From assembly GCA_958296105.1 (NCBI GenBank), contig OY282441.1:2687800-2751799 (forward strand): a DNA stretch of 64,000 bases, written 5' to 3'. Shown piece after piece: positions 1-64,000 of this stretch. Every line of letters starts with the position of its first letter. Within the stretch, counting starts at the first letter, position 1. The notes below the pieces were generated by a model. That model searched no databases. It was not told where the DNA came from and was given only the letters and a program-made list of their open reading frames with translations. The translations under genes were made by a program, and so were the position numbers. Source of the DNA: an uncultured Dehalococcoidia bacterium. GTDB taxonomy: Bacteria; Chloroflexota; Dehalococcoidia; Lucifugimonadales; UBA1123.

Positions 1-340
1 TTACGCCTCTGCGCGTCCAGCCCCTGTAGCCGATCACCATGACCAGAGGGAAGCCGGCGTCTATCGCCATGCCCCTGATCGAGTCGCCAGACTCCAGCAT
101 ACCGGTGTTCTGCACCAGCACCACCGGCACCTTTCCCGCCACGTTCAGGCCGAACGCCGTTCCCCACGCCTCGCCCTCGCGCGATACGGGGACGACCTCC
201 AGCCAGTCCTGCTCCTCCATCAGCTCGTAAAGGTAGTTGGTCTCGCTGTCCGGGATGGTGACCACGTGGGTTACGCCGTTCTTCTTGAACTCCGCGACCA
301 TCGTCTCCGGCCTGAGAATTGCGGCTTGCTGATGTACCAC
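1..340 (-). CDS. Thiamine-pyrophosphate-binding decarboxylase alpha subunit (sulfopyruvate/phosphonopyruvate decarboxylase-like), partial
   Basis: The gene starts at a GTG (338-340) behind a GGAGG site and runs off the left edge, so only the first 113 codons are visible. The translation has a Rossmann-like opening (residues about 8-30, with VTHVVTIPDSETNYLYEL), then VSREGEAWGTAFGLNVAGKVPVVLVQNTGMLESGD, which is the PYR-domain pattern of split TPP enzymes such as the ComD alpha subunit of sulfopyruvate decarboxylase. The Glu in the SREGEA segment is in the place of the Glu that activates the cofactor. The partner TPP-binding (beta) half would lie outside the window. The substrate cannot be read from this fragment. 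Confidence 0.7.
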   Translation of the reverse strand, partial: MVHQQAAILRPETMVAEFKKNGVTHVVTIPDSETNYLYELMEEQDWLEVVPVSREGEAWGTAFGLNVAGKVPVVLVQNTGMLESGDSIRGMAIDAGFPLVMVIGYRGWTRRGV

Positions 341-430
341 TGTTCGCTCCTCCGTTGTCTGATCTTGTTTCCGAGCTTCCGCCGATCTGCCGCTATTATA
401 GCCTGATGCGCCCAACAGTGCGCGCTCGGC

Positions 431-2002
431 TCAGTCTGTCCGAAAACTCGCCGCTCGATCGCCGTGAATGAAGTCCGCCAGCCGCTCGCCTATCATCATG
501 GTGGTAACGTTCGTGTTGGCGCGAACGGTATTGGGCATGACCGAAGCGTCTGCCACGCGCAGCCCTTCCAGCCCGTACACCTTCAGCCGCTGATCGACCA
601 CCGCCAGCGGGTCGGACGCAGGCCCCATCTTGCAGGTGCTGGTGAGATGCTGGCCTGTGGTGACCTCCCTCAGCATCCACTCGTCCAGCGCCTCGTCCGA
701 CTCCAGATCCGAGTCCAGCGGCTCTATCCGCTCCTCGACCATGGAAGCCAGCTCGGGATGCTCGAACAGGTCGACTGCCAGCCTCACCGCCTCCCTCATG
801 CGCCGTCGATCTTCCGGGTCTTCCAGCAGATGATAGTCCAAGAACGGCTGCACGCGCGGATCGGTGGACGTGAGGGTGACGCGCCCCTTGCTCGCCGCCA
901 GATAGACCGAGCCGGTGATGCGAATGCCGAGCGGAACCATGCGCTCGCCCCCGCGATTTATGCGCTCGGACGCGAACGACTGCATCCACATCATCATGTC
1001 GTTTGGGCGGCTCGATCCGCTGGCGGTGTAGCGCAGCCCCACCTGAAGCCTCGGCGCGAGACCGTCCAGCTCCACGCCGTCCTTCACTCTGGCGGTGATG
1101 AAGATTAGCGGGTGGTCGCTGAAGCTCCTCCCAACGCCGGGCAGATCGTGTACTACCGGAATCCCCATCTCTCGAAGATGGTCCGCAGGCCCCACGCCCG
1201 AAAGCATCAAGAGCTGCGGGTTGGCTATCGTGCCGCCGCTGAGAACCGTCTCGTCCGCCTCGACCGCGAACCTCTCGCCCCCGCTTTCGACCTCCACCCC
1301 CACTGCGCGCCTGCCCTCGAACAGCAGCCTGCGCGCCGTGCAGCCGGCTCTGATCGTGAGGTTCAGGCGGTGGCGCGCTTGGCTCAGGTAGCCGAGGTTG
1401 GTACTCCACCGAATGCCGTTCGGGTTGTTGCACGGAAGGGGGCCGACTCCGTGCGCGTCTGGCGAGTTGAAGTCGGCTGTCTCGGCGTAGCCCGCGTCTA
1501 CGCACGCCGCATAGAAGGCGGTCTGCGCCGGCAGCCACTCCTCGCGCTCGAAGCGATGGCACATTATCGGGCCGTCAGTCCCATGGAAGTCGTCGTGGAA
1601 GTCGGTATCGGTCTCCAGCTTCCTGAAGAACGGCAGGACGTTCTCGAACTTCCACTCGTCGTTTCCGCAGGCGGCCCAGTCCTCGAAGTCGTGGGTTAGC
1701 CCGCGCAGGAACACCTGGCCGTTGATCGCGCTGGTGCCGCCCGTAACCTTCCCTCTGGGAACCAGCATTGGCTCGGCGACGTCGTTGCCCTTGCCGATGA
1801 ACTGCCAGTTGTGTTCGTCGCTGACCATGATATCCGTGCCGGTGGCGTACCCCATCTTGAGCTCCTCCGGGAGCGTGTCCAGATCGGGATAGTCCGGCCC
1901 CGCTTCCAGCAGCAGCACCGACTTGCTCGGGTCTTCGGACAGCCTGCTGGCAGCCGCCGCTCCGGCCGATCCCGCGCCCACAACGATTACGTCATACTTC
2001 AT
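431..2002 (-). CDS. GMC-family FAD-dependent oxidoreductase (choline/alcohol dehydrogenase-like)
   Basis: This 523-residue protein opens with the FAD-binding dinucleotide fold (VVGAGSAGAAAASRL, residues about 7-21) and has the GMC signature GGTSAINGQ near residue 90. The GMC C-terminal domain carries the catalytic His (GQHLTS, about residue 452) and an Asn (ANTNVTT, about 496) in the place of the second active-site residue. The length is normal for the family, which oxidises primary alcohols to aldehydes. There is no signal peptide, so it is probably cytoplasmic. It lies downstream of the TPP-enzyme gene only in map order, since 90 bases and that gene's start separate them. The substrate is not predictable from sequence. 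Confidence 0.92.
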   Translation of the reverse strand: MKYDVIVVGAGSAGAAAASRLSEDPSKSVLLLEAGPDYPDLDTLPEELKMGYATGTDIMVSDEHNWQFIGKGNDVAEPMLVPRGKVTGGTSAINGQVFLRGLTHDFEDWAACGNDEWKFENVLPFFRKLETDTDFHDDFHGTDGPIMCHRFEREEWLPAQTAFYAACVDAGYAETADFNSPDAHGVGPLPCNNPNGIRWSTNLGYLSQARHRLNLTIRAGCTARRLLFEGRRAVGVEVESGGERFAVEADETVLSGGTIANPQLLMLSGVGPADHLREMGIPVVHDLPGVGRSFSDHPLIFITARVKDGVELDGLAPRLQVGLRYTASGSSRPNDMMMWMQSFASERINRGGERMVPLGIRITGSVYLAASKGRVTLTSTDPRVQPFLDYHLLEDPEDRRRMREAVRLAVDLFEHPELASMVEERIEPLDSDLESDEALDEWMLREVTTGQHLTSTCKMGPASDPLAVVDQRLKVYGLEGLRVADASVMPNTVRANTNVTTMMIGERLADFIHGDRAASFRTD

Positions 2003-2258
2003 GGAACTCCCCCGAATCAGGCGTTCGTCTACATCCGCTCCGAGTTTTCACAGCCCCCTGTTTCGATAATCGCAGCCCGAACAGCGCCGCTGATCGACCT
2101 CCGAACAGTGACGGATATGATAACTCGCTCGCGCCATGAAGTCATCAGGGGACTTGGTCGCCACACGACACTAAACTTTTATGTGATTTCGTTATAGAAT
2201 ATGCGCACACTCGCCGAACCCTTGAAGATCGGCGCTGATGGCGATGGGAGCGGACACT

Positions 2259-2912
2259 GTGGAGTATCAGATAGACGGCAACCCAGACTACGGTCATCTG
2301 AAAGTCGATCTCGACCTCGGCGACAGATTCATCGCAGAGGGCGGATCCATGGCGTGGATGTCGGACGGCATACAGGTCAACGGCCGACTTCTCGGCGGCT
2401 TCCTGCCCGCCCTGATCAGAAAACTGGTCGGCGGCGAATCGCTGTTCGTGGGCGAGTACAGCCACCCCATCGGCGGGCAGGTGACGTTCTCGCCCTCTGC
2501 GCCGGGAACGATCGTCTATCAGCGTCTCTCCGGCTCCTCTCTCGTCCTGACGGGCGGATCGTTCATGGCGTGTTCGCCCGGCATCCGCTTGAAGACGAGG
2601 TTCGGCGGGCTGCGCTCGATGTTCTCGGGCGAAGGGCTTTTCGTAATAGAGTGCAGCGGACACGGCGACCTGTTCTTCAACACCTTCGGCGCGCTGATCG
2701 AGAGAGACCTGGACGGCGAGCTGACCGTCGACACCGGACACGTGGTCGCGTGGGAGCCGACGCTTCAGTACCGAATACAGAGCATGGGCGGGCTGAAGAG
2801 CACGCTGCTTTCGGGCGAGGGGCTGGCAATGCGCTTCTCGGGCAGCGGCAAGATATATCTTCAGACACGCACCATGAGTTCACTGGCGAGCTGGCTGACG
2901 CCATTCGGCTGA
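2259..2912 (+). CDS. AIM24 family protein (TIGR00266/DUF124), copy 1
   Basis: First of three consecutive genes for proteins of about 220 residues with the same plan: an N-terminal EYQI..P.Y..L.VDLDLG segment, a glycine-rich strand pattern, and a C-terminal VDTGHVVAWEPTLQY motif. This is the AIM24/TIGR00266 beta-sandwich family, whose role is poorly known. The GTG at 2259 is preferred because it has a GGGAG site and aligns with the start of copy 3; an ATG at 2238 in the same frame would add seven residues. No signal peptide is seen. The three copies are in one probable operon and are clearly diverged, so the duplications are old. Confidence 0.88.
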   Translation: MEYQIDGNPDYGHLKVDLDLGDRFIAEGGSMAWMSDGIQVNGRLLGGFLPALIRKLVGGESLFVGEYSHPIGGQVTFSPSAPGTIVYQRLSGSSLVLTGGSFMACSPGIRLKTRFGGLRSMFSGEGLFVIECSGHGDLFFNTFGALIERDLDGELTVDTGHVVAWEPTLQYRIQSMGGLKSTLLSGEGLAMRFSGSGKIYLQTRTMSSLASWLTPFG

Positions 2913-2934
2913 GCCGACGGAAGGGGCGAAGATC

Positions 2935-3621
2935 ATGGCCAATTACACCATGTCGGATCGAGGCTCGTATGGCTCGGTGATCGTGGAGCTGGACGCCGGC
3001 GAGAGGTTCGTATCGGAATCGGGCGCGATGTTCCGCGCCTCGGACAACGTCGAAATCGACGTGACCACCAGATCTCGCGGCGGCGGCGGGCTGATGAGCG
3101 GAGTCAGGCGGATGATCGCGGGAGAGAGCTTCTTCCTGTCCACCTACCGCACCAATGACGGCAGGGAGGGGCAGGTTGGCTTGGCGCCCACGCTTGCGGG
3201 CGATGTGACTGTCATAGACTGCTCTGGCGCTCGGCGCTGGCTGTGCGCCGGCGGCAGCTTCCTGGGCGCTTCCGGCGGCCTCACCCTCGATACCCAGTTT
3301 CAGGGCATCAGGGGCATGTTCTCGGGGGAATCACTCTCGTTCTTGGCAGTCGAGGGACGGGGAGAGCTGCTCGTGAACGCCTTCGGCAGCATACAGGAGA
3401 TAGACGTGGACGGCGCCCTAACCGTCGATACTGGACACGTGGTCGCATTCGAGGAGACCCTCGAATACTCGATGGACAGGGCGGGGAGCAGCTGGATACA
3501 GTCGTTCCTCGCCAGCGAGGGGGTCGTGCTGAATTTCAGAGGACACGGCAGGCTGTACGTTCAGAGTCACAATCCGAGTGAGTTCGGCAGAAGACTGGGC
3601 GGGATGCTGCCGCCAAGGTGA
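2935..3621 (+). CDS. AIM24 family protein (TIGR00266/DUF124), copy 2
   Basis: A 228-residue paralogue of its two neighbours. The conserved landmarks are RMIAGESFFLSTY, LTLDTQFQGIRGMFSGE and TVDTGHVVAFEETLEY. It starts 22 bases after copy 1 and ends 7 bases before copy 3, which suggests one transcript. It is the most divergent of the three, with an R/G-rich insert (SRGGGGLMSG) near residue 50. Three different paralogues kept side by side suggest a hetero-oligomer rather than gene dosage; this is inference. Confidence 0.87.
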   Translation: MANYTMSDRGSYGSVIVELDAGERFVSESGAMFRASDNVEIDVTTRSRGGGGLMSGVRRMIAGESFFLSTYRTNDGREGQVGLAPTLAGDVTVIDCSGARRWLCAGGSFLGASGGLTLDTQFQGIRGMFSGESLSFLAVEGRGELLVNAFGSIQEIDVDGALTVDTGHVVAFEETLEYSMDRAGSSWIQSFLASEGVVLNFRGHGRLYVQSHNPSEFGRRLGGMLPPR

Positions 3622-3628
3622 GGTCTAC

Positions 3629-4294
3629 ATGGAGTACGCTATTCAGAGCCAGCCGAGTTACAGCCTGCTAGAGGTGACGCTCGACCCCGGCCAGTCCATC
3701 GTCGCCGAAGCGGGCGCAATGACATGGATGACCGACGCCATCCGAATGACCACCTCCACACGCGGCGGCGCGCTGAGCGGGCTGAGGCGATCCGTCCTCG
3801 GCGGGGAGAGCTTCTTCCAGAACACATACGAAGCCGAGAGCGCGCCCGGAGTCGTGGGACTCGCGCCCGGACAGCCCGGAGATATCGTCATGCGCCGCAT
3901 GGATGGCCAAGACCTCATGCTGGAGAAGAACGCATATCTGGCATCGGAACCGGGCGTGCAGGTCGATTCCAACTTCCAGGGACTTCGCGGCCTGTTCAAC
4001 GAGGGTCTGTTCGTGCTGCGCGCCTCCGGCATAGGCAGCCTGTTCTTCAACTCATACGGCGACGTCACCGAGATAGACGTCGATGGCTCGTACGTAGTAG
4101 ACAACGGCCACGCCGTCGCCTGGGAGCCAACGCTCGACTACCGCATCACCAGGGGGCGGTCGATCCGCTCGTTCCTGTTCTCGGATCAGCTGCTGCTGCG
4201 CTTCACGGGTCGGGGCAAGCTGTGGGTGCAGTCGCGCAATCCCCAATCGCTGGCGAGCTGGGTCTTCCCCTTCCGCCCCACGCGGAGCGGCTAG
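3629..4294 (+). CDS. AIM24 family protein (TIGR00266/DUF124), copy 3
   Basis: A 221-residue paralogue. The start at 3629 (MEYAIQSQPSY) is chosen over an upstream in-frame ATG inside copy 2, because a GGTGAGG site precedes it and its N terminus matches copy 1. Conserved blocks include VLGGESFFQNTYEA, VDSNFQGLRGLF and VVDNGHAVAWEPTLDY. It converges on the FMN-dependent dehydrogenase gene with only 19 bases between the two stops. Confidence 0.88.
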   Translation: MEYAIQSQPSYSLLEVTLDPGQSIVAEAGAMTWMTDAIRMTTSTRGGALSGLRRSVLGGESFFQNTYEAESAPGVVGLAPGQPGDIVMRRMDGQDLMLEKNAYLASEPGVQVDSNFQGLRGLFNEGLFVLRASGIGSLFFNSYGDVTEIDVDGSYVVDNGHAVAWEPTLDYRITRGRSIRSFLFSDQLLLRFTGRGKLWVQSRNPQSLASWVFPFRPTRSG

Positions 4295-4313
4295 CCGTAC
4301 AAGCCCAGACGCC

Positions 4314-5423
4314 TTACGCCCTCGCGCTTCTGGTACGGAAGTCCGAGCCGAGCGATACCAAGCCGCGGTGAATGTCGCTTACGCTGCGGCAGCCGCAGTA
4401 TGCCATCGCGCGGTCGAACTCGGCGCGCATGATGTCCAGCATCTTCTCCACGCCAGCCTGCCCGCCGTTGGCAAGGCCCCAGAAGAGAGGTCGGCCGACG
4501 AAGACGCCTCGCGCCCCCAGCGCGATCGCCTTGAGCGCGTCCATTCCGCGCCGAACGCCCGAGTCGAGATACACCTCCAGGCTGTCGCCAACCGCGTCGG
4601 CGATCTCGGGCAGAGTCTCGACACTCGCCCTCGTGCAGTCCAGCTGTCTGCCGCCGTGATTAGAAACCACTATGGCGTCCGCCCCGTACTCGGCGCACGC
4701 CACCGCGTCTTCGAGCGTTCGGATGCCCTTGATGACCAGCGGAAGGCCGGTCAGGTCGCGCAGCCAGTCGAGCCGCTCCCATGTCAGCCCCGTGTAGCGC
4801 GGCGGCTGCCAGTCCATCATGTCCGGAATGCCCACGCTGCGCCGCACGATCAGATCGCTGCGGTCTTCCGGTCGAAGCAGACTGCCCCAGTACATGCCGG
4901 GCGTGGGCCTGTGATCGTTGCGAACGTCGCGCTCCTTGGGGCTGGGGCTTGGAGTGTCCACGGTCAGGCAGATCGCCTTGTAGCCGGCGGCCTTCGCGCG
5001 AGTCACCAGAAGCTCCGTCACCTCGTCGTCGAAGTGGTACAGCTGGAACCACAGCGGCCCGCTGGCGACCTCTGCAACCTCCTCTATCGAGTAGCCGGAG
5101 CCTGTGGGCAGCGCGTACAGCGTCCCCATCCTGCCCGCGGCGGCGGCGGTGGCGCGCTCGCCGTCGGGGTGAACGTCGCGCTGGCTGCCCGCTGGCGCGA
5201 CCATTACGGGAAAGTCTATCTTCTCCCCGAGAACCTCGATGGATGAGTCTCTGTTTCCCACGTCCACTAGGAATCTGGGATTCACCGTAATCTCATCGAA
5301 GGCTTCGCGGTTTCGGCGCACCGTAATCTCATCCGCTGCGCCCGCGTCCACGAACGTCCACTTGTGATGTGGCATGACCTGTTCCGCCATAGCTTCGAGA
5401 TCGAATAGGGACACTGGATTCAT
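4314..5423 (-). CDS. FMN-dependent alpha-hydroxy-acid dehydrogenase/oxidase
   Basis: This 369-residue TIM-barrel flavoprotein belongs to the glycolate oxidase / lactate dehydrogenase / lactate 2-monooxygenase family. The N terminus has LFDLEAMAEQVMPHHKWTFVDAGAADE; FMN-contact segments include VMVAPAGSQ and VIKGI; the active-site block SNHGGRQLD places the proton-accepting His at about residue 256 and the substrate-binding Arg at 259. GARGVFVGRPLFWGLA is the phosphate-binding loop. The reaction is oxidation of a 2-hydroxy acid to the 2-oxo acid; the electron acceptor and exact substrate are not predictable. A promoter lies upstream at 5457-5485. Confidence 0.93.
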   Translation of the reverse strand: MNPVSLFDLEAMAEQVMPHHKWTFVDAGAADEITVRRNREAFDEITVNPRFLVDVGNRDSSIEVLGEKIDFPVMVAPAGSQRDVHPDGERATAAAAGRMGTLYALPTGSGYSIEEVAEVASGPLWFQLYHFDDEVTELLVTRAKAAGYKAICLTVDTPSPSPKERDVRNDHRPTPGMYWGSLLRPEDRSDLIVRRSVGIPDMMDWQPPRYTGLTWERLDWLRDLTGLPLVIKGIRTLEDAVACAEYGADAIVVSNHGGRQLDCTRASVETLPEIADAVGDSLEVYLDSGVRRGMDALKAIALGARGVFVGRPLFWGLANGGQAGVEKMLDIMRAEFDRAMAYCGCRSVSDIHRGLVSLGSDFRTRSARA

Positions 5424-5456
5424 CGCCGGGGGGACCTCCCTGAATATTCTCAGGAC

Positions 5457-5485
5457 ATATTGGACGTTTTATCAAAATGTTTCAA
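5457..5485 (-). promoter_or_regulatory. Sigma70-type promoter of the FMN dehydrogenase gene
   Basis: On the minus strand there is a -35 TTGAAA (5480-5485), a 17-base spacer and a -10 CAATAT (5457-5462). It faces the FMN dehydrogenase start at 5423, leaving a leader of about 28 bases with a GGAGG site. Confidence 0.5.
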
Positions 5486-5532
5486 GGCGCAGTGAGCGAC
5501 ATTTCCACACAATGGCTTTTCTCTTACGGCAA

Positions 5533-5562
5533 AAGGCCCCGCAATCCGCGATGCGGGGCCTT
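5533..5562 (-). terminator. Rho-independent terminator of the DUF1501 transcript
   Basis: A perfect 11-base-pair stem (AAGGCCCCGCA with its complement) closes an 8-base loop. On the minus strand it is followed by a short T run (TTTTG). It lies 55 bases after the DUF1501 stop at 5618, so it ends the DUF1800-NHL-PaREP1-DUF1501 gene set. Confidence 0.75.
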
Positions 5563-5617
5563 CCGAATGGGTGCGTGGCATGATCCGGCGAAGGAGTCTC
5601 GACGCCATGCGCCCCTT

Positions 5618-6748
5618 CTAAACTTTCAGCGCGCCGATCTTCTCGTACTCGCCCTTGACTATCGGGCGTGGGTCTACCTCCAGCCAGTCTTCGAGTATCT
5701 CGGTGTACAGGCTTCGGAAGTCGAGATTGAAAGCCAAGTCTCCCTCCACCAGCTTGTCGGGCGCGAGGGATGGGTATTCGCCGTAGTGTCCGCCGTCCAC
5801 TCCGTCGCCGATGAGGAACGAGACGCCGCCCGATCCGTGGTCGGTGCCGTTGCCGTTGTCCTTCACGCGCCGCCCGAACTCGGAGAACACCAGAATCAGC
5901 ACGTCCTCGCTGGCGTCATGCTCCTTGAGATCGGTGTACAGATCGTAGATTCCGCCGGCAATGTGGCCCCACAGCGTGTTCAGCAGCTTTACCTCGTTGG
6001 TGTGAGTGTCGAAGCTGCCGTGCTGCGTGTAGCAGATCCGGGTTCCGATGTCTGCGGTCAGCACCTGCGCGGCGTCTCGAATGCGCTGCGCGAACCCGTT
6101 GGAGGCGTACTCTACGTTCGAGGAGTAGCGCTCTGGCACGGAGCTGAGAATGTCCGAGCCTCTGAGCGCGTCCAGCCCCGTCTGGCTCAGGAAGTCCATC
6201 ACAGGCCCGCTGCCGATGGCGTGGGTGTACATGTGGCGGAAGGCTTCTAGCGCCTCGTCGCGCTGACTGTCCGAGTCCATGTGGCTGAGAAGGCCGTAGG
6301 AGGCGAGGTCCGAAACCGATGCTGCGGGCGCGTTCTTGGCGACGAGAGCGCGGGGAAGGGCGGCGCCAAAATTGACCGCCGCCACCACGTTGTCCCCGTC
6401 CGGGTGCATCTCGCGCACAGCCTGCCCAAGCCAGCCCTCGTCGCCCACTTTGGTCGGCTCGGAGGTGTGCCATATGTCCATGGAGCGGAAGTGGGAGCGG
6501 TTGGGCACCGGATAGCCCACGCCGTGTACGATGGCGACCTTGCCGTCGTCGTACAGCTCTTTTATCGGCCCCATAGAGGGGTTGAACCCGTACCGATCGT
6601 CGATGGGTATGACGTCTTCCTGACGTATCCGAACGTTCGGCCTGTTGTCTATGTACTCCGGGTTGGTGTACGGGATGACGCAGTTGAGATAGTCGTTGCC
6701 GCCCGAGAGTTGAACTACGACGAGTTTTCTGTTCTTCGATTCGCTCAT
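5618..6748 (-). CDS. DUF1501 domain-containing protein
   Basis: A 376-residue protein that starts VVVQLSGGNDYLNCVIPY and continues with VAIVHGVGYPVPNRSHFRSMDIWHT, FSEFGRRVKDNGNGTDHGSGG and GEYP. These blocks mark the DUF1501 family, which has a sulfatase/phosphatase-like fold. Metal-ligand-type His and Asp residues are present in the NRSHFRS and TDHGSGG segments. The ATG at 6748 follows GGAGG. Many DUF1501 proteins have a Tat signal; none is visible here. DUF1501 and DUF1800 genes usually occur as a pair, and here the DUF1800 gene is the first of the same-strand run. The biochemical function is unknown. Confidence 0.88.
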   Translation of the reverse strand: MSESKNRKLVVVQLSGGNDYLNCVIPYTNPEYIDNRPNVRIRQEDVIPIDDRYGFNPSMGPIKELYDDGKVAIVHGVGYPVPNRSHFRSMDIWHTSEPTKVGDEGWLGQAVREMHPDGDNVVAAVNFGAALPRALVAKNAPAASVSDLASYGLLSHMDSDSQRDEALEAFRHMYTHAIGSGPVMDFLSQTGLDALRGSDILSSVPERYSSNVEYASNGFAQRIRDAAQVLTADIGTRICYTQHGSFDTHTNEVKLLNTLWGHIAGGIYDLYTDLKEHDASEDVLILVFSEFGRRVKDNGNGTDHGSGGVSFLIGDGVDGGHYGEYPSLAPDKLVEGDLAFNLDFRSLYTEILEDWLEVDPRPIVKGEYEKIGALKV

Positions 6749-6779
6749 GGCGTGTTTGCCTCCTTGCAATTGTCCGCGC

Positions 6780-7136
6780 TCAGCCGATTCTCGTCAGCCG
6801 CTCTATCAGCTCCTTGGCGTCGTATATGCCCCCCTCGACCGACTTTTCCGGGAGCCAGTCCTCGTAGAAGTTGGTGTGCAGCATTCCCACGCTTCTGTAC
6901 AGGGTGTGGATCCTCCAAGGGTCGTCCGACTCGTCTGCCAGCCGGTCCACGATTATGCCCAGAGCGCCGTGCGTTCCGTGGCTCCATCCCCGCCGCTCTG
7001 CGATGGACTTCAGGCAGTGCGCCGCCGCTCCCCACGCCTTTTCGGACGCCTGCAGCAGGTCGCCCTCGCGGAACATGTTCTCTGCGTGGTGGAGAAAGTC
7101 GGCGCTTACCTCCGTGTGTCTCTCTACTGTCGCCAT
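6780..7136 (-). CDS. PaREP1-family (HEPN-like) protein, array copy 1
   Basis: A 118-residue, all-helical protein. The core reads EGDLLQASEKAWGAAAHCLKSIAERRGWSHG, then a DRLADES helix, then SVGMLHTNFYEDWL and KELIERL. This pattern (GDxxQAxEKxWGAAA, W.H..H, LH.NFYE) matches PaREP1 proteins, small helical proteins first seen as a repeated family in Pyrobaculum and structurally close to HEPN. This is the last copy of five on the minus strand, 31 bases before DUF1501. It alone has DPWRIHTL and a Tyr in GGIYDAKEL. The start is fixed by GGAGGG upstream. Function unknown. Confidence 0.82.
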   Translation of the reverse strand: MATVERHTEVSADFLHHAENMFREGDLLQASEKAWGAAAHCLKSIAERRGWSHGTHGALGIIVDRLADESDDPWRIHTLYRSVGMLHTNFYEDWLPEKSVEGGIYDAKELIERLTRIG

Positions 7137-7177
7137 GCGATCTACACCCTCCTTGCAATTGTCCGCGCTCAGCGCGC

Positions 7178-7534
7178 TCAGCCGATTCTCGTCAGCCGCT
7201 CTATCAGCTCCTTGGCGTCGTCTATGCCCCACTCGACGGACTTTTCCGAGAGCCAGTCCTCGTAGAAGTTGGTGTGCAGCATTCCCACGCTTCTGTACAG
7301 ATTGCGAACTCTCCGAGGGTCGTCCGATTCGTCTGCCAGCCGGAGTACGATTATGCTCAGAGCGCCGTGCGATCCGTGGCTCCATCCCCGCCGCTCTGCG
7401 ATGGACTTCAGGCAGTGCGCCGCCGCTCCCCACGCCTTTTCGGACGCCTGCAGCAGGTCGCCCGCGCGGAACATGTTCTCCGCGTGGTGGAGAAAGTCGG
7501 CGCTTATCTCCGTGTGTCTCTCTACTGTCGCCAT
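7178..7534 (-). CDS. PaREP1-family (HEPN-like) protein, array copy 2
   Basis: 118 residues, near-identical to its neighbours. Diagnostic differences are FRAGDLL (Ala for Glu), GSHGALSIIVLRL, RRVRNL and VEWGIDDAKEL. The middle segment matches copy 4, while the C-terminal EKSV...AKEL matches copy 1, so the copy is a mosaic. The leader ends GAGGGTGTAG then ATCGC before the ATG; GTG-TAG in it is a remnant of the NHL gene's last codons. Confidence 0.82.
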   Translation of the reverse strand: MATVERHTEISADFLHHAENMFRAGDLLQASEKAWGAAAHCLKSIAERRGWSHGSHGALSIIVLRLADESDDPRRVRNLYRSVGMLHTNFYEDWLSEKSVEWGIDDAKELIERLTRIG

Positions 7535-7566
7535 GCGATCTACACCCTCTGAGCAGTTGTCCGCCC

Positions 7567-7923
7567 TCAGCCGATTCTCGTTAGCCGCTCTATCAGCTCT
7601 CTGGCGTCGTCTATGCCCCCCTCGACCAACTTTCCCGGGATCCAGTCCTCGTAGAAGTTGGTGTGCAGCATTCCCACGCTTCTGTACAGGTTGTGTATTC
7701 TCCGAGGGTCGTCCGATTCGTCTGCCAGCCGGTCTACGACTATGCCCAGAGCGCCGTGCGTTCCGTGGCTCCATCCCCGCCGCTCTGCGATGGACTTCAG
7801 GCAGTGCGCCGCCGCTCCCCACGCCTTTTCGGACGCCTGCAGCAGGTCGCCCTCGCGGAACATGCTCTCTGCGTGGTGGAGAAAGTCGGCGCTTATCTCC
7901 GTGTGTCTCTCTACTGTCGCCAT
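7567..7923 (-). CDS. PaREP1-family (HEPN-like) protein, array copy 3
   Basis: 118 residues. It shares the GTHGALGI.VDRL and RRIHNL middle segment with copy 1, but GKLVEGGIDDAREL with copy 4. It alone has HHAESMF and EDWIPGKL. The leader is the hybrid type GCAAGGAGGGTGTAG also seen before copy 1. Intact, with the same family signature residues as the others. Confidence 0.82.
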   Translation of the reverse strand: MATVERHTEISADFLHHAESMFREGDLLQASEKAWGAAAHCLKSIAERRGWSHGTHGALGIVVDRLADESDDPRRIHNLYRSVGMLHTNFYEDWIPGKLVEGGIDDARELIERLTRIG

Positions 7924-7964
7924 GCGATCTACACCCTCCTTGCGATTGTCCTCGCTCAGCGCGC

Positions 7965-8321
7965 TCAGCCGATTCTCGTCAGCCGCTCTATCAGCTCCCT
8001 GGCGTCGTCTATGCCCTCCTCGACCAACTTTCCCGGGAGCCAGTCCTCGTAGAAGTTGGTGTGCAGCATTCCCACGCTTCTGTACAGATTGCGAACTCTC
8101 CGAGGGTCGTCCGATTCGTCTGCCAGCCGGAGTACGATTATGCCCAGAGCGCCGTGCGATCCGTGGCTCCATCCCCGCCGCTCTGCAATGGACTTCAGGC
8201 AGTGCGCCGCCGCTCCCCACGCCTTTTCGGACGCCTGCAGCAGGTCGCCCTCGCGGAACATATTCTCCGCGTGGTGGAGAAAGTCGGCGCTTATCTCCGT
8301 GTGTCTCTCTACTGTTGCCAT
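7965..8321 (-). CDS. PaREP1-family (HEPN-like) protein, array copy 4
   Basis: 118 residues. The middle segment GSHGALGIIVLRL with RRVRNL matches copy 2; the C-terminal GKLVEEGIDDAREL matches copy 3. The leader has one substitution (ATCAC in place of ATCGC before the ATG) and is of the CTCAGAGGGTG type. No frameshift or stop. Confidence 0.82.
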   Translation of the reverse strand: MATVERHTEISADFLHHAENMFREGDLLQASEKAWGAAAHCLKSIAERRGWSHGSHGALGIIVLRLADESDDPRRVRNLYRSVGMLHTNFYEDWLPGKLVEEGIDDARELIERLTRIG

Positions 8322-8353
8322 GTGATCTACACCCTCTGAGCGATTGTCCACCC

Positions 8354-8710
8354 TCAGCCGATTCTCGTCAGCCGCTCTATCAGCTCCCTGGCGTCGTCTA
8401 TGCCCCCCTCGACGGACTTTTCCGAGAGCCAGTTCTCGTGGAAGTTGGTGTGCAGCATTCCCACGCTTCTGTACAGGGTGCGAACTCTCCGAGGGTCGTC
8501 CGACTCGTCTGCGAGTCGGTCCGCGATTATGCTCAGAGCGCCGTGCGATCCGTGGCTCCATCCCCGCCGCTCTGCGATGGACTTCAGGCAGTGCGCCGCC
8601 GCTCCCCACGCCTTTTCGGACGCCTGCAACAGGTCGCCCTCGCGGAACATGTTCTCTGCGTGGTGGAGAAAGTCGGCGCTTATGTCCGCGTGTCTCTCTA
8701 CTGTCGCCAT
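8354..8710 (-). CDS. PaREP1-family (HEPN-like) protein, array copy 5
   Basis: 118 residues and the first copy in transcription order, only five bases after the NHL-repeat gene stop. It is the most distinct copy (ERHADISADF, IIADRL, NFHENWLSEKS) and is the likely founder, because its ribosome binding site lies inside the authentic end of the NHL gene, whereas the other copies carry a duplicated fragment of that end. Confidence 0.82.
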   Translation of the reverse strand: MATVERHADISADFLHHAENMFREGDLLQASEKAWGAAAHCLKSIAERRGWSHGSHGALSIIADRLADESDDPRRVRTLYRSVGMLHTNFHENWLSEKSVEGGIDDARELIERLTRIG

Positions 8711-8715
8711 GCGAT

Positions 8716-9726
8716 CTACACCCTCTGATAGACTTGGAAGCGGTGGCGGCCTGTCTCCAGTACGTAGACGCGCTCCTGAGCGTCCAGCGCGACCCGGACC
8801 GGATCCCAGAAGTACGGCTCGATTCTGGCGGAGACCTCGCCGGGATCGTCCGTATCCGTCTCGAAGACGGGGACGAACCTGGAGCGCGCGTCCAGCTCGT
8901 CGGCGTTGGCGTTGAGGTACTCCACCGCCCATTCGCCTAGAATCGCGTCTCCCCTGAGCTGGGTCAGGAATCTGCCGTCTCGGTCGAGAACCTGCACCCG
9001 CTGGTTCATCCAGTCGGCTATGTACATGTTGCCGTCCGAATCCACCGCCAGCCCGGACGGGCGGCTGAGCTGTCCTTCGCCTCGCCCCGATTCGCCGAAC
9101 TTGGCTACGAACTCGCCGTCTGGGGTGAACTTCTGTATACGGTCGTTGCGCCAGTCGGCCACGTACAGGAAGCCCTCGTCGTCGCTGGAGATGCCCCAAG
9201 GCAGGTTCAGCTCCCCGTCGCCGCTGCCGAACGCCCCCCACTTGGAGACGAACCGGCCGTCCTTCGTGAACTTCTGAACGCGGTGGTTGCGGTGATCGAC
9301 GAGCAGCAGGTCGTCGTTCGCGTCGAACAGCAGGCCGGATACGCCGTCGAACTCGCCGTCGCCACTGCCCTTCGTCCCCCACGTCGCGCTCACGCCGCCC
9401 TCGCGGTCGTACACCGTAACCCGCTGTAGGAAGTCGTCTGCCAGATAGAGGTTGTCTTGGCTGTCGAGCGCGAGCGCGGACGGCCAGATCATCTGGCCCG
9501 GCGCCTGGCCGTGCGAACCGAGCTGGCCAAAGAACTGGTGGTCGATGGTCGCCATCTGGATGCCCACGATGTCCAGAGCGTTCATGTTGCTTCGGCTGGC
9601 GACGAATATGCGCCCGTCTCCGCGAATGGCGAAGTCCGTCGGCAGGTGGAAGCCGCGCCCCCCTTGGTCGGCAACGAATCCGACTGTGGTGACCGGCTCC
9701 AGCTGAAAGGCTGTCGATGTTGTCAT
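8716..9726 (-). CDS. NHL-repeat beta-propeller protein
   Basis: A 336-residue protein with at least four NHL blades, each of the form (Y/L)VADWRNDRIQKFTPDGEFVAKFG, at about residues 75-110, 125-160, 170-205 and 215-255. NHL propellers bind ligands or act as scaffolds; some are lyases, but the catalytic residues of peptidylglycine lyases are not evident. No signal peptide was found. It sits 85 bases after DUF1800 and 5 bases before the PaREP1 array, so it belongs to that operon. Its function in the cluster is unknown. Confidence 0.85.
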   Translation of the reverse strand: MTTSTAFQLEPVTTVGFVADQGGRGFHLPTDFAIRGDGRIFVASRSNMNALDIVGIQMATIDHQFFGQLGSHGQAPGQMIWPSALALDSQDNLYLADDFLQRVTVYDREGGVSATWGTKGSGDGEFDGVSGLLFDANDDLLLVDHRNHRVQKFTKDGRFVSKWGAFGSGDGELNLPWGISSDDEGFLYVADWRNDRIQKFTPDGEFVAKFGESGRGEGQLSRPSGLAVDSDGNMYIADWMNQRVQVLDRDGRFLTQLRGDAILGEWAVEYLNANADELDARSRFVPVFETDTDDPGEVSARIEPYFWDPVRVALDAQERVYVLETGRHRFQVYQRV

Positions 9727-9811
9727 GCGCTCTCTCTCGGCTTCAGTAACTCGTTGTCAGCGGCTCGATTAGTACAAAGATCTTTCGGCGATGCGCCCCT
9801 GCGCTTCGCTC

Positions 9812-11254
9812 TCAGACCATCTGGTACTCCTGCGTCGTCACGATCAGCTGGATGAGCGTCACCGCGCGCCTGTCGCCCTCCTCGCTCGGCAGGGTCGTGT
9901 CTCCCCACTTCTCCGCATACTCGATCAGCCCGTCTCTGGTCGAATCGAGAACCGGAAGCGGGCCGAGCGCATCGAGGCAGGCGTCCACGAGCCTTTGCGG
10001 AGACAGCGCCATGCCGTATGCGCCGTCCGCCATACGGTCTATGATGGCGCGTATGCCCGGCTTGTTCGGATCGTTGAGAACGCGGCTGGCGAAGTTGACG
10101 CGCTGGACGTATGCGCCGGTGTTTATCCATTCGCTCCCGCCCTGCCAGCCCTCCACGCTCGGCGGCGCCAGAAGGCCCTGACCCATAGCGGCGCACGCTC
10201 CGGCAGCGGCGTAGGTGTCCGTCGAGGGCAGGTCTATCGGGCCTGCGAGCCGCATCGTTCCCACGACCATCTCCGCCGGACTCTTGATCCGCGCGAACCG
10301 AGACGCCTCGGACTTGAAGAAGTCGGAGTTGAACATAGCCCTGAGCATGGCGGAAATCTGGAAGCCAGAGTCGAAGTACGCCTGCGCCATGATCTCTATG
10401 GCTTCCGGGTCTCTGGGTCCGAAGTGCGGCCACTGCGGCACGGGCAGCTCGTCCGCCACGAAGAAGTGATACAGATGCCGAGCGATGAATCGCGCCGTGG
10501 CGGGCTGGCGACAGATGATGTCCACCACGTCCTCGCCGTTGAAGTCGCCGACCTCGCCGAGGAAACGCTTCTCCTCGTGATCGTGGTCATCGTCGTCGTA
10601 CTCGAACTGCCACGCGATATAGCCGTATGGCCTAGCGGTGTTGTTGCGCATCTTGATCGACATGTAATCGGGGTTGACCACGCGCCAGCCCGTGAAGGCG
10701 CGCGCGCACTCCTTGATGTCGTCCTCGGTGTAGTTGCCGACTCCCATCGAGAACAGCTCGAGTATCTCGCGCCCGTAGTTCTCGTTGATCGAGTCTTTGT
10801 GATTGTCCTGATTGTCCAGCCACATCAGCATGGCGGGATCTCGGGACAGCCGAGCCAGTATGTCCCTGAAGCTGCCCATGCCGTACTGCCTGAACATTTC
10901 GACTTGGTTGACCACCATGCGCGCCTGTATCAGCTTGGTGGACGCAGTGGCGAAGATGCGGTGCCAGAAAAGACACATCTTCTCTCTGAGAACCGCGTCG
11001 GTGTTGACCATCCGGTAAACCCAGTGGGCAGCAGCCGCGCCGCCGTTTCGCAGATCTGACTGGTCCACGTGGTAGCGGCGGATCAGGTCCTCGGGCATCT
11101 CGCAGTCGGACGCGGGATTCAGCAGCCCCTCTACGGCGGCCTCGTATCCCATCTCCATGAAGCGGTCCAGCTCGTCCGGGGTTGCGCCGAATCCGGCTCG
11201 CCTGAGCAGATGCGCCATCAGCGCAACATCTTGCCTCTCTTGGACAGTCGTCAT
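9812..11254 (-). CDS. DUF1800 domain-containing protein
   Basis: A 480-residue protein that starts (ATG 11254, behind AAGGAGA) with MAHLLRRAGFGATPDELDRFMEMGYEAAVEGLLNP, the diagnostic opening of DUF1800. Further family blocks are MCLFWHRIFATAST, NENYGREILELFSMGVGNYTEDDIKECARAFTGW, FLGEVGDFNGEDVVDIIC and FLAPPSVEGWQGG-type LLAPPSVEGWQGG near residue 375. DUF1800 proteins are of unknown activity and usually travel with DUF1501 proteins, as here. It is the first gene of the 11.3-5.6 kb minus-strand run and has its own promoter. Confidence 0.92.
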   Translation of the reverse strand: MTTVQERQDVALMAHLLRRAGFGATPDELDRFMEMGYEAAVEGLLNPASDCEMPEDLIRRYHVDQSDLRNGGAAAAHWVYRMVNTDAVLREKMCLFWHRIFATASTKLIQARMVVNQVEMFRQYGMGSFRDILARLSRDPAMLMWLDNQDNHKDSINENYGREILELFSMGVGNYTEDDIKECARAFTGWRVVNPDYMSIKMRNNTARPYGYIAWQFEYDDDDHDHEEKRFLGEVGDFNGEDVVDIICRQPATARFIARHLYHFFVADELPVPQWPHFGPRDPEAIEIMAQAYFDSGFQISAMLRAMFNSDFFKSEASRFARIKSPAEMVVGTMRLAGPIDLPSTDTYAAAGACAAMGQGLLAPPSVEGWQGGSEWINTGAYVQRVNFASRVLNDPNKPGIRAIIDRMADGAYGMALSPQRLVDACLDALGPLPVLDSTRDGLIEYAEKWGDTTLPSEEGDRRAVTLIQLIVTTQEYQMV

Positions 11255-11288
11255 ACTGATTCTCCTTGCCATATTCGAGTTCGCCATG

Positions 11289-11297
11289 ATTATATCA
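11289..11297 (-). promoter_or_regulatory. Extended -10 promoter of the DUF1800 operon
   Basis: The minus strand reads TGATATAAT, a TGn-TATAAT extended -10. It predicts a start site about 28 bases before the DUF1800 ATG. No clear -35 is seen, which is usual for extended -10 promoters. Confidence 0.5.
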
Positions 11298-11344
11298 TAA
11301 CGGCGTCTGATGATTGGCGATCGGCAGCCTGTCCGCCCAGCGGA

Positions 11345-11394
11345 AGCCCCCTCTCCTTTTGTTAGGGGAGAGGGCCAGAGTTAGGGAGACGTCC
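11345..11394. repeat. REP-like CCCTCTCC/GGAGAGGG hairpin element
   Basis: The element has CCCCTCTCC and GGGGAGAGGG arms around a short T-rich loop, then a purine-rich tail. Related elements lie at 12707-12745, 15172-15211 and 15249-15287, always between genes. Confidence 0.6.
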
Positions 11395-11402
11395 CACCCG
11401 CC

Positions 11403-11423
11403 TTGTACTGCAATGTAGTACAA
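11403..11423 (+). promoter_or_regulatory. 21-base palindromic operator before the thiolase gene
   Basis: Arms TTGTACT (11403-11409) and AGTACAA (11417-11423) are perfectly complementary, and the centre also pairs in part (CA/TG). The size and symmetry suit a TetR-type dimer site. It ends 30 bases before the thiolase ATG and includes a possible -10 (TACAAT, 11419-11424), so binding would block transcription. No regulator gene is adjacent. Confidence 0.55.
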
Positions 11424-11453
11424 TTCACGGACCTCGATAATGGAGGGACGAAA

Positions 11454-12599
11454 ATGACTTTGAGAGGACATGCGGCCATAGTGGGAATCGGCGAGGTGCC
11501 GACCCGCAGGCTGCTCGAAGGCAGAACGCTCTACGGCTTGTGCGCCGACGCCGCGAGAATGGCGATCGCAGACGCCGGACTGCGCAAGCAGGATATAGAC
11601 GGCATCGTGACGGACGGCGCGGCGGCCCCTGCGATGATGGCAGAGTACATAGACATCGAGCCTAGCTTCGCCACCGGCGTATCCATGCAGGGCGCGAGCG
11701 GAGCGTCCGCGACCACGGTCGCCGCCAGCGCGATCAGCGCCGGGCTGTGCGACACCGCCCTGGTGGTCATGGGCAGCGCCAGAGCGTCGCGCCCCGTTCC
11801 GGGTGGGCCATCCGTCCGCTCGGAGTGGGAGGAGCCTTACGGCATGGCGCCCGGAGCCGGCACCGGATACGCGCTGATCTACAATCGCCACATGTACGAG
11901 TATGGCACCACCCAGGAGCAGATGGCGAAGGTGGCGTCCGACCAGCGCTTCAACGCCGAGCGCAACCCCAACGCCGTGTTCCACGGACAGCCCGCCAGCC
12001 CGCAGGACATCCTGAATTCGCGCTACATAAACTACCCGCTCCGCCTGCTGGAGTGTGTCATGCCCTGCGACGGCGCGGCGGCGCTGATAATCACCACGCC
12101 CGAGCGCGCCAAGTCGCTCCCCAACCGCCCCGCCTACCTGCTCGGCGCGGGCATGGATCAGTCCAACGCCAACATCTGGCAGACAGACCGAATCACCACC
12201 ACGCCCGTAGCCGCCAGCGCCCGGCGCGCCTTCCAGATGGCAGGGTACGGACCGGGGGACATGCAGTTCGCCGAATTCTACGATTGATACACCATCCTCG
12301 TGGCCGTGAGCCTCGAAGATGCCGGATTCGTTCCCAAGGGCGAGATTGGCCCGTTCTACGAGTCCACCGATACGACCTACAAGGGGAGTTTCCCCATAAA
12401 CACGGATGGCGGACAGCTCTCTGGCGGACAGCCCGGACTAGCCGGCGGCTTCAGGCACGTCATAGAGGGCGCGCGCCAGATAATGGGCAAGGCTGGGGTC
12501 AGGCAGGTGCCCCGAAACGACTTGTGTATGGTGAACGGTTGAGGTGGCACGGCGAGCGAAATGTGCTCGCTGGTCCTCGGGTCCGAGGACGCAATCTAA
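11454..12599 (+). pseudogene. Thiolase-like (SCP-x type) gene with two in-frame TGA codons
   Basis: Read through both TGAs, the frame encodes 381 residues, the normal size for this family, and ends at TAA 12597-12599. The ATG at 11454 follows GGAGGGA. The N-terminal domain has GHAAIVGIGEVPTRR and RMAIADAGLRKQDIDGIV; the C-terminal half has NTDGGQLSGGQPGLAGGF and ends GGTASEMCSLVLG. TGA 1 (12285-12287, codon 278) falls in EFYD-x-YTILVAVSLEDAGF, the position of the Cys of the SCP2-thiolase HDCF motif. TGA 2 (12540-12542, codon 363) falls in VNG-x-GG, next to the C-terminal catalytic loop. There is no indel. The usual nucleophile Cys is Ala here (MQGASGAS) and the GHP His is Gln, so a classical thiolase reaction is doubtful. 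It may be a pseudogene or a recoded gene; a truncated 277-residue product is the default reading. Confidence 0.75.
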
Positions 12600-12706
12600 G
12601 CCAGCAGCTATCGGACGGCGGCAGAAGCCGCCACCCGATATTCTGATATATCCCCGTTGTGCAAGGGCGGCCTATGCCTGTCCGCTGTGGCGGGCGAGGC
12701 CCAAGC

Positions 12707-12745
12707 CAGAGCGCCCTCTCTCGCCATGCGAGAGGGCAGAGTGAG
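12707..12745. repeat. REP-like hairpin element between thiolase and DUF35 genes
   Basis: Inverted arms CTCTCGC and GCGAGAG around CAT are flanked by further CC/GG pairs and followed by AGAGTGAGG, which serves as the ribosome binding site of the DUF35 gene. It is a variant of the 11345 element. Confidence 0.5.
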
Positions 12746-12755
12746 GATGAACCCC

Positions 12756-13172
12756 ATGACGACCACATACTCCAAGCCGCTGCCCGTATCCATGAACCCG
12801 GAGCTTTCCAGACCGTTCTGGGAAGCCGCCAAGCGTCACGAGCTAGTACTGCCGCGCTGCAAGACCTGCTCCAACACCTTCTTCTACCCGCGTGAGATCT
12901 GCCCCAGCTGCATGTCGGACGATCTCGACTGGACGCCGGCGAGCGGCAGAGGCAGGCTCTACTCGTTCACCATCGTGCATCAGACGGCGCATCCGGCGTT
13001 CCAGATCGAAGCCCCGCACGTCTACGCGATCATCCAGCTCGACGAAGGCCCTCGGATACCCTCCAACCTCATCGACTGCCCAATCGAGGAAGCTCGAATA
13101 GACATGCCCGTAGAGGCGGTGTTCGAAGACGTCTCGGACGATTACACTCTCGTGAAGTTCAGACCGGCGTAG
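12756..13172 (+). CDS. DUF35 OB-fold/zinc-ribbon acyl-CoA-binding protein
   Basis: A 138-residue protein with a rubredoxin-type zinc ribbon (CKTC...CPSC, residues about 36-52) followed by an OB-fold domain (GRGRLYSFTIVHQTAHPAF...PHVYAIIQLDEGPRI). DUF35 proteins form complexes with SCP-x-type thiolases, bind acyl-CoA, and are usually encoded next to them, as here. The start at 12756 is preferred to ATG 12747 because GTGAGG is nine bases away. The reading frame is intact, which is notable given the interrupted thiolase just upstream. Confidence 0.92.
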   Translation: MTTTYSKPLPVSMNPELSRPFWEAAKRHELVLPRCKTCSNTFFYPREICPSCMSDDLDWTPASGRGRLYSFTIVHQTAHPAFQIEAPHVYAIIQLDEGPRIPSNLIDCPIEEARIDMPVEAVFEDVSDDYTLVKFRPA

Positions 13173-13248
13173 CCGCTCCCCTGCCATGCGTCGCGCGCGC
13201 CGTCAGCGAACGAGCGCCGCGTATGCGCTCCTTTACCCTTGACCGCGC

Positions 13249-13277
13249 GGGACAATTCTCTGTACCCAGCATATATA
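13249..13277 (+). promoter_or_regulatory. Possible promoter of the VWA lipoprotein gene
   Basis: A weak -35 GGGACA (13249-13254), a 17-base spacer and -10 TATATA (13272-13277) stand about 65 bases before the ATG. A TTGACC lies just upstream at 13239. Confidence 0.35.
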
Positions 13278-13341
13278 CTATGCGGAATCTGCTAACCAAA
13301 CGCGCCGAGCGGCGTTGGAACCATAGACTAAGGAGGCAGAG

Positions 13342-15162
13342 ATGAACGCCAGAGTATCGACCATCCCCAAGAGGATTGCAAGCCTTGCGCTCGGCGCGCT
13401 GGTTATAGTGGCACTCGCGGCTTGCAGCTCAGAACCGGACCAAGTCGTCCGAGTGCAGCCTAGCGCACCCGCCCCAGCCGCTGCTCCAGCGCCCGCCGCC
13501 CAGGCGCAGCCTGCCCCCGCCGCTCCAGCGCAGCCAGCCCCAGCCGCTGCTCCCGCGCCCGCCGCCCGGGCGCAGTCTGCGCCAGCGGTCGAAGCGGTCG
13601 TGGAGAAGGAGGTAGTCAAGGAGGTGGAGGTAGCCGCCCAGTCAGCGCCACCGCAGCCGGCTTACGCGCCAGCGCCGACTCCGCCGCCGAGCGTCTCGTC
13701 GAGATCGGCGTCCGTCTCCCCGTCCGCAACGACTTTCAGAGACTACAGCCAGTCCAGACTCGTGTCCGCGTCCGAAGACAATATATCCACCTTCAGCCTC
13801 GATACGGACCGCACCTCTTACCAGCTTGCGCTGAATTGGGTGTGGTCGGGCTACGAGGTAGACCCCGACTCCGTTCGCGCCGAAGAGTGGATCAACTCCT
13901 TCGACTACGGCTACGAGATGCCAAGGCGCCGCGACAGCTTCGCCATTCACACGGACGCCTTCCCGCACCCATTGGACGCCGAGAAGCATCTCGTCCGAAT
14001 CGGATTCCAGGCCCCCGAGCTTCAGGACGACACGCCGCTGAACGTGACCCTCGTGCTGGACGCGTCGGGTTCCATGGCGGACGGAGATCGAGTCTCCATA
14101 GCGCGCGAGGCAGCGGAGAGCGTCCGGCGCGGCTTGCGCGATGGAGACCGCATCGCCGTCGTCCACTTCACCACAGACGTAATACACGACTACACGGTGG
14201 CGCACGGACGCCCGAACGCTGGGGATGTAGAGTGGTCGATAGGAATGCTCGCCCCTCACGGAAGCACCAACGTACAGGCAGGACTGGATCTAGCCGTGCG
14301 GATGGCAGACGACATCCGCCGCGAGCGTCCGGACGCCTACAACTACATCATCCTGATGTCGGACGGCGTCGCCAACGTGGACGCCACGGACCCGTTCGCC
14401 ATACTCGAATCCGCCTACGACTCCGACGGCCGCAACCCGCTGCGCCTCATAACCATCGGAGTAGGCATCGACAACTACAACGACTACCTTCTCGAACAGC
14501 TCGCTCAGTACGGCAACGGCTGGTATCGCTATCTCAGCAGCGTCGATCAGGCTCGGGCCACCTTCAGCCGAGACAACTGGCTTGCGCTGTCCATCCCGTT
14601 CGCAGACCAGACCCGCGCTCAGGTCACGTGGAACGCAGACGCCGTGAGCTACTGGCGCATGATCGGCTACGAGAACCGCGTCACGTCAGACGAGTCATTC
14701 ACGCAGGATCGCAAGGAGTTCGCCGAGATACCGATGGGGGCGGCGACTACGGTGTTCTACGAGGTGGAGCTGAGCGACGAGGCGAGGCGCGACGCCGGCC
14801 TTCAGGCGCAGCTTGGAGACGTGGCGCTGCGCTGGGTCACGCCGGGCGAGGGTCTCGCCAACAGGCAGAGCGCGCCGATCACGGCGAAGCTGGATTCTGA
14901 GACCTCCCCGATGGAGGACGCGATGCTAAGGTTCGGGGCAGCGGTCGCGCTGTCGTCCGACCGCTACGGCAGCCTGCCGAACTTGGACGACCGCTACTCA
15001 TCGGATGTTCGCCGCGACCTGATGGACCTTTCCGACCAGATCGAGACGCTCAGGTATCAGATGGGCAGCCTGGACTCCTACAACGACTTCGCGTTCCTGC
15101 TCGACCACATCATAGCAGCGCTCCCCCAAGAGCCGCCCACACGGTCAGGCTACAGCCGCTAG
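13342..15162 (+). CDS. VWA-domain lipoprotein with YfbK-type architecture
   Basis: A 606-residue protein. The N terminus has a signal sequence ending in a lipobox (IVALAAC|SSEP, Cys about 29). A Pro/Ala-rich spacer follows to about residue 115. The YfbK-type N-terminal domain (DNISTFSLDTDRTSYQL.., EEWINSFDYGY) covers about 148-225, and the von Willebrand A domain about 230-405 with the MIDAS motif DASGSMADG near 240. The C-terminal domain (DUF3520 type) ends DFAFLLDHIIAAL. These proteins are envelope-anchored and bind a divalent cation through the MIDAS site; the ligand is unknown. The start follows AAGGAGG. Confidence 0.9.
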   Translation: MNARVSTIPKRIASLALGALVIVALAACSSEPDQVVRVQPSAPAPAAAPAPAAQAQPAPAAPAQPAPAAAPAPAARAQSAPAVEAVVEKEVVKEVEVAAQSAPPQPAYAPAPTPPPSVSSRSASVSPSATTFRDYSQSRLVSASEDNISTFSLDTDRTSYQLALNWVWSGYEVDPDSVRAEEWINSFDYGYEMPRRRDSFAIHTDAFPHPLDAEKHLVRIGFQAPELQDDTPLNVTLVLDASGSMADGDRVSIAREAAESVRRGLRDGDRIAVVHFTTDVIHDYTVAHGRPNAGDVEWSIGMLAPHGSTNVQAGLDLAVRMADDIRRERPDAYNYIILMSDGVANVDATDPFAILESAYDSDGRNPLRLITIGVGIDNYNDYLLEQLAQYGNGWYRYLSSVDQARATFSRDNWLALSIPFADQTRAQVTWNADAVSYWRMIGYENRVTSDESFTQDRKEFAEIPMGAATTVFYEVELSDEARRDAGLQAQLGDVALRWVTPGEGLANRQSAPITAKLDSETSPMEDAMLRFGAAVALSSDRYGSLPNLDDRYSSDVRRDLMDLSDQIETLRYQMGSLDSYNDFAFLLDHIIAALPQEPPTRSGYSR

Positions 15163-15164
15163 GA

Positions 15165-15316
15165 GTAACAACCCCCTCTCCCTTGACGGGAGAGGGTTGG
15201 GGTGAGGGTGATCTCTGGTTGCGATATCCGATATAATGAGTAACATCCCCCCTCTCCCTTGACGGGAGAGGGCTGGGGAGAGGGTGAATCCGCTGGTTGC
15301 GCTATCCGACATAATC
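15165..15316. repeat. Two direct 76-base repeats containing REP-like hairpins
   Basis: The block CCCTCTCCCTTGACGGGAG with its AGGG tail occurs at 15173 and again 76 bases later. The similarity continues through CTGGTTGCG-ATCCGA-ATAAT, so the whole 76-base unit is duplicated. The first copy follows the VWA stop; the second overlaps the apparent start of the next, broken gene. Confidence 0.75.
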
Positions 15317-15969
15317 AGAGAAGTGCGGGAGAATACCGAAGCGCGCGAAGAGCTTCGGCGGCTGATCCTCACCGACGACCTTCTAGCCATGCCCCAGCAG
15401 CTGGCAGAGTTGATCGCCGTATCGAAACGCCATGAACAGATTCTCAATCAGCATACGCAGATTCTGTGGCAGCATACTCAGGCTATCCAGACGCTCGAAG
15501 GTGACACATCGAAACTAAAGCGCGACACGGAGTATTCAAGTCCATAGCGCTCGAAGCCTCCGCTCATGGAACCATAGTGGCGTTCTTATCGAGCAGATTG
15601 GGCTTGCATCGCTGCATCGTGGTGAGGGGGCCGACGCTCTCATATCCAAACCACGAATTCGACGACGAGATATACGAAGCCGCCCAGCTGGGCAGGCTCA
15701 CGCCTCGCCAGCAAAGGCGCATCTATGACACTGACATAATCGTTCGCGCAAGAAGGCGCAGTACGGGCGGTACGGTGTACATCCCCGTCGAAATATCTTA
15801 CGTCTTGGACATCAGCGACACCGAAAGGGTGTCCCAGAGCGCGGACTTTCTCAGAGTAGTATTTCCATCGGACGAGGTTATGCCCATGGTGTACGGCCCA
15901 AACATCACTCAGGGCGCCGCCGCTGATGCGGAGCGCAAGGGCATTACCGTATTCCAGCGCGATCAGTGA
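15284..15969 (+). pseudogene. Frameshifted coiled-coil protein with nuclease-like C-terminal domain
   Basis: Two frames together look like one protein. Frame A (15284-15547) encodes 87 residues with a heptad region (SKRHEQILNQHTQILWQHTQAIQTLEGDTSKLK). Frame B, open from 15505, continues HGVFKSIALEASAHGTI, then FLSSRLGLHRCIVV and a C-terminal part with RRIYDTDIIVRARRRSTGGTVYIPVEISYVLD, whose D...(V/I)PVEIS spacing resembles PD-(D/E)XK-like proteins with an N-terminal coiled coil. The shift lies between 15505 and 15548. The GTG start at 15284 sits inside a repeat and is uncertain. A sequencing error cannot be excluded. Confidence 0.55.
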
Positions 15970-15979
15970 GCGTTGCGCC

Positions 15980-16420
15980 TCAGCCCCTCACTTCGCACTC
16001 CGAGCATACTGTGAACACCTCCAAGCGGTGGCCCACGATCTCGCCGGATATCTCCTGCCCTATCGCTCGCAGCAGCCGCTCGATGGTCGCGTGCCTGAAT
16101 TCGCCCACGGCGGCGCACTTGACGCAGACGGTATGATGGTGATGTTCGACCCGCGCCATGCTGTACTTGGGCGCGCCGTCGGGCATCGCCAGCTTGCAGA
16201 TGACGCCCTCCCCCTGAAGCAGCTTGATAGTGCGGTAGACCGTTGCGCGCCCAACCGCCGGAAGCTCCTCGCAAAGCTCTTCCGCGCTGAAGCCCTCGCC
16301 CTTCCGTTCCAGCGCCGCGATCACGCTGCGCCTGGGCGTGGTTATGCGATACCCGCCATCCTCCAGCGCCGCTAGAAGATCCGGGCGCGCGGCTTGGCGT
16401 TCGGTTGTGCCGGCAGTCAT
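15980..16420 (-). CDS. Fur-family metal-responsive transcriptional repressor
   Basis: A 146-residue protein with the Fur layout: a winged helix (YRITTPRRSVIAALER...FSAEELCEELPAVGRATVYRTIKLL) at about 20-75 and a dimerisation/metal domain with VEHHHHTVCVKC and CSEC, the two CxxC pairs of the structural zinc site. The regulatory metal (Fe, Zn or Mn) cannot be told from sequence. The start at 16420 follows AGGAG; an upstream in-frame ATG would put coding sequence across the operator. The palindrome at 16463-16478 is probably its own operator. Confidence 0.92.
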   Translation of the reverse strand: MTAGTTERQAARPDLLAALEDGGYRITTPRRSVIAALERKGEGFSAEELCEELPAVGRATVYRTIKLLQGEGVICKLAMPDGAPKYSMARVEHHHHTVCVKCAAVGEFRHATIERLLRAIGQEISGEIVGHRLEVFTVCSECEVRG

Positions 16421-16450
16421 ATATCCCAATCTCCTAGGCGACGCGTCGAC

Positions 16451-16478
16451 TGATACTGATGATGATACTACAGTATCA
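16451..16478 (-). promoter_or_regulatory. Fur-box-like operator of the Fur-family gene
   Basis: TGATACT and AGTATCA are a perfect 7-2-7 inverted repeat at 16463-16478, close to the classical 7-1-7 TGATAAT/ATTATCA Fur box. A third half site, TGATACT, lies at 16451-16457. The element sits 30-60 bases before the repressor ATG. Confidence 0.65.
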
Positions 16479-16522
16479 ATTAAAGGCGGGGACGTCAATT
16501 CACCAGCGCCGATACCCTCGCA

Positions 16523-17461
16523 TCATCTCCCCAGCCGCTGCGTCCACAGATCTGTCAGCCTGTCCGCATCCACTTCCAGAGCGACTCTGACGTTGGCGGG
16601 CTGCCCTGTCAGCCCTTCGAGGTCCGCCACCGTCTGCCCCTCGGTGAGCTTGCTCGTATGCTCCACCCTCACGAAAGCCTCGCTGGTGGAGAACAGGGTC
16701 GGGTCTATCGCGTAGGCCATGGCGGGGACGTCGTTGAACTGCGCGCCGCGCGGGTTTCGCAGCCGTCCTCGCCTGTTGTATGCCGCCTGTATGAACCCGA
16801 CAGCTGCCTGAAGCAGCCTCGTGGATGCGCTGTCTCTGGCCCAGACGGAGGCGAGCTGCTCCGGCGTGAGCTCGACTTCGAGGCACACGTCCAGACCGAC
16901 CTGGACGACTCTCGCGCCCGAGCGATATACCACGTCCGCGGCTTGAGCGTCCCCCCAGATGTTGGCTGTCGCCACCGGCGTGGCGTTGCCCGGCACACCC
17001 ACCGCCCCGCCCATCACGACCACTTCATCGAAGCTCTCGGCTACGCGAGGCTCCATGTTGATCGCCAGCGCGAGGTTCGTCAGCCTGCCCAGAGCCACGA
17101 AAGTGATCTCGCCGGGCGTCGCCAGCGCGCGCTCCACGATCTCGAACACGGCGTGGCTGGGCTGCGCGGCCGTCTTGGGCGCGGGAAGGCCGGTGTCGCC
17201 AAGCCCGTCCGAACCGTGTATGTGCGGCGCGAGCGGCGGATCGCCGAGGCCGAACGTTCGAGGCGCGCCCCTGTACACGGGGATGCCCTCACGCCCGGCC
17301 GCCTCCAGAATCCGCAGAGCGTTGGTAGTACACTGATCCAGAGACACATTGCCGAATATCGTGGTCAGCGCCAAGATATCGAGTTCCGGGCTGCCCAGCG
17401 CGAAGAAGATCGCGGCCGCGTCGTCTATGCCCGGGTCCGTGTCGATGATTACCGGCTTCAT
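16523..17461 (-). CDS. Inosine-uridine-preferring nucleoside hydrolase
   Basis: A 312-residue protein with the family's calcium-binding N-terminal signature DTDPGIDDA (residues 7-15), the VVMGGAVGVPGN block near 150, and a late Asp/His region (FNDVPAMAYAID). These enzymes cleave N-glycosidic bonds of ribonucleosides for base salvage. Its ATG overlaps the stop of the antitoxin gene by four bases (ATGA), so it is translationally coupled to the HigBA pair, an uncommon arrangement. Confidence 0.93.
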   Translation of the reverse strand: MKPVIIDTDPGIDDAAAIFFALGSPELDILALTTIFGNVSLDQCTTNALRILEAAGREGIPVYRGAPRTFGLGDPPLAPHIHGSDGLGDTGLPAPKTAAQPSHAVFEIVERALATPGEITFVALGRLTNLALAINMEPRVAESFDEVVVMGGAVGVPGNATPVATANIWGDAQAADVVYRSGARVVQVGLDVCLEVELTPEQLASVWARDSASTRLLQAAVGFIQAAYNRRGRLRNPRGAQFNDVPAMAYAIDPTLFSTSEAFVRVEHTSKLTEGQTVADLEGLTGQPANVRVALEVDADRLTDLWTQRLGR

Positions 17462-17811
17462 TCTCGACCTCCCACGTCGGAGTCGCCTTCGCTCTCTCCC
17501 ACTTCCGAGAAGTTGCTGATGGCGACTTCTCCCTCCGGAAACTCCGCGATTATCTTCAGGTGACCGCCCGCCGCCTCGATGTACGAACGAAGGCTGGAGA
17601 CATACATATCCGTCCTGCGCTCCATCTTGGCGACGGCGGGCTGGTTCACGTTCAGCGCTCCGGCGATGTCTTTCTGAGTGAGCGCGAGCGCGCGCCGCAG
17701 CTCGTACAGGGGCATCCGCGCCAGCAAATCGGCTTTGATAGACTCGACGTGCTGCCTGCGTTCCGGAGTGAAGTCCTTGGTCAGATCACTGAAACTGTGG
17801 TGTCCGCTCAT
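17458..17811 (-). CDS. HigA-like antitoxin, XRE-family helix-turn-helix
   Basis: A 117-residue protein with a Cro/CI-type helix-turn-helix at about 38-75 (LYELRRALALTQKDIAGALNVNQPAVAKMERRTDMYVSSL). The C-terminal tail (GGHLKIIAEFPEGEVAIS) is typical of HigA antitoxins of the HigB2/Gp49 class. It overlaps the toxin gene by four bases upstream and the nucleoside hydrolase by four downstream. It should neutralise the toxin and repress the promoter at 18247-18275. Confidence 0.9.
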   Translation of the reverse strand: MSGHHSFSDLTKDFTPERRQHVESIKADLLARMPLYELRRALALTQKDIAGALNVNQPAVAKMERRTDMYVSSLRSYIEAAGGHLKIIAEFPEGEVAISNFSEVGESEGDSDVGGRE

Positions 17812-18173
17812 TCGATTAACCCTTCTCTTCTGATCTCTTCCACGTACTCATCGTAGAGGTTGTCGGCTATTGGCACGTACACGTTGTAGAAGCGGTCGTC
17901 GCCCCTTTTGTTGCCGCCAATCAAGAGTATTGCCGTCCGTCTAGGGTCAAAGGCGTAGAATATTCGAATTGGATTGCCCCCGCTCGGTACTCTAAGCTCT
18001 CGCATTCTGCCGTGCCTGGAGCCTTTTACATCCGATGAATGGGGGTACGGTAAATTGGGACCGCGGTCCTCCAATAGCTCGACTATAGCCGTTGCATCCT
18101 TTTGTGATCTGTCTAAGAGTTCATTCCACCACTGGCCGAACTCATCCGTGTACTCGACGTTCCATCGCTTCAT
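17808..18173 (-). CDS. HigB-like toxin (RelE/ParE superfamily, Gp49 type)
   Basis: A 121-residue protein with the RelE-fold pattern: VEYTDEFGQWWNEL, then KGSRHGRMRELRVPSGGNPIRIFYAFDPRRTAILLIGGNK. The toxin-first gene order is the HigBA hallmark. Family members are ribosome-dependent mRNA endonucleases. The extended C-terminal helix (ADNLYDEYVEEIRREG) is usual in this subfamily. Intact. Confidence 0.9.
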   Translation of the reverse strand: MKRWNVEYTDEFGQWWNELLDRSQKDATAIVELLEDRGPNLPYPHSSDVKGSRHGRMRELRVPSGGNPIRIFYAFDPRRTAILLIGGNKRGDDRFYNVYVPIADNLYDEYVEEIRREGLIE

Positions 18174-18246
18174 CTGTGTGTCTCCTTCCCCTCCAATGGA
18201 TCATGGAGGCGCTTGTGCATTTCAGTATTCCAACGCGCGTGACACC

Positions 18247-18275
18247 ATTATATTCCTTCGAGGGAATACAGTCAA
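18247..18275 (-). promoter_or_regulatory. Near-consensus promoter with embedded operator for higBA
   Basis: On the minus strand: -35 TTGACT (18270-18275), 17-base spacer, perfect -10 TATAAT (18247-18252). Between and partly within them is an inverted repeat, TATTCC (18251-18256) and GGAATA (18263-18268), suited to HigA autorepression by covering the polymerase site. Confidence 0.75.
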
Positions 18276-18403
18276 GCCTTGATCGCATGTCTCACAGGCG
18301 CTGGCATCTGTCCCATTCCGCGCCAAGCTGATAGACTCGGAGCGAGGCTGCGATCTGCCCAGCGCGTTTCACCCCTCGAACACCCACCACGCTAGGAGGA
18401 ACC

Positions 18404-19231
18404 ATGAACGGCTACGAGTTGAAGCAGAAAGTCCAAGCCGGCGGGATAGTGTACGGCACCATGATAAGCCTGAGCCGAAATCCGCGCTGGACTGCGCCGA
18501 TGGCAGACTTCGGCTTGGACTACGTGATCATCGACAGCGAGCATTCGCCCAGGGGCCGCTCCGAGATGGCAGACTTCATCGCGGCGTTCTCGTTCAGCGG
18601 AGTCGCCCCGATCGTCCGAATCCCGATCCCGGACTCGCACTACGTGACGATGGCGCTGGACGCGGGCGCGCACGGCATACTGGCGCCGTACTGCGAGACG
18701 GTCGAGGAGGTCAGCGATGTCGTGGCTGCCGCCAAGTGGCGCCCGCTCAAGGGCGCGACGGTGCGAAAGGTGATGGAGACCGGAGAGTTCCCCTCGCAAG
18801 CCACCAGAGACTACCTCGAAGCGCGCAACCGAAACAGCGTGTGCATCATCGGAATCGAGAGCGTTCCCGCAATCGAAAACCTCGACAATATCCTCCAAGT
18901 CGGCGGCGTCGACGCGGTCTTCGTAGGCCCGAACGACCTGAGCATCACTCTCGGCATTCCCGACCAGTACGACCACCCCGACTACGAGGCGGCGCTCCGT
19001 GAGGTCATCCGCATCTGCCAGAAGCACGGCGTCCCCAATCTGTTCCACCACCAGACCGTCGAGCTGACCACGAAGTGGCTGCGCGAGGGCGTCCGCTTCG
19101 TGCTGTACAGCTCGGACGCGCGCGAGATGCACAACGGCTTCCGCCAAGACTTCGGCATGATCAAAGACGTCGGCGCCGAGATCGAAGGCGTCGCGTCGGA
19201 AGACGTGGGCGAATCTCAAGAAGTGATCTAA
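18404..19231 (+). CDS. HpcH/HpaI aldolase/citrate lyase family protein
   Basis: A 275-residue class II pyruvate aldolase-type TIM barrel. It has LDYVIIDSEHSPRGRSEMADF, GAHGILAPYCETVEEVSDVV (metal and substrate region) and VDAVFVGPNDLSITLG. Members cleave 2-keto-3-deoxy-4-hydroxy acids to pyruvate and an aldehyde using a divalent metal. The ATG follows AGGAGG. It stands alone between the HigBA promoter and the SMP-30 gene. The exact substrate is unknown. Confidence 0.93.
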   Translation: MNGYELKQKVQAGGIVYGTMISLSRNPRWTAPMADFGLDYVIIDSEHSPRGRSEMADFIAAFSFSGVAPIVRIPIPDSHYVTMALDAGAHGILAPYCETVEEVSDVVAAAKWRPLKGATVRKVMETGEFPSQATRDYLEARNRNSVCIIGIESVPAIENLDNILQVGGVDAVFVGPNDLSITLGIPDQYDHPDYEAALREVIRICQKHGVPNLFHHQTVELTTKWLREGVRFVLYSSDAREMHNGFRQDFGMIKDVGAEIEGVASEDVGESQEVI

Positions 19232-19561
19232 CGCGCAGCGCATAGACGGACAGTCCGGGATGCGAAAATAGACACGAGCCATCTTCTCAGGTGCATACAA
19301 ACAGTGGCAACCGCCTTCGAGCGGATGCGAAGCCTGCCGCCCACGACATCGGCTGCGTCGTCTATCGCGCCGCTTGCGTCAAAGAGTTCGAGCTTGTGAT
19401 GGAACAGCGCGGAATCCTGCTGAAGCGGCGGATGCGCCCACCCTTCTCCTCGAATCGCCAATCCGCTGATGGCCTGCTGAAACACGTCAAAACATGTCAT
19501 AATAGGCGGGAATTGGCGTCCCGCCACCTAATCCGAGAGGCGACAGAAAGGAAACAGAACA
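19232..19561. other. Intergenic region with one hairpin
   Basis: No convincing coding frame was found. The only structure is GGCGGG (19505-19510) paired with CCCGCC (19520-19525) around nine bases, without a T run on the plus side. It lies about 36 bases before the SMP-30 start and may be a regulatory hairpin in that leader. Confidence 0.4.
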
Positions 19562-20458
19562 TTGTCTTGGAACTTCACCAATGTAAACGGACCATACGGC
19601 GGCACCAGCGAAGGTCCGGCATGGGATGGCAGCGGCTTGCTGTTCACCCTCATCCCGTACAGCTACATCATGCGCTACGACCCCGAAGCGCGCGCGTCCA
19701 CGATCTACAAGGAAGGATCCAACAACGCCAACGGTCTGATGCTCGACCCAAGCGGAACGCTGTTCGCCTGCGAGGGTGGCGGGCGGCGTGTCGTTCGCTA
19801 CGAGGCCGACGGCAGCGCGACCGTCCTCGCCGACGGCTTCGAGGGGCAGAAGCTCAACGTTCCCAACGACTTGGCCATAGACCCGCAGGGCCGCGTCTGG
19901 TTCACCGATCCGTTTTACGAAGGCGCGGGCGGAGCGTGGTCGCAAGACCGATCCAACAAAGAGCTGGATCACGACTCCGTTTACAGGCTCGACCCCGGCG
20001 AAGACGACAGCTGGGCCATCAGCCGAGTCACGTTCGACACCACGCGCCCCAACGGACTGCTGTTCTCGCTCGACCACTCCACCCTGTACGTGGCGCAGAG
20101 CGGCAGGATGCCGGATGAGAAGCGCGAGCTTCGGGCATATCCAGTCAACGAGGACGGCGGCTTGGGAGACGGCGAAGTGATTCACGACTTCGGCGCCAAC
20201 CGAGGCATCGACGGCATGTGCCTAGACGTCGAGGGGAACATAGTGGCGACTGCCGGAAACCGCGCAGGCGGCCCCGGCCCCATGATCTACGTCTTCTCCC
20301 CCTCGGGCGAGGTGGTGGAGACCCACCCGCTCGACGTCGATCAGCCAACCAACTGCACCTTCGGCGGCCAAGACCTGTCCACGCTCTACGTCACCACCGG
20401 CGAAGGCCATCTGCTCAGGGCGTTCACCGAGCGACAGGGGCGGCTGCTCTACCCGTAG
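19562..20458 (+). CDS. SMP-30/gluconolactonase/LRE-family protein
   Basis: A 298-residue six-bladed propeller of the SMP-30 family. The metal ligands can be placed: Glu in TSEGPAWD (about 17), Asn in NVPNDLAIDPQGRVWFTDP (about 100) and the Asp region GIDGMCLD (about 215). Members hydrolyse sugar or other lactones. The start is TTG at 19562, behind AAAGGAAA; it gives the usual N terminus, just ahead of the first blade. It is 14 bases upstream of the FAD oxidoreductase gene and probably cotranscribed. Confidence 0.88.
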   Translation: MSWNFTNVNGPYGGTSEGPAWDGSGLLFTLIPYSYIMRYDPEARASTIYKEGSNNANGLMLDPSGTLFACEGGGRRVVRYEADGSATVLADGFEGQKLNVPNDLAIDPQGRVWFTDPFYEGAGGAWSQDRSNKELDHDSVYRLDPGEDDSWAISRVTFDTTRPNGLLFSLDHSTLYVAQSGRMPDEKRELRAYPVNEDGGLGDGEVIHDFGANRGIDGMCLDVEGNIVATAGNRAGGPGPMIYVFSPSGEVVETHPLDVDQPTNCTFGGQDLSTLYVTTGEGHLLRAFTERQGRLLYP

Positions 20459-20472
20459 GCGCGCGAGGCGAC

Positions 20473-21669
20473 ATGCCAGAGTCCGAGGTCCTGATAATCG
20501 GCGGTGGAATCGCCGGAGCGTCCACCGCCCTGTACTTGGCGCGGCGCGGGCGCGATGTGGCGCTCGTGGAGCGCGGCGAGATAGCGTCCGAGGCGTCCGG
20601 TGTCAACGCCGGACAGATCGGCGCCATCGGCTGGGGCGACATGCCCGATCTCTCCGCGTATCTCACGATGGGCAGCCTTCGGCTCTTCGAGGAGCTTCAG
20701 CTCGATCTCGGATACGACATCGAGTTCAGGCAGTCAGGTTCGCTCACGGCTATCCACACCCTCGAACAGTACGGCTATATCCGCGACCACGTCCACTCGA
20801 TGCGCGCTCGCGGATTCGATCTGGCGCTTCTCACTCCGCGCGAGGCGCGCGCAATAGAACCGGAGATAAACCCCAATCTACCCGGTTACATGCACACGCC
20901 GCTGCGCGCGCAGGCCGACCCGGTGAAGGCTACGCGCGCGTTCGCCGCCGCCGCTAGGAGTTCGGGCGCGCGCATCTTCGCAAACCACGAAGTTGGCGGA
21001 GTCGCGCCGTTAGCGGACGGCGGCTACTCGGTGGCGACGGGTCGGGGCGAGTTCAGGTGCGGCGCGCTGGTGGTCGCCGCCGGAGCGTGGAGCGCCCGAA
21101 TTGGGGAGATGCTCGGACTTCGTATTCCGATAGTCCCTGTCAGAGGCCAGATGTGGGCCACGCCCAGCCTTCCGCCGATGGTGTTCCAGACCATATCTTC
21201 AGCGGAGTCGTCCCACGATTGGAGCATGGATGACGGAGGCGACGCCCGCACCCCGCCCGAGCTTACCCACCGAGGAGATGCGCGCGTGACTCGCCATCTC
21301 TACGGCAGGCAGCGCAGAAACGGCGAGATCATCTTCGGCGGAGACAGGCAGCTAGTGGGGTTCGACAAGAGTGTCGACCACACGGGCATCGAGGTGAACA
21401 GGGGACATGCCTCGGAGGTCATACCGCTGCTGAACGGCATTCCGGCGGCGCGGACGTGGGCAGGCCTCATGCCCTTCACGCTGGACGGGCAGCCACTGAT
21501 CGGGCGCGTCCCAACGCGCGACAACCTGTACATCGTGGGCGGACTGGCAAGCTCAGGCTTCGGTCGCGGTCCGATGGCGGGCAAACTCCTAGCCGACTAC
21601 ATCCACACCGGCCATATGCCTCATATGCTGTTCGAATCCGATCCGGATGGGCGCGTGACCGATCTCTAG
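20473..21669 (+). CDS. FAD-dependent oxidoreductase, DAO/glycine oxidase-like
   Basis: A 398-residue protein with the N-terminal GGGIAGASTALYLARRG fold, the DAO middle domain with VPVRGQMWATPSLP, and the C-terminal FAD-contact block TWAGLMPFTLDGQPLIGRVP...GGLASSGFGRGPMAGKLLADY. Such enzymes oxidise secondary or primary amines or D-amino acids. The ATG at 20473 follows GAGG. Its last codons (ESDPDGRVTDL, then TAG) occur again, in degraded form, before Uma2 copies 2 and 3. Confidence 0.92.
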   Translation: MPESEVLIIGGGIAGASTALYLARRGRDVALVERGEIASEASGVNAGQIGAIGWGDMPDLSAYLTMGSLRLFEELQLDLGYDIEFRQSGSLTAIHTLEQYGYIRDHVHSMRARGFDLALLTPREARAIEPEINPNLPGYMHTPLRAQADPVKATRAFAAAARSSGARIFANHEVGGVAPLADGGYSVATGRGEFRCGALVVAAGAWSARIGEMLGLRIPIVPVRGQMWATPSLPPMVFQTISSAESSHDWSMDDGGDARTPPELTHRGDARVTRHLYGRQRRNGEIIFGGDRQLVGFDKSVDHTGIEVNRGHASEVIPLLNGIPAARTWAGLMPFTLDGQPLIGRVPTRDNLYIVGGLASSGFGRGPMAGKLLADYIHTGHMPHMLFESDPDGRVTDL

Positions 21670-21745
21670 CCGCTCTCGTCCGCGCAGAATCCCCCCGCCC
21701 GCTGTGATACCATCTCTATTATCGAAAAGCGGAGTGAGGCAGTAA

Positions 21746-22492
21746 ATGACCACGCCAGCAAGAGCCACACGCGCGCCCGAACAGACCAGACGGCCGTACA
21801 CCGTACTGCCCGACCCGCCGGAACAGACCGATATGACTCAGCACAAGTACATAACCGACGCCGATACCACTCTCAGGACGCACTACAGGGGCCGCTCGGA
21901 CGTCTACGTCGATGGAGAGGGCTACCTGTGCTACGACACCAGCGACCTCACCCTGGTGCCGGACTGCGTGGTCGCCTTCGGAGTGGACGCCGAGGCGGTT
22001 GACGACGCCAACGGATACACGATCAGCGAAGTGGGAAAGCCTCCGGACTTCGTACTGGAAGTCGCGTCTCCGTCGACGGGCAGACGTGACTACACGGAGA
22101 AGCGAGTTGGCTACGAGCGTCTGAGGGTCCGAGAGTACTGGCGGTTCGACTACACGGGAGGAGACTACCACGACAGACCGTTGGCCGGGGACATTCTGGT
22201 GGACGGCAGATACGAGGAGATAGCTCTGCGCGAGGAGTCGGACGGGATGATCTGGGGTCACAGCCCAGCGCTGGGCTTGGACTTGTGCTGGGACGATGGA
22301 CGCCTGCGCTTCTACGATCCAGCGACTGGGGAGTACCTGCGCAGCCACTGGGAATCGGAAGCCGACCGCGAAGCCGCCGAAGCCAGGGCTGACGCCGCAG
22401 AGTTCAGGGCAGACTTCGCCGAAGCGAGGGCCGACGTCGCCGAGGCAGAGAATCGACGTCTTCGAGAGCTGCTGAGACGGCTGGAGGGTTGA
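21746..22492 (+). CDS. Uma2-family putative endonuclease, tandem copy 1
   Basis: A 248-residue Uma2 protein (PD-(D/E)XK-like fold). Candidate active-site blocks are TLVPDCVVAFGVD (Asp about 72) and DFVLEVASPSTGRRD (Glu about 104). A C-terminal coiled coil has 7-residue repeats (AEARADAAEFRADF) and ends ENRRLRELLRRLEG. Uma2 proteins are widespread in cyanobacteria and Chloroflexota, with unclear roles. The start follows GGAGTGAGG. It is intact. Confidence 0.85.
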   Translation: MTTPARATRAPEQTRRPYTVLPDPPEQTDMTQHKYITDADTTLRTHYRGRSDVYVDGEGYLCYDTSDLTLVPDCVVAFGVDAEAVDDANGYTISEVGKPPDFVLEVASPSTGRRDYTEKRVGYERLRVREYWRFDYTGGDYHDRPLAGDILVDGRYEEIALREESDGMIWGHSPALGLDLCWDDGRLRFYDPATGEYLRSHWESEADREAAEARADAAEFRADFAEARADVAEAENRRLRELLRRLEG

Positions 22493-22612
22493 GACATCTC
22501 CGAATCCAACACGGCGCGGCGCGTGACCGATCTCTAGCCGATCTCGTCCGCGCAGAATCCCCCCGCCCGCTGTGATACCATGTCATTATCGACAAGCGGA
22601 GTGAGGCAGCAA

Positions 22613-23338
22613 ATGACCACGCCAGCAAGAGCCACACGCGCGCCCGAACAGACCAGACGGCCGTACACCGTACTGCCCGACCCGCCGGAACAGACCGACA
22701 TGACTCAGCACAAGTACATAACCGACGCCGACACCACTCTCAGGACGCACTACAGGGGCCGCTCGGACGTGTACGTCGACGGAGAGGGCTACCTGTGCTA
22801 CGACACCAGCGATCTCACCCTGGTGCCGGACTGCGTGGTGGCCTTCGGAGTGGACGCCGAGGCGGTTGACGACGCCAACGGATACACGATCAGCGAAGTG
22901 GGAAAGCCGCCTGACTTCGTGCTGGAAGTCGCGTCTCCATCGACGGGCAGACGTGACTACACGGAGAAGCGAGTTGGCTACGAGCGTCTGAGGGTCCGAG
23001 AGTACTGGCGGTTCGACTACACGGGAGGAGACTACCACGACAGGCCGTTGGCTGGGGACATTCTAGTGAACGGCAGATACGAGGAGATAGCCCTGCGCGA
23101 GGAGTCGAACGGGATGATCTGGGGTCACAGCCCATCGCTGGGCTTGGACTTGTGCTGGGACGATGGACGCCTGCGCTTCTACGATCCGGTGGCAGGGGAG
23201 TATCTGCGCAGCCATTGGGAATCGGAAGCCGACCGCGAAGCCGCCGAAGCCAAGGCTGACGCCGCCGAGGCTAGGGCAGCAGCATCTGAAGCAGAGAATC
23301 GACGTCTTCGAGAGCTGCTGAGACGGCTGGAGGGTTGA
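22613..23338 (+). CDS. Uma2-family putative endonuclease, tandem copy 2
   Basis: 241 residues, almost identical to copy 1 over the nuclease-like domain. Changes include VNGRYEEI, ESNGMIW and HSPSLG. The coiled coil is shorter by exactly seven residues (AEAKADAAEARAAASEAEN). The leader repeats copy 1's leader, including GGAGTGAGG and a remnant of the end of the FAD oxidoreductase gene. Confidence 0.85.
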   Translation: MTTPARATRAPEQTRRPYTVLPDPPEQTDMTQHKYITDADTTLRTHYRGRSDVYVDGEGYLCYDTSDLTLVPDCVVAFGVDAEAVDDANGYTISEVGKPPDFVLEVASPSTGRRDYTEKRVGYERLRVREYWRFDYTGGDYHDRPLAGDILVNGRYEEIALREESNGMIWGHSPSLGLDLCWDDGRLRFYDPVAGEYLRSHWESEADREAAEAKADAAEARAAASEAENRRLRELLRRLEG

Positions 23339-23459
23339 GACATCCCCGAATCCAACCCGGCGCGGCGTGTGACCGATCTCTAGCCGCTCTCGCCCGCGCA
23401 GAATCCCCCCGCCCGCTGTGATACCATCTCTATTACCGAAAAGCGGAGTGAGGCAGCAA

Positions 23460-24248
23460 ATGACCACGCCAGCAAGAGCCACACGCGCGCGCGAACAGAC
23501 CAGACGGCCGTACACCGTACTGCCCGACCCGCCGGAACAGACCGATATGATTCAGCACAAGTACATAACCGACGCCGACACCACTCTCAGGACGCGCTAC
23601 AGGGGCCGCTCGGACGTGTACGTCGATGGAGAGGGCTACCTGTGCTACGACACCAGCGATCTCACCCTGGTGCCGGACTGCATGGTGGCCTTCGGAGTGG
23701 ACGCCGAGGCGGTTGACGACGCCAACGGATACATGATCAGCGAAGTGGGAAAGCCGCCGGACTTCGTACTGGAAGTCGCGTCTCCATCGACGGGCAGACG
23801 TGACTACACGGAGAAGCGGGTTGGCTACGAGCGTCTGAGGGTTCGAGAGTACTGGCGGTTCGACTACACGGGAGGAGACTACCACGACAGGCCGTTGGCT
23901 GGGGACATTCTGGTGGACGGCAGATACGAGGAGATAGCTCTGCGCGAGGAGTCCGACGGGATGATCTGGGGTCACAGCCCAGCGCTGGGCTTGGACTTGT
24001 GCTGGGACGATGGACGCCTGCGCTTCTACGATCCAGCGACTGGAGAGTATCTGCGCAGCCACTGGGAATCGGAAGCCGACCGCGAAGCCGCCGAAGCGAG
24101 GGCTGACGCCGCCGAGTTCAGGGCAGACTTCGCCGAAGCTAGGGCTGGGTCCGCCGAGTTCAGGGCCGAAGCCGCCGAAGCTAGGGCCGAAGCCGCCGAG
24201 ACGGAGAATCGGCGTCTTCGAGAGCTGCTGAGACGGCTGGAGATGTGA
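23460..24248 (+). CDS. Uma2-family putative endonuclease, tandem copy 3
   Basis: 262 residues. The nuclease-like domain is near-identical to copies 1 and 2 (differences ARATRAREQ, TDMIQHK, CMVAFG, GYMISE). The coiled coil is longer than copy 1 by exactly 14 residues (extra AGSAEFRAEAAEARAEAAE). The protein ends RRLEM. It is the last copy, 38 bases before the convergent ruvX stop. Confidence 0.85.
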   Translation: MTTPARATRAREQTRRPYTVLPDPPEQTDMIQHKYITDADTTLRTRYRGRSDVYVDGEGYLCYDTSDLTLVPDCMVAFGVDAEAVDDANGYMISEVGKPPDFVLEVASPSTGRRDYTEKRVGYERLRVREYWRFDYTGGDYHDRPLAGDILVDGRYEEIALREESDGMIWGHSPALGLDLCWDDGRLRFYDPATGEYLRSHWESEADREAAEARADAAEFRADFAEARAGSAEFRAEAAEARAEAAETENRRLRELLRRLEM

Positions 24249-24286
24249 CAGCTCATCGGCTGGCTTGTCGGGCAGCCCGCGGCAGC

Positions 24287-24694
24287 CTAGCGCGAATCCA
24301 GATACGCTTGCAGAATGACCGCGGCGGCGGAAGCGTCGACGCGGCCCCTGTCCCTATTCCGTCGACGCGTGGGCGATTCTCGCAGCAGCCGACGCGCCTG
24401 CGCGGTCGAGAGCCGCTCGTCGACCGTCCTGATCGGGATTGCCGTCCGTCCGCGAAGGTCTTTCACGAAGGCGCGTACTTTGCCCGCCTGCTGCCGAACC
24501 TCCCCTGACATGGTGAGCGGAAGGCCCACAACGATCTCCCCCGCCCCGTTGTCTTCGGCGACTCGAACGATATCGTCCAAGTCCGAAGCGCCTCGCTCCA
24601 CCGCTCCGAGCGGCGAGGCGAGCATACCCGTGGGGTCGCTGATCGCCAGGCCGACGCGCCTGTCTCCGACGTCCAGCGCCAGCACTCGCTTCAT
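24287..24694 (-). CDS. ruvX: Putative pre-16S rRNA nuclease / Holliday junction resolvase RuvX (YqgF)
   Basis: A 135-residue RNase H-fold protein. It has ALDVGDRRVGLAISDP (catalytic Asp 7), EIVVGLPLTMSG, TVDERLSTAQARRLL and VDASAAAVILQAYL, the four YqgF blocks with the acidic residues in place. YqgF trims the 5' end of 16S rRNA in E. coli. It is 31 bases downstream of alaS on the same strand, a common pairing. Confidence 0.95.
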   Translation of the reverse strand: MKRVLALDVGDRRVGLAISDPTGMLASPLGAVERGASDLDDIVRVAEDNGAGEIVVGLPLTMSGEVRQQAGKVRAFVKDLRGRTAIPIRTVDERLSTAQARRLLRESPTRRRNRDRGRVDASAAAVILQAYLDSR

Positions 24695-24725
24695 TTCGCC
24701 ACCACTTTCTGCGCCAGCTGCGCGA

Positions 24726-27416
24726 TCAGGACTGCGCCCCTTCTCGGTCGAGCGTTTGGCTTGCCGCTTCCCGAACCAGCTGGGGAACGAGCGTCAGCGC
24801 ATCGTCCAGCTTGCTGGCGTCGCGCCCGCCCGCCTGCGCCACGCTGGGCCTTCCGCCACCACCGCCGCCGATGGCACTGGCCGCAGCGCGCGCAATGTTC
24901 GCCGCGTTCAGTCCCCTGCTTGGTATCAGGTCTTCAGTGACCATCGCCACCAGCATGGGGCGGTCGTTGACGACCGCGCCCAGCACTACGACGCCGCTGC
25001 CGATCCTGTCGCGCAGATAGTCGCCGACCTCGCGCAGCGAGTCTGCGCTGGCAGCAGTCGCGCGAGCCGACAGCACGGGAACCCCTGCCACGTCCTCAAC
25101 GGAATCCAGCAGCCGCTCCGCCGCCTGAAGCGATATGCGCCGAAGCGCGGCGTCCCTCTCGCGCTGAAGCGAGTCTATCTCTTCGAGCATCGACCCAACC
25201 CTGTCCTCCATCTCCGCCGGAGTTGTCTGAAGGGTTCTCGCCAGCCGCTCCTCCCTGTGGAACCTGTCCCACACCATGCGCTCGGCGGCCCTGCCGCTGA
25301 TCGCCTCCATGCGTCGCATCCCCGCGCCGATGCTCGACTCTCCGAGTACGTACACCGCGCCGACCTCCCCCGTGCGCTCCACGTGGGTTCCTCCGCACAC
25401 CTCGAAGCTGAACGTGTCGCCGTTGGCGATCTCCACCAGCCGCACACGCTCGTCGTAGCGATCGCCGAAGAACGCGAGCGCGCCGCGACGTATCGCCTCC
25501 TGATAGCTGTCCTCATCCTTCAGCACGCGCGCGTTCTGTCGTATCTTCTCGTTGACGAGCAGCTGAACCTGCCACATCTCCTCGTCCGTAACCTGCCGAA
25601 CGTGTGTGAAGTCGAAGCGCAGCCTGTCCGCCGCCACCAGCGACCCCGCCTGTCGGACATGCGCCCCGAGCACCTGCCTGAGCGCGGCGTGGAGCATGTG
25701 GGTTGCCGTGTGGTTGCGCGCGGTGTCCTCCCTGCGCACCGGGTCTACGCGCGCGTCGACCGTATCGCCCAGGCTCACCCTGCCCTCGGCGACTTTGCCG
25801 AAGTGGACGATCAGGCCTGGCATCACCTCCTGCGTGTCGTGGACGAGGACGCGCCCTTCGTCGCCCGATATCTCGCCCGCGTCGCCCACCTGTCCGCCAC
25901 CTTCCGCGTAGAACGGCGTCTGCACCAGCGCGATCTCCACGTCCTGCCCGCTGGAGACGGATACGGCGCTCTCGTCGTCCGCCACCAGCCCGACGACCAC
26001 TGAGGAAGCGCTCAGAGACTCGTAGCCGAGGAACGCGGTACTGCCCACGCCCAGACTCTCGTAGACGCGGATCTTGGCCCTGTCTCCACCGAAGCGCGCC
26101 CCGGCCTGCGACCGCTCCCGCTGCGCCGCCATCTCGCGCTCGAATCCGTCCATATCCACGCCCGCGCCCGCATCCGCGGCGATCTCCTGCGTCATCTCCA
26201 CAGGGAAGCCGTGCGTGTCCCACAGCCTGAAGACCACTTCGCCCTCCAGTCGTTCAGCGCCCTCGAGCGCTTCGGACAGAATGGCGTATCCGCTCTCGAA
26301 CGCCTGCTGAAAGCGCTCCTCCTCCAGCCGAAGCACCGTGCGGATGAACTCGCGGTTGTTCACCAGCTCCGGATAGACGTCGCCCATCTTGTCTATGGTG
26401 ACGTCCGCGATCTCGCCCAGGAAACTGCGCTCGATCCCCAGCCGTCTCGCGTATCGTATCGCGCGGCGAATGACGCGGCGCAGAACGTAGCCGCGCCCCT
26501 CGTTGGCGGGAACCACCCCGTCAGCCACCAGGAACGTGACGCTGCGCCCATGCTCGGCGACCACGCGGATGGCGTAGGTCGTCTCCGCGTCTTCGCCGTA
26601 TGACCTGCCGCATACGCGCTCCACAGCCTCCACGTTCGGGGTGAACAGGTCCGTTTCGTAGCAGGTATCCACTCCCTGCATGATTCTGACCAGCCGCTCC
26701 AAGCCCATGCCAGTATCGACGCTCGGCGCGGGCAGATTGGCGCGCGAGCCGTCCAGATGGTGGTAGAACTGCATGAAAACCAGGTTCCACAGCTCCACGT
26801 AGCGGTCGCACACGTCGCCGTTCGCCATCGTGTTCTTGCAGTTTGGCGCGCAGTCGTCCATCAGGCAGCCGCGCGCGGATCCGTAGTCGTAGTGAAGCTC
26901 CGAGCATGGACCGCACGGCCCCTCGTCTCCGGCGGGGCCCCACCAGTTTTCGTCGTCTCCGTAGCTGTAGACGCGCTCGGCGGGAATGCCCTTCGCCTCC
27001 CACAGCGCGCGCGTCTCCTCGTCCGAATCGTGGACGGCGGCGGCGAACCTCTCCAGCGGGATGCCGTACCCCTCGGTCATAAGCTCTATGGCGAAGTCCA
27101 CGGCGCCGCTCTTGAAGTAGTCGCCGATGCTGAAGTTGCCCAGCATCTCGAACAGCGTGTTGTGGGTGGCGTCTCCCACCTCCTCGATGTCGGGAGTGCG
27201 GAAGCACTTCTGAGAAGTGGTGAGCCTTTGATTGGGCGGCTCGGCTTCGCCCGTGAAGTAGGGCTTGAACTGCACCATGCCCGCGCTCGTCAGCAGCAGG
27301 GTAGGGTCGCCCACCGGGATCAGAGACGAGCTAGCCATGCGGCTGTGTCCCTTCGACTCGAAGTAGCTGAGAAACGTCTCGCGCAGTCGCTCGCTCGTCC
27401 AGTTGTCTTTACTCAT
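24726..27416 (-). CDS. alaS: Alanyl-tRNA synthetase
   Basis: An 896-residue class II synthetase of standard length. The N-terminal catalytic domain starts LRETFLSYFESKGHSRMASSSLIP and has TSAGMVQFKPYF and MLGNFSIGDYFK. The editing domain has HTATHMLHAALR and CGGTHVERTGEVG (zinc ligands); the C-terminal DHHA1 domain has GGGGGGRPSVAQAGGRD. The ATG at 27416 is chosen because it gives the standard N terminus; upstream in-frame codons add an unconserved 40 residues. Confidence 0.98.
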   Translation of the reverse strand: MSKDNWTSERLRETFLSYFESKGHSRMASSSLIPVGDPTLLLTSAGMVQFKPYFTGEAEPPNQRLTTSQKCFRTPDIEEVGDATHNTLFEMLGNFSIGDYFKSGAVDFAIELMTEGYGIPLERFAAAVHDSDEETRALWEAKGIPAERVYSYGDDENWWGPAGDEGPCGPCSELHYDYGSARGCLMDDCAPNCKNTMANGDVCDRYVELWNLVFMQFYHHLDGSRANLPAPSVDTGMGLERLVRIMQGVDTCYETDLFTPNVEAVERVCGRSYGEDAETTYAIRVVAEHGRSVTFLVADGVVPANEGRGYVLRRVIRRAIRYARRLGIERSFLGEIADVTIDKMGDVYPELVNNREFIRTVLRLEEERFQQAFESGYAILSEALEGAERLEGEVVFRLWDTHGFPVEMTQEIAADAGAGVDMDGFEREMAAQRERSQAGARFGGDRAKIRVYESLGVGSTAFLGYESLSASSVVVGLVADDESAVSVSSGQDVEIALVQTPFYAEGGGQVGDAGEISGDEGRVLVHDTQEVMPGLIVHFGKVAEGRVSLGDTVDARVDPVRREDTARNHTATHMLHAALRQVLGAHVRQAGSLVAADRLRFDFTHVRQVTDEEMWQVQLLVNEKIRQNARVLKDEDSYQEAIRRGALAFFGDRYDERVRLVEIANGDTFSFEVCGGTHVERTGEVGAVYVLGESSIGAGMRRMEAISGRAAERMVWDRFHREERLARTLQTTPAEMEDRVGSMLEEIDSLQRERDAALRRISLQAAERLLDSVEDVAGVPVLSARATAASADSLREVGDYLRDRIGSGVVVLGAVVNDRPMLVAMVTEDLIPSRGLNAANIARAAASAIGGGGGGRPSVAQAGGRDASKLDDALTLVPQLVREAASQTLDREGAQS

Positions 27417-27755
27417 CGCGCAGTCTCGCTTTGGCTCTGTGGATTGGGCCTTCTCGTGGGCGCAAGACAGCCCGGGAAGGCGCTGATGGTTTTCGGGAAG
27501 AGTGGGCGCGAGGGGGACGCGCGCCCGAAGGATCACGCCGCCACGAGGCGGGAGTTCGCTCTCGGCGAACCCGCCCGCAAGCGCCTCTCGAACATGTAGG
27601 GCAAGTGGATCATCGGCATGGACTGATTCTAATAGACTGATTCTAGGCTACGCCCTCGGCGGCTGTCAATTTGAGGCTGCGGCGCGCTTGACATCTCGCC
27701 CTTCACTATGAGAACATATGTACTCAATACAGATTTCCCTAGAGGAGATTCAGCC

Positions 27756-29066
27756 ATGCTCATTCGCCAAACGCCGGACGCCTACGACAAGCTCCGTATA
27801 CTGGGAGGAATGGCGACGGACGACGTTCTCACCCAGCCCGAAGGACACGGCGGACGCGGCGGGCCGTACCCGGCTCGCAAGAAGAACCCCGCCTACGGCG
27901 TCTATCGCGCGTCCATGCCCAACGGCAAGTACATAAACCTCATGCGCGTCATGTTTACTGATTTCTGCAAGATGGACTGCGCCTACTGCCCCAACAGCCA
28001 CTGGGTGCCGAGGAAGCGCTACGCCTTCAAGGTAGACGAGCTTGCGCGGACGTTCATGGAGCTTCACAGACGGCAGACGGTCAGCGGCCTGTTTCTAAGC
28101 TCCGGCATAGCGGGCGACGGCTCCAAAACCACCGAACGGCTGGTCAAAGTAGTCGACGCCGTCCGAAACAGATACGGCTTCAGGGGTTACATCCACATGA
28201 AGGTCATGCCCGGCGCGGCGTATGAGTACGTCGAAGCGGCGCACAGACTCGGCACCCGCCTGTCCGTCAACATCGAAGCGCCCAGCGTGGAGCATATGCA
28301 GAAGCTCAGCGCCATGAAGGACTACCAAAAGGATATCCTCGATCCCATCGGCTGGATACACGATCTGACCGAGAGCCGATTCAGCGGCGCTGTGGGTCAG
28401 GCGACCCAGCTCGTGGTGGGCGCGGCTGACGAGACCGACCGCGACATCTTCGCGCGCATCGACCAGCTCTATTCGGAGTGGAAGCTGAAGCGCGTCTACT
28501 ACGCGCCCTTCCGACCGGTGCGATACACGCCCCTCGAAGAGCATCCGCCCACTCCGATGACGCGCAGCCGCCGCCTGTATCAGGTGGACTGGCTGAAGCG
28601 CGTCTACAGGTTCTCGAACGATGAGCTTGGCATGGCATTCGACGACGGCGGCCTGCTGCCCCTCGACCAAGACCCCAAGACGTCCATCGCCGTCGAGAAC
28701 CTGGACGCCTTCCCGATGGACGTGAACAGCGTCTCCCACGAACAGCTTCTGCGAGTGCCGGGTGTTGGCCCGACCTCCGCGCGGCGCATCGTGGACAACA
28801 GACGCCAGCACAGCATAGACACTTGGCGCGACCTTCAGGCTATGGGCGTGGTGCGAAAGCGCGCATGGGCGTTCTTGGCGTTCCCCGGCCACCGCCCGCC
28901 CAGAGCGAAGCAGCTGAGACTGGACATGTTCGGCGAGGACGCTCGACATCGTCGCCGCGCGCGCGCCGCCGCCGAGTCTCCCACACCGGCGCCGTGCGGC
29001 GATGTCAGGTCGTGCGTCGGCTGCCCCATGTTCGGCGCGCCCGGACATCCGGGCGCCGCCGCCTGA
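27756..29066 (+). CDS. Putative DNA modification/repair radical SAM protein
   Basis: A 436-residue protein with the radical-SAM cluster CKMDCAYC (Cys about 71, 75, 78), followed by SSGIAGDGSKTTERL and the family block VNIEAPSVEHMQKLS. A helix-hairpin-helix motif (LRVPGVGPTSARRIVDNR) at about 331-350 suggests DNA binding. This is the TIGR03916-type family usually linked to a uracil-DNA-glycosylase-like partner; no partner is nearby. A C-terminal Cys cluster (CGDVRSCVGC, about 413-422) could hold a second metal site. The ATG at 27756 follows AGAGGAG. Confidence 0.85.
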   Translation: MLIRQTPDAYDKLRILGGMATDDVLTQPEGHGGRGGPYPARKKNPAYGVYRASMPNGKYINLMRVMFTDFCKMDCAYCPNSHWVPRKRYAFKVDELARTFMELHRRQTVSGLFLSSGIAGDGSKTTERLVKVVDAVRNRYGFRGYIHMKVMPGAAYEYVEAAHRLGTRLSVNIEAPSVEHMQKLSAMKDYQKDILDPIGWIHDLTESRFSGAVGQATQLVVGAADETDRDIFARIDQLYSEWKLKRVYYAPFRPVRYTPLEEHPPTPMTRSRRLYQVDWLKRVYRFSNDELGMAFDDGGLLPLDQDPKTSIAVENLDAFPMDVNSVSHEQLLRVPGVGPTSARRIVDNRRQHSIDTWRDLQAMGVVRKRAWAFLAFPGHRPPRAKQLRLDMFGEDARHRRRARAAAESPTPAPCGDVRSCVGCPMFGAPGHPGAAA

Positions 29067-29091
29067 CGCGCGCGGCTCGGTGATGTACAAT
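29063..29091 (+). promoter_or_regulatory. Possible promoter of the spermidine-synthase-like gene
   Basis: -35 CTGACG (29063-29068), 17-base spacer and -10 TACAAT (29086-29091). The -35 overlaps the stop of the radical SAM gene. It supports translation from the ATG at 29137, since an ATG at 29083 would lie before the transcription start. Confidence 0.45.
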
Positions 29092-29136
29092 TGGCGGCGG
29101 ATATCCGAATTCAGACCACTCCGAGAAGCCATCCAA

Positions 29137-30660
29137 ATGCTCAACAGACTGTTCGCCAGCCTGAAGCCGTATCTGATCGTGTTCACGGCAAGCGCCTGCA
29201 CGCTCATCATCGAGATCGTCGCGGGCAGAATCCTCGCGCCCACGATTGGAGTCTCCCTATATACTTGGACCAGCATCATAGGCATCGTGCTGGCGGGAAT
29301 CAGCCTCGGCAACTACCTCGGCGGCAGGATCGCCGACAGACGCCCCTCCCCCACCACACTGGGCGTCATCCTGCTTGCGAGCAGCGTTGCGAGCATAAGC
29401 ATCCTGCCAATAGACAGCTTCGCGTCCGACCTGTTCCTGAGCCTGCCCATCATACCGCGCATAGTCGCGCTCACGGTGACGCTGTTCCTGATTCCCAGCA
29501 TCATCTTGGGCATGGTGACGCCCGTAGTCATCAAGCTGCGCCTGTCCGACCTGTCGCAGACCGGCAACGTGGTTGGCAAGATATACGCAGTCTCCACCGC
29601 CGGCAGCATACTGGGGACATTCCTAACCGGGTTCGTTCTGGTGCAGCTGCTCGGAACGCGCATGGTCATACTCATCGTTTCGCTCATACTGCTCGCGCTC
29701 GCGCTCGCGTTCGGCAGTCTGTGGCGCGTGTGGAAGCCTGCCGCCGCGCTCGCAGCCGTGTTCGCCGGCATCGTGACGCTCAGCGTCTTCGCAGACGCCA
29801 TCGAAAGCGAATGCACCCGTGAGAGCAACTACTTCTGCATCAAGGTCAGGGCGCGCGACATCGAAGAACGCGAGGTGCGCATCCTATACCTAGACGCGCT
29901 CCTGCACAGCTACGTAGACGTCGAAGACCCGCTCTTTCTACACTACTCATACGAAAAGGTGTTCGGCGACGTCGCCGCCGCCATCGCCCACGACAAGCCC
30001 GACATGGATTCGCTGTTCATAGGCGGCGGCGGATACACCATGCCGCGCTTCCTCGAAGTCATGTTCCCGGAATCGAGCGTGGAGGTGGTGGAGATAGACC
30101 CTGAAGTCACCGAAGTTGCCGCCGTGTATCTGGCTCTGCCGCGCGATACCGCGATCGTCACCTACACCGAGGACGCCAGAACCAAGCTCCAAGAGCTGCC
30201 GCGCGGAAAGTACGAGTTCATAGTGGGAGACGCCTTCAACGACGTGTCCGTGCCGTACCACCTGACGACTCTGGAGTTCAACAGAATGGTGCGCGCCCTG
30301 CTCTCCGAAGACGGCGTGTACGCCATCAACGTGGTGGACAAGATGCACTCGGGGCGCTTCCTGCGCTCCGTCGTCCACACCCTGCGCCAGACTTTCCCCC
30401 ACGTACACGTACTGCGCTCGGATTCGCAGTGGGACAGCGACCACCGCTACACCTTCGTCGTGACCGCCTCGCTCGAACCCGTGCGAGCGGAGCGCATAGC
30501 GGAAGCCAACCGCGCTCTGGGCAGGGACGCTTCCGCCACCCAGTTCATGCCGATGCAGGAATTCACGCGCTGGCTGAACGACGAGCGCAAGGTCGCGCTC
30601 ACGGACGACTTCGTTCCCGTGGACGGCATGTTGGCGCCGCTGTATCTCGAAAGCCGTTAG
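29137..30660 (+). CDS. Fused MFS-like membrane / spermidine synthase-like protein
   Basis: A 507-residue protein. Residues 1-215 have about six to seven membrane segments, starting PYLIVFTASACTLIIEIVAGRILAP and GISLGNYLGGRIADR, as in fused MFS/spermidine-synthase proteins. Residues about 270-480 are a Rossmann methyltransferase-like domain with MDSLFIGGGGYTMPRFL, VEVVEIDPEVTEVA and YEFIVGDAFNDVSVP. The aminopropyltransferase activity is unproven; the usual catalytic DxxD region is altered (DAFNDVS). A longer start at 29083 is possible. Confidence 0.85.
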   Translation: MLNRLFASLKPYLIVFTASACTLIIEIVAGRILAPTIGVSLYTWTSIIGIVLAGISLGNYLGGRIADRRPSPTTLGVILLASSVASISILPIDSFASDLFLSLPIIPRIVALTVTLFLIPSIILGMVTPVVIKLRLSDLSQTGNVVGKIYAVSTAGSILGTFLTGFVLVQLLGTRMVILIVSLILLALALAFGSLWRVWKPAAALAAVFAGIVTLSVFADAIESECTRESNYFCIKVRARDIEEREVRILYLDALLHSYVDVEDPLFLHYSYEKVFGDVAAAIAHDKPDMDSLFIGGGGYTMPRFLEVMFPESSVEVVEIDPEVTEVAAVYLALPRDTAIVTYTEDARTKLQELPRGKYEFIVGDAFNDVSVPYHLTTLEFNRMVRALLSEDGVYAINVVDKMHSGRFLRSVVHTLRQTFPHVHVLRSDSQWDSDHRYTFVVTASLEPVRAERIAEANRALGRDASATQFMPMQEFTRWLNDERKVALTDDFVPVDGMLAPLYLESR

Positions 30661-30682
30661 TCAGCCTGAGAGGAATACGAAC

Positions 30683-31102
30683 ATGCCCAATGGTTTCTGC
30701 ATATTCTGTGAGATAGTAGCCGGACGCGCCAGCGCCAGCGCGGTTTACGAGGACGACGAGATTCTGGCATTCCTGGACCTGTTCCCGATCAACCAGGGGC
30801 ATACGCTCGTAGTTCCCAAGACCCACGCCGCCAGCCTCGCCGACATGGATAGCGAAGTGGGCGGGCGGCTGTTCGGCGCGGCGCGCCGTCTGGCGCAATC
30901 GCTGAGAGACTCCGGCGTCAGGTGCGAGGGAATCAACCTGTTCTTGGCAGATGGAGAGGTGGCGGGGCAGGAGGTCTTCCACGTCCACCTTCACGTAATC
31001 CCTCGATACGAAGGCGACGGATTCGGGCTGAGGATACCCAGCAAAGACCAATCCAGCCGCGAGGATCTGGAGGCGACCGCCAAGAAGATCAGAGACGCCT
31101 GA
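30683..31102 (+). CDS. HIT-family nucleotide hydrolase
   Basis: A 139-residue histidine triad protein. CIFCEIVAGRASASAVYEDDEILAFLDLFPINQGHTLVVPK is the standard opening, and the triad HVHLHV is at about 99-104. Members hydrolyse AMP-linked substrates such as AMP-NH2 or Ap4A. The start follows GAGAGG, 22 bases after the preceding stop. Confidence 0.95.
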   Translation: MPNGFCIFCEIVAGRASASAVYEDDEILAFLDLFPINQGHTLVVPKTHAASLADMDSEVGGRLFGAARRLAQSLRDSGVRCEGINLFLADGEVAGQEVFHVHLHVIPRYEGDGFGLRIPSKDQSSREDLEATAKKIRDA

Positions 31103-31196
31103 ACATCAGACGGCCAGCCGCAGACCGACCCTTCGATCCCTCTCACCCTGTCTGCGCTTCGTTCGGAGACGGCGGCGATGCGCTCCCTGAGCCTGC

Positions 31197-32033
31197 TCAC
31201 GTCCCCAGCGTCACGTTGTCTATCAGCCTGACGCCGCCGACTCGCGCAGCCAGAGACGCCAGCGCCTCGCCCCCTATCGCGTCCAGCTCGACCAGCGTCT
31301 TGGCGTCCGCGATGGATACGTAATCCACTTGTACCCCGGGCTCCGCGCTCAGCAGGTCTGCCATCCGTCCGCGAATCGCGCCAGCGTCTCGCGCCCCTTC
31401 AGCGTAGAGCCTCTCCGCCAGTCTCAGCGCCCTGTACAGAGACAGCGCGGACTTTCGGGCTTCGGGCGTCAGGCGCGCGTTTCGGCTGGAGAGCGCCAGC
31501 CCGTCGGCGTCGCGCGCGGTGGGCAGCGCGACCACGTTCGCGCCCAAATCGAGGTCGGAGTTCAGCCGCTCGATCACCAGACACTGCTGAGCGTCCTTCT
31601 GGCCAAAGTAGACGTTGTCCGGCCTGACTATCGTCATCAGCTTGCAAACGACCGTCGCCACCCCTCGGAAATGGCCCGGGCGATGCGCTCCCTCCAGCCT
31701 CGCGGCGATCTCCCCCACGTCTATGTACGTGTCGAAGCCCTTCGGATACATCTCAGCCGCACACGGCGCGAACACTAGGTCTACGCCCTCTCGCCGCAGC
31801 TTGTCGAGATCGCCCTCCATGTCGCGCGGATACGTGGACAGGTCCTCGCTGGATCCGAACTGCGTCGGATTGACGAAGATGCTCACAACGGCGGTCGCGT
31901 TCTCCGAGCGAGCGCGCCTGACCAGCGAGAGGTGTCCCTCGTGAAGATAGCCCATCGTGGGCGTCAGGCCCATCGGACGGCGCGCCGCTCGCTCCGCCTC
32001 TCTGAAGTCGGCTGCGGTTGTGATGACTCTCAT
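31197..32033 (-). CDS. panC: Pantothenate synthetase
   Basis: A 278-residue protein that makes pantothenate from pantoate, beta-alanine and ATP. The HxGH nucleotide motif is in GLTPTMGYLHEGHLSLVRRAR, followed by VVSIFVNPTQFG, VYFGQKDAQQ and the KMSKS-like ALSSRNARL. The ATG at 32033 is chosen for the canonical MRVITTAADFREA N terminus; a GTG four codons upstream has no spaced ribosome site. No panB or panD neighbour is present. Confidence 0.97.
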   Translation of the reverse strand: MRVITTAADFREAERAARRPMGLTPTMGYLHEGHLSLVRRARSENATAVVSIFVNPTQFGSSEDLSTYPRDMEGDLDKLRREGVDLVFAPCAAEMYPKGFDTYIDVGEIAARLEGAHRPGHFRGVATVVCKLMTIVRPDNVYFGQKDAQQCLVIERLNSDLDLGANVVALPTARDADGLALSSRNARLTPEARKSALSLYRALRLAERLYAEGARDAGAIRGRMADLLSAEPGVQVDYVSIADAKTLVELDAIGGEALASLAARVGGVRLIDNVTLGT

Positions 32034-32172
32034 AAGTGGATTCACCCTCGCTGAGACTGCTACCGTGTATATTGTAATCCAGAGCGAGGCGCGGCGTCGG
32101 AGTGGCGAAATACCGAAAATTGTGATTCCATAACCGCAGCCCGCAGCCCACAGTCCACAAGGCGATAGACAG

Positions 32173-33300
32173 TTGTCCTACGAATTCGAGCTAATAGATG
32201 ACCAGCCGAGCTTCAGCCGAGCGGTCGAGGAGATTTTAGGGGAGAGCCGAATCGGCCTCGATCTGGAGTCCAACGGCTTCTTCAGATACCCGGAGCGCGT
32301 GTGCCTCGTGCAGGTGTCCACACGCTCGGCGGCGTTTCTGATAGACCCGCTGGCGATCTGCGACCTGAGCGCGCTCGGCAGGATACTGGCGGATCCGGGC
32401 GTCGAGACCGTCCTTCACTCCGGCAGCTACGACATCGTGAGCCTAGACCGCGACTGGGGCTTCCGCGCGCGCTCTCTGTTCGACACCCAGATCGCCGCAT
32501 CGTTCATCGGCATCGAGCGGCTTGGGCTGGCATCGGTTTTGGAGTCCGTACTCGGCGTGGAGATAGTGAAGGAGAAGCGCCTTCAGCGCTCCGACTGGAC
32601 GCGCCGCCCGCTGAGCCGCGAAGCCCTGTCATACGCCGCCGGAGACGTCCGCCATCTGCTCGATCTGCGCGAGGCGCTGGCGGAGAAGCTGCGTCGGATG
32701 GGTAGGCTGGAGTGGGTGGAGGAGGAGTGTCAAAGGCTTGCGGACGTCCGCTACGACAAGCCGGATCCCGATATGGCGGTGTTCGGCGTCAAGGGGTGGC
32801 GAAATCTGGACGGGCGCGGGCTTGCGATACTCAAGGAGCTGGTGGACTACAGAGAAGATCACGCGATCAGGCTTGGCAGACCGCACTTTAGAGTGATTCC
32901 AGACATGGCGCTGATCGCCTTGGCGACCAAGCCTAGCTCCGACCTGCGCCGCGTGCGCGGACTCGGCGGCTTCGCGCGCGGCGGCTTGGCGTCGGGTTTG
33001 CGCGATGCGATAGCCAGAGGCAAGTCCGCCCGTCCGCCGCGCCGTCCGCCGCAGCCTGGAATTCAGCGACTGTCCCGCGCCGATTCCAGCGCGGCGGGCG
33101 AGCGCCTCGCTAGGCTGAAAGCCTGGCGTCTCGAACTCGGAAAGCGCCTGTCGCTCGACCCGTCCCTACTCTGGAACATGAGCAGCCTTCAGCGCCTTGC
33201 GCGCCGCCCCGACAGCCTTCGGGAAGAGATGCGCTCCCCGGACGTCAGAAAGTGGCAGCGAGCCGAGTTCGGAGAGTCTATCCGCAAGGCGCTGGGGTGA
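32173..33300 (+). CDS. rnd: Ribonuclease D
   Basis: A 375-residue 3'-5' exoribonuclease for tRNA 3' maturation. The DEDD residues are visible: IGLDLESNGFF (D30, E32), VLHSGSYDIVSL and YAAGDVRHLLDL (Y154/D158). An HRDC domain follows at about 208-290 (DGRGLAILKELVDYREDHAIRLGRP). The start is TTG at 32173, behind AAGGCGA; it is the only start that gives the usual N terminus. It diverges from panC. Confidence 0.93.
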   Translation: MSYEFELIDDQPSFSRAVEEILGESRIGLDLESNGFFRYPERVCLVQVSTRSAAFLIDPLAICDLSALGRILADPGVETVLHSGSYDIVSLDRDWGFRARSLFDTQIAASFIGIERLGLASVLESVLGVEIVKEKRLQRSDWTRRPLSREALSYAAGDVRHLLDLREALAEKLRRMGRLEWVEEECQRLADVRYDKPDPDMAVFGVKGWRNLDGRGLAILKELVDYREDHAIRLGRPHFRVIPDMALIALATKPSSDLRRVRGLGGFARGGLASGLRDAIARGKSARPPRRPPQPGIQRLSRADSSAAGERLARLKAWRLELGKRLSLDPSLLWNMSSLQRLARRPDSLREEMRSPDVRKWQRAEFGESIRKALG

Positions 33301-33430
33301 GAGACACGCTACAGCAGCCTATCGAGGTCAGCCAGCGCCTCCGCTTGCTGGGCTGCCGCAGTCCCATGGCGCATTCAGCCGCTCTGCCTCGCTCTTGTCC
33401 GTCATCGAGTCCCCTAAGTCGGCCCCGCCA

Positions 33431-34367
33431 TCATACAGCCGTTGATTCGGCGATGCGAACCGTGTAGTGAAAGACCTCGTTGACGAACTCCGTCCAGCTT
33501 TCGCCGTCGTGCGATAGGGCGTCCAGCAAGAATACCTTGTCCACGCCCATACGGTTCAGGCGCGTTCTCATCTCGGATGTGACCACGCCGGCGATCAGCA
33601 TGTTGACGCAGCTGGGCGGAGTCGCCTCGAAGCTCTTTTGCATTGCGCCAAGCCTTTCGAGCGCTCCGGCCGGGTCTTTGCCGCCCTTTATCTCGATCGT
33701 CGCCACGTCGCGCGCCGCGCCGTCTGGATCTTCCCGTCGAAAGAGGACGTCGGGTTCGGAACCGAAGCGCATGGAGTAGCCGCGCGGCAGTAGAAATTCC
33801 GTCCCGCTTTCGTCCTCTTCGCATATCAGGCCGAAGTCGCGCAGCCAGTTTGCGATGCGGGTCTTGATCAGCGCTTCCGCGTCTCTGCCTATGATGTTCC
33901 GAAACGTTCCATCCAAGCCGATTCCCATGTTGGCTATGATATTCCGATACCCGTTTTCGAGCGTCCAGCCGGACGCGCCTTCTATGATCGAAGATATTGC
34001 GGCATTGTAAAGCCGCGCCACCTTCTTGGCGTCATCGTCCGATATGGGCTTTTTGCGCGTCCCGTTTTCCCAAGACGCTATCGGCACGGCAATAGCCGCG
34101 ACTCGCTTTTGGGGCAGCAGCGCTGCTCCTCGGTAGTACATAGACGTTTCGGGGCGCTGTTGGAGTATGCTTGGATGCGCGAATACGAGCTTGGGCGCGA
34201 TGCCCGAAGCGCTGACGTGATTCCACGCCCGTTCGCTTATCATCGTCCTCGAAATCCAAGCCGCCCTCGAACGACGCCACGAGCTCGCGCAGGGCTATGT
34301 CCGTCCGCTGACGAATCCGCTCCGACATCAGCGTTGACCTCATCAGCGCGTCATTCGGGTTAGCCAT
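33431..34367 (-). pseudogene. XcyI-like type II restriction endonuclease, frameshifted
   Basis: The true start is ATG at 34367, eight bases inside the methyltransferase stop region. That frame encodes MANPNDALMRSTLMSERIRQ and continues to about residue 41 (GGLDFEDD); a +1 shift at about 34243 then leads to ISERAWNHVSASGIAPKLVF and 260 more residues. The C-terminal part has SEPDVLFRRED...VATIEIKGGKD, a PD-ExK-type catalytic block, and resembles XcyI-family nucleases. The sum is about 311 residues. Because of the shift the nuclease is probably inactive, unless the shift is an assembly error or programmed. The family name is from recall. Confidence 0.7.
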
Positions 34368-35754
34368 TCGTCCGCGTCCACTTGTATACGCACTTTCTGA
34401 TTTCGCGTCTTCCAAATCGGCGCATCTGCTGACTGGAGTTACCCTTCCCTCTTGGAAGCGTCCATATGTTTTCGCACACGAACCCGGATCGCTCCGCGAA
34501 GTCCGCCAGTATCAGGTCGGTCGGCGTCTCCTCGCCATGATACCGAACGTTGTCGTTCACCATGATAACCACTCCGCCCGGACGGATTATCCGTCCCAGC
34601 TCCGCCACTACGACCGCCATTTCCAAGAAGTAGCCTTCTATCAGGCGCACTACGTGCCTGTTGCCCAGCTCGTTGACGCGCTGGCGCAGTATCCCCAAGA
34701 CCTCGTGAACCGCGCCCTGATCTTCGTACATCCGAAACGCTTTCGACAGCAGAGCGTCGTCTTCTCCGTAGACGTCTCGCAGCCAGTCCGTCTTTGGCTT
34801 GTTCTCCACCGTCGCCGACAGCATACTCTGGCGCAGTTTGGAGAAGTCGCCCTGACCGTATCCGAGCCACGCCAGCTCCAGCGCGTAGGTGCGAGTGTAG
34901 TCGTAGCGGTTCGCGTAGGGCGGAGACGTCAGCGCCATGTCGAAACTCGCTTCCGGCGTCTCGCGCAGCAGCTCCAAGCTGGAACCGATGATGAACTCCG
35001 GGCGTCCGCCTCCGTACTCTCGCTTCAGCTCGTCCACATCGTGGAGCATCTGGTACAGCCGCCCGCCCAGAGCCTCCGCGAACGGCGCGATTCTGCCCTT
35101 GTGAACCCTGCTCCGCAGATTTCTGCCGGAGCGGTAGTCCCACCTGAGATACTGTCCGTCTTTTCGGGTGAAGCTGACGTCTTCCAAGACCGTCATGCAC
35201 GCCAGATCGAGCAGCGCGCGCGTGGCGTGGTCGTCCACGGCGTCGATGAACATGCGCGCTTTGGCGATGGCGCTTTCGGTCTCGTCAGGAAAAGCCGCCT
35301 CCGTGATTCGGACGTGGGGAAATGCGTACTCGTGGGCGTCGGCGTCCGATTCCAAGTCTGCGAGCAGCTCGGACGCCGCGCCTTCGAGCGTATCTCGGCG
35401 CAAGCCGTTCGCCGCTTCCGCTATGCCCCTGCCGACCAGCGCGCCGACCGGCATTATCTCTATGCCAGTGGCTTCGATGCCCTTTCCTGCGGCGACGAGC
35501 GGGGCGGTTCCAATTCCGGAGAACGGGTCGAGAACCGCCGCAGGCCGAAACTCGGATACGAACTCGTCCACGAGCGACCGGGAAAACCCCTCTTTGTACT
35601 TCATCCAGCGCAGGCCGGGCGCGGCTCGGTTGCCCTGATAGGATACCGTCTTGCGCGAGAGCGCGGAATTGGGCGAGACGCGATCCCGGAATCTCTCTTC
35701 CAAGCCGCGACGCTCGCGGACGCTTCCGCCGTTCGGGGAGATGGTGGCTTCCAT
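34360..35754 (-). CDS. DNA (cytosine-N4 or adenine-N6) methyltransferase of a type II R-M system
   Basis: A 464-residue methyltransferase. The AdoMet motif VLDPFSGIGTAPLVAAGKG is at about 72-90 and the catalytic motif LTSPPYANRYDYTRTYALELAW at about 273; the Ser-Pro-Pro-Tyr form favours N4-cytosine methylation. GGVVIMVNDNVRY is near residue 405. It overlaps the nuclease gene by eight bases, a coupled R-M order. It is intact although the nuclease is not, so it may act as an orphan methylase. The start follows GGAGG. Confidence 0.9.
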   Translation of the reverse strand: MEATISPNGGSVRERRGLEERFRDRVSPNSALSRKTVSYQGNRAAPGLRWMKYKEGFSRSLVDEFVSEFRPAAVLDPFSGIGTAPLVAAGKGIEATGIEIMPVGALVGRGIAEAANGLRRDTLEGAASELLADLESDADAHEYAFPHVRITEAAFPDETESAIAKARMFIDAVDDHATRALLDLACMTVLEDVSFTRKDGQYLRWDYRSGRNLRSRVHKGRIAPFAEALGGRLYQMLHDVDELKREYGGGRPEFIIGSSLELLRETPEASFDMALTSPPYANRYDYTRTYALELAWLGYGQGDFSKLRQSMLSATVENKPKTDWLRDVYGEDDALLSKAFRMYEDQGAVHEVLGILRQRVNELGNRHVVRLIEGYFLEMAVVVAELGRIIRPGGVVIMVNDNVRYHGEETPTDLILADFAERSGFVCENIWTLPRGKGNSSQQMRRFGRREIRKCVYKWTRTNG

Positions 35755-35830
35755 AAATACTGCCTCCGGCGTGGAATGTCCGCTGGACAGTATGGCGCAT
35801 CCGTTCGCGCCGCGCCCTGTGGCTTTTGGT

Positions 35831-38086
35831 CTATTTGGCGTCCGCCTCCGCTATCGCCGCCGCGACCGACTGCGGGTTCATCGGCAGGCTGCGCAGACGC
35901 ACCCCCGCCGCGTCGTGGATGGCGTTGGCGATGGCGGCGAGCGGCGGCGCTATGTTCGCCTCGCCCACGCCGCGCACGCCGAACGGGTGTCCCGGATTGC
36001 CCACCTCCACTATCACCGCCTCGATCATCGGCAGATCCAGACTGGTTGGCATTCGGTAGTCCAAGAGAGACGTGTTCATCATCGAGCCGTCGTCTCCCAT
36101 GTAGTACTCCTCGTTCAGCGCCCAGCCGATTCCCTGAGCCGCCCCGCCCTGTATCTGCCCCTCCACGTATGACGGGTGGATGGCGAAGCCCGCGTCTTGG
36201 AATGCGGTGTAGCGCAGGATATCCACCTTGCCGGTGTCCGGATCGACCTCCACGTCGACTATGTTGGCGGCGTAGGAGCCGCCCGATCCGCCGGGGTTCA
36301 TGTTGGCGCGCCCAACCACTGGGCCTCCGGTCTCGGGAAGCAGCGCGGCTATCTCCTTGAAGCTCATGCTCAGCTCGGTGTCGGACTTGTGCCGAAGCGC
36401 GCCGTCCACGTACTCTATGTCGTCCGGGTCGGTGTCCCACACGAGCGAGGCGCGCACCGTCAGCTGCTGCATCACGTCCATCGCCGCCTCGTGCGCCGCC
36501 CAGCCCGACTTGAACGCCACGCCGCTTCCGCCGGTGACGGACGTGTAGCCTATGGTGTCGGTGTCGCCTATGGTGGGGTTCACGTCCTCGACCGGAATGC
36601 CCAGCACCTCGGCGAACTGCTGCGCGATGGCTGTGCGCGTGCCTCCGATATCGACCGAACCCTCGACTAGGCTGACGCTGCCGTTGTCCAGCACGTTGGC
36701 GACCACGCACGCCGGCCCCGTGTTGTTGCGGCAGAAGCCCATGCTCCATCCGCGCCCGCGCAGCCTGCCCTCGACCTGCTCCAGCGGCGCGGAGAAGTGG
36801 GGATGCTCGCGCGCGGCGCGCATCGTCTCCTCCGCGCCTATGCGCCCGTTCATCACGCCGTCCGCGCGCCTGTCGCCCTGCCTCGCCACGTTCAGCAGGC
36901 GCAGCTCCGCGGAGTCTATGCCCAGAGCCTGCGCTATCTCGTCCATGAGCGTCTCCGTGCAGTACATGACGATGGGCGCGCCGGGAGCGCGGTACGCCTG
37001 AGTGCGCGGCTTGTTCGACACCACGTCGTACCCGTTTATCTGGACGTTCTCGATCAGGTACGGCGAGAATACGGCGGAAGCCGCGCCAGCCAGCGGAGCG
37101 CCCGGAAACGCGCCCGCTTCGAGCGCCATCAAGCAGTGGGCGGCGGTGATCCGCCCCTCGTTCGTGACGCCGATCTTCAGCCTGACCAAGCTGCCGGACG
37201 TGGGCCCCGTGGCCTGAAGCACCTCCGCGCGATCCATGACCATCTTCACGGGCTGGCCGCTCTTCTTGGACAAGACCGCCGCCACCGGCTCCAGGTACGG
37301 GGGTATCTTGCCGCCGAATCCGCCGCCGATTTCGAGCGGGACGACCTTCACCTGAGAGACGGGGATGCCGAGTATGCGCGCCGTGTTGTCGCGCACCCCG
37401 AAGTGGCCCTGACTGGAACACCAGACCGTCAGCCTGCCGTCGGGCGACCACCAAGCGGTTGCGTTCTGCGGCTCGATGTAGCCCTGATGAACGGTCTTGG
37501 TCCGATACTCGCGCTCGAATACGCGGTCGGCTTCCTCGAATCCCGCTTCCGGATCGCCGAACCTGTAATGCTCCTGCGCGGCAACGTTCACGCCGCCCGG
37601 AAGGTCTGGGTTGTCCGTCCAAGTGTCGTGGATGGATACGGCGTCTTCTGCCATCGCGTCCTCGATGTTGGTGTAGGCGGGCAGCGGCTCGTACTCGACC
37701 TCGATGAGGGACAGTATCTCCTCGGCTGCGTGCGCGCTGGACGCGGCGACCGCCGCCACCGCGTGGCCTCCGTACATGGCTTTGTCACGAGCGAGAACGT
37801 TGTCGCGGGGCATCTGCCCCAGAACGGCGACGGGGCCGACCGGGTCGGACGGCGCGAGGTCGGCGCACGTGGCGGCTGCGCGGCAGTCAGGATGCGCTTC
37901 TGCCCTGGACGTGTCGACACTCTTGATTCGGGCGTGGGCGTGCGGCGAGCGCAAGACCTTGCCGTAGAGCATTCCAGGCAGGTTCAGGTCTGCGCCATAT
38001 ACGGCGCGCCCAGTGACCTTGTCCGCGCCGTCGTGACGGATGGGGCGCGTGCCTACTACTTTGTATTCGCGGGTTGCGGTGATCAT
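35831..38086 (-). CDS. Molybdopterin-dependent hydroxylase large subunit (xanthine dehydrogenase/CO dehydrogenase L type)
   Basis: A 751-residue catalytic subunit. The N-terminal domain (RHDGADKVTGRAVYGADLNLPGMLYGKVLRSPHAHA) and Moco domain (VPLEIGGGFGGK, AYRAPGAP, GRGWSMGFC, GGSGVAFKSGW) are typical. The C-terminal Glu block is GVRGVGEANIAPPLAAIANAI, with the base-catalyst Glu in VGEAN. Neither the FAD nor the 2Fe-2S subunit gene adjoins, so partners must be elsewhere. Maturation factors XdhC and MocA are 15 kb away. The substrate is unknown; the AYRAPGAP loop is not the CO dehydrogenase CSFR loop. Confidence 0.92.
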   Translation of the reverse strand: MITATREYKVVGTRPIRHDGADKVTGRAVYGADLNLPGMLYGKVLRSPHAHARIKSVDTSRAEAHPDCRAAATCADLAPSDPVGPVAVLGQMPRDNVLARDKAMYGGHAVAAVAASSAHAAEEILSLIEVEYEPLPAYTNIEDAMAEDAVSIHDTWTDNPDLPGGVNVAAQEHYRFGDPEAGFEEADRVFEREYRTKTVHQGYIEPQNATAWWSPDGRLTVWCSSQGHFGVRDNTARILGIPVSQVKVVPLEIGGGFGGKIPPYLEPVAAVLSKKSGQPVKMVMDRAEVLQATGPTSGSLVRLKIGVTNEGRITAAHCLMALEAGAFPGAPLAGAASAVFSPYLIENVQINGYDVVSNKPRTQAYRAPGAPIVMYCTETLMDEIAQALGIDSAELRLLNVARQGDRRADGVMNGRIGAEETMRAAREHPHFSAPLEQVEGRLRGRGWSMGFCRNNTGPACVVANVLDNGSVSLVEGSVDIGGTRTAIAQQFAEVLGIPVEDVNPTIGDTDTIGYTSVTGGSGVAFKSGWAAHEAAMDVMQQLTVRASLVWDTDPDDIEYVDGALRHKSDTELSMSFKEIAALLPETGGPVVGRANMNPGGSGGSYAANIVDVEVDPDTGKVDILRYTAFQDAGFAIHPSYVEGQIQGGAAQGIGWALNEEYYMGDDGSMMNTSLLDYRMPTSLDLPMIEAVIVEVGNPGHPFGVRGVGEANIAPPLAAIANAIHDAAGVRLRSLPMNPQSVAAAIAEADAK

Positions 38087-38269
38087 GTACAGTACCTCGT
38101 CGTGACGTGTCTTGTTGCGGTTGATATGTTACCACACCGCGCGCCGCCTTCGACGCGAGAGGGAGCTTCATCCGTCCCACTCTCCCGCTTGCCCAAGCAG
38201 GCGAGTGGAAGCGAGAGATGCAGTCCAAAGAGCCGTCCGATACTGTATGATGGAGGCGGGAGTAAGAGA
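38087..38269. other. Intergenic region between divergent XDH and Uma2 genes
   Basis: Contains an imperfect hairpin near 38180-38215 (CCACTC arms with GAGTGG) and GATACTGTATGATGG just before the Uma2 leader, which may hold its promoter. No coding frame is supported. Confidence 0.35.
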
Positions 38270-39166
38270 ATGATACTGAAGACTGGTATACTGCCCTACA
38301 ACCTACAGTTGGAGGATGGCGAACGGCTCGGAGCCCTCGACGATCCTCCACCCATCCCGGACGGTATGCTTCAGAACCCGTACATCCACTATGCCTACGA
38401 CGCCTTCTTGGCGTATTCCCAGAGACACGAAGGCGTGTTCATGGACACCAACACCTTCGTGTACTACGACCGCAGAGACCGAAACCGCAGGCTGGCTCCG
38501 GATATCTACTTGGCGCTCGGAGTGGACGTCGAGGCCATTCGCAGACGCAACGGCTACCTGATCTGGGAGGTGGGCAAGCCGCCCGACTTCGTTTTGGAGG
38601 TCGCGTCAGAGAGTACGGCAAGGCGCGATCTGGACGCGAAGCGCTCGCTGTACTTGGATATGGTGGGCGCTGTGGAGAACTGGCGCTTCGACTCGACGGG
38701 CGGCGAGTATTACGGCGAACCTCTGGTGGGCGAGCTGCTGGCGGAGCCCACGGGCGCTTACGGATCCAGGGAGTATCGCCGCCTGCCGTCATACGAGAGC
38801 GCCGGTGGATTGTGGGTTCACAGCCCGACCCTGAACATAGACATAGGCTGGGTGGATGGAGAGCTGCGGATCTACGATCCCCAAACGGGCGAGACGTTCA
38901 GAGAATACCTCGAATACCTCGACTTGGAAAAAGACTACCTCGAATCGGAACGGGGCAGAGTACAGGCGGAACAGGACAGAATCCAAGCGGAACGGAACAG
39001 GATACAGGCAGAACGGGGCAGGCGGGAATCCGAGATGCGCAGATCCGAAGCGGAGACGCGCGGGCTGCAAGAGCGGCAGGCTAGGCTGGCAGCCGAAGCC
39101 AACTTGCAGGAAGCTCGATCCGAGGTGCGCAGACTGCGCGAGCGTCTGCGTCAGCTCGGAGGATAA
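38270..39166 (+). CDS. Uma2-family putative endonuclease, distant fourth paralogue
   Basis: 298 residues. The core GYLIWEVGKPPDFVLEVASESTARRDLDAKR and RLAPDIYLALGVDVEA aligns with the three tandem copies, but the N-terminal part differs (MILKTGILPYNLQLEDGE). The C-terminal coiled coil is long and has a clear heptad: RVQAEQD, RIQAERN, RIQAERG. The start follows GGAGG. It lies 14 kb from the tandem copies and is too diverged to be part of the recent duplication. Confidence 0.85.
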   Translation: MILKTGILPYNLQLEDGERLGALDDPPPIPDGMLQNPYIHYAYDAFLAYSQRHEGVFMDTNTFVYYDRRDRNRRLAPDIYLALGVDVEAIRRRNGYLIWEVGKPPDFVLEVASESTARRDLDAKRSLYLDMVGAVENWRFDSTGGEYYGEPLVGELLAEPTGAYGSREYRRLPSYESAGGLWVHSPTLNIDIGWVDGELRIYDPQTGETFREYLEYLDLEKDYLESERGRVQAEQDRIQAERNRIQAERGRRESEMRRSEAETRGLQERQARLAAEANLQEARSEVRRLRERLRQLGG

Positions 39167-39305
39167 ACCTTGCGCAGCCCTCGCAGAGAGCTGTCTGGGG
39201 CGGGGCGGGAGTGAATCGCAGGCGCGGCTAAGACGATATGCCCCCGATAGCGAGGTAAGGAACAGGGCTCGAGACCGCGCGCTTACGTCTCCCCTGCCGA
39301 TGTAT

Positions 39306-39971
39306 CTAGCCGTACCTCTCCAGCGCGGTGGCGGGAGCCAGCGTCGAGATTCCGTAGAAGAGCGCCGACAAGAGAATCGCCAAAGCATAGCCGCCATACT
39401 CCGATAGCCACTTGCGCTGAGAGCGGATCACCTCGTTTATCATCCATCCTCCCACGCCGAACAGCGCGCCCGCCAGAAGCCCGGTGTAAAGCCCCAAGAT
39501 GCCGTGCGTCAGCGCGAAGGACGGCGCCCTGAACAGCGCTCCGACCATCTGTAGGGGAACATCCCCTATCGTTATCACGTCTTTGTACAGGTTGAGAAAG
39601 ACCGTACTCATCGGGAGCGACGCGCCCGCAAGCACCGGCGAGAGGATGCCGAACGCGAATCCGACGGCGACGATCCACTTCAGCAGGCGGCGCAGATGGG
39701 TCTCTTCCGCCGAGCCAGCCAGCCAGTACGCCAACAGCCCGCCCAGCAGCGCGCAGACCACGAAAGCCCCGCCGGACAGGAAAGCCGTCGGCGCCGGCGG
39801 CATATGCTCCGGAATCTGCGGGTATTTGGTTCGGGAGATGAAGTTGACCAGAAGCGATCCCGCGCCCATCGCTCCCCCGTACAGCGCAAGGCAGATGACG
39901 AGGCGCGCGCGCGCCGGCTCCGGCACGGTGTTCGGTATCAGCCGTCGCTGAAATGTCGGTCTGCTCGTCAT
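39306..39971 (-). CDS. Multi-pass membrane protein of unknown function
   Basis: 221 residues with about five membrane segments (LVICLALYGGAMGAGSLLVNF, AFLSGGAFVVCALLGGLLAYWLAG, WIVAVGFAFGILSPVLAGASL, HGILGLYTGLLAGALFGVGGW, YGGYALAILLSALFYGISTL). No family was recognised. The start at 39971 (MTSRPTFQ) has a weak ribosome site; a longer start at 40019 is possible. Confidence 0.6.
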   Translation of the reverse strand: MTSRPTFQRRLIPNTVPEPARARLVICLALYGGAMGAGSLLVNFISRTKYPQIPEHMPPAPTAFLSGGAFVVCALLGGLLAYWLAGSAEETHLRRLLKWIVAVGFAFGILSPVLAGASLPMSTVFLNLYKDVITIGDVPLQMVGALFRAPSFALTHGILGLYTGLLAGALFGVGGWMINEVIRSQRKWLSEYGGYALAILLSALFYGISTLAPATALERYG

Positions 39972-40195
39972 GGTACATAGACCAGCGTACACCACGCCGC
40001 GCCTGTGAAGCCAGTCCAATCCCGCCGCGCCGCCGCGTTCGCCAAAACGACATCGACACCCCAGCGCAACCGCAAAAGCGACGGATGCGCTCAGCCCAGC
40101 CGAGCTTCGTCACCGAATCGGGCGGCGTTTCATTCAGCCCCTCGCCGTCACGCCGACGCCCTGAAGCCAGCCTAACCCTGTTGGGACGGCGCAGA

Positions 40196-41212
40196 CTAGA
40201 CCACCCCCGCCAGCGCTAGCTCGTCCGCTCGGTGGCAGGCGGCGAAGTGGTTCGGGGCGATCTCGCGCAGCTGGGGCGTCTCGCTGCGGCATATATCGGT
40301 GGCGTACTCGCATCTGGGGTTGAAGTAGCAGCCGGCCGGCGGGTTGGCGGGGTTCGCCACCTCGCCCTGAAGAACCACGCGCTCCCTGACGGTTCGAGGG
40401 TCGGGATCAGGCACTGAGGAGAGAAGCGCGGCGGTGTATGGGTGGCGGGGAGTGGCGAACAGCGCGTCCGTGGGCGCCATCTCCACCAGCTTGCCCACGT
40501 ACATAACCGCTATGCGGTCGCTGATGTGCTTGACCACGCTCAGGTCGTGCGCCACGAACAGGTAGGTCAGCCCCAGCTCGCTCTGCAAGTCCATCATCAG
40601 GTTCAGCACCTGCGCCTGCACGGATACATCGAGCGCAGACACCGGCTCGTCCGCCACTATCAGGCGCGGGTTGAGCGCAAGCGCGCGCGCTATGCCTATG
40701 CGCTGGCGCTGACCGCCGCTGAATGCGTGAGGAAAGCGGCGCATGAACTCCGGCCTGAGTCCCACCACTCTCAGCAGCTCCGCCACGCGGTCCTCGCGCT
40801 CGGATCTCGGGTAGCCGCTGATCACCAGAGGCTCGCCCACTATGTCCATCAGCGTCATGCGCGGATTCAGCGATGAGAACGGATCCTGAAAGATCATCTG
40901 CATCTCGTGGCGCAGACTTCTCATCTGCGCGCGCGGCGCGGTGGCGACATCGACCGTAGAGCCGTCTTCGGAGCGAAACAGTATCTCTCCGCTGGTGGGA
41001 TCGACCGCGCGCAGGATGCACCGCGCCGTAGTCGTCTTGCCGCACCCGCTCTCTCCCACGAGGCCGAGCGTCTCGCTCTCGCCGATGTAGAAGCTCACGT
41101 CGTCCACGGCGCGGATGCGTCCGATCTCGCGCCTCAACAGCCCGTGCTGGATTGGAAAATGTTTGCGGAGGTTGTTGACCTCCAGCAGCCTCTGGCCGTC
41201 GTTCATGTTCAT
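40196..41212 (-). CDS. Peptide ABC transporter ATP-binding protein, DppF/OppF type
   Basis: A 338-residue ATPase. Walker A is [18 protein letters not shown], the signature [32 protein letters not shown], and the C-terminal oligopeptide-transporter extension has [14 protein letters not shown] with Cys residues typical of Opp/Dpp ATPases. It is the last gene of the importer operon, 173 bases after dppD. Confidence 0.95.
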
Positions 41213-41357
41213 GCGCTCGATCGCTCTTGACGCTGCGGTTTCCAGATAGTTTTGCCGTCCGCTGTCCCCTGCCCTCTGGATTCCCCCGTGAGGCGGGCGG
41301 GAACGACGGCTCGGCGTTCGTGATTTTCAGAGTTCGTCGGAGTCTAACAGTCGAATC

Positions 41358-41398
41358 TTACGCTCCGTGCCTTACGCTCCGTGCCTTACGCTCCGTGA
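41358..41398. repeat. 14-base tandem repeat at the end of the DppD-type gene
   Basis: TTACGCTCCGTGCC occurs at 41358 and 41372, with a third, partial copy at 41386. On the coding strand each unit has a TAA; the gene's stop is in the third unit, so the repeat grew just past the stop codon. Confidence 0.8.
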
Positions 41399-42429
41399 TG
41401 AAGAAAGCAGCTCACTTCGTGCCTTGTGCCGATGGGTTGCAGGCGCGGCTCGCTCGTGTCGCACGTCCCCAACATGAAAGCCGGGCAGCGCGGGTTGAAC
41501 GGGCAGCCCCTCGGCCTTGCGTATGGATGCGGCACCGAACCCGTTATCGAAGCCAGCCTGTCCTGCCCGGTGGACTGGATGCGCGGTATGGACTGGAGCA
41601 GAGCCTGAGTGTACGGGTGCTGCGGATTGTGGAAGATGTCGTCCACTGGCGCGCTCTCCACCACCTGCCCGAGGTACATTACCACCACGTAGTCTGCCAT
41701 CTCCGCGATCACGCCCAGGTCGTGCGTGATCAGCATGATAGCCATTTCGTTGTCTTCCTGAAGGCCGCTCATCAGGTCGAGTATCTGCGCCTGTGTGGTC
41801 ACGTCCAGCGCGGTCGTCGGCTCGTCGGCTATCAGGATGCGCGGGCTGCACGAGAGAGCCATTGCGATCATGGCGCGCTGGCGCAGTCCGCCGCTCAGCT
41901 GGAACGAGTACTCGTCCATGCGGCGGTCGGGCAGGGGTATGCCCACGCGCCTGAGCAGGTCCGCGCCCATCGCGCGCGCCTCGTCCTTGCCCATGTCCTG
42001 ATGCAGCATGATGGCTTCCATGAGCTGGTTGCCGATGGTGTGGACGGGGCTGAACGAGGTCATAGGCTCCTGGAACACGTATGCGATCTCTCCGCCGCGT
42101 ATGCTGCGCATCTCCGAGCTGTCCGGGTCGAAGCTAGTGAGATCGAGTACCTCTTCAGAACCGCTGTTCCGCCCCCTGCGGCGGAACAGTATCTCCCCGT
42201 CCACTATCAGGCCCGGCTTGTCCAGTATGCCCAGTATAGAGCGCGCCGTGACGCTCTTTCCGCAGCCGCTCTCGCCCACGATGCCGAGCGTCTGCCCCTC
42301 GAACACGTCGAAGCTCGCGCCGTCCACGGCGATGACCGTCCCCTCGTCCAGCGGGAAATGCGTGCTGAGATTCCGCACCGAAAGCAGCGGCGCGCCTGCT
42401 GCGCTGTCTGTCTGCGTGTAGTTAGCCAT
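41386..42429 (-). CDS. Peptide ABC transporter ATP-binding protein, DppD/OppD type
   Basis: A 347-residue ATPase with Walker [19 protein letters not shown], signature LSGGLRQRAMIAMALSCSPRILIADEPTTALD and the C-terminal GCPFNPRCPAFMLGTC segment. It overlaps the permease gene upstream by eight bases. It pairs with the DppF-type subunit as the nucleotide-binding heterodimer. Its end is HHGA plus TAA formed in a 14-base repeat. Confidence 0.95.
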   Translation of the reverse strand: MANYTQTDSAAGAPLLSVRNLSTHFPLDEGTVIAVDGASFDVFEGQTLGIVGESGCGKSVTARSILGILDKPGLIVDGEILFRRRGRNSGSEEVLDLTSFDPDSSEMRSIRGGEIAYVFQEPMTSFSPVHTIGNQLMEAIMLHQDMGKDEARAMGADLLRRVGIPLPDRRMDEYSFQLSGGLRQRAMIAMALSCSPRILIADEPTTALDVTTQAQILDLMSGLQEDNEMAIMLITHDLGVIAEMADYVVVMYLGQVVESAPVDDIFHNPQHPYTQALLQSIPRIQSTGQDRLASITGSVPHPYARPRGCPFNPRCPAFMLGTCDTSEPRLQPIGTRHEVSCFLHHGA

Positions 42430-43573
42430 ACGGGTCCGCCGCGTCTCTGAGACCGTCTCCGAGGAAGTTGAAGGCGAGAACTGCGATGATTACGGGGATA
42501 GCCGGCACCAGCAGCCAAGGGGTGATGGCAACGGCCTGAACGTTCTGAGCCTGCTGAAGCAAGACGCCCCAGCTTATGGCGGGTGGGCGCAAGCCCAGCC
42601 CGAGAAAGCTGAGAGACGTTTCGCTGATGATTATGGCGGGCAGCGACAGAGTGGTTGCGGCGATTATGTGGCTCGTGAAGGACGGCACCATGTGCCTGAA
42701 GATTATGCGCGCGCGGCTGGCGCCGGCGATCTCCGCGGCAGTCACGAAATCTTCTTCGCGCAGAGAGAGGAAGCGTCCGCGAACCTCCCGGGCGAGGGTC
42801 GTCCAGCCGATCAGAGATATGATGATCGTGATGGCGAAGTAGACCTTGATGATCGACCAGTCGCGCGGGACTGCGGCGGCTATGCCCATCCACAGCGGAA
42901 TGGTCGGTATGGAGCGCAGTATCTCTACGACGCGCTGTATGATGGTGTCTATCCAGCCGCCGTAGTAGCCGGACATTCCGCCGAGCAGGACGCCGAGAAA
43001 CAGGCTGATGGCAACGCTCACCAGTCCGATGGTCATGGATATGCGCGTGGCGATCATAAGGCGAGACCACATGTCGCGCCCCTGAACGTCAGTGCCGAGT
43101 ATGAAGATATGCTCTTCCGGATTCATCGGAGCGTTCACGCCCAGCAGGTGGCGGTCTGTCGGAATTATGCCCAAGAAGTTGTACTCGTAGCCCCGCGCGA
43201 ACAGCCGAATGGGCGTCTTCGTATCCTCATCGACCACGTAGACGCGCTTGAAAGTCTTGAGGTCGCGCTCGCCGGAGACGGGGTTGACGTGGAGGCTCGG
43301 CTTCCATCCATCGAAGAAGTGGATGCGCTGAGGCGGCATCTCGCCCCGCGTGGCTTCGCTCAGGAACGGGTCGGACGTGGCGAGAAAGTCAGCCCCTATG
43401 ACCATTACGTACATGACTATCAGCACGATGCCGGCGCCCATGGCGAGACGGTGCTTTCGCAGCCGCCACCACATCAGCTGCCACTGCGAAGCTATGTAGA
43501 CGTTCTCGGAGGAACGGTCTTCCACGGCTCCGGCGGGCGCGGGCGCATCGCGTCCGATCGTCTCTTCAGCCAT
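42422..43573 (-). CDS. Peptide ABC transporter permease, DppC/OppC type
   Basis: A 383-residue inner-membrane permease. It has the OppC-type N-terminal helix (RKHRLAMGAGIVLIVMYVMVIGADF), a longer periplasmic insert than usual (about 70-140, including FDGWKPSLHVNPVSGERDLKTF), then FILGTDVQGRDMWSRLMIATRIS and the EAA loop EIAGASRARIIFRHMVPSFTSHI. The gene overlaps its neighbours by one and eight bases. Confidence 0.95.
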   Translation of the reverse strand: MAEETIGRDAPAPAGAVEDRSSENVYIASQWQLMWWRLRKHRLAMGAGIVLIVMYVMVIGADFLATSDPFLSEATRGEMPPQRIHFFDGWKPSLHVNPVSGERDLKTFKRVYVVDEDTKTPIRLFARGYEYNFLGIIPTDRHLLGVNAPMNPEEHIFILGTDVQGRDMWSRLMIATRISMTIGLVSVAISLFLGVLLGGMSGYYGGWIDTIIQRVVEILRSIPTIPLWMGIAAAVPRDWSIIKVYFAITIIISLIGWTTLAREVRGRFLSLREEDFVTAAEIAGASRARIIFRHMVPSFTSHIIAATTLSLPAIIISETSLSFLGLGLRPPAISWGVLLQQAQNVQAVAITPWLLVPAIPVIIAVLAFNFLGDGLRDAADPYG

Positions 43574-44562
43574 CAGGTGATCTCCAGTCTAATGCGCGGG
43601 TCTATCCATGCCAGCAGTATGTCCGATATGAACGTGCCTATCACCGTCATCACGCCTATCATCATTATGATGGTGCCGGCTAGGAACATGTCCTGCGCGA
43701 GCAGCGCCCTCAGGAGCATCGGCCCCACGGTCGGCAGGCTCATCACCACGGATATGATGATGCTGCCGGACACCAGCAGCGGGAGGAGATAGCCTACGGT
43801 GCTTATGAGCGGATTCAGCGCCACGCGCACGGGGTACTTCAGCACTACGCGCCACTCCGAGAGACCCTTGGCGCGCGCCGTCACCACGTAGGGCTTTCGC
43901 AGCTCGTCCAGCAGGTTGGCGCGCATGACTCTGATGAGCTGCGCAGTACCCGCCACCGCCAGGACTATCGAGGGCAGCCACAGGTGGTTGAGAAGGTCGA
44001 TCACCTTGCCCACGCTGTAGGGCGCGTCGGCGTATTCGGGCGAGAACAGGCCGCCTATGTTGGCGTTGAAGAACACGAACCCGAAGTACAGCAGCACCAG
44101 CGCCAGCAGGAAGTTGGGAATGGCAAGCCCCATGAAGCCCACGAACGTGAACACGTAGTCCCCTACCGAGTACTGCTTCACCGCCGAGTATATGCCGATG
44201 GGAATGGCGAGGATCCACGTGAATATCACGGAGGCGAAGGCGAGAGCGGCGGTCAGGAACAGGCGGTCGCCTATCACGTCTATGACGGGGCGCTGGTACT
44301 CCATGGACAGCCCGAAGTTGCCCTGGAACACCTGACGCATCCACTTGGTGTACTGGATCGGGAAGGGGCTTTCCAATCCGTACTGCTCGCGCAGGTTGGC
44401 GGCTTCTTCGTCCGTGACCTGCGTTCCCGTGGACAGGAGGGTGGCGACGTATGCCGTCACGTAGTCGCCCGGCGGCAGCTGGATTATTGCGAACGATATT
44501 ACGGATATTGCCCACGTGGTGATTAGGGCAAATACCAAGCGCCTTATGATGAAAGCTACCAT
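43573..44562 (-). CDS. Peptide ABC transporter permease, DppB/OppB type
   Basis: A 329-residue permease with FIIRRLVFALITTWAISVISFAII at the N terminus and the EAA loop VVTARAKGLSEWRVVLKYPVRVALNPLI. A long loop (about 165-190, NANIGGLFSPEYADAPYSVGKVID) is usual in the family. It begins the permease pair, 106 bases after the binding-protein gene. Confidence 0.95.
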   Translation of the reverse strand: MVAFIIRRLVFALITTWAISVISFAIIQLPPGDYVTAYVATLLSTGTQVTDEEAANLREQYGLESPFPIQYTKWMRQVFQGNFGLSMEYQRPVIDVIGDRLFLTAALAFASVIFTWILAIPIGIYSAVKQYSVGDYVFTFVGFMGLAIPNFLLALVLLYFGFVFFNANIGGLFSPEYADAPYSVGKVIDLLNHLWLPSIVLAVAGTAQLIRVMRANLLDELRKPYVVTARAKGLSEWRVVLKYPVRVALNPLISTVGYLLPLLVSGSIIISVVMSLPTVGPMLLRALLAQDMFLAGTIIMMIGVMTVIGTFISDILLAWIDPRIRLEIT

Positions 44563-44668
44563 GGCGGAATGCGGCCCCGAGCTGGCTGGCTGATGCTTAG
44601 ATGATTGAGGCGAGGGCGCGGGAAGAGTGAAGTCCCCCCGCGCCCATTTCAGTCAGATCGGATGCCCC

Positions 44669-46864
44669 CTACTCGTAGGACAGCTTCTGCGGCTGGCGGT
44701 TCTCCGAGCTCATCCAGTACAGGGTGATGGGCCGGGAGATGCCCGGAGTCTTGGTGTCCGGGCTGTTGAACTGCCTGGCGGGAACGTTGCCGAGGTCCGT
44801 CTTGGCGACCCTGACGCCGAGCGACGCGGGCGACTGGCCCACGAGTCCGACCGACCACGACTGATCGAGGACGATCTCCCATATCTCCTTGCCGAGCTGG
44901 ATTCGCTCCGCTTCGGGGACGCCGAACGCCTTCTTGTACTTCTCCATCACCGTCTTGAGCTCGGGGAAGGGCTCCTGACCCTTCTCGCCGTCCGACTGGA
45001 ACCAGAGGCCCAGCGCAGATCCCATCTCGTTGCTGGTGAAGGCGGGGAAGATGTGGCCCGGGAAGGTGAACAGATGCTCGCTGCCGTCGCCCCAGGATAC
45101 GCGAATCTGGTTCGAGTCCGCTGCCTGAAGCTGTCCGGCGAGGGAGCGCTCCTGCGCGAGAACGGTCGTCTTGAGACCGATGTTCCTCTCCCAGTGTTCG
45201 GCTATCATCTCCGCCATTCCCACGAACTCGATGAACTGCGCCGTGCGCGCGCTGACCTCGACTACCAGCCGTTCGCCGTTGTCTCCGCGCAGCCTGAAGC
45301 CCTCGGAGTCCTTGTTGGGGACGATCTCATCGAGCATCTTGTTGGCGAGGTCTGGGTCGAAGGTCGCCCACTTGCCGCGCCACTCTTCTTCGGAGCCGGG
45401 AGAGTATGGGTTACTGGGCGCGGGCGCGAACGAACCGGGTACGCCGAAGCCGAGGAAGAACACCTCGTTCATCTGGTCTCGGTCTATGCCTATCGCCAGA
45501 GCGCGGCGGAAGTCCGCGTTCAGGAACAGCTCGCCTATGTACGGGTCTTCGGTGTACGACATGTTGAACTTGACGGTGGCGTCTGCTCCGGCTTCCTGCG
45601 TATCGAAGTAGAGCTTGTAGCCGCCCGCTTCCTCGTTGTCCAGATAGAGCGGCACCTTTGCCATGTTCAGGTGTCTGCCCTGCCAGTCGTACTCGCCCGC
45701 TATGGCGCGCAGGTTGATCACCTCGAGGTCCTCGGCGAGAGTCAGCACCACAACGTCTATGTACGGCAGCTGATTGCCGTCCGTGTCCACCATCCAGAAG
45801 TAGGGGTTGCGCTCCAGCTTCCACGTGTCGGAGTTGATCGGGGTTACCGTCTTCCACGGGGTCGCCACGGGAAGCTCGGGGTTGAGCGCCCAGTCGTTCT
45901 TGAACTTGAACAGGTTGACCCAGTTGTCGTAGCCTTCCTCCTCCACCATCTGCTCGACGGATTCCTCGCCGGCCACGTCAGGCAGGAACTGCTCCAAGTA
46001 GTGCTTCGGAGAGAACATACCGTAGCCGTTCAGACCCTGATATGCGTGTCCGCCCAAGTGGGTGGATCCCGCCAGCACTTCGAGGAAGAAGTAGTACGGG
46101 TCTTCGAAGTTAACCCGAATGGTGTACTGATCGACCTTCTCGAGGGTTCCCTGCTTGCCGTTGATGGCGAACCAAGAAGACTTGGTGGGAACGAGCTCGT
46201 CGTTCAGGTACATCTCTTCGTACCAGAACTCGAAGTCGTCTGCGGTGAAGGGCGCGCCGTCCGACCACTTCATGCCCTCGCGCAGCTCGAAGGTGTAGGT
46301 GCGCCCTTCGTTGGAAACTTCCCAGCTCTTGATCACGTTGGGGCCGGCGGTGTTGCCTGTGTAGTCCCAGAAGAGGGGATGATCGGGGCCTGTGCAGCAG
46401 CGATAGCCGTTCCACTTGTCGGCAGGGCCTGTGAAGCCGCGCCGCCAGATGCCGCCGTACTCGCCCGTGCTGTGGACGGGCTGAATGACCATGAGATCAT
46501 CCTGAACCGGAATGCGATCCTCTACGGGAGGCAGCTTTCCGGCGGCGACGAGAGCGGCGAGCTGCGGCGCTTCACCAAAGCTGGTTGGGAACTGGCTGGG
46601 GTCGGTGATGACGGACGGCCCTTCGAGCTTGCCCACCAGACCCGTCTCATCGGCGGGCGCGGTGGTCTCGGCCGTTGGGGCGGGCATCGCCGGAGCCGCG
46701 GTCGGAGCGACCATAGCCGGAGCCGCAGTCGGGGCGGCCATAGCCGGAGCCGCGGTTGCCTGTACTGCCGGCGTCTCCTCCTCGGAAGTGCTGCACGCCG
46801 CCATGACCAACATGGAGATCACAAGCGCTAGGGGGAGAATCACTCCCATCCTCTTCAAACTCAT
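44669..46864 (-). CDS. ABC transporter substrate-binding lipoprotein, SBP_bac_5 family
   Basis: A 731-residue family 5 binding protein, longer than most DppA/OppA. The signal peptide ends in a lipobox (VISMLVMAAC|STSE). A low-complexity spacer of Ala/Pro/Thr (repeats of APAMxAPTA) precedes the domain. The family blocks are YTFELREGMKWSDGAPFTADDFEFWYEE and NADFRRALAIGIDRDQMNEV. The start at 46864 follows AAGGAGG. It delivers the ligand to the DppBCDF set below it; large family 5 proteins of this kind are not always peptide binders. Confidence 0.94.
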   Translation of the reverse strand: MSLKRMGVILPLALVISMLVMAACSTSEEETPAVQATAAPAMAAPTAAPAMVAPTAAPAMPAPTAETTAPADETGLVGKLEGPSVITDPSQFPTSFGEAPQLAALVAAGKLPPVEDRIPVQDDLMVIQPVHSTGEYGGIWRRGFTGPADKWNGYRCCTGPDHPLFWDYTGNTAGPNVIKSWEVSNEGRTYTFELREGMKWSDGAPFTADDFEFWYEEMYLNDELVPTKSSWFAINGKQGTLEKVDQYTIRVNFEDPYYFFLEVLAGSTHLGGHAYQGLNGYGMFSPKHYLEQFLPDVAGEESVEQMVEEEGYDNWVNLFKFKNDWALNPELPVATPWKTVTPINSDTWKLERNPYFWMVDTDGNQLPYIDVVVLTLAEDLEVINLRAIAGEYDWQGRHLNMAKVPLYLDNEEAGGYKLYFDTQEAGADATVKFNMSYTEDPYIGELFLNADFRRALAIGIDRDQMNEVFFLGFGVPGSFAPAPSNPYSPGSEEEWRGKWATFDPDLANKMLDEIVPNKDSEGFRLRGDNGERLVVEVSARTAQFIEFVGMAEMIAEHWERNIGLKTTVLAQERSLAGQLQAADSNQIRVSWGDGSEHLFTFPGHIFPAFTSNEMGSALGLWFQSDGEKGQEPFPELKTVMEKYKKAFGVPEAERIQLGKEIWEIVLDQSWSVGLVGQSPASLGVRVAKTDLGNVPARQFNSPDTKTPGISRPITLYWMSSENRQPQKLSYE

Positions 46865-47238
46865 CTGCCAGCCTCCTTGAAATTTCTGCGCATGATTCGG
46901 GCGCGTCAGCCAATCGGCTGCCGCCCCCCTAAATAGTTGGGGCAATCCTAAGTCTGAGAGGGTTGGTTGTCAAGCGCGGAAAAATTGCAGGAGCCCACGT
47001 GACGCGCGCCGCAAGGGTTCGGCTGCGGCGCGCGCGCAGGTATCACCCGCGCAGTCTCGGAATGAAGTATAATCGTATAATGCGGCTGCATGTCGGCGCA
47101 CGACGCGGCAATCGCAAGCCGCGCGAGGACTCCGATGGGACGCTTCGGATGATCGTTCGAGGACGCAGACGCCGAACGGCGAAAATACATGAAAATATAC
47201 AGTGAAATGCACTCGGCAAGCTGTCATGGGAGGGAATC
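46865..47238. other. Divergent regulatory region between the importer and FHA-kinase operons
   Basis: Besides the importer promoter it holds a strong GC hairpin with 11-base-pair arms (47004-47014 and 47025-47035, loop of ten) without a T run. Two TATAAT boxes face the FHA gene at 47068-47073 and 47076-47081, without clear -35 boxes. No coding frame is supported. Confidence 0.5.
46945..46973 (-). promoter_or_regulatory. Promoter of the peptide ABC importer operon
   Basis: On the minus strand: -35 TTGACA (46968-46973), 17-base spacer, -10 TAGGAT (46945-46950). The leader to the lipoprotein ATG is about 75 bases. Confidence 0.75.
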
Positions 47239-48777
47239 TTGAAACTGGCGGTAACGTTGCTGACGATCTCGGCGCTGATCGCGGTCATTGGCTGCGCTTC
47301 ACAGCCCGACCTGGGCGACCCCTACACCGCGGCCGATCTGATTCTGGCGCACAGCGAAAGCGCGGAAACATACGAAGAGCAGTGGAAGGGTCAGCGAATC
47401 AACATCGAGGGAGCGGTGCTTCGCGCCTCGGATGGAAGAGTGTATCTCGACGCCGCCGACAGCGGCCTACCCGGCGCCGTTGCCCTCAGCGGCCTCTCAG
47501 AGGACGAGCAAACGAGATGGGATCCGGGAGACCGCGCGGAATACGCCTGCACCATAGGCGAATACGTGAACGAGACGATTCTGATGGAGCAGTGCGGCCC
47601 TGCGGAACACGGCGGAGATGCCGCCGCATCGTCAGCCGCCGGCTCCGGCGCGGCGTCATCTAGCTCCAACCCGATCGTCCAGTACTGGAGCATACCCGCT
47701 CTGCTGATCGCCTCGGTGCTGACGGTCACGGCAATGGCGCGCTCCACGTGGAAGGGATGGCACCCGCCCATGATCGCCGTGATGTGCCTGGGCGTTCTGG
47801 CGATACTCAACGCCGTCGCCGCGGCGGTGTTCAGCTACACCACAGTCGACTCGTCCGCGCTGATCGTACTGGCGGCGCTCTCGTTTCCGGTCATCTGCGC
47901 TCTGGCTTGGCTCATACTCGACCCCGACCGCTTCCCCTCGCTCGACCTCGGAGGAGTGGGGACGTCCGCGCCGATGCCGTCTCCCGTATCCATGACCCAA
48001 GCCCAGCCAGATTCGACGTCCAGCGCCCCCGACATGACGAACGTAGGCGTCGCGGGAACTGTGGTGGGGCCGCCGAGAAGCCCGATTGTCGAAGCGCCTT
48101 CGCAGACGATGGCCATGCAGCCGAACGTCACCCGATCCATGGCGTGGGTCGTCGTCACCAAGGGGCCGTCCGAGGGGAAATCGATCCAGCTCAAGGAGGG
48201 CGCCAACACCATCGGGCGAGCGCTGGACAACGACCTTCAGGTAGACGACGCCTCTGTATCTCGCGCTCACGCCATGCTGACCGTGAAGGATGGCGAATTC
48301 ACGCTGATCGACCTCGGAAGCGCCGGCGGCACCAGAATCGGAGCTTACCGCATATCGGGCAAGCGTGTTGGCGCGGGAAGCGTCGTCGCCGTTGGGCAGA
48401 CCGCGCTCAGCCTCGTCGGCGTGGACGCCTTTCAGGGAGGCCCTGCGTCCGGCGCGACGATGGTGGGCTCCCCATCCGGCTCCTCGCTCACCCTCATAGC
48501 GCAGTCCGGACCAGACGCGGGGAAGAGCTTCCTGCTTGCGTCCGCGCAAAACGTCATAGGCAGAGACGCATCCGCGCAGGTGGTCTTGTCCGACCCAACC
48601 GTGAGCCGCCGCCACGCGATGATTCGGGTCGACGCGGATCGCGTCTCCATTTCGGACCTCGGCTCCATGTCTGGAACTTCGGTCGACGGCGAAGTCATAC
48701 AGGGCGTTCGGATTGCGGTTGGAGACCGCGTCGCCATTGGCCAGTCGGAGTTCACGCTCATGATGCCCAGCGTCTGA
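47239..48777 (+). CDS. Membrane lipoprotein with two FHA domains
   Basis: A 512-residue protein. It starts at TTG 47239 behind GGGAGGG, with a signal and lipobox (IAVIGC|ASQP). An OB-like domain (about 35-115) is followed by three membrane segments (about 150-235) and a Ser/Pro-rich linker. Two FHA domains face the cytoplasm: TIGRALDNDLQVDDASVSRAHAML (about 320) and VIGRDASAQVVLSDPTVSRRHAMI (about 438), both with the GR and SRxH phosphothreonine-binding residues. It likely reads phosphorylation by the kinases downstream. The next gene overlaps its stop by one base. Confidence 0.9.
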   Translation: MKLAVTLLTISALIAVIGCASQPDLGDPYTAADLILAHSESAETYEEQWKGQRINIEGAVLRASDGRVYLDAADSGLPGAVALSGLSEDEQTRWDPGDRAEYACTIGEYVNETILMEQCGPAEHGGDAAASSAAGSGAASSSSNPIVQYWSIPALLIASVLTVTAMARSTWKGWHPPMIAVMCLGVLAILNAVAAAVFSYTTVDSSALIVLAALSFPVICALAWLILDPDRFPSLDLGGVGTSAPMPSPVSMTQAQPDSTSSAPDMTNVGVAGTVVGPPRSPIVEAPSQTMAMQPNVTRSMAWVVVTKGPSEGKSIQLKEGANTIGRALDNDLQVDDASVSRAHAMLTVKDGEFTLIDLGSAGGTRIGAYRISGKRVGAGSVVAVGQTALSLVGVDAFQGGPASGATMVGSPSGSSLTLIAQSGPDAGKSFLLASAQNVIGRDASAQVVLSDPTVSRRHAMIRVDADRVSISDLGSMSGTSVDGEVIQGVRIAVGDRVAIGQSEFTLMMPSV

Positions 48778-49604
48778 TGAGATTCCTGCGCCGCAGACGT
48801 GAAGCCGCCCCGATGTCCACGATTGGCGTCACGGACGTCGGGGTCGTTCGCTCCGTGAATCAAGACAACTTCCTGACCCTGCTGGGGCGGGACGCTCCGC
48901 TGGGCGACGCCCTCCTCGCGGTGGCGGACGGCATGGGCGGACACGCCGCCGGCGAGGTCGCCAGCCAGATGTCCCTCGAACTGCTCACCGACTCGCTGTC
49001 GAGCGCGTCTTCCCCCTCGCCGCAATCGCTCCGCCAAGCGGTGGAGCGGGCGAACAGCGGAGTCTATCATGCGTCCCAGAGACCCGATCTGCGCGGGATG
49101 GGAACAACGCTCGTAGCCGCTCTGCTGGCGGGCGCGGACCTGCTGCTGTGCAACGTGGGAGACAGCCGAGCCTACCTTATGAGAGACGGCGCGCTGAACC
49201 AGCTGACCCAAGATCACAGCTGGGTGGGCGAGATGGTCGCCAGCGGGCATCTCACGCCGCAGCAGGCAGCCGTCCACCCGCGCAGAAACGTTCTCACGCG
49301 CGCGCTGGGCGTGGGCGAGTCTGTCCAAGTGGATACGACAAGCGTCTCCCTGAAACGCGGAGACATCGTGCTGATCTGCTCCGATGGGCTTCATGGACTG
49401 GTGGACGACTGGATGATGGCAGCCATCCTCGACAGGAGGGCGAAATCTCTGAAGAAGATCGCCCGCGAGCTGGTCGAGTCCGCCAAGCGCGCGGGCGGCC
49501 CGGACAACATAACCGTCGTCGTGGCGCGAATGGACTCGCACGCCCAGCCGCTCCAAACCCAGAGCGCAGTCGACAGGCTCGGCGTCACCCTGCCGCCATG
49601 TTAG
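48777..49604 (+). CDS. PP2C-family protein serine/threonine phosphatase
   Basis: A 275-residue phosphatase with all metal-site blocks: VRSVNQDNFL, LLAVADGMGGHAAGEVAS, LLLCNVGDSRAYLM, VLICSDGLHGLVDDWMMA and GGPDNITVVVARM. It starts in a TGATG overlap with the FHA gene. It counteracts the kinases of the operon. Its last 66 codons are duplicated at 50494-50693. Confidence 0.96.
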   Translation: MRFLRRRREAAPMSTIGVTDVGVVRSVNQDNFLTLLGRDAPLGDALLAVADGMGGHAAGEVASQMSLELLTDSLSSASSPSPQSLRQAVERANSGVYHASQRPDLRGMGTTLVAALLAGADLLLCNVGDSRAYLMRDGALNQLTQDHSWVGEMVASGHLTPQQAAVHPRRNVLTRALGVGESVQVDTTSVSLKRGDIVLICSDGLHGLVDDWMMAAILDRRAKSLKKIARELVESAKRAGGPDNITVVVARMDSHAQPLQTQSAVDRLGVTLPPC

Positions 49605-49611
49605 GAGAGCC

Positions 49612-50493
49612 ATGACGAACGCACCCGAAGGGATGATAGGCAAATACCGAATCATCGAGAATCTGGCGTCCGGCAGCCAGGGTTCGGTCCATCGCGCGCG
49701 AGACCCCGAGCTGAAGCGCGAGGTGGCGCTGAAAGTCCTGCTTCCGGATCGGGCCGCGCCCGAATTCGTCCAGCGCTTCGAGTGTGAAGCGCAGCTCGTC
49801 GCCTCCATCGACCACCCGAACGTAGCCAAAATCTTCGAGATTGGCGAGCATGGCGGCTTGCCCGTCATAGTCATGGAGTACGTCCCGCACACGCTCGAAC
49901 ATCTCGTGGAGAAGCGGAGGCGGCTGGACGCGGCGCTCGCCGTCTCCATAGCGCGTCAGGCAGCCGCCGCGCTCGAAGCCGCTCGAACGAGAGGCATCAC
50001 CCACCACGATATCAAGCCGGACAACCTGCTGCTGACCTCGCTGGATGCGGACTGCGAGGTCAAGCTAATAGACTTCGGGATTGCCCACGCCGCTGGCATG
50101 GCGTCCATGACTCAGGCGGACTCGTGGACGGGCCCGCCGCTCTACATGCCGACGGAGCAGTGGAACAACGAGCGCGGCGACACGCGCTCGGACGTATACT
50201 CGCTGGGCATCGTCATGTACCAGATGCTTTCCGGGCAGCTGCCGTTCGATTCGGACGCCGCCAACAGTATCGTCTGGCAGAACGATATTATGCGTAAGCA
50301 CATGGAGGCGACGCCTGCATCTCTGCGCGCTCTGCGCGAGGACGTCCCCGAATACCTCGATGCGCTGGTGGCGAAGTGCATGGCGAAGGATCCCGAAGAC
50401 CGTTATCAGACGCCGGGCGAGCTTGCGCGCGCGCTGCTCGGAGTACTCGAACTTTCCATCTGCCAAAAAATCGCGCAGCTGCCGCGCAAGTGA
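49612..50493 (+). CDS. Ser/Thr protein kinase, domain-only truncated copy
   Basis: A 293-residue kinase domain without a membrane segment. It has GSQGSVHRARD (glycine loop), EVALKVL (ATP Lys), [12 protein letters not shown] (catalytic Asp with HHD in place of HRD) and LIDFGIAH. The activation segment reads GPPLYMPTEQ, with PTE in place of the PPE seen in kinase 2, a weakened APE motif. After GELARA the sequence leaves the kinase 2 pattern and ends in an unrelated 20-residue tail. It looks like the product of a 1.09-kb tandem duplication and may be soluble or non-functional. Confidence 0.85.
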   Translation: MTNAPEGMIGKYRIIENLASGSQGSVHRARDPELKREVALKVLLPDRAAPEFVQRFECEAQLVASIDHPNVAKIFEIGEHGGLPVIVMEYVPHTLEHLVEKRRRLDAALAVSIARQAAAALEAARTRGITHHDIKPDNLLLTSLDADCEVKLIDFGIAHAAGMASMTQADSWTGPPLYMPTEQWNNERGDTRSDVYSLGIVMYQMLSGQLPFDSDAANSIVWQNDIMRKHMEATPASLRALREDVPEYLDALVAKCMAKDPEDRYQTPGELARALLGVLELSICQKIAQLPRK

Positions 50494-50693
50494 ACGACTG
50501 GATGATAGCCGCCATCCTCGACAGGAGGGCGAAATCTCTGAAGAAGGTCGCCAGCGAGCTGGTCGAATCCGCCAAGCGCGCGGGCGGCACGGACAACATA
50601 ACCGTCGTCGTGGCGCGGATGGACTCGCGCGCCACGACGCGCCAAACCCAGAGCGCAGTCGACAGGCTCGGCGTCACCCTGCCGCCATGTTAG
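50494..50693 (+). pseudogene. Duplicated C-terminal fragment of the PP2C gene
   Basis: From 50494 the sequence matches the PP2C gene from 49405, offset 1089 bases, and encodes its last 66 residues (DWMIAAILDRRAKSL to GVTLPPC). It has no start codon or ribosome site of its own. It ends eight bases before kinase 2 and carries the ribosome binding site for it. Confidence 0.9.
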
Positions 50694-50700
50694 GAGAGCC

Positions 50701-53301
50701 ATGACGAACGCACCCGAAGGGATGATCGGCAAATACCGAATCATCGAGAATCTGGCGTCCGGCAGCCAGGGTTCGGTCTATCGCGCGCACGACCCCGAGC
50801 TGGATCGAGAGGTGGCGCTGAAAGTCCTGCATCCGCATCTGGCTACGCCCGAAGTCATCCAGCGCTTCAGGCGCGAGGCGCAGCTCGTCGCATCCATCCC
50901 CCACCGAAACATAGCCAGCATCAGCGAGATTGGCGAGCATGACGGCTCGCACTTCATAGTCATAGAGTACGTCCCGCACACGACCGGCCAGCTCGTGGAG
51001 CGGGGACCGCTGGACGTGGCGCTCGCCGTCTCCATAGCGCATCAGGCAGCCGCCGCGCTCGAAGCCGCTCGAACGAGCAGGCGCGGCATCACCCACCACG
51101 ATATCAAGCCGGACAACCTGCTGCTGACCTCGCTGGATGCGGACTGCGAGGTCAAGCTCATCGACTTCGGAATTGCCCACGCCGCGGACATGGCGCCCAT
51201 GACTCAGGCAGGCGCCAAGTGGGGAACGCCGTTCTACATGCCGCCGGAGCAGTGGAACGGCGAGCGCGGCGACACGCGCTCGGACGTATACTCGCTGGGC
51301 ATCGTCATGTACCAGATGCTTTCGGGGCAGGTGCCGTTCGATTCGGACGCCGCCAACAATCTCGTCCAGCAGAACGATATTGCGCGTCAGCACCTCGAGG
51401 CGATACCCGTATCTCTGCGCACTCTGCGCGAGGACGTCCCAGAAGACCTCGAGGCGGTGGTGACGAAGTGCATGGCGAAGGCGCCCGAAGACCGCTATCA
51501 GACGCCGGGCGAGCTTGCGCGCATTCTGGAGGACATGTTCGGAATAGCCGCTCCCAGCGCGGTTCGGCTCGGTTCTCGTCCGCCTGTGCGGATAAGCGAT
51601 CCGCCGAAACCTCCCAGTCCCATCCTCCAAAGAATCGCGCTTCTGCGCAATCGGCTGCCCCTGCTCGCGGCTGGCGCATTCGGGGCGGTGGTCACGATTT
51701 TGCTAATCGTGATCATGGCTTCGCAGGCAGGCGACGCCCCCTCCGAGCCTACGCTGCCCCGCCTTGCCACGCCCACGCCGTCCGACACTCGGGCTTTCGT
51801 CCCCCCGCCCCCTATCGTCTCGACCCCAACGAACACGCCCCCGCCCACGCCAGAGCCTACGACGCCTCCCGTTTCGACGCCCACGCCATATCCCATACAG
51901 CCGACCTACACGCCATTGCCCACCAATACGCCAAGAGCCGCGCCCGTTGCCCTAACTGCAAACGCGCCGGAGCCGACTTTCACCCCCACCTCGACCCACT
52001 CGCCCACCCCCACGCCCAAACCCGCCGCTGCCAACACGCCCACCGCCACGCCAACGCCTGCGCCCACTGAGACGCCAACTCCAACTCCAACCCCAACGCT
52101 CGCGCCCACCGCGACGCCGACTCCGACCCAGACGCCGACTCCAACCCAGACTCCAACGCCAACGTTCACGCCCACCGCGACGCCGACCCCAACCCCAACG
52201 CCAATCCCGGCAATCCCGAATCTGCTGGTCGAAACGGTGACCGTCTCCCCCGAGACCTACACCGTCTGGGATGAATTGAGCTTCACCGCTCGCGTCGGCA
52301 ACTCGGGAACGGCCTCAGCCGAAAAGATCACCGTTGGGCTGTACAACAGCAGCAGCGACGAGGTTCTGGCCGAGCGCACGATCAGAAGTCTAAGGCCCGG
52401 CGGTGTGGAGGACGTCACCCTCGTATGGCGCGCAGAGTCCAAGCCGCGCTCGCTCAGCGTGATCGTGGACAGAGACGACCAGATCGTGGAGTTCGAGGAA
52501 GGCGACAACTCTTCTTCGGCTCTGAGCATAGTGCCGCGCACCCCGCCCTATCGCGTGGGCGACATCACGTGGGATCCGAGAAAGCCCCACCTCTACGATA
52601 GGGTGTCGTTCTGGGCGCATATCGGCAACAGCGCAGATCGGCGCGTGGAGTACGAGGCTGGGGTCGCGTTCTACCTGAACGGTGAGGATATCGGCTGGTC
52701 GGAGCTGAGCAGCTTGGGATCCAAGGCATCCAAGCAGGTGGAATCCCATTCATGGGAGGCGCTGAATGGCGAGTACGAGGTGACCGCCGCGATCTATCCG
52801 CTGCGCTATCTCGACTACCGCGAGAACCCGTCGTGGAACACGCTGGACGAGAGATACGCCATCGCCGTATCTCACGCGATCTACAGCGACACCCTCTTGC
52901 CGAATCTCGTGGTTTCGTATGTGGACATATCCGAAAGGAGAGTGGCGAACAGCGATACTCTGTATCTGAGCTTGGAGATCGAGGTCTCCAACGAAATAGA
53001 CGAGAAGGGAAATCGTCCCACGCCCGTAAATCGTTCGTTCGACGTCAGAGTCGAATTGGAGAGTGGCCGCGCCTGTCCGTGGACGCTGAGCCCATGCGCC
53101 TTCACGCTGAAGTTCGACGGGCTTCGCGGCGGCTCGGCGTCGACCCGCAAGGTGGAAGGCTCAGTGGCTTTGCCAATTCCCAGAGGTAGCGCGGTCGATG
53201 AGTACAACCTGCTGATCACGGTCGATCCGTCCAACGTGATCGTGGAGTCCGACGACGCGGACAACGTCAAGCGCAAGACGAAGCGGGTCAAAAGCAGCTG
53301 A
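50701..53301 (+). CDS. Transmembrane Ser/Thr protein kinase with CARDB-type extracellular domains
   Basis: An 866-residue PknB-like kinase. The kinase domain (1-275) has [38 protein letters not shown] and [11 protein letters not shown] membrane helix ([21 protein letters not shown], about 318-338) is followed by a Thr/Pro-rich spacer of about 160 residues with PTPTPT runs. Then come three CARDB-like beta domains ([22 protein letters not shown]..., [13 protein letters not shown]..., [15 protein letters not shown]...) to the end. It is likely a sensor of envelope signals. Intact, with all catalytic residues. Confidence 0.93.
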
Positions 53302-53391
53302 TCGTCTCCTCATCCCCACCCTTCACTTGTGGTAAGCTGGAATGGAGACAGACCATCTGAGTTCGACCACCCACTGAGACGGAATGGGAAA

Positions 53392-54534
53392 ATGCAAGAC
53401 GTATTCCACGAAGCGGTCAACCTGCTCGAAAAAGACGAACAGCTAGTGATGGCTACGGTCATCCGCACGAAGGGATCTACCCCGCAGAAGCCGGGCGCAA
53501 AGCTGCTGGTGCGCAGCGACGGCAGCGGCGTAGGCACGCTGGGCGGCGGCTGCGTCGAGGGCGACATCTGGTACGCCGCATCTCAGCTCATGCGGCGCGG
53601 CGGCGAAGCGCAGTACCGCGAGTACGAGCTGAACGAAGACCTAGCCGCGCAGGATGGCCTGGTGTGCGGCGGCACCATGTTCTTCCTCATAGACCCCGTA
53701 TACCGGCCAGAACAGTATCTCGACTGCGCCAAGGAGATAGACGCCGCATACGAGGGCGGCCCCTCCGTGGCGCTCGCCAGCCTGATCAAAGCCCCAGAGG
53801 GACGAAGCCGCGCCATCGGAGCGAAGCTGTTCATACGCGAGGACGGCTCCACCGAAGGCTCGCTCGGCGACCTGCGGCTGGACCGCGACGCGCTCAGACG
53901 CTCGCTCAGCCTTATGGCTATGGGCAGAAACGAATACGTGATCTGCGAGGACGGCGCAGAGTACTTCATCGAGGCGTACACCACGCCGCCGCAGCTGGTC
54001 ATATGCGGCGGAGGCCACGTGTCTCGCGCGCTGGCGAGCCACGCCAAGCCGCTCGGCTTCAGACTGTTCATCACCGACGACCGCGAAGAGTTCGCCAACC
54101 CTCAGCGCTTTCCCGATGCGGACATCGTGGTGCCCAAGAAGCCCGAAGACGCGCTTGGCGAGCTGCCCATAAACCAGAACACCTTCATAGTAGTCGCCAC
54201 TCGCGGCCACAGGTTCGACAACGTGGCTCTCGCAGCCGCCGCCGAAACCCCCGCGAGGTACGTCGGACTCATGGGCAGCAGGCGAAAGACCATCCTCATC
54301 TACGAAGACCTGGTGCGCATGGGCATAGACGAGGAGCGCCTGCGCGAGATCAGATCGCCAATCGGCCTAGACATCCACGCGCGCACGCCCGAGGAGATCG
54401 CCATAAGCATCATGGGCGAGATACTCATGTACAGACTCGGCGGCAGCGGACAGGCGATGAAGCTGGAGCAGCACCGGATAGACCGCATCATCGCCAAGGT
54501 GGAAGGCGAACGCGCCGTCGCCGTGGCGGACTAA
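53392..54534 (+). CDS. XdhC/CoxI-family molybdenum hydroxylase maturation factor
   Basis: A 380-residue XdhC protein. The N-terminal domain has VMATVIRTKGSTPQKPGAKLLVRSDGSGVGTLGGGCVEGD; the Rossmann domain is TPPQLVICGGGHVSRALA (about 200) and the end has ARYVGLMGSRRKTI and IGLDIHARTPEEIAISIMGEIL. XdhC inserts sulphurated Moco into xanthine dehydrogenase-type enzymes. It is upstream of mocA by 18 bases. The ATG at 53392 follows GGGAAA. Confidence 0.95.
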   Translation: MQDVFHEAVNLLEKDEQLVMATVIRTKGSTPQKPGAKLLVRSDGSGVGTLGGGCVEGDIWYAASQLMRRGGEAQYREYELNEDLAAQDGLVCGGTMFFLIDPVYRPEQYLDCAKEIDAAYEGGPSVALASLIKAPEGRSRAIGAKLFIREDGSTEGSLGDLRLDRDALRRSLSLMAMGRNEYVICEDGAEYFIEAYTTPPQLVICGGGHVSRALASHAKPLGFRLFITDDREEFANPQRFPDADIVVPKKPEDALGELPINQNTFIVVATRGHRFDNVALAAAAETPARYVGLMGSRRKTILIYEDLVRMGIDEERLREIRSPIGLDIHARTPEEIAISIMGEILMYRLGGSGQAMKLEQHRIDRIIAKVEGERAVAVAD

Positions 54535-54552
54535 TACGCTTCACGAGTCAGG

Positions 54553-55155
54553 ATGATCTCCGCCGTCCTAACCGCCGCCGGGCTCGGCTCTCGCATGGGC
54601 AGGCTCAAGGCGCTGTTGCCGTGGCGGGGGTTGACGCTCGTCGAGTATCAGGTGGACGCTCTGTTCGGAGGCGGCGCATCCGAAGTCGTCGTCGTACTCG
54701 GACACGGGGCGGCGGACGTCATCCCCCGCGTGGACAGATCGGGAGCTTCCCACGTAGTCAACCAGCGTTACAGAGAAGGCAGGACATCCTCCATAAAGGC
54801 AGGACTCGAAGCCGTCTCACCAGACGCCGAAGACATCCTCTTGATCGGAGTGGATCAGCCCCGCGCGCCCGACGTGGTTTCCAGAGTAGTGAAGGCGCAC
54901 GTGGAAGCCGGCGCGCTGCTCACCTCCCCCCGTCACCGAGGCCGTGGAGGACACCCGCTGATGTTCTCGGCAAAGCTGCTGCCCGAGCTTCGGCTGATCT
55001 CCGAGCGCGGTCAGGGGCTGCGCGAAGTCTTCGAGCGCCACCGCGCCCAGATAACCGAAGTCCACTTCGACAGCCCCATGATCCGCCTCGACCTCAACAC
55101 ACCGCAGGCATACGACCGCGCCTACGAGAAGTACGGGAAAGCCGAGACACTATGA
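54553..55155 (+). CDS. mocA: Molybdenum cofactor cytidylyltransferase-like NTP transferase
   Basis: A 200-residue MobA-like protein with AVLTAAGLGSRMGRLKALLPWRG (nucleotide loop), LLIGVDQPRAPDVV (metal Asp) and GGHPLMFSAKL. Linked to xdhC, it should form Mo-molybdopterin cytosine dinucleotide for the hydroxylases. The symbol follows the context. Its end overlaps a convergent small gene by six bases. Confidence 0.88.
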   Translation: MISAVLTAAGLGSRMGRLKALLPWRGLTLVEYQVDALFGGGASEVVVVLGHGAADVIPRVDRSGASHVVNQRYREGRTSSIKAGLEAVSPDAEDILLIGVDQPRAPDVVSRVVKAHVEAGALLTSPRHRGRGGHPLMFSAKLLPELRLISERGQGLREVFERHRAQITEVHFDSPMIRLDLNTPQAYDRAYEKYGKAETL

Positions 55156-55389
55156 GCGCTGGCCGCTGGTTCGGGCTGCTAGGCGCGCTCCCGAAAAGCC
55201 CAGTATCGCGCCAATGGACGTCTTCACCATCCAGTCCGCGATGTCCATGAGACTCTGCTGAGCGGGAGTGATTGCACTGGGCAGGACTGGCGCCAGCCAG
55301 ATGAGGATGCCCAATCCTGTCACAGCCAACGAAAGCAGGATGACAATGATGAGCAGAGACTCCCCAAAGGTCTTTATAAATCTTGTCAC
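55150..55389 (-). CDS. Small two-helix membrane protein
   Basis: 79 residues from a GTG at 55389. It has one clear membrane helix (SLLIIVILLSLAVTGLGILIWLAPVLP) and a second weaker segment (SIGAILGFSGARLAA). It starts five bases after the stop of the 34-residue gene, so the pair is probably one transcript. No family was recognised. Confidence 0.5.
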   Translation of the reverse strand: MTRFIKTFGESLLIIVILLSLAVTGLGILIWLAPVLPSAITPAQQSLMDIADWMVKTSIGAILGFSGARLAARTSGQRS

Positions 55390-55394
55390 AGGGT

Positions 55395-55499
55395 CTAGCC
55401 CTGCCTGTTTCTCATCAGCATGAAGAATCCGACTGCGACTCCCGTAAGTCCCGCGAATATGAGAACCATCCCCATGATTGGGGCGAGTGTGTCCACCAT
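55395..55499 (-). CDS. 34-residue membrane protein
   Basis: The frame MVDTLAPIMGMVLIFAGLTG then VAVGFFMLMRNRQG has an excellent ribosome site (GGAGG, six bases from ATG) and one membrane helix with a positively charged end, an inside C terminus. It is in a different frame from the longer overlapping frame and is better supported than that one. Function unknown. Confidence 0.55.
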   Translation of the reverse strand: MVDTLAPIMGMVLIFAGLTGVAVGFFMLMRNRQG

Positions 55500-55582
55500 A
55501 GCGATCCTCCAGCAATGCTCCCGTGTATTTTAGTGTAGCGCACGTGGGCGGAGAATGAGTAGAGCTTCATGCAAGCCGCCTC

Positions 55583-57412
55583 TCAGGTGCGGCGGTTGCG
55601 CTGGTGCAGCCCGAGGAAGCCCACGATGACTTTGCCCTGCTCGTCGTCCCAGTCGAAGGCTATCCTGATGGTGTTCTGGGGATCGTGACTCGTTCCCTTC
55701 CCGATGTGAGGGTTCAGGTGGTAGGTCTTGCCCCCCAGCGCGGTGGTGTACCACTCGTCGAACTGCTCCTTCGTCACCTCCGTCTGGCCAGACTTGTAAG
55801 ACCAGCCGGGGCAGGCTTCCTTGATCAGGCTGTTGAAGTCTGGGCGTGAGCCGGGGTTCGTTCTGAGGGTGTGGTACTCGGTCGCCAGCCACGCGAGCGC
55901 CGCGAACACCTCCTTAGGCTTCTGAAATGGGCTGTTCTTGGCGGACTTGGAGTTGAGAGCCACGACCAGCTTTTGGGGGAAGGTCCTCTCCGCGAGCGCG
56001 AGCGCATCGTTCACGCTCGATACCTGCGCCGCCTCGTCCTCCTCCGCGCTCGTCCTCCTCGCGCTCTCGGAAACATAGGCGCTTCGCCAGTACTCCTCCA
56101 TCTCGGATTTGAGAGACAACTTGCTCTTGAGCTTGCTGATCTCCGCGTCGAGCTGGCTCCTGTCCGCGCGCAAGCCATCGTTGTCGTCCCTGAGACGGTC
56201 GTTCTCGGAACGCAGCGAGGCCCCGTCGCGCTCGATCCGCTCCATCTGCGATCTGACAGATTCGTACTCCTCCATGGACACGCCTATGGACACGCCCACA
56301 GACTCCCCAACTTCCGCGAGCGCGGCGTCTTCGCCCTCCTGCGCGCCGTCGGACGGGGCTGGGCTGCCTTCAGCGCCGTGTTCGACGTCGGGCGGCGCGT
56401 CGTCCCCCCCTTCTGGCCGAGCTGGGTCGTAGTCGTAGTCATCGGGAAGACTCATCCTGCGCCTCCACCGCTCCGCCGTGCCGTAGATGGCAGCCTCGCG
56501 CTCCGCGCGCTCGACTGCGCGTAGCAGCTCCTCCTCCCTCGATGCCCCCTGCGGACGAATCGGGCGATACTCCGCCAGCTTCGCCTTCATCTCTTCGGCC
56601 AGCTCCAGAGCTTCCGACAGCCTGTGGGGTTTGGATTCCCCGACTTCCGCCCACGAGCCTATCCTCAGCTCCAGGTATTGCAGCTCGCCTTCGAACTCTT
56701 CGACTGTCTCGGCGACCGTCGTCTCCAGCGCCTCGATCTGGGCGTCGACGCGAGCCTCCGCCTTGTCTTCCGCCAGCTGGCTCAGCGCCATGATGAACGA
56801 ACCCATGTCATCCCAGTCGGGAGCGTCGGCGCGCAGCTCCCGCAGCGTCTCGATCCACTCTAGGAACATGGTCGACTCGATGGATGCCGTCTCGACTCGG
56901 TTGGGGTCGGACAGCTTGCCCGATACGAAGCACGCCATCAGCCCGATGTCGTCCACGTCGAACCGCCCTTCCGAATCTTCGGCTGAGATCGCGTCGCGCT
57001 CCCTCTGCCACTCGCTGCGCAGCCAGAGAGAGTTGAACTTGCCCGCTCGTAAGTCTGGGCCTTCGGTGGGGATGCCCAGACTCTCGAAATGGTCGGTCAC
57101 GGCTCTTTGGAGGTCTTCGCGCGACTCCGCCCACATTTTCAGCACGGCTCCGGCCATCTTGTCGTTCCGCTTGACAATTTCATACAAGACGGGTTCGCGC
57201 AGCCGTTGGCTCTGCGCTCTGCTGGCGTCCCGAAACCCCACCATGTTGATGTTGTCCCTGATAGCCGAATCCAGCCTGCTACGCGCGCCGTCGGACGCCT
57301 TCGCGCGGTAATCCAGAACGCGCTCTACGATCTTCGCCGTTTGCTCCGGACTTATCACGTGTGAATGAAAAACCGCGCTCAGGGTTGTATCCTGCGTGTC
57401 GATGCTGGTCAT
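55583..57412 (-). CDS. Unrecognised 609-residue protein with a central coiled coil
   Basis: Starts at ATG 57412 behind AAGGA. The N-terminal 300 residues are helical and acidic. A low-complexity acidic linker (PARPEGGDDAPPDVEHG) precedes a coiled coil (MERIERDGASLRSENDRLRD and on). The C-terminal 120 residues form a distinct domain, with FPQKLVVALNSKSAK, WLATEYHTLR and a final strand pattern HIGKGTSHDPQNTIRIAFDWDDE...VGFLGLHQR. This ending resembles small single-domain toxin or nuclease-like proteins in layout only; no family is claimed. It is downstream of a DUF4258-like gene and may act with it. Confidence 0.75.
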   Translation of the reverse strand: MTSIDTQDTTLSAVFHSHVISPEQTAKIVERVLDYRAKASDGARSRLDSAIRDNINMVGFRDASRAQSQRLREPVLYEIVKRNDKMAGAVLKMWAESREDLQRAVTDHFESLGIPTEGPDLRAGKFNSLWLRSEWQRERDAISAEDSEGRFDVDDIGLMACFVSGKLSDPNRVETASIESTMFLEWIETLRELRADAPDWDDMGSFIMALSQLAEDKAEARVDAQIEALETTVAETVEEFEGELQYLELRIGSWAEVGESKPHRLSEALELAEEMKAKLAEYRPIRPQGASREEELLRAVERAEREAAIYGTAERWRRRMSLPDDYDYDPARPEGGDDAPPDVEHGAEGSPAPSDGAQEGEDAALAEVGESVGVSIGVSMEEYESVRSQMERIERDGASLRSENDRLRDDNDGLRADRSQLDAEISKLKSKLSLKSEMEEYWRSAYVSESARRTSAEEDEAAQVSSVNDALALAERTFPQKLVVALNSKSAKNSPFQKPKEVFAALAWLATEYHTLRTNPGSRPDFNSLIKEACPGWSYKSGQTEVTKEQFDEWYTTALGGKTYHLNPHIGKGTSHDPQNTIRIAFDWDDEQGKVIVGFLGLHQRNRRT

Positions 57413-57515
57413 AATCCCGTGTCCTTGCGACTCTGCTGTTGGTACTGCCCCCGAACTGCGATGAGGGCGCTTCCCCGCTTTGCCTGCATCCGCCGGCGCT
57501 GCCGTCATGGGGGAG

Positions 57516-57842
57516 TTACCACTTCATGCGCACTTTTCTGTGGGCAGTCGTAATGACCTCGCCCGTGTGGAGGCTCTGCACTACGTAGATATCCAGATTG
57601 TTTGCGATCCGCGAGTATGTCGTTCCCAAGGCGCGCTCCGCCTTTCTGCGCGCGCTCTTGTCCATGAAGTACACGTAAGCTCCATTGCGCACCCTTCTCT
57701 TTCCGAACGCCATCACCGCGTCTATATGCGACATCGACACTCCGCGCTGCTGTCGGCGCGTATTCGCGTGATTCGTGAAGGTTCGTCTATCGCGCCGGCT
57801 TTGGACGCGATCCTGTCCGTAGTCGTTCTTCTGGTTCGCCAC
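57516..57842 (-). CDS. DUF4258-like small protein
   Basis: 108 residues from GTG 57842, which follows GGGAGGG. The frame includes RRQQRGVSMSHIDAVMAFGKRRVRNGAYVYFMDK and ends IYVVQSLHTGEVITTAHRKVRMKW, the H..RGIS...V and late IVT pattern of DUF4258 proteins, often found with toxin-antitoxin or defence genes. It lies 103 bases upstream of the 609-residue gene. Confidence 0.6.
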   Translation of the reverse strand: MANQKNDYGQDRVQSRRDRRTFTNHANTRRQQRGVSMSHIDAVMAFGKRRVRNGAYVYFMDKSARRKAERALGTTYSRIANNLDIYVVQSLHTGEVITTAHRKVRMKW

Positions 57843-58544
57843 TGTCCGCCCTCCCGATACTACGAATCGACGCTTGCTTTCGGATGCGCTGTTCCTGTAT
57901 GTTCGGCATATGGATTCCACCGCCGCCATCGACAGCCTCTCTCGTGTCAGCTCCCACGTGTTCGGCGTGGATTTCACTTCTGTACATTGGTTCTGACGCT
58001 GGCACATCCCTAGACACGCCGCGAGCCTTGCGACGGCAGTCGGTCGGGGGCAGCGCCGATCACATTGGAACTACGCCATGCGGCAAGTTTGGAGCAGCGT
58101 TGCGGGGCGCGGATGCCGTCGGCTCGGGGCTTTCAGGCAAGGCGCGCCTGTCGAGCGGCTCCAAGTACGAGACTCCGAACCGCGTTCACACAGACGCGCC
58201 GTATCCGGAAATCGGACACCGCGCAGCCAAGCCATGCGCGACCCTCGCAGCGGATGATGTCCGGAGGCGGCGCGCGTCTGAGGCGGCTTGGTTAACCGTC
58301 CGCCACCGACAGGCGGAGCGTCAGAACGGCATTGGCGACTTTCATCGCAACGGTCTCAGTCGAAATTCCTGCGGTCATTCGTCCCCTTGTAGAGCATGAT
58401 TTGGTATTTTACTTACAAATCACACCCTACCACAGAATGCGTCAGAGGTCAACCATTATCCACTCGTAAATTGTGGAAATGGCTAAAGAAGCGTACCTAT
58501 GTCATACGGAATGAAACTAGCCAAGCCGACTCACAGGCGCTGTT
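57843..58544. other. Gene-poor region of 702 bases
   Basis: 57843-58390 has only frames without ribosome sites or recognisable content. 58391-58540 is clearly more AT-rich than the rest of the window. On the minus strand a TTGACC with TAGGGT 17 bases on (about 58430-58460) could be a promoter for the DUF4258 gene with a long leader. I see no RNA gene or mobile element. Confidence 0.4.
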
Positions 58545-60434
58545 TCACGAATGCTCCATCCCCCACTGCTCCCATGCTTCGTCCATTGCCTTCTGCGCGG
58601 CGGCGTACTGTCTCCCCAGCCGGCTGATCGCGTCCAGATCCTGGCGCGCGGACGCCTTCTCGATTCGGCGCTCTATCCGCTTGATCTTCGTTTCCAGGTC
58701 TTGGATGATCTCCTCGTAGTCTATGGCATCGGCGGCGCGCGACTGCCCGGCGGCGCTCTCACGCCTGCGCGCCTCGCGGTCTCGCCTGCGGTGGCGCGCG
58801 CGCGCGCGGCGCGATACAGGCTGCGCCTGCGGCGGCTGCTTGAGCCGCATCCACTCCTCGAAGCTCCCCTCGAAGGTGGTTATCTCGCCGTCCTCTATGG
58901 CCCATATCCGCTCTGCCATCAGGTTGATGAAGTGGCGGTCGTGGGACACGAACAGCAGCGCGCCGTCGTAAGATTCTAGCGTGTCTTCCAGCGCCTCGCG
59001 GCTCTGGATATCCAGATGCGTAGTCGGCTCGTCCAGCACGAGCGCGTTGGGGTAGGTGACCAGCAGCCTCGCCAGCGAAAGACGGGTGCGCTCTCCGCCC
59101 GAAAGCGCGCTCACGCGCTTGAACACGTCGTCCCCCTGAAACAGGAAGCGGGCGAGATAGTCCCTAGCCTCGCCTATGGGGGTGTTCTTGACCTCGATGA
59201 ACGCATCCAGCACAGTCTTGCCCTCCGGCAGGTTCCACGTCCCTTGGTTCAGGTGGCCGGTCTGGACGTTATGCCCCAGCGTCACCGTTCCGGACAGCGG
59301 CTCATGCTCGCCGAGTATCGTCTTGAGCAGCGTCGTCTTGCCGATGCCGTTGGGCCCCACTATGGCAGTCCTGGATCCGCGCTCCAAATCGAGATCCGGC
59401 GCCCTCATCAGGGTGTGCCGCGTTCCGTTGTCGCAGAACCCCACCGTCAGCCCTCTGAGGCTTGCCGCCACGTGTCCAGTGCGAGATGCCGACTGCCTGC
59501 CCAAGCTGATGGTCTTTTCGGACTGCGGAGACTCGATCCGTTCCAGGCGCGCCAGGCGCGTCTCCCGACCTCTGGCTTCGCGTGAGCGCTGCCCCGCCTT
59601 GTAGCGCTGAATGAAATACTCCTCTTTGGCGATGTATTCGCGCTGTCGCTCGAACTCCTTCTGATTCCGCTCGACCTGCGCCTGCTTGAGCGCGCGATAC
59701 TTCGAGTAGTTGCCCGGGAAGCGCTGGAGCTTTCCTCGCTCCATCTCCCACATCTCGGCGCATACGCGATCTAGGAAGTAGCGGTCGTGAGACACCACGA
59801 GCGCGGCGTACTTGAAGCCGGCTAAGAAATCTTCCAGCCAGCCCAGCCCCTCGAAGTCGAGATAGTTGGTAGGCTCGTCCAGAACCAGCAGATCGGGGTC
59901 GGTCAGCAGCGCAGTCGCCAGCGCGGCGCGGGTGCGCTCCCCGCCGCTTGCCTGCGCCGCCGGAGTGTCCAGAGTCTCCAGCGTCAGCCCCACGCCTTGC
60001 ACCACGCGCTCCATCTGACTCTGGTAGTCGTACCCGCCCATCGCCTCGTACTCTGCCAGAAGCTCCGAGTATCGCGCCTCGGCGCGGCTGCGTTCGCCGC
60101 CCTCGCGCCGCTGTATCTCCAGCGCGCTGGCTGCCAGCTCGTCTTCCAGCTCGAACAGCCCCTCGAACACGGACATCACCCCGTCGCGCAGCGTCCCCGG
60201 ATCGTCGTGATCCGGAATCTGAGCTACGTAAGCCACCCTCAGCCCCGCGTTCGACGAAACCGCCCCCGCGTCTGGCTCCAGCTCTCCCATCAGCACCCTG
60301 AGCAGAGACGTCTTGCCGCTCCCGTTTGGGCCGACCAGCCCGATTCTGGCTCGCTCGCCAACCTCGACGCTCACGCCTGCGAACACCTCCACGTCTCCGT
60401 AGAACAGCTGGAGCTTGGATGCGGACAGCAGCAT
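58545..60434 (-). CDS. ABC-F family ATPase (translation factor type)
   Basis: A 629-residue protein with two ABC domains on one chain and no membrane segments. Walker A motifs are GLVGPNGSGKTSLLR and AIVGPNGIGKTTLLK; signatures are ASGGERTRAALATALL and LSGGERTRLSLARLL, each followed by LVLDEPTNYLD / LVLDEPTTHLD. The linker between the domains is the charged P-site tRNA-interacting motif, and a C-terminal coiled coil is present. Such proteins act on the ribosome. The gene abuts the S9 peptidase gene. Confidence 0.95.
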   Translation of the reverse strand: MLLSASKLQLFYGDVEVFAGVSVEVGERARIGLVGPNGSGKTSLLRVLMGELEPDAGAVSSNAGLRVAYVAQIPDHDDPGTLRDGVMSVFEGLFELEDELAASALEIQRREGGERSRAEARYSELLAEYEAMGGYDYQSQMERVVQGVGLTLETLDTPAAQASGGERTRAALATALLTDPDLLVLDEPTNYLDFEGLGWLEDFLAGFKYAALVVSHDRYFLDRVCAEMWEMERGKLQRFPGNYSKYRALKQAQVERNQKEFERQREYIAKEEYFIQRYKAGQRSREARGRETRLARLERIESPQSEKTISLGRQSASRTGHVAASLRGLTVGFCDNGTRHTLMRAPDLDLERGSRTAIVGPNGIGKTTLLKTILGEHEPLSGTVTLGHNVQTGHLNQGTWNLPEGKTVLDAFIEVKNTPIGEARDYLARFLFQGDDVFKRVSALSGGERTRLSLARLLVTYPNALVLDEPTTHLDIQSREALEDTLESYDGALLFVSHDRHFINLMAERIWAIEDGEITTFEGSFEEWMRLKQPPQAQPVSRRARARHRRRDREARRRESAAGQSRAADAIDYEEIIQDLETKIKRIERRIEKASARQDLDAISRLGRQYAAAQKAMDEAWEQWGMEHS

Positions 60435-62393
60435 CTACCGACAGCCTCCTATGTGAGAGTTCATCCAGTCGAGAAGCCGCGACAGATACTCCTCGCGCAG
60501 TCTCGGATGCCCGTTCCTGACGAAGCCGTGAGAGCTGTCCGGGAATCGCACCAGCTCCACCTCTCTGCCCAGCCGCTTGAGCGTGACGAAGTACTGCTCC
60601 GACTGCTCTATTGGACAGCGCGCGTCGTCCTCGCCGTGCATCAGCAGCGCGGGCGTCTGCACGTTGGGCGCGTATGTCAGCGGCGAGCGTTCGAGGAAGG
60701 CGTCCAGCGCCTCCCAGCGTCTGCCCCCCCACTGCGCCTCGCCGAAGCGAACGCCTATGTCGGACGTGCCGTACATGCTGGACAGGTTTATGCAGGGCGC
60801 GCCGATCACCGCTGCCCTGAATCGCGTCTCGTGTCCGATGATCCACGAGCTCATGAAGCCGCCGTAGCTGTACCCGGTGATTCCAAGTCTGGACTCGTCC
60901 ACGAAGCCCCGCTCGCAGAGCGCATCGACCGCCGCCATTATGTCCAGATAGTCCTCGCCTCCCCAGTCTCCGAGAACGGCCTTCATAAAATCCACGCCGT
61001 ATGTGGAGGAGCCGCGCGGGTTCACCGCCAGCACTATGTATCCGGCCGTCGCCAGTACCTGCTGCTGCGGGATGAAGCTGTCCGAAAAGACCCCGTGCGG
61101 CCCGCCGTGTATGTCCAAGATCATCGGGTAGCTCAGCGAGGCGTCGAAGTCGGGCGGGAAGAACGCTCGGCACTCTATTTCCGTATCACCGCGCGAGATG
61201 ACGAACTTTTCCATTCGCGCCGGCGGATGCTTTCCCAGATACTCGCCATTGAAGTCGGTGATCCGCTCGGCGGCTCCGGTCTCCAGGTCCGTGAGATGCA
61301 GGTCCCCGGGCGATTCGGGCGAAGATGCCACGCTCGCGGCGCGCCGCCCGTCCGAGTCGAACGAGATAGCGGATATCGACTCCTCGCCTGCGAGGATGGC
61401 TCGCGCCTTGCCGCCTGCCGCCGAAACGCTGTATATGGCAGACTTCCCGCGCGCGTCCGCGATGAACAGGATGCGCCCGTCCGCAGTCCAGCGCATCTCC
61501 GGCGCCGGAACCAGCGGCGCGTAGCCCCCTGCCGGGCTGATCGAATCGTCTGTCAGCCTGAGCGGAGCGCGCCCCTGTCGGATGACGAATATCCAAGACT
61601 GCCAGCCCGCGCCCGCCTCGTCGTCGTCCGAGCCGACCACGGCGATCTCATCGCCTGACGGCGACCATGCGGCGGCGGATACGGTGGACAGCCCCTCGGA
61701 CCACAGCTTCGGCTCGCCGCCCTCGGCCGCCACCACGTAGACGTCGCTGTGCGTGGCAACCTCGCGGTCGGCGCGGCGGTCTCCGACGAAGGCGATGAGC
61801 CTGCCGTCCGGCGACCACGCCGGCGCGCTGTCGTCGCCCTCTCCGTCCGTTATCTGGCGACTCTCGCCCGACTCCCGATCCACCACGAATACGCGCCTGA
61901 AAGCATCGCCTCGCCAGCCCAGCCCGTCCGCCCTGTACATGATGCGGCGGGCTACCCTCACGCGCGGCTCTCTCTTGGCATCATGTCCGTCCGGCGCGCG
62001 ATCGGGGTCGACGTCGGACACGAACGCCAGCGCGCTGGAGTCGGGCGACCATGCGACGTCCGTAATGCCCCCCGCCAAGCTCGTCAGCCTTCGCGCCTCC
62101 CCTCCCCCGGTGGCTATGACCCACAGCTGAGCCTTGCCGCCATCGTCTGGTCGGACGAAGGCAAGGTGCTTTCCATCCGGCGAGAAGCGCGGACTCGCAT
62201 CGCGCTCTCCCGATGTGAACCGCGCGCAGACGCGCGATTCCACGTCCATGACGAATATCCGCGACTGCGTCTCCATGCTGTCCCTGTCGACCTGTGAGCG
62301 CGTGAAAGCCAGCCCCGCCCCGTCGGGAGACAGCGAAGGCGAGCCGACGTTCACCAGCTCGTAAACCAGATCGGGAGAGATAGATCGAGACAA
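60435..62393 (-). CDS. S9-family (prolyl oligopeptidase-like) serine peptidase
   Basis: A 652-residue protein with an N-terminal propeller of WD40/TolB-like repeats (DASPRFSPDGKHLAFVRP, SAPAWSPDGRLIAFVGD) and a C-terminal alpha/beta hydrolase domain. The nucleophile is in ITGYSYGGFMSSW (Ser about 509), the Asp in LMHGEDDARCP and the His in FPDSSHGF. It resembles acylaminoacyl peptidases. The TTG start is supported by GGAGG seven bases away. No signal peptide. Confidence 0.93.
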   Translation of the reverse strand: MSRSISPDLVYELVNVGSPSLSPDGAGLAFTRSQVDRDSMETQSRIFVMDVESRVCARFTSGERDASPRFSPDGKHLAFVRPDDGGKAQLWVIATGGGEARRLTSLAGGITDVAWSPDSSALAFVSDVDPDRAPDGHDAKREPRVRVARRIMYRADGLGWRGDAFRRVFVVDRESGESRQITDGEGDDSAPAWSPDGRLIAFVGDRRADREVATHSDVYVVAAEGGEPKLWSEGLSTVSAAAWSPSGDEIAVVGSDDDEAGAGWQSWIFVIRQGRAPLRLTDDSISPAGGYAPLVPAPEMRWTADGRILFIADARGKSAIYSVSAAGGKARAILAGEESISAISFDSDGRRAASVASSPESPGDLHLTDLETGAAERITDFNGEYLGKHPPARMEKFVISRGDTEIECRAFFPPDFDASLSYPMILDIHGGPHGVFSDSFIPQQQVLATAGYIVLAVNPRGSSTYGVDFMKAVLGDWGGEDYLDIMAAVDALCERGFVDESRLGITGYSYGGFMSSWIIGHETRFRAAVIGAPCINLSSMYGTSDIGVRFGEAQWGGRRWEALDAFLERSPLTYAPNVQTPALLMHGEDDARCPIEQSEQYFVTLKRLGREVELVRFPDSSHGFVRNGHPRLREEYLSRLLDWMNSHIGGCR

Positions 62394-62449
62394 GACACCG
62401 CCTCCAAGAACATGCTGAGACTATCTTAACCAGCAGAGCGTTCACGTCG

Positions 62450-63217
62450 TCAAGTGAGAGAAGCCAAGAACCTTCGGACGTGGGGCAGCGCGAGATCGGA
62501 GCGCGTGAACGTGCCGCCGTGATCCTGCCCCGCCAGAGACGCGAATTCGGCGTTCGGCAGCATCTCCGCCAGCTCCCGCGCGCCACTGTGGAAGCCGTCC
62601 CTGTCCCCGTCGTACACGAGGCAGGGCATCGTCATCTGTGGAATCAGTCCGTCGTAGCCGCCATAGCCGTCGCGCAGCCCCATGCTAGCGGCGATCAGCG
62701 CGAGGGAGTCGTTTTCGAGAAAGCGCTCGCGCTTGGACGTAGGCAGCATCCTGCCGAATCTGGACTCGAACCCCTCCAGATAGAGACTCATCCCCCTGCT
62801 CAGAAAACGTATGCGGCTCTGGAACCTCGAAGGGTGGGTGCCGAATCGGTCTATGCCCGCCAGTATCATCGCGCGTATCCGCTCCGGCGCCCGCTCAGCC
62901 ACGCCGAACCCTATGCGCGCGCCCATGGAGTATCCCCAGTACGCGGCGCTTTCGATGCCCAGCTCGTCCAGCGCGGCGACCACGTCCGCCACACGGCGCG
63001 ACATTGTATACGCCTCCGGCGCGCGCGGTTTGTCGCTCTTGCCGTGTCCGAGACAGTCCAGCATGACCAGCTTGAAATCGGCCTTCAGCGCATCAACGTA
63101 TCCCGCCTCGCGCCAGTCCTCGATGCTGTCGCTGAATCCGTGAACCATCACCACAGGCGGCCCCTCGCCCTCGATGTGGTAGTGTATGCGGCCTCCGCCG
63201 CTGCGCGCGTATGCCAT
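62450..63217 (-). CDS. Alpha/beta hydrolase
   Basis: A 255-residue hydrolase. VVMVHGFSDSIEDW is the oxyanion strand; LDCLGHGKSD follows; the nucleophile is in AAYWGYSMGARIGFG (Ser about 96); the acid Asp is in LVYDGDRDGF and the His in LAGQDHGGTF. The substrate is unknown. The ATG at 63217 has a close GGGG; a longer TTG start is possible but less likely. Confidence 0.92.
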   Translation of the reverse strand: MAYARSGGGRIHYHIEGEGPPVVMVHGFSDSIEDWREAGYVDALKADFKLVMLDCLGHGKSDKPRAPEAYTMSRRVADVVAALDELGIESAAYWGYSMGARIGFGVAERAPERIRAMILAGIDRFGTHPSRFQSRIRFLSRGMSLYLEGFESRFGRMLPTSKRERFLENDSLALIAASMGLRDGYGGYDGLIPQMTMPCLVYDGDRDGFHSGARELAEMLPNAEFASLAGQDHGGTFTRSDLALPHVRRFLASLT

Positions 63218-63292
63218 GTCCCCAGCTGTTGGGCCTGCGCTCGGACGAGCGCGGCGATTGGAAAATTGCAAAGTACAGCCGATTTCCCGTCC

Positions 63293-63301
63293 AGTATAGC
63301 A
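63293..63301 (-). promoter_or_regulatory. Extended -10 promoter of the alpha/beta hydrolase gene
   Basis: The minus strand reads TGCTATACT, a TGn extended -10. It mirrors the one at 63325-63333, so the two promoters form a divergent inverted pair. Confidence 0.45.
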
Positions 63302-63324
63302 TCACTGTAGCGCCATGCCCCCTG

Positions 63325-63333
63325 TGCTATACT
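63325..63333 (+). promoter_or_regulatory. Extended -10 promoter of the RNase PH gene
   Basis: TGCTATACT is a TGn extended -10. It lies 32 bases before the GTG, with GGAGGTG in between. Confidence 0.5.
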
Positions 63334-63365
63334 TCGGCGCAGTATCTCGGAGGTGTCCCCAAGAC

Positions 63366-64000
63366 GTGACTCGCATAGACGGACGCTCGAACGATCAGCT
63401 CAGACCCGTGTCCCTGGAGCTTGGCGTACAGAGCTACGCCGAAGGCTCCGCGCTGATCGGCGCGGGGCAGACGCGAGTGCTTTGCGCCGTGAGCGTAGAA
63501 GAGAAGGTGCCGCGCTTTCTGCGAGGATCCGGGCGGGGCTGGGTGACTGCCGAGTACGCGATGCTTCCCAGATCCACCCACACGCGCAAGCGCCGCGAGA
63601 CCACGCCGCGCGGACGTACTCAGGAGATACAGCGCCTCATCGGGCGCTCACTGCGCGCCGCCGTGGACATGGACAGGCTCGGAGAGCGCACGCTGACAGT
63701 GGATTGCGACGTTCTACAGGCAGATGGCGGCACGCGAACCGCCGCAGTCACCGGAGCGTACGTCGCCCTGCGACAGGCGCTCATCGCCATTGGCGAGCGA
63801 GAGGGCATGTCTGCGCTTCCGATCAGGTGCGGAGTCGCCGCCGTCAGCGTGGGCATTGTGGACGGAGAGGCGATGCTCGATCTGTGCTACGACGAAGACC
63901 GCCGCGCCGAAGTGGACTTCAACATAGTGATGACCGACGGCGGCGAGTTCGTCGAAGTTCAGGGAACAGCCGAGCGCGGAGCCTTTACGCGGGGACAGCT
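63366..64000 (+). CDS. rph: Ribonuclease PH, partial
   Basis: The first 211 residues run off the right edge. [76 protein letters not shown] and [24 protein letters not shown] are the canonical RNase PH blocks, including the phosphate-binding Arg and Asp residues. It trims tRNA 3' ends with phosphate. The GTG start follows GGAGGTG. Confidence 0.97.

Follow-up and report, generated by a model that had tools for sequence, protein, structure and literature searches.

The five tandem genes and their operon

Five closely similar genes in a row lie inside an operon of an uncultured Dehalococcoidia bacterium, raising the questions of what they encode, how they multiplied and why all five persist. In the 64-kb stretch of DNA that we analysed (the window), a head-to-tail run on the minus strand at 6780–8710 comprises five intact PaREP1 open reading frames (ORFs) of 118 codons each. 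Tandem Repeats Finder reports the run as a single array at 6775–8725 with a period of 398, 5.0 copies and 92% matches, and all five products exceed the curated cut-off of the PaREP1 profile PF05942 (24.4 bits; copies 1 and 5 score 56.4 and 57.9), confirming an earlier note on this DNA that described five tandem intact PaREP1 genes. The copy-to-copy spacing alternates between 398 and 389, as that note observed, because the spacers alternate between 41 and 32 nt. In transcription order, the operon reads as follows:

9812–11287, minus strand: DUF1800 protein, first gene of the host operon
8716–9726, minus strand: NHL-repeat beta-propeller protein, adjoining the array upstream, its stop codon inside the copy 5 leader
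8354–8710, minus strand: PaREP1 copy 5 (118 aa), first copy in transcription order
8322–8353, minus strand: 32-nt spacer of the TCAGAGGGTGTAG type, between copies 5 and 4
7965–8321, minus strand: PaREP1 copy 4 (118 aa)
7924–7964, minus strand: 41-nt spacer with AAGGAGG, resembling the DUF1501 gene leader
7567–7923, minus strand: PaREP1 copy 3 (118 aa)
7535–7566, minus strand: 32-nt spacer of the TCAGAGGGTGTAG type, between copies 3 and 2
7178–7534, minus strand: PaREP1 copy 2 (118 aa)
7137–7177, minus strand: 41-nt spacer with AAGGAGG, between copies 2 and 1
6780–7136, minus strand: PaREP1 copy 1 (118 aa), last copy in transcription order
5618–6748, minus strand: DUF1501 protein, adjoining the array downstream
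4314–5423, minus strand: FMN-dependent dehydrogenase, a downstream neighbour of the operon also in the same-genus genomes G002 and G003

The predicted structure of the PaREP1 protein (pLDDT 91.8) supports the HEPN fold that the earlier note suggested. Its best Foldseek match is the solved PaREP1-type protein of Sulfolobus solfataricus (2q00_A, E 1.6e-4, TM 0.78; also 2jpu), which is alike in fold at 24–26% identity (Z 15.6, rmsd 2.1 over 110 residues), and it shares the helical HEPN fold of the HEPN-T protein AF0298 (2hsb; Z 16.9). On the HEPN profile PF05168 (cut-off 22), copy 5 lies just over the threshold at 22.7 bits and copy 1 under it at 19.8. No PADLOC defence model fits copies 1 and 5, which gave one weak match between them (copy 1, E 0.047). 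As to a viral origin, a search of viral contigs with a pattern that reaches motif-bearing sequences only returned 30 matches, none of which was confirmed as a relative.

PaREP1 arrays arise repeatedly

The window array is one instance of a large, little-described family expansion, with dozens of PaREP1 genes in many related genomes. Relatives of the window proteins are Dehalococcoidia/Chloroflexota records, and PaREP1 is carried by 56 of 157 sampled genomes of the bacterial order versus 12 of 301 sampled across the phylum, each sample containing the window's genome. The latter holds 23 PaREP1 genes dispersed over ten sites, six of them with arrays (5, 5, 3, 2, 2 and 2 copies). Across eight one-contig genomes, 97 of the 173 listed PaREP1 genes stand in tandem arrays, a count that covers listed genes (44 of 194 matches are unlisted and hence absent from it); genome G133 has a six-gene array built from a duplicated trimer and a five-gene array with an exact 514-nt period. 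As a control, called non-PaREP1 genes of the PaREP1 loci were compared: of 308 adjacent same-strand pairs, 6 reached 50% identity or more, 3 of which lie in the window; here, and in the neighbour and packing comparisons below, genes were called by a simple codon-usage script trained on eight window genes, no standard gene finder being used.

Tandem PaREP1 genes as such are known from archaea, and it is the bacterial scale that is the interesting part. Pfam labels the family archaeal, as does a review of HEPN proteins, which already notes tandem gene order in archaea (PMC3710099, in the portion drawn on here), and insertion of archaeal PaREP1/8 genes in variable regions has been described (PMC3710099 and PMC3558965, same limit). 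Like archaeal PaREP1/PaREP8 (PF05942; Pyrobaculum repetitive families), the window genes occur in many copies per genome and in tandem order; unlike them, they belong to a bacterial family that lies within metabolic operons, forms alternating dimer or trimer arrays and reaches as many as 49 matches in a single genome. We found no description of PaREP1 in Chloroflexota in the literature searched, coverage of which is incomplete.

Neighbours of PaREP1 include suf, luciferase-like, CoA-transferase, aconitase, TPP-enzyme and epimerase genes. A same-strand neighbour lies within 100 nt on either side at 56 of 70 PaREP1 sites versus 325 of 498 genes (P 0.014), and the upstream neighbour is on the same strand at 57 of 70 versus 377 of 498 (P 0.37). 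Co-transcription with neighbours is thus likely but hardly special, since PaREP1 sites are only slightly tighter packed than ordinary genes.

Comparison of the same sites among relatives, which the earlier note had proposed, identifies the window array as a recent product of a family that repeatedly makes arrays. In four genomes of the genus, the orthologous operon holds 5 (window), 1 (G002), 0 and 0 (G001 and G003) PaREP1 genes. None occurs in the operon of three further family members, those whose operon was read (G004, G005 and G006), or in two paralogous operons, and in one genome of the order the gene lies elsewhere in the operon, between DUF1800 and NHL. A second five-copy array of the window's genome, between sufB and sufC/sufD, corresponds to a single gene beside sufB in G001; G002 and G003 have no PaREP1 match beside sufB. 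In a tree that excludes 7 of 96 ORFs, all shorter than 95 aa, every array is monophyletic, and the suf copies together have the lone G001 gene as their sister. The best tree groups the G002 operon gene with the suf clade, with AU p 0.086 against its joining with the window copies; the G002 gene and the window array may stem from one insertion or from separate ones.

Growth by a two-gene unit

Internal variation within the array supports the earlier note's proposal that it grew as a two-gene unit was duplicated, because the spacers alternate in step with the copies. The groupings it had reported are seen in the copies: VDRL/RIH is common to copies 1 and 3 and VLRL/RVRNL to copies 2 and 4, and in the C-terminal part EKS...K joins copies 1 and 2 and GKL...R copies 3 and 4. 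Copy 5 combines ADRL/RVRTL with EKS...R. Seven sites splitting copies 1 and 3 from 2 and 4 all precede four splitting 1 and 2 from 3 and 4, an order that chance would give once in 330 cases, or once in 84 when adjacent sites are merged, for a contrast picked post hoc. This order favours the conversion or unequal crossing-over put forward in the earlier note, but a general adjacency test for recombination among the copies is not significant (P 0.185), so that a mosaic is suggested rather than proven.

Together these patterns show an itinerant PaREP1 gene between NHL and DUF1501 of an older conserved operon, present in this lineage as five copies in a layout that unequal crossing-over would leave. 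From the spacers and site patterns, the gene would have duplicated with 32-nt and 41-nt junctions to give three copies, a two-gene unit would then have duplicated to give five, and short exchanges among neighbouring copies would have followed; the same process has also built the arrays at the other five array sites here and at many places in related genomes. A mobile-element origin of the insert was considered and rejected: no inverted repeats were found in or around the array, and NHL–DUF1501 junctions compared by eye between genomes with and without PaREP1 show no obvious target duplication.

Selection on the copies

The earlier note argued that, as all copies stay open, selection must retain them. 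Retention by selection is supported by other evidence, but the argument from openness is weak, as the probability that five copies carrying the observed number of changes all remain open by chance is about 0.16. Variation among the window copies touches only 1 of 28 low-entropy columns (P 1.7e-4), and Y91H in copy 5 is the sole change at a near-invariant position. Measured against 84 other sequences, avoidance of conserved positions has P 7e-4, or 0.0024 when the test is repeated without positions 28–35, where conservation is inflated because the alignment was gathered by the motif [LP]QASEK[AT]W (it omits 4 of 64 loci: L112, L167, L171 and L174). The dN/dS calculation proposed in the earlier note gave a divided answer. 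Among the window copies it ranges by pair from 0.33 to 0.85 (pooled about 0.6) without falling significantly under 1 (one-sided P 0.06–0.14), so that these copies, taken alone, could be near neutral; the older suf array is strongly constrained, its five copies remaining intact at dS 0.64–1.65 with dN/dS 0.15–0.30, and PaREP1 pairs of other genomes give 0.14–0.21.

These results weigh on the most durable alternative, that in a genome prone to recombination a short unit amplifies neutrally or selfishly and its copies linger without benefit. This genome is generally rich in tandem duplicates: the window also has three Uma2 genes and two kinase genes of this kind, and the genome has an NTP_transf_2 triplet. 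PaREP1 therefore need not be special, and the window dN/dS, the one-in-six chance of an all-open array and degenerate PaREP1 pieces in relatives agree with such a process. The avoidance of conserved residues, the suf array kept intact to dS around 1 and the low dN/dS in other genomes speak against it, and we consider it unlikely. The degenerate pieces are one with stops (G001:C51) and short ones at L098 and L099.

Candidate functions

The putative function we favour is that of solitary HEPN-T dimers acting on RNA. Such proteins would work as ribonucleases or RNA binders with no nucleotidyltransferase partner, would be expressed along with whichever operon harbours the gene, and would be retained in arrays since diverging subunits may raise the dose and variety of homo- and heterodimers. 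We regard the whole account, from itinerant gene through unequal crossing-over and retention to solitary dimers on RNA, as reasonably probable. This large family, set in iron–sulphur and metabolic operons and varying naturally at one site (5, 1, 0 and 0 copies), offers a direct route to solitary HEPN function.

A more far-reaching version of this account, by analogy with lineage-specific expansions of immune genes, is a long shot: across this order of Chloroflexota, PaREP1 genes would constitute a solitary HEPN-T repertoire. Single genes would settle in metabolic and iron–sulphur operons, amplify in units of one, two or three genes and diverge outside a conserved core, so that transcription of the host operon would supply varying homo- and heterodimers that might target RNA in conflicts with phages or other elements. 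In Caenorhabditis, a eukaryote, paREP1/8 genes of other architecture have expanded independently; the portion of PMC3710099 drawn on here likens this lineage-specific expansion to those of the immunity type.

Less probable again is that the window proteins are the toxin half of an MNT–HEPN toxin–antitoxin pair whose antitoxin was lost or is borrowed. The model resembles HEPN toxins (Z 8 to 10.5) and R81-x5-H87 is present in all five copies, but no NTP_transf_2 gene lies within 27 kb of any of the 23 PaREP1 genes of the genome (the nearest of eight matches is 27,887 bp off), which led us to reject a pair here. Moreover, R81 is conserved in only 11 of 60 relatives and H87 in 60 of 60; a conserved histidine with a non-conserved canonical arginine is the pattern that PMC3710099, in the part used, gives for PaREP1/8. 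The part of one published survey used here lists no MNT operon for paREP1 (PMC2701414), and a later one, within the same limit, reports some paREP1 genes with MNT (PMC3710099).

The earlier note also saw a possible new system in the combination of PaREP1 with DUF1800, NHL and DUF1501; taken further, such a reading would make PaREP1 a working part whose dose is set by copy number. PaREP1 does lie beside all three in four operons (window, L039, L048 and L094). DUF1501–DUF1800 is itself a published gene pair. However, five relatives and two paralogous operons keep the operon but lack PaREP1, the position of the insert varies, PaREP1 also lies beside the other neighbours named above, and DUF1501 enrichment is weak: with the given locus excluded, 3 were seen beside PaREP1 against about 1.2 expected, assuming 9 DUF1501 genes per 3000 genes as in the window's genome (P 0.12). 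We therefore set functional coupling aside as very improbable. An assembly artefact, for which no supporting point was found, scarcely deserves credence, as the genome is assembled into a single 3.18-Mb contig, any two copies differ by 12 to 25 nt over 357, and other assembled genomes have comparable arrays.

Dispersed PaREP1 genes amplified in place

Single PaREP1 genes dispersed among operons of this genome have been amplified locally and repeatedly, and one resulting array has been retained for a long time. The array in the window lies within an operon of the following order.

11287-9812, minus: DUF1800 gene, first in gene order
9726-8716, minus: NHL gene, after DUF1800
8710 down to 6780, minus: PaREP1 copies 5, 4, 3, 2 and 1, between NHL and DUF1501
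6748-5618, minus: DUF1501 gene, after PaREP1 copy 1
5423-4314, minus: FMN-dependent dehydrogenase gene, after DUF1501

The five tandem genes described in an earlier note are all intact at 118 codons each, differ pairwise by 12 to 25 nt and match profile PF05942 (56.4 bits for copy 1 and 57.9 for copy 5; cut-off 24.4). An AlphaFold2 model of copy 5, built from an alignment of 65 sequences (pLDDT 91.8), shows a predicted HEPN fold of five helices; among solved structures it best matches 2q00, a PaREP1-type protein of Sulfolobus, and HEPN proteins including 2hsb, the comparison that the note had proposed. A30, K33, W35, A37 and H87 are invariant among 60 relatives and kept by all five copies. Arg81, at the site of the HEPN arginine (R-x5-H), is present in every window copy and in only 11 of the 60 relatives, in line with a remark in a passage of PMC3710099 that reports Parep1/8 without the arginine and with the histidine retained.

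Spacers in the array alternate, in transcription order, between 32, 41, 32 and 41 nt. The 41-nt type carries AAGGAGG within a stretch shared with the DUF1501 leader (caattgcaaggagg), and the 32-nt type carries TCAGAGGGTGTAG, also found at the end of the NHL gene. One type lies 5′ of copies 1 and 3 and the other 5′ of copies 2 and 4, and mid-gene coding differences pair the copies identically, as expected if a two-gene unit was duplicated; the proposed growth by dimers is thus borne out. The C-terminal part groups copy 1 with 2 and 3 with 4. All seven sites of the first pattern precede the four sites of this second one (chance 1 in 330; collapsed, 1 in 84), which favours the suggested exchange between copies, while a general adjacency test is not significant (P = 0.185).

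PaREP1 is an addition to its host operon

The operon predates the array. Its orthologue in the other three members of the genus (NHL 79-80% and DUF1501 88-89% identical) holds one PaREP1 gene in G002 (L048) and none in G001 (L104) or G003 (L105), against five in the window. It also lacks PaREP1 in G005 (L106), G006 (L107) and G004 (L108), where the contigs carrying the operon are shorter than 6 kb in G005 and G006 and DUF1800 is incomplete or split in G006 and G004, and in the paralogous operons L109 and L110; G046 (L094) has one copy, placed between DUF1800 and NHL. Because the operon is conserved with one or no copy, PaREP1 is a later addition, and the idea of a new system joining it to DUF1800, NHL and DUF1501 finds no support. 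A passage of PMC5122149 describes DUF1501-DUF1800 as a known bacterial operon pair. In the best trees the G002 operon gene groups with suf-locus genes (support 96/80 and 85/79), and an AU test forcing it with the window copies gives p = 0.086 against that grouping; the G002 gene and the window array may stem from one insertion or from separate ones. Elsewhere in the window genome (L039, 106000-117000), a second DUF1800-DUF1501-NHL operon is followed by two PaREP1 genes.

Arrays of different age

The genome (one contig, 3.18 Mb) contains 23 PaREP1 matches spread over ten sites; arrays, of 5, 5, 3, 2, 2 and 2 genes, make up six of these. The genes beside PaREP1 belong to ordinary metabolism (luciferase-like monooxygenase, CoA-transferase, aconitase, TPP enzyme, epimerase and suf).

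L036 (genome positions 3147000-3159000), 5015-7145, minus: second five-gene PaREP1 array, within the suf iron-sulphur operon; DUF1643 gene after

This array is flanked by a SufB-type gene on one side and by DUF1643, ABC ATPase and SufD-type genes on the other, the suf letters being our reading of SUFBD_core and ABC_tran matches. G001 has a single PaREP1 after the corresponding suf gene, and G002 and G003 have no match beside theirs. In a tree of 89 sequences each array is monophyletic, the suf array pairing with the G001 suf-site gene as its sister (support 100/98).

The window array is young. That its copies all stay open, from which selection had been argued, is weak evidence (chance P = 0.16), and the proposed dN/dS comparison gives 0.33-0.85 for pairs and a pooled 0.58-0.67 not significantly below 1 (one-sided P = 0.06-0.14). 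Changes among the copies do avoid conserved positions: the 23 variable positions have a mean entropy of 2.58 bits in relatives versus 1.69 for the other 94 (P = 1.7e-4), and a single substitution, Y91H in copy 5, falls in the 28 conserved columns. With 84 other sequences the avoidance holds at P = 7e-4, or P = 0.0024 with positions 28-35 left out. The suf array is much older, with five intact copies at dS 0.64-1.65 and dN/dS 0.15-0.30, so arrays can persist for long under constraint; other arrays and pairs have dN/dS of 0.14-0.46.

PaREP1 arrays in other genomes

PaREP1 occurs in 18 of 60 relatives; for genomes of the order the figure is 56 of 157, and for a phylum sample 12 of 301 (for G000, 14 of 24 candidates were scored). 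Another seven one-contig genomes carry 12 to 49 matches apiece; together with the window genome, same-strand arrays hold 97 of the 173 genes among matches listed. G133 has six copies (L175, 4023-7366, plus) spaced 580, 569, 506, 580 and 569, a three-gene unit present twice, and another array of five at exactly 514. With the window dimer, the amplified unit therefore ranges from one gene to three. One G115 open reading frame (L184, 2989-3828, minus) has two PaREP1 domains by our own profile, only one of which passes in Pfam, and would be a natural fused dimer. Records of relatives carry the labels Dehalococcoidia and Chloroflexota, with two labelled Acidimicrobiaceae and one a SAR202 bin; many such bins derive from marine sponges. 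The listings, abstracts and passages searched held no description of this expansion in Chloroflexota, a large bacterial counterpart of the tandem arrangement that a passage of PMC3710099 already reports for archaea.

Possible role and alternatives

PaREP1 proteins may act on RNA as dimers and be co-expressed with whichever operon hosts them, arrays supplying both dose and variety. More soberly, the genome may simply be prone to frequent tandem duplication, as three further tandem sets suggest: three Uma2-family genes (PF05685; window 21746-24248, plus; spacing 867 and 847), two Ser/Thr protein kinase genes (window 49612-53301, plus) and three NTP_transf_2 genes (PF01909; genome 941877-943648; 817-nt spacing). 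A toxin–antitoxin pair is disfavoured by the absence of any nucleotidyltransferase gene within 27 kb of PaREP1 genes in this genome.

The Uma2 genes are about 97% identical over 300 nt, with repeat-rich ends of unequal length. Over 300-nt stretches the kinases show 91-95% identity, and the second has an extra C-terminal region that includes CARDB. Three consecutive genes at window 2238-4294 (plus), the first AIM24 (PF01987), share 38-39% identity with one another.

Follow-up and report, generated by a model that had tools for sequence, protein, structure and literature searches.

Does a thiolase-like gene whose reading frame contains two TGA codons represent a gene in decay, or do these codons specify amino acids? 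The question arises from a frame at positions 11454-12599 on the forward strand of the window, i.e. the 64,000-nucleotide stretch of Dehalococcoidia DNA analysed here, which is part of a single-contig genome of 3.18 Mb. A preliminary description of the locus considered selenocysteine (Sec) type recoding the more suggestive explanation and also allowed for two point mutations in a young pseudogene. We report strong comparative evidence indicating that both TGA codons would be read as Sec in a genuine selenoprotein gene, a reading to which we assign a probability of roughly 0.93. Specifically, Sec would be inserted at both positions by the SelA/SelB/SelD/tRNA-Sec system of the cell, and recoding at each TGA would depend on a separate SECIS hairpin that lies immediately 3' of it within the coding sequence. 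The supporting data comprise TGA/Cys exchange at codon 278, recurrence of TGA at codon 363, SECIS-like signals, low dN/dS and the sel genes of the same genome.

The thiolase-fold gene and its surroundings

With TGA counted as a residue, frame 11454-12599 gives 381 residues followed by a TAA terminator, and its translation agreed with the preliminary description in that neither TAA nor TAG occurs inside it. The in-frame TGA codons are confined to codon 278 (TGA 1, 12285-12287, forward strand; putative Sec278 in the motif YD-U-YTI) and codon 363 (TGA 2, 12540-12542, forward strand; putative Sec363 in VNG-U-GG). The motifs as originally read, FYD-x-YT and VNG-x-GG with Ala in place of the nucleophile Cys and Gln in place of the GHP His, were likewise correct. 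The assignment as a double-Sec thiolase-fold gene is based on the open frame with its two TGA codons, homologues that share them, Pfam family PF22691 and an AF2 model. The Pfam Thiolase_C_1 match spans both TGA codons, and the NCBIfam matches of the protein are thiolase and lipid-transfer subfamilies, none of the families listed for it being a selenoprotein model.

A DUF35 partner gene follows at 12747-13172 on the forward strand (PF01796 and PF12172; start placed at 12747), and these two domain matches support the earlier statement that it is intact. Its product has a ChsH2-type zinc ribbon (CxxC-x10-CxxC) and an OB fold. Of 62 Sec-thiolase loci, 56 have a same-strand DUF35-type ORF after the thiolase gene, and the outer neighbours that recur at these loci include, from sequences read by eye, crotonase/SDR genes, type III CoA-transferases and a pyruvate-dehydrogenase-like complex. 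Also near the thiolase locus in the window are genes for an HpcH/HpaI aldolase (18404-19231) and an FAD-dependent oxidoreductase (20218-21669), while upstream of the thiolase gene, on the opposite strand, lie a PaREP1-domain gene (8354-9382) and a DUF1800 gene (9812-11287).

Codon states at positions 278 and 363 among homologues

Both TGA codons were present in at least one homologue in 10 of 60 related genomes, at 55-88% identity, and this recurrence places the two-TGA pattern far beyond chance. In genomes G004 and G006 the closest copies have TGA at codon 363 only, codon 278 being TGC. A scan of contigs from the genomes of 84,980 species brought in a further 78 loci, almost all in SAR202/Dehalococcoidia (Chloroflexota) genomes. 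In total, TGA occupies codon 363 in 70 distinct homologous genes; at codon 278, 37 of these have TGA and 33 have Cys (TGC/TGT), with no other state. Both TGA positions are kept in dozens of species, down to approximately 51% identity. The nearest non-Sec relatives have Cys at 278 and Asn (AAC/AAT) at 363; in more distant thiolases position 278 is mostly Ser, Ala or His and position 363 is Thr and others, and Cys was found at codon 363 in no homologue examined. Hence, the expectation from the preliminary description that homologues would have Cys or Sec at both codons held for codon 278 but not for codon 363, where Asn and not Cys is the alternative. A conserved UGA interchangeable with Cys, which is a criterion for selenoproteins, is thus seen as Cys exchange at site 1, with Asn exchange at site 2.

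Across a 94-row tree, codon 278 switches between Sec and Cys at least 10 times and the state of codon 363 switches 7 times. Some rows with Asn363 (L138, L129 and L135) are nested in Sec clades or adjacent to them, a placement suggestive of losses of Sec, the change count itself being unpolarised. One of these, L135, is a Cys/Asn-type relative with 52% identity from a MAG titled Bordetella parapertussis, a title that is apparently a mislabel. Six loci (L093, L095, L097, L098, L113 and L114) have tandem pairs of Sec-type thiolase genes, and in L097 the two copies differ in their Sec/Cys state at codon 278. Four TGA-free thiolase copies with one internal TAA or TAG (G036:C17:654-1778, G035:C10:137-1279, G005:C67:36145-37257 and G026:C43:133-1308) are, in contrast to the TGA family, probably pseudogenes or assembly errors.

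Selenocysteine machinery

The preliminary description proposed a search for selA, selB, selC and selD, and we found selA, selB, selD and tRNA-Sec above cut-offs in the same single-contig genome, the tRNA-Sec having a UCA anticodon and an Rfam score of 66.2. The selD gene (L044:1501-2418) has a single in-frame TGA close to the N-terminal end of its product (CAGUASKF), such that SelD is itself a selenoprotein here. Among other genomes, SelB was above cut-off in all 10 Sec-thiolase genomes of one test set, and none was seen above cut-off in the Sec-thiolase genomes G006 and G032, which are both incomplete (83% and 74%, respectively). SelB is absent from several genomes with only Cys/Asn-type genes (G204, G284 and G458-G460) and present in other such genomes.

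SECIS-like hairpins and selection

Between TGA 1 and TGA 2 the dN/dS ratio of close pairs is 0.01-0.13; past TGA 2 the estimate rests on 18 codons, too few for a firm ratio. The sharpest of the selection tests is synonymous codon identity in 10-codon windows (372 windows). Among pairs of Sec278 genes whose proteins are 50-65% identical, constraint is highest at codons 279-288 (0.71 vs 0.44 gene-wide, rank 1 of 372), while in Cys278/Sec363 pairs this segment is unexceptional (0.37 vs 0.35 gene-wide, rank 112). Codons 364-373 rank 2 of 372 in the Cys278/Sec363 pairs and 296 in the non-Sec homologues. The synonymous constraint therefore tracks the presence of TGA.

The SECIS-like hairpin after TGA 1 (12298-12316, forward strand) has a 7-position stem (12298-12304/12310-12316), of which 6 pairs form in this gene, and a 5-nt loop, CGTGA, which begins 17 nt past the TGA; its MFE is -12.0. 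After TGA 2, the corresponding hairpin (12546-12575, forward strand) has an MFE of -20.6 kcal/mol (45 nt after TGA) and an apical loop that begins 16 nt past the TGA, and its register varies between clades. The bSECIS criteria are a loop 16-37 nt from the UGA, a loop size of 3-9 nt with G in the first two positions, an upper stem of 4-16 bp and an MFE of at most -7.5 (PMC13188914). Both hairpins fall within these ranges, although at site 2 the G comes first in the loop only when the closing G-U pair is left open.

With a fixed register, which was picked on these same sequences, Sec rows pair at 0.91 after TGA 1 and at 0.70 after TGA 2, against synonymous nulls of 0.67 and 0.44, respectively. 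Cys rows at TGA 1, and Asn and other rows at TGA 2, do not depart from the null. The pairing signal is mostly conservation and not covariation, since shuffling of codons within columns leaves a slight excess. In free energy relative to synonymous resampling, the TGA 2 region has a mean z of -2.17 in Sec genes and -0.04 in non-Sec homologues, while the TGA 1 region has a z of -0.63, no lower than some control positions. For this weak MFE signal at site 1 we therefore rely on the synonymous constraint and the contrast between Sec and Cys genes. Seen in this way the weak hairpin originally noted by eye after TGA 1 is real, with pairing and synonymous constraint specific to Sec genes, even if its free energy alone is unremarkable; the stretches past both TGA codons, which had been suggested for bSECIS prediction, are SECIS-like, and this behaviour is gone in the Cys or Asn versions. 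Searching positions 12200-12700 against Rfam gave nothing at E≤5, a result of little weight given the diversity of bacterial SECIS elements.

Decay and code reassignment

Had only one genome been available, a recently decayed gene in which two TGA codons arose by chance mutation, or errors in sequencing, would have fitted the data, and four other thiolase copies in related genomes do have an internal TAA or TAG. The TGA codons of the present family, however, recur in dozens of species that are as little as approximately 51% identical, in a frame free of TAA and TAG where dN/dS between the two TGA codons is far below 1. We consider decay or error ruled out by the conservation and the dN/dS values, its residual probability being negligible, and the pseudogene alternative raised in the preliminary description is thereby excluded; the checks suggested there that were carried out all favour Sec. 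In-frame TGA in conserved genes would also be seen if TGA were a sense codon in an alternative genetic code, or if a near-cognate tRNA read it as Trp or Cys. This is very improbable, and we reject it given that selA and selB have no internal TGA, that a thiolase paralogue in the same genome (L004) terminates in TGA and that tRNA-Sec(UCA) is present. Furthermore, the two sites match Cys and Asn, not one residue, and TGA is avoided as a terminator in Sec genes only: it ends 1 of 70 Sec genes vs 16 of 32 non-Sec homologues (p = 4e-9, which is optimistic as the rows are related).

Fold, active site and closest known systems

The AF2 model of the protein has a mean pLDDT of 94.3, and its best PDB match is 9MYR (Z 57.7, 1.8 Å over 375 residues, 41% identity), the Sal-Shy(DUF35) structure of the bile-acid side-chain aldolase CtSal from Comamonas testosteroni (PMC12329534), followed by Ltp2-ChsH2 (Z 53.1) and then other thiolase-superfamily complexes. 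Comparison of sequence and fold indicates that the protein is a Sal/Ltp2-type, DUF35-partnered thiolase-fold acyl-CoA enzyme that lacks the nucleophilic Cys of thiolases. The fold alone is no proof of function, yet the catalytic residues agree too.

In the alignment to CtSal, Tyr276 corresponds to Tyr302, Sec278 to Cys304 (of the YDCY motif in 9MYR), Gln321 to Gln347 and Gln326 to Gln352, while Sec363 corresponds to Thr389 and Gly365 to Gly391, which places Sec363 two residues ahead of the oxyanion-hole Gly391. Both Tyr302 and Cys304 are needed in CtSal, and replacing Cys304 by Ser, Ala or His abolishes activity; roles proposed for the other residues are activation of Cys304 by Gln347 and Gln352 and a contribution of the Gly391 amide to the oxyanion hole (PMC12329534). 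Tyr276, Asp277, Tyr279, Gln321, Gln326, Gly364 and Gly365 are invariant in all 70 Sec genes. The two systems share the fold, a DUF35 partner, GGQLSxGQ with both Gln residues, the loss of the nucleophilic Cys, the oxyanion-loop GG and the YD-[C/U]-Y motif, in which Sec replaces Cys in about half of the Sec genes, this gene included. They differ in that the present gene has Sec for the catalytic Cys304, Sec for Thr389 and Ala135 for the oxyanion-hole Gln161 (Ala in 57 and Met in 13 of the 70 Sec genes). Moreover, DUF35 is here encoded on its own as a small protein whose zinc ribbon is CxxC-x10-CxxC, whereas that of CtSal has a C3H1 finger and is fused to a MaoC hydratase.

The Ltp2-ChsH2(DUF35) aldolase (PDB 6OK1) is likewise a thiolase-fold retro-aldolase with a DUF35 partner, but it has a YDHF motif and a catalytic Tyr344 where the present protein has YDUY and Gln326. 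The SCP2-thiolases of Leishmania mexicana (3ZBG) and zebrafish (6HRV) share the fold (Z approximately 47), and the Cys of their HDCF motif is at the Sec278 position, as the preliminary description had it; the Sal/Ltp2 thiolase-fold aldolases are nevertheless the better comparison. Unlike the protein discussed here, SCP2-thiolases carry both the nucleophile Cys and the GHP His. Position 81, that of the nucleophile, is Ala, Ser or Gly and the GHP His is Gln326 in 70 of 70 Sec genes, such that the N-terminal nucleophilic Cys and the GHP His of classical and SCP2 thiolases are absent throughout.

Possible chemistry

The likeliest reaction, at about even odds, is cleavage or formation of C-C bonds in beta-hydroxy- or beta-keto-acyl-CoA, and the function that we propose is that of a selenium-dependent acyl-CoA C-C lyase. 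By alignment, Sec278 would take the role of CtSal Cys304 as proton donor or acceptor to the acyl-CoA enolate, with Tyr276 as its partner and with Gln321 and Gln326 holding it in place. Sec363 in the oxyanion-hole loop may serve next to the thioester as an additional acid/base or as a group that stabilises the enolate; alternatively, it may pair with Sec278. Its role is the least certain step. Two non-redox selenols in one active site, with Sec278 in proton transfer and Sec363 (from Asn) as a second catalytic group, is the arrangement that we tentatively put forward at slightly below even odds. Counting against the proposed chemistry as a whole, Ala135 replaces Gln161, so that the active site would not be a copy of that of CtSal, and the lower pKa of a selenol is not obviously a gain for a general acid.

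Redox enzymes are thought to make up most of the known selenoproteins (PMC13188914), and alignment places both Sec residues in active-site loops of a protein that has lost the nucleophile Cys. The two could then form a redox pair, as a diselenide or as selenenylsulfides with neighbouring Cys, the thiolase fold having been converted to that of an oxidoreductase or of an enzyme under redox control. We find this unlikely: about half of the genes with Sec363 have Cys278 and the non-Sec relatives have Asn363, so the pair is not needed family-wide, and the CoA-enzyme fold, the catalytic Tyr and Gln residues and the DUF35 partner are all kept. A restored covalent, thiolase-like mechanism, where one Sec is acylated in place of the nucleophile Cys and the other acts as acid/base near CxG, appears more doubtful still. 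It would agree with the replacement of the classical nucleophile by Ala, Ser or Gly and with the end-point offsets of structural alignments, which put Sec363 within a residue or two of the classical CxG cysteine; this equivalence, however, goes no further than that, and hhalign comparisons with E. coli AtoB and FadA are unreliable C-terminally. The GHP His is moreover Gln in 70 of 70 genes, and the nearest relatives, having Asn363, manage with a single chalcogen.

Novelty and implications

No thiolase, aldolase or acetyl-CoA acetyltransferase is among the 119 prokaryotic selenoprotein families and subfamilies of a 2026 inventory (PMC13188914), the table of which takes in the families of Haft and co-workers (2023, 2025). 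The double selenoproteins of its Table 1 (for example MbdU, TsoB and the UxxU metal-binding protein) also have two UGA-encoded Sec residues, but none is thiolase-fold. Thiolases are not mentioned in the deep-Sep paper, and no report of a selenium thiolase was found in the titles and abstracts of the open-licence literature; an earlier description elsewhere is possible. Within the open-licence literature and the 2026 inventory, a two-Sec thiolase-fold selenoprotein family is apparently undescribed.

A thiolase-superfamily enzyme with two Sec residues and a probable role at the C-C bonds of CoA thioesters would broaden the known uses of selenium. Many selenoproteins are thioredoxin-like in fold. 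If the non-redox reading with two selenols is true, Sec would here take part in acid/base or covalent catalysis at C-C bonds. The natural Sec/Cys pairs, with at least 10 switches at codon 278, offer a way to ask what selenium contributes at one catalytic position. At codon 363 Sec stands in place of the Asn of relatives, and none of the homologues examined has Cys there. Automatic annotation may split such SAR202 genes or label them as pseudogenes. SAR202 is an abundant deep-ocean lineage, and the finding bears on its metabolism.
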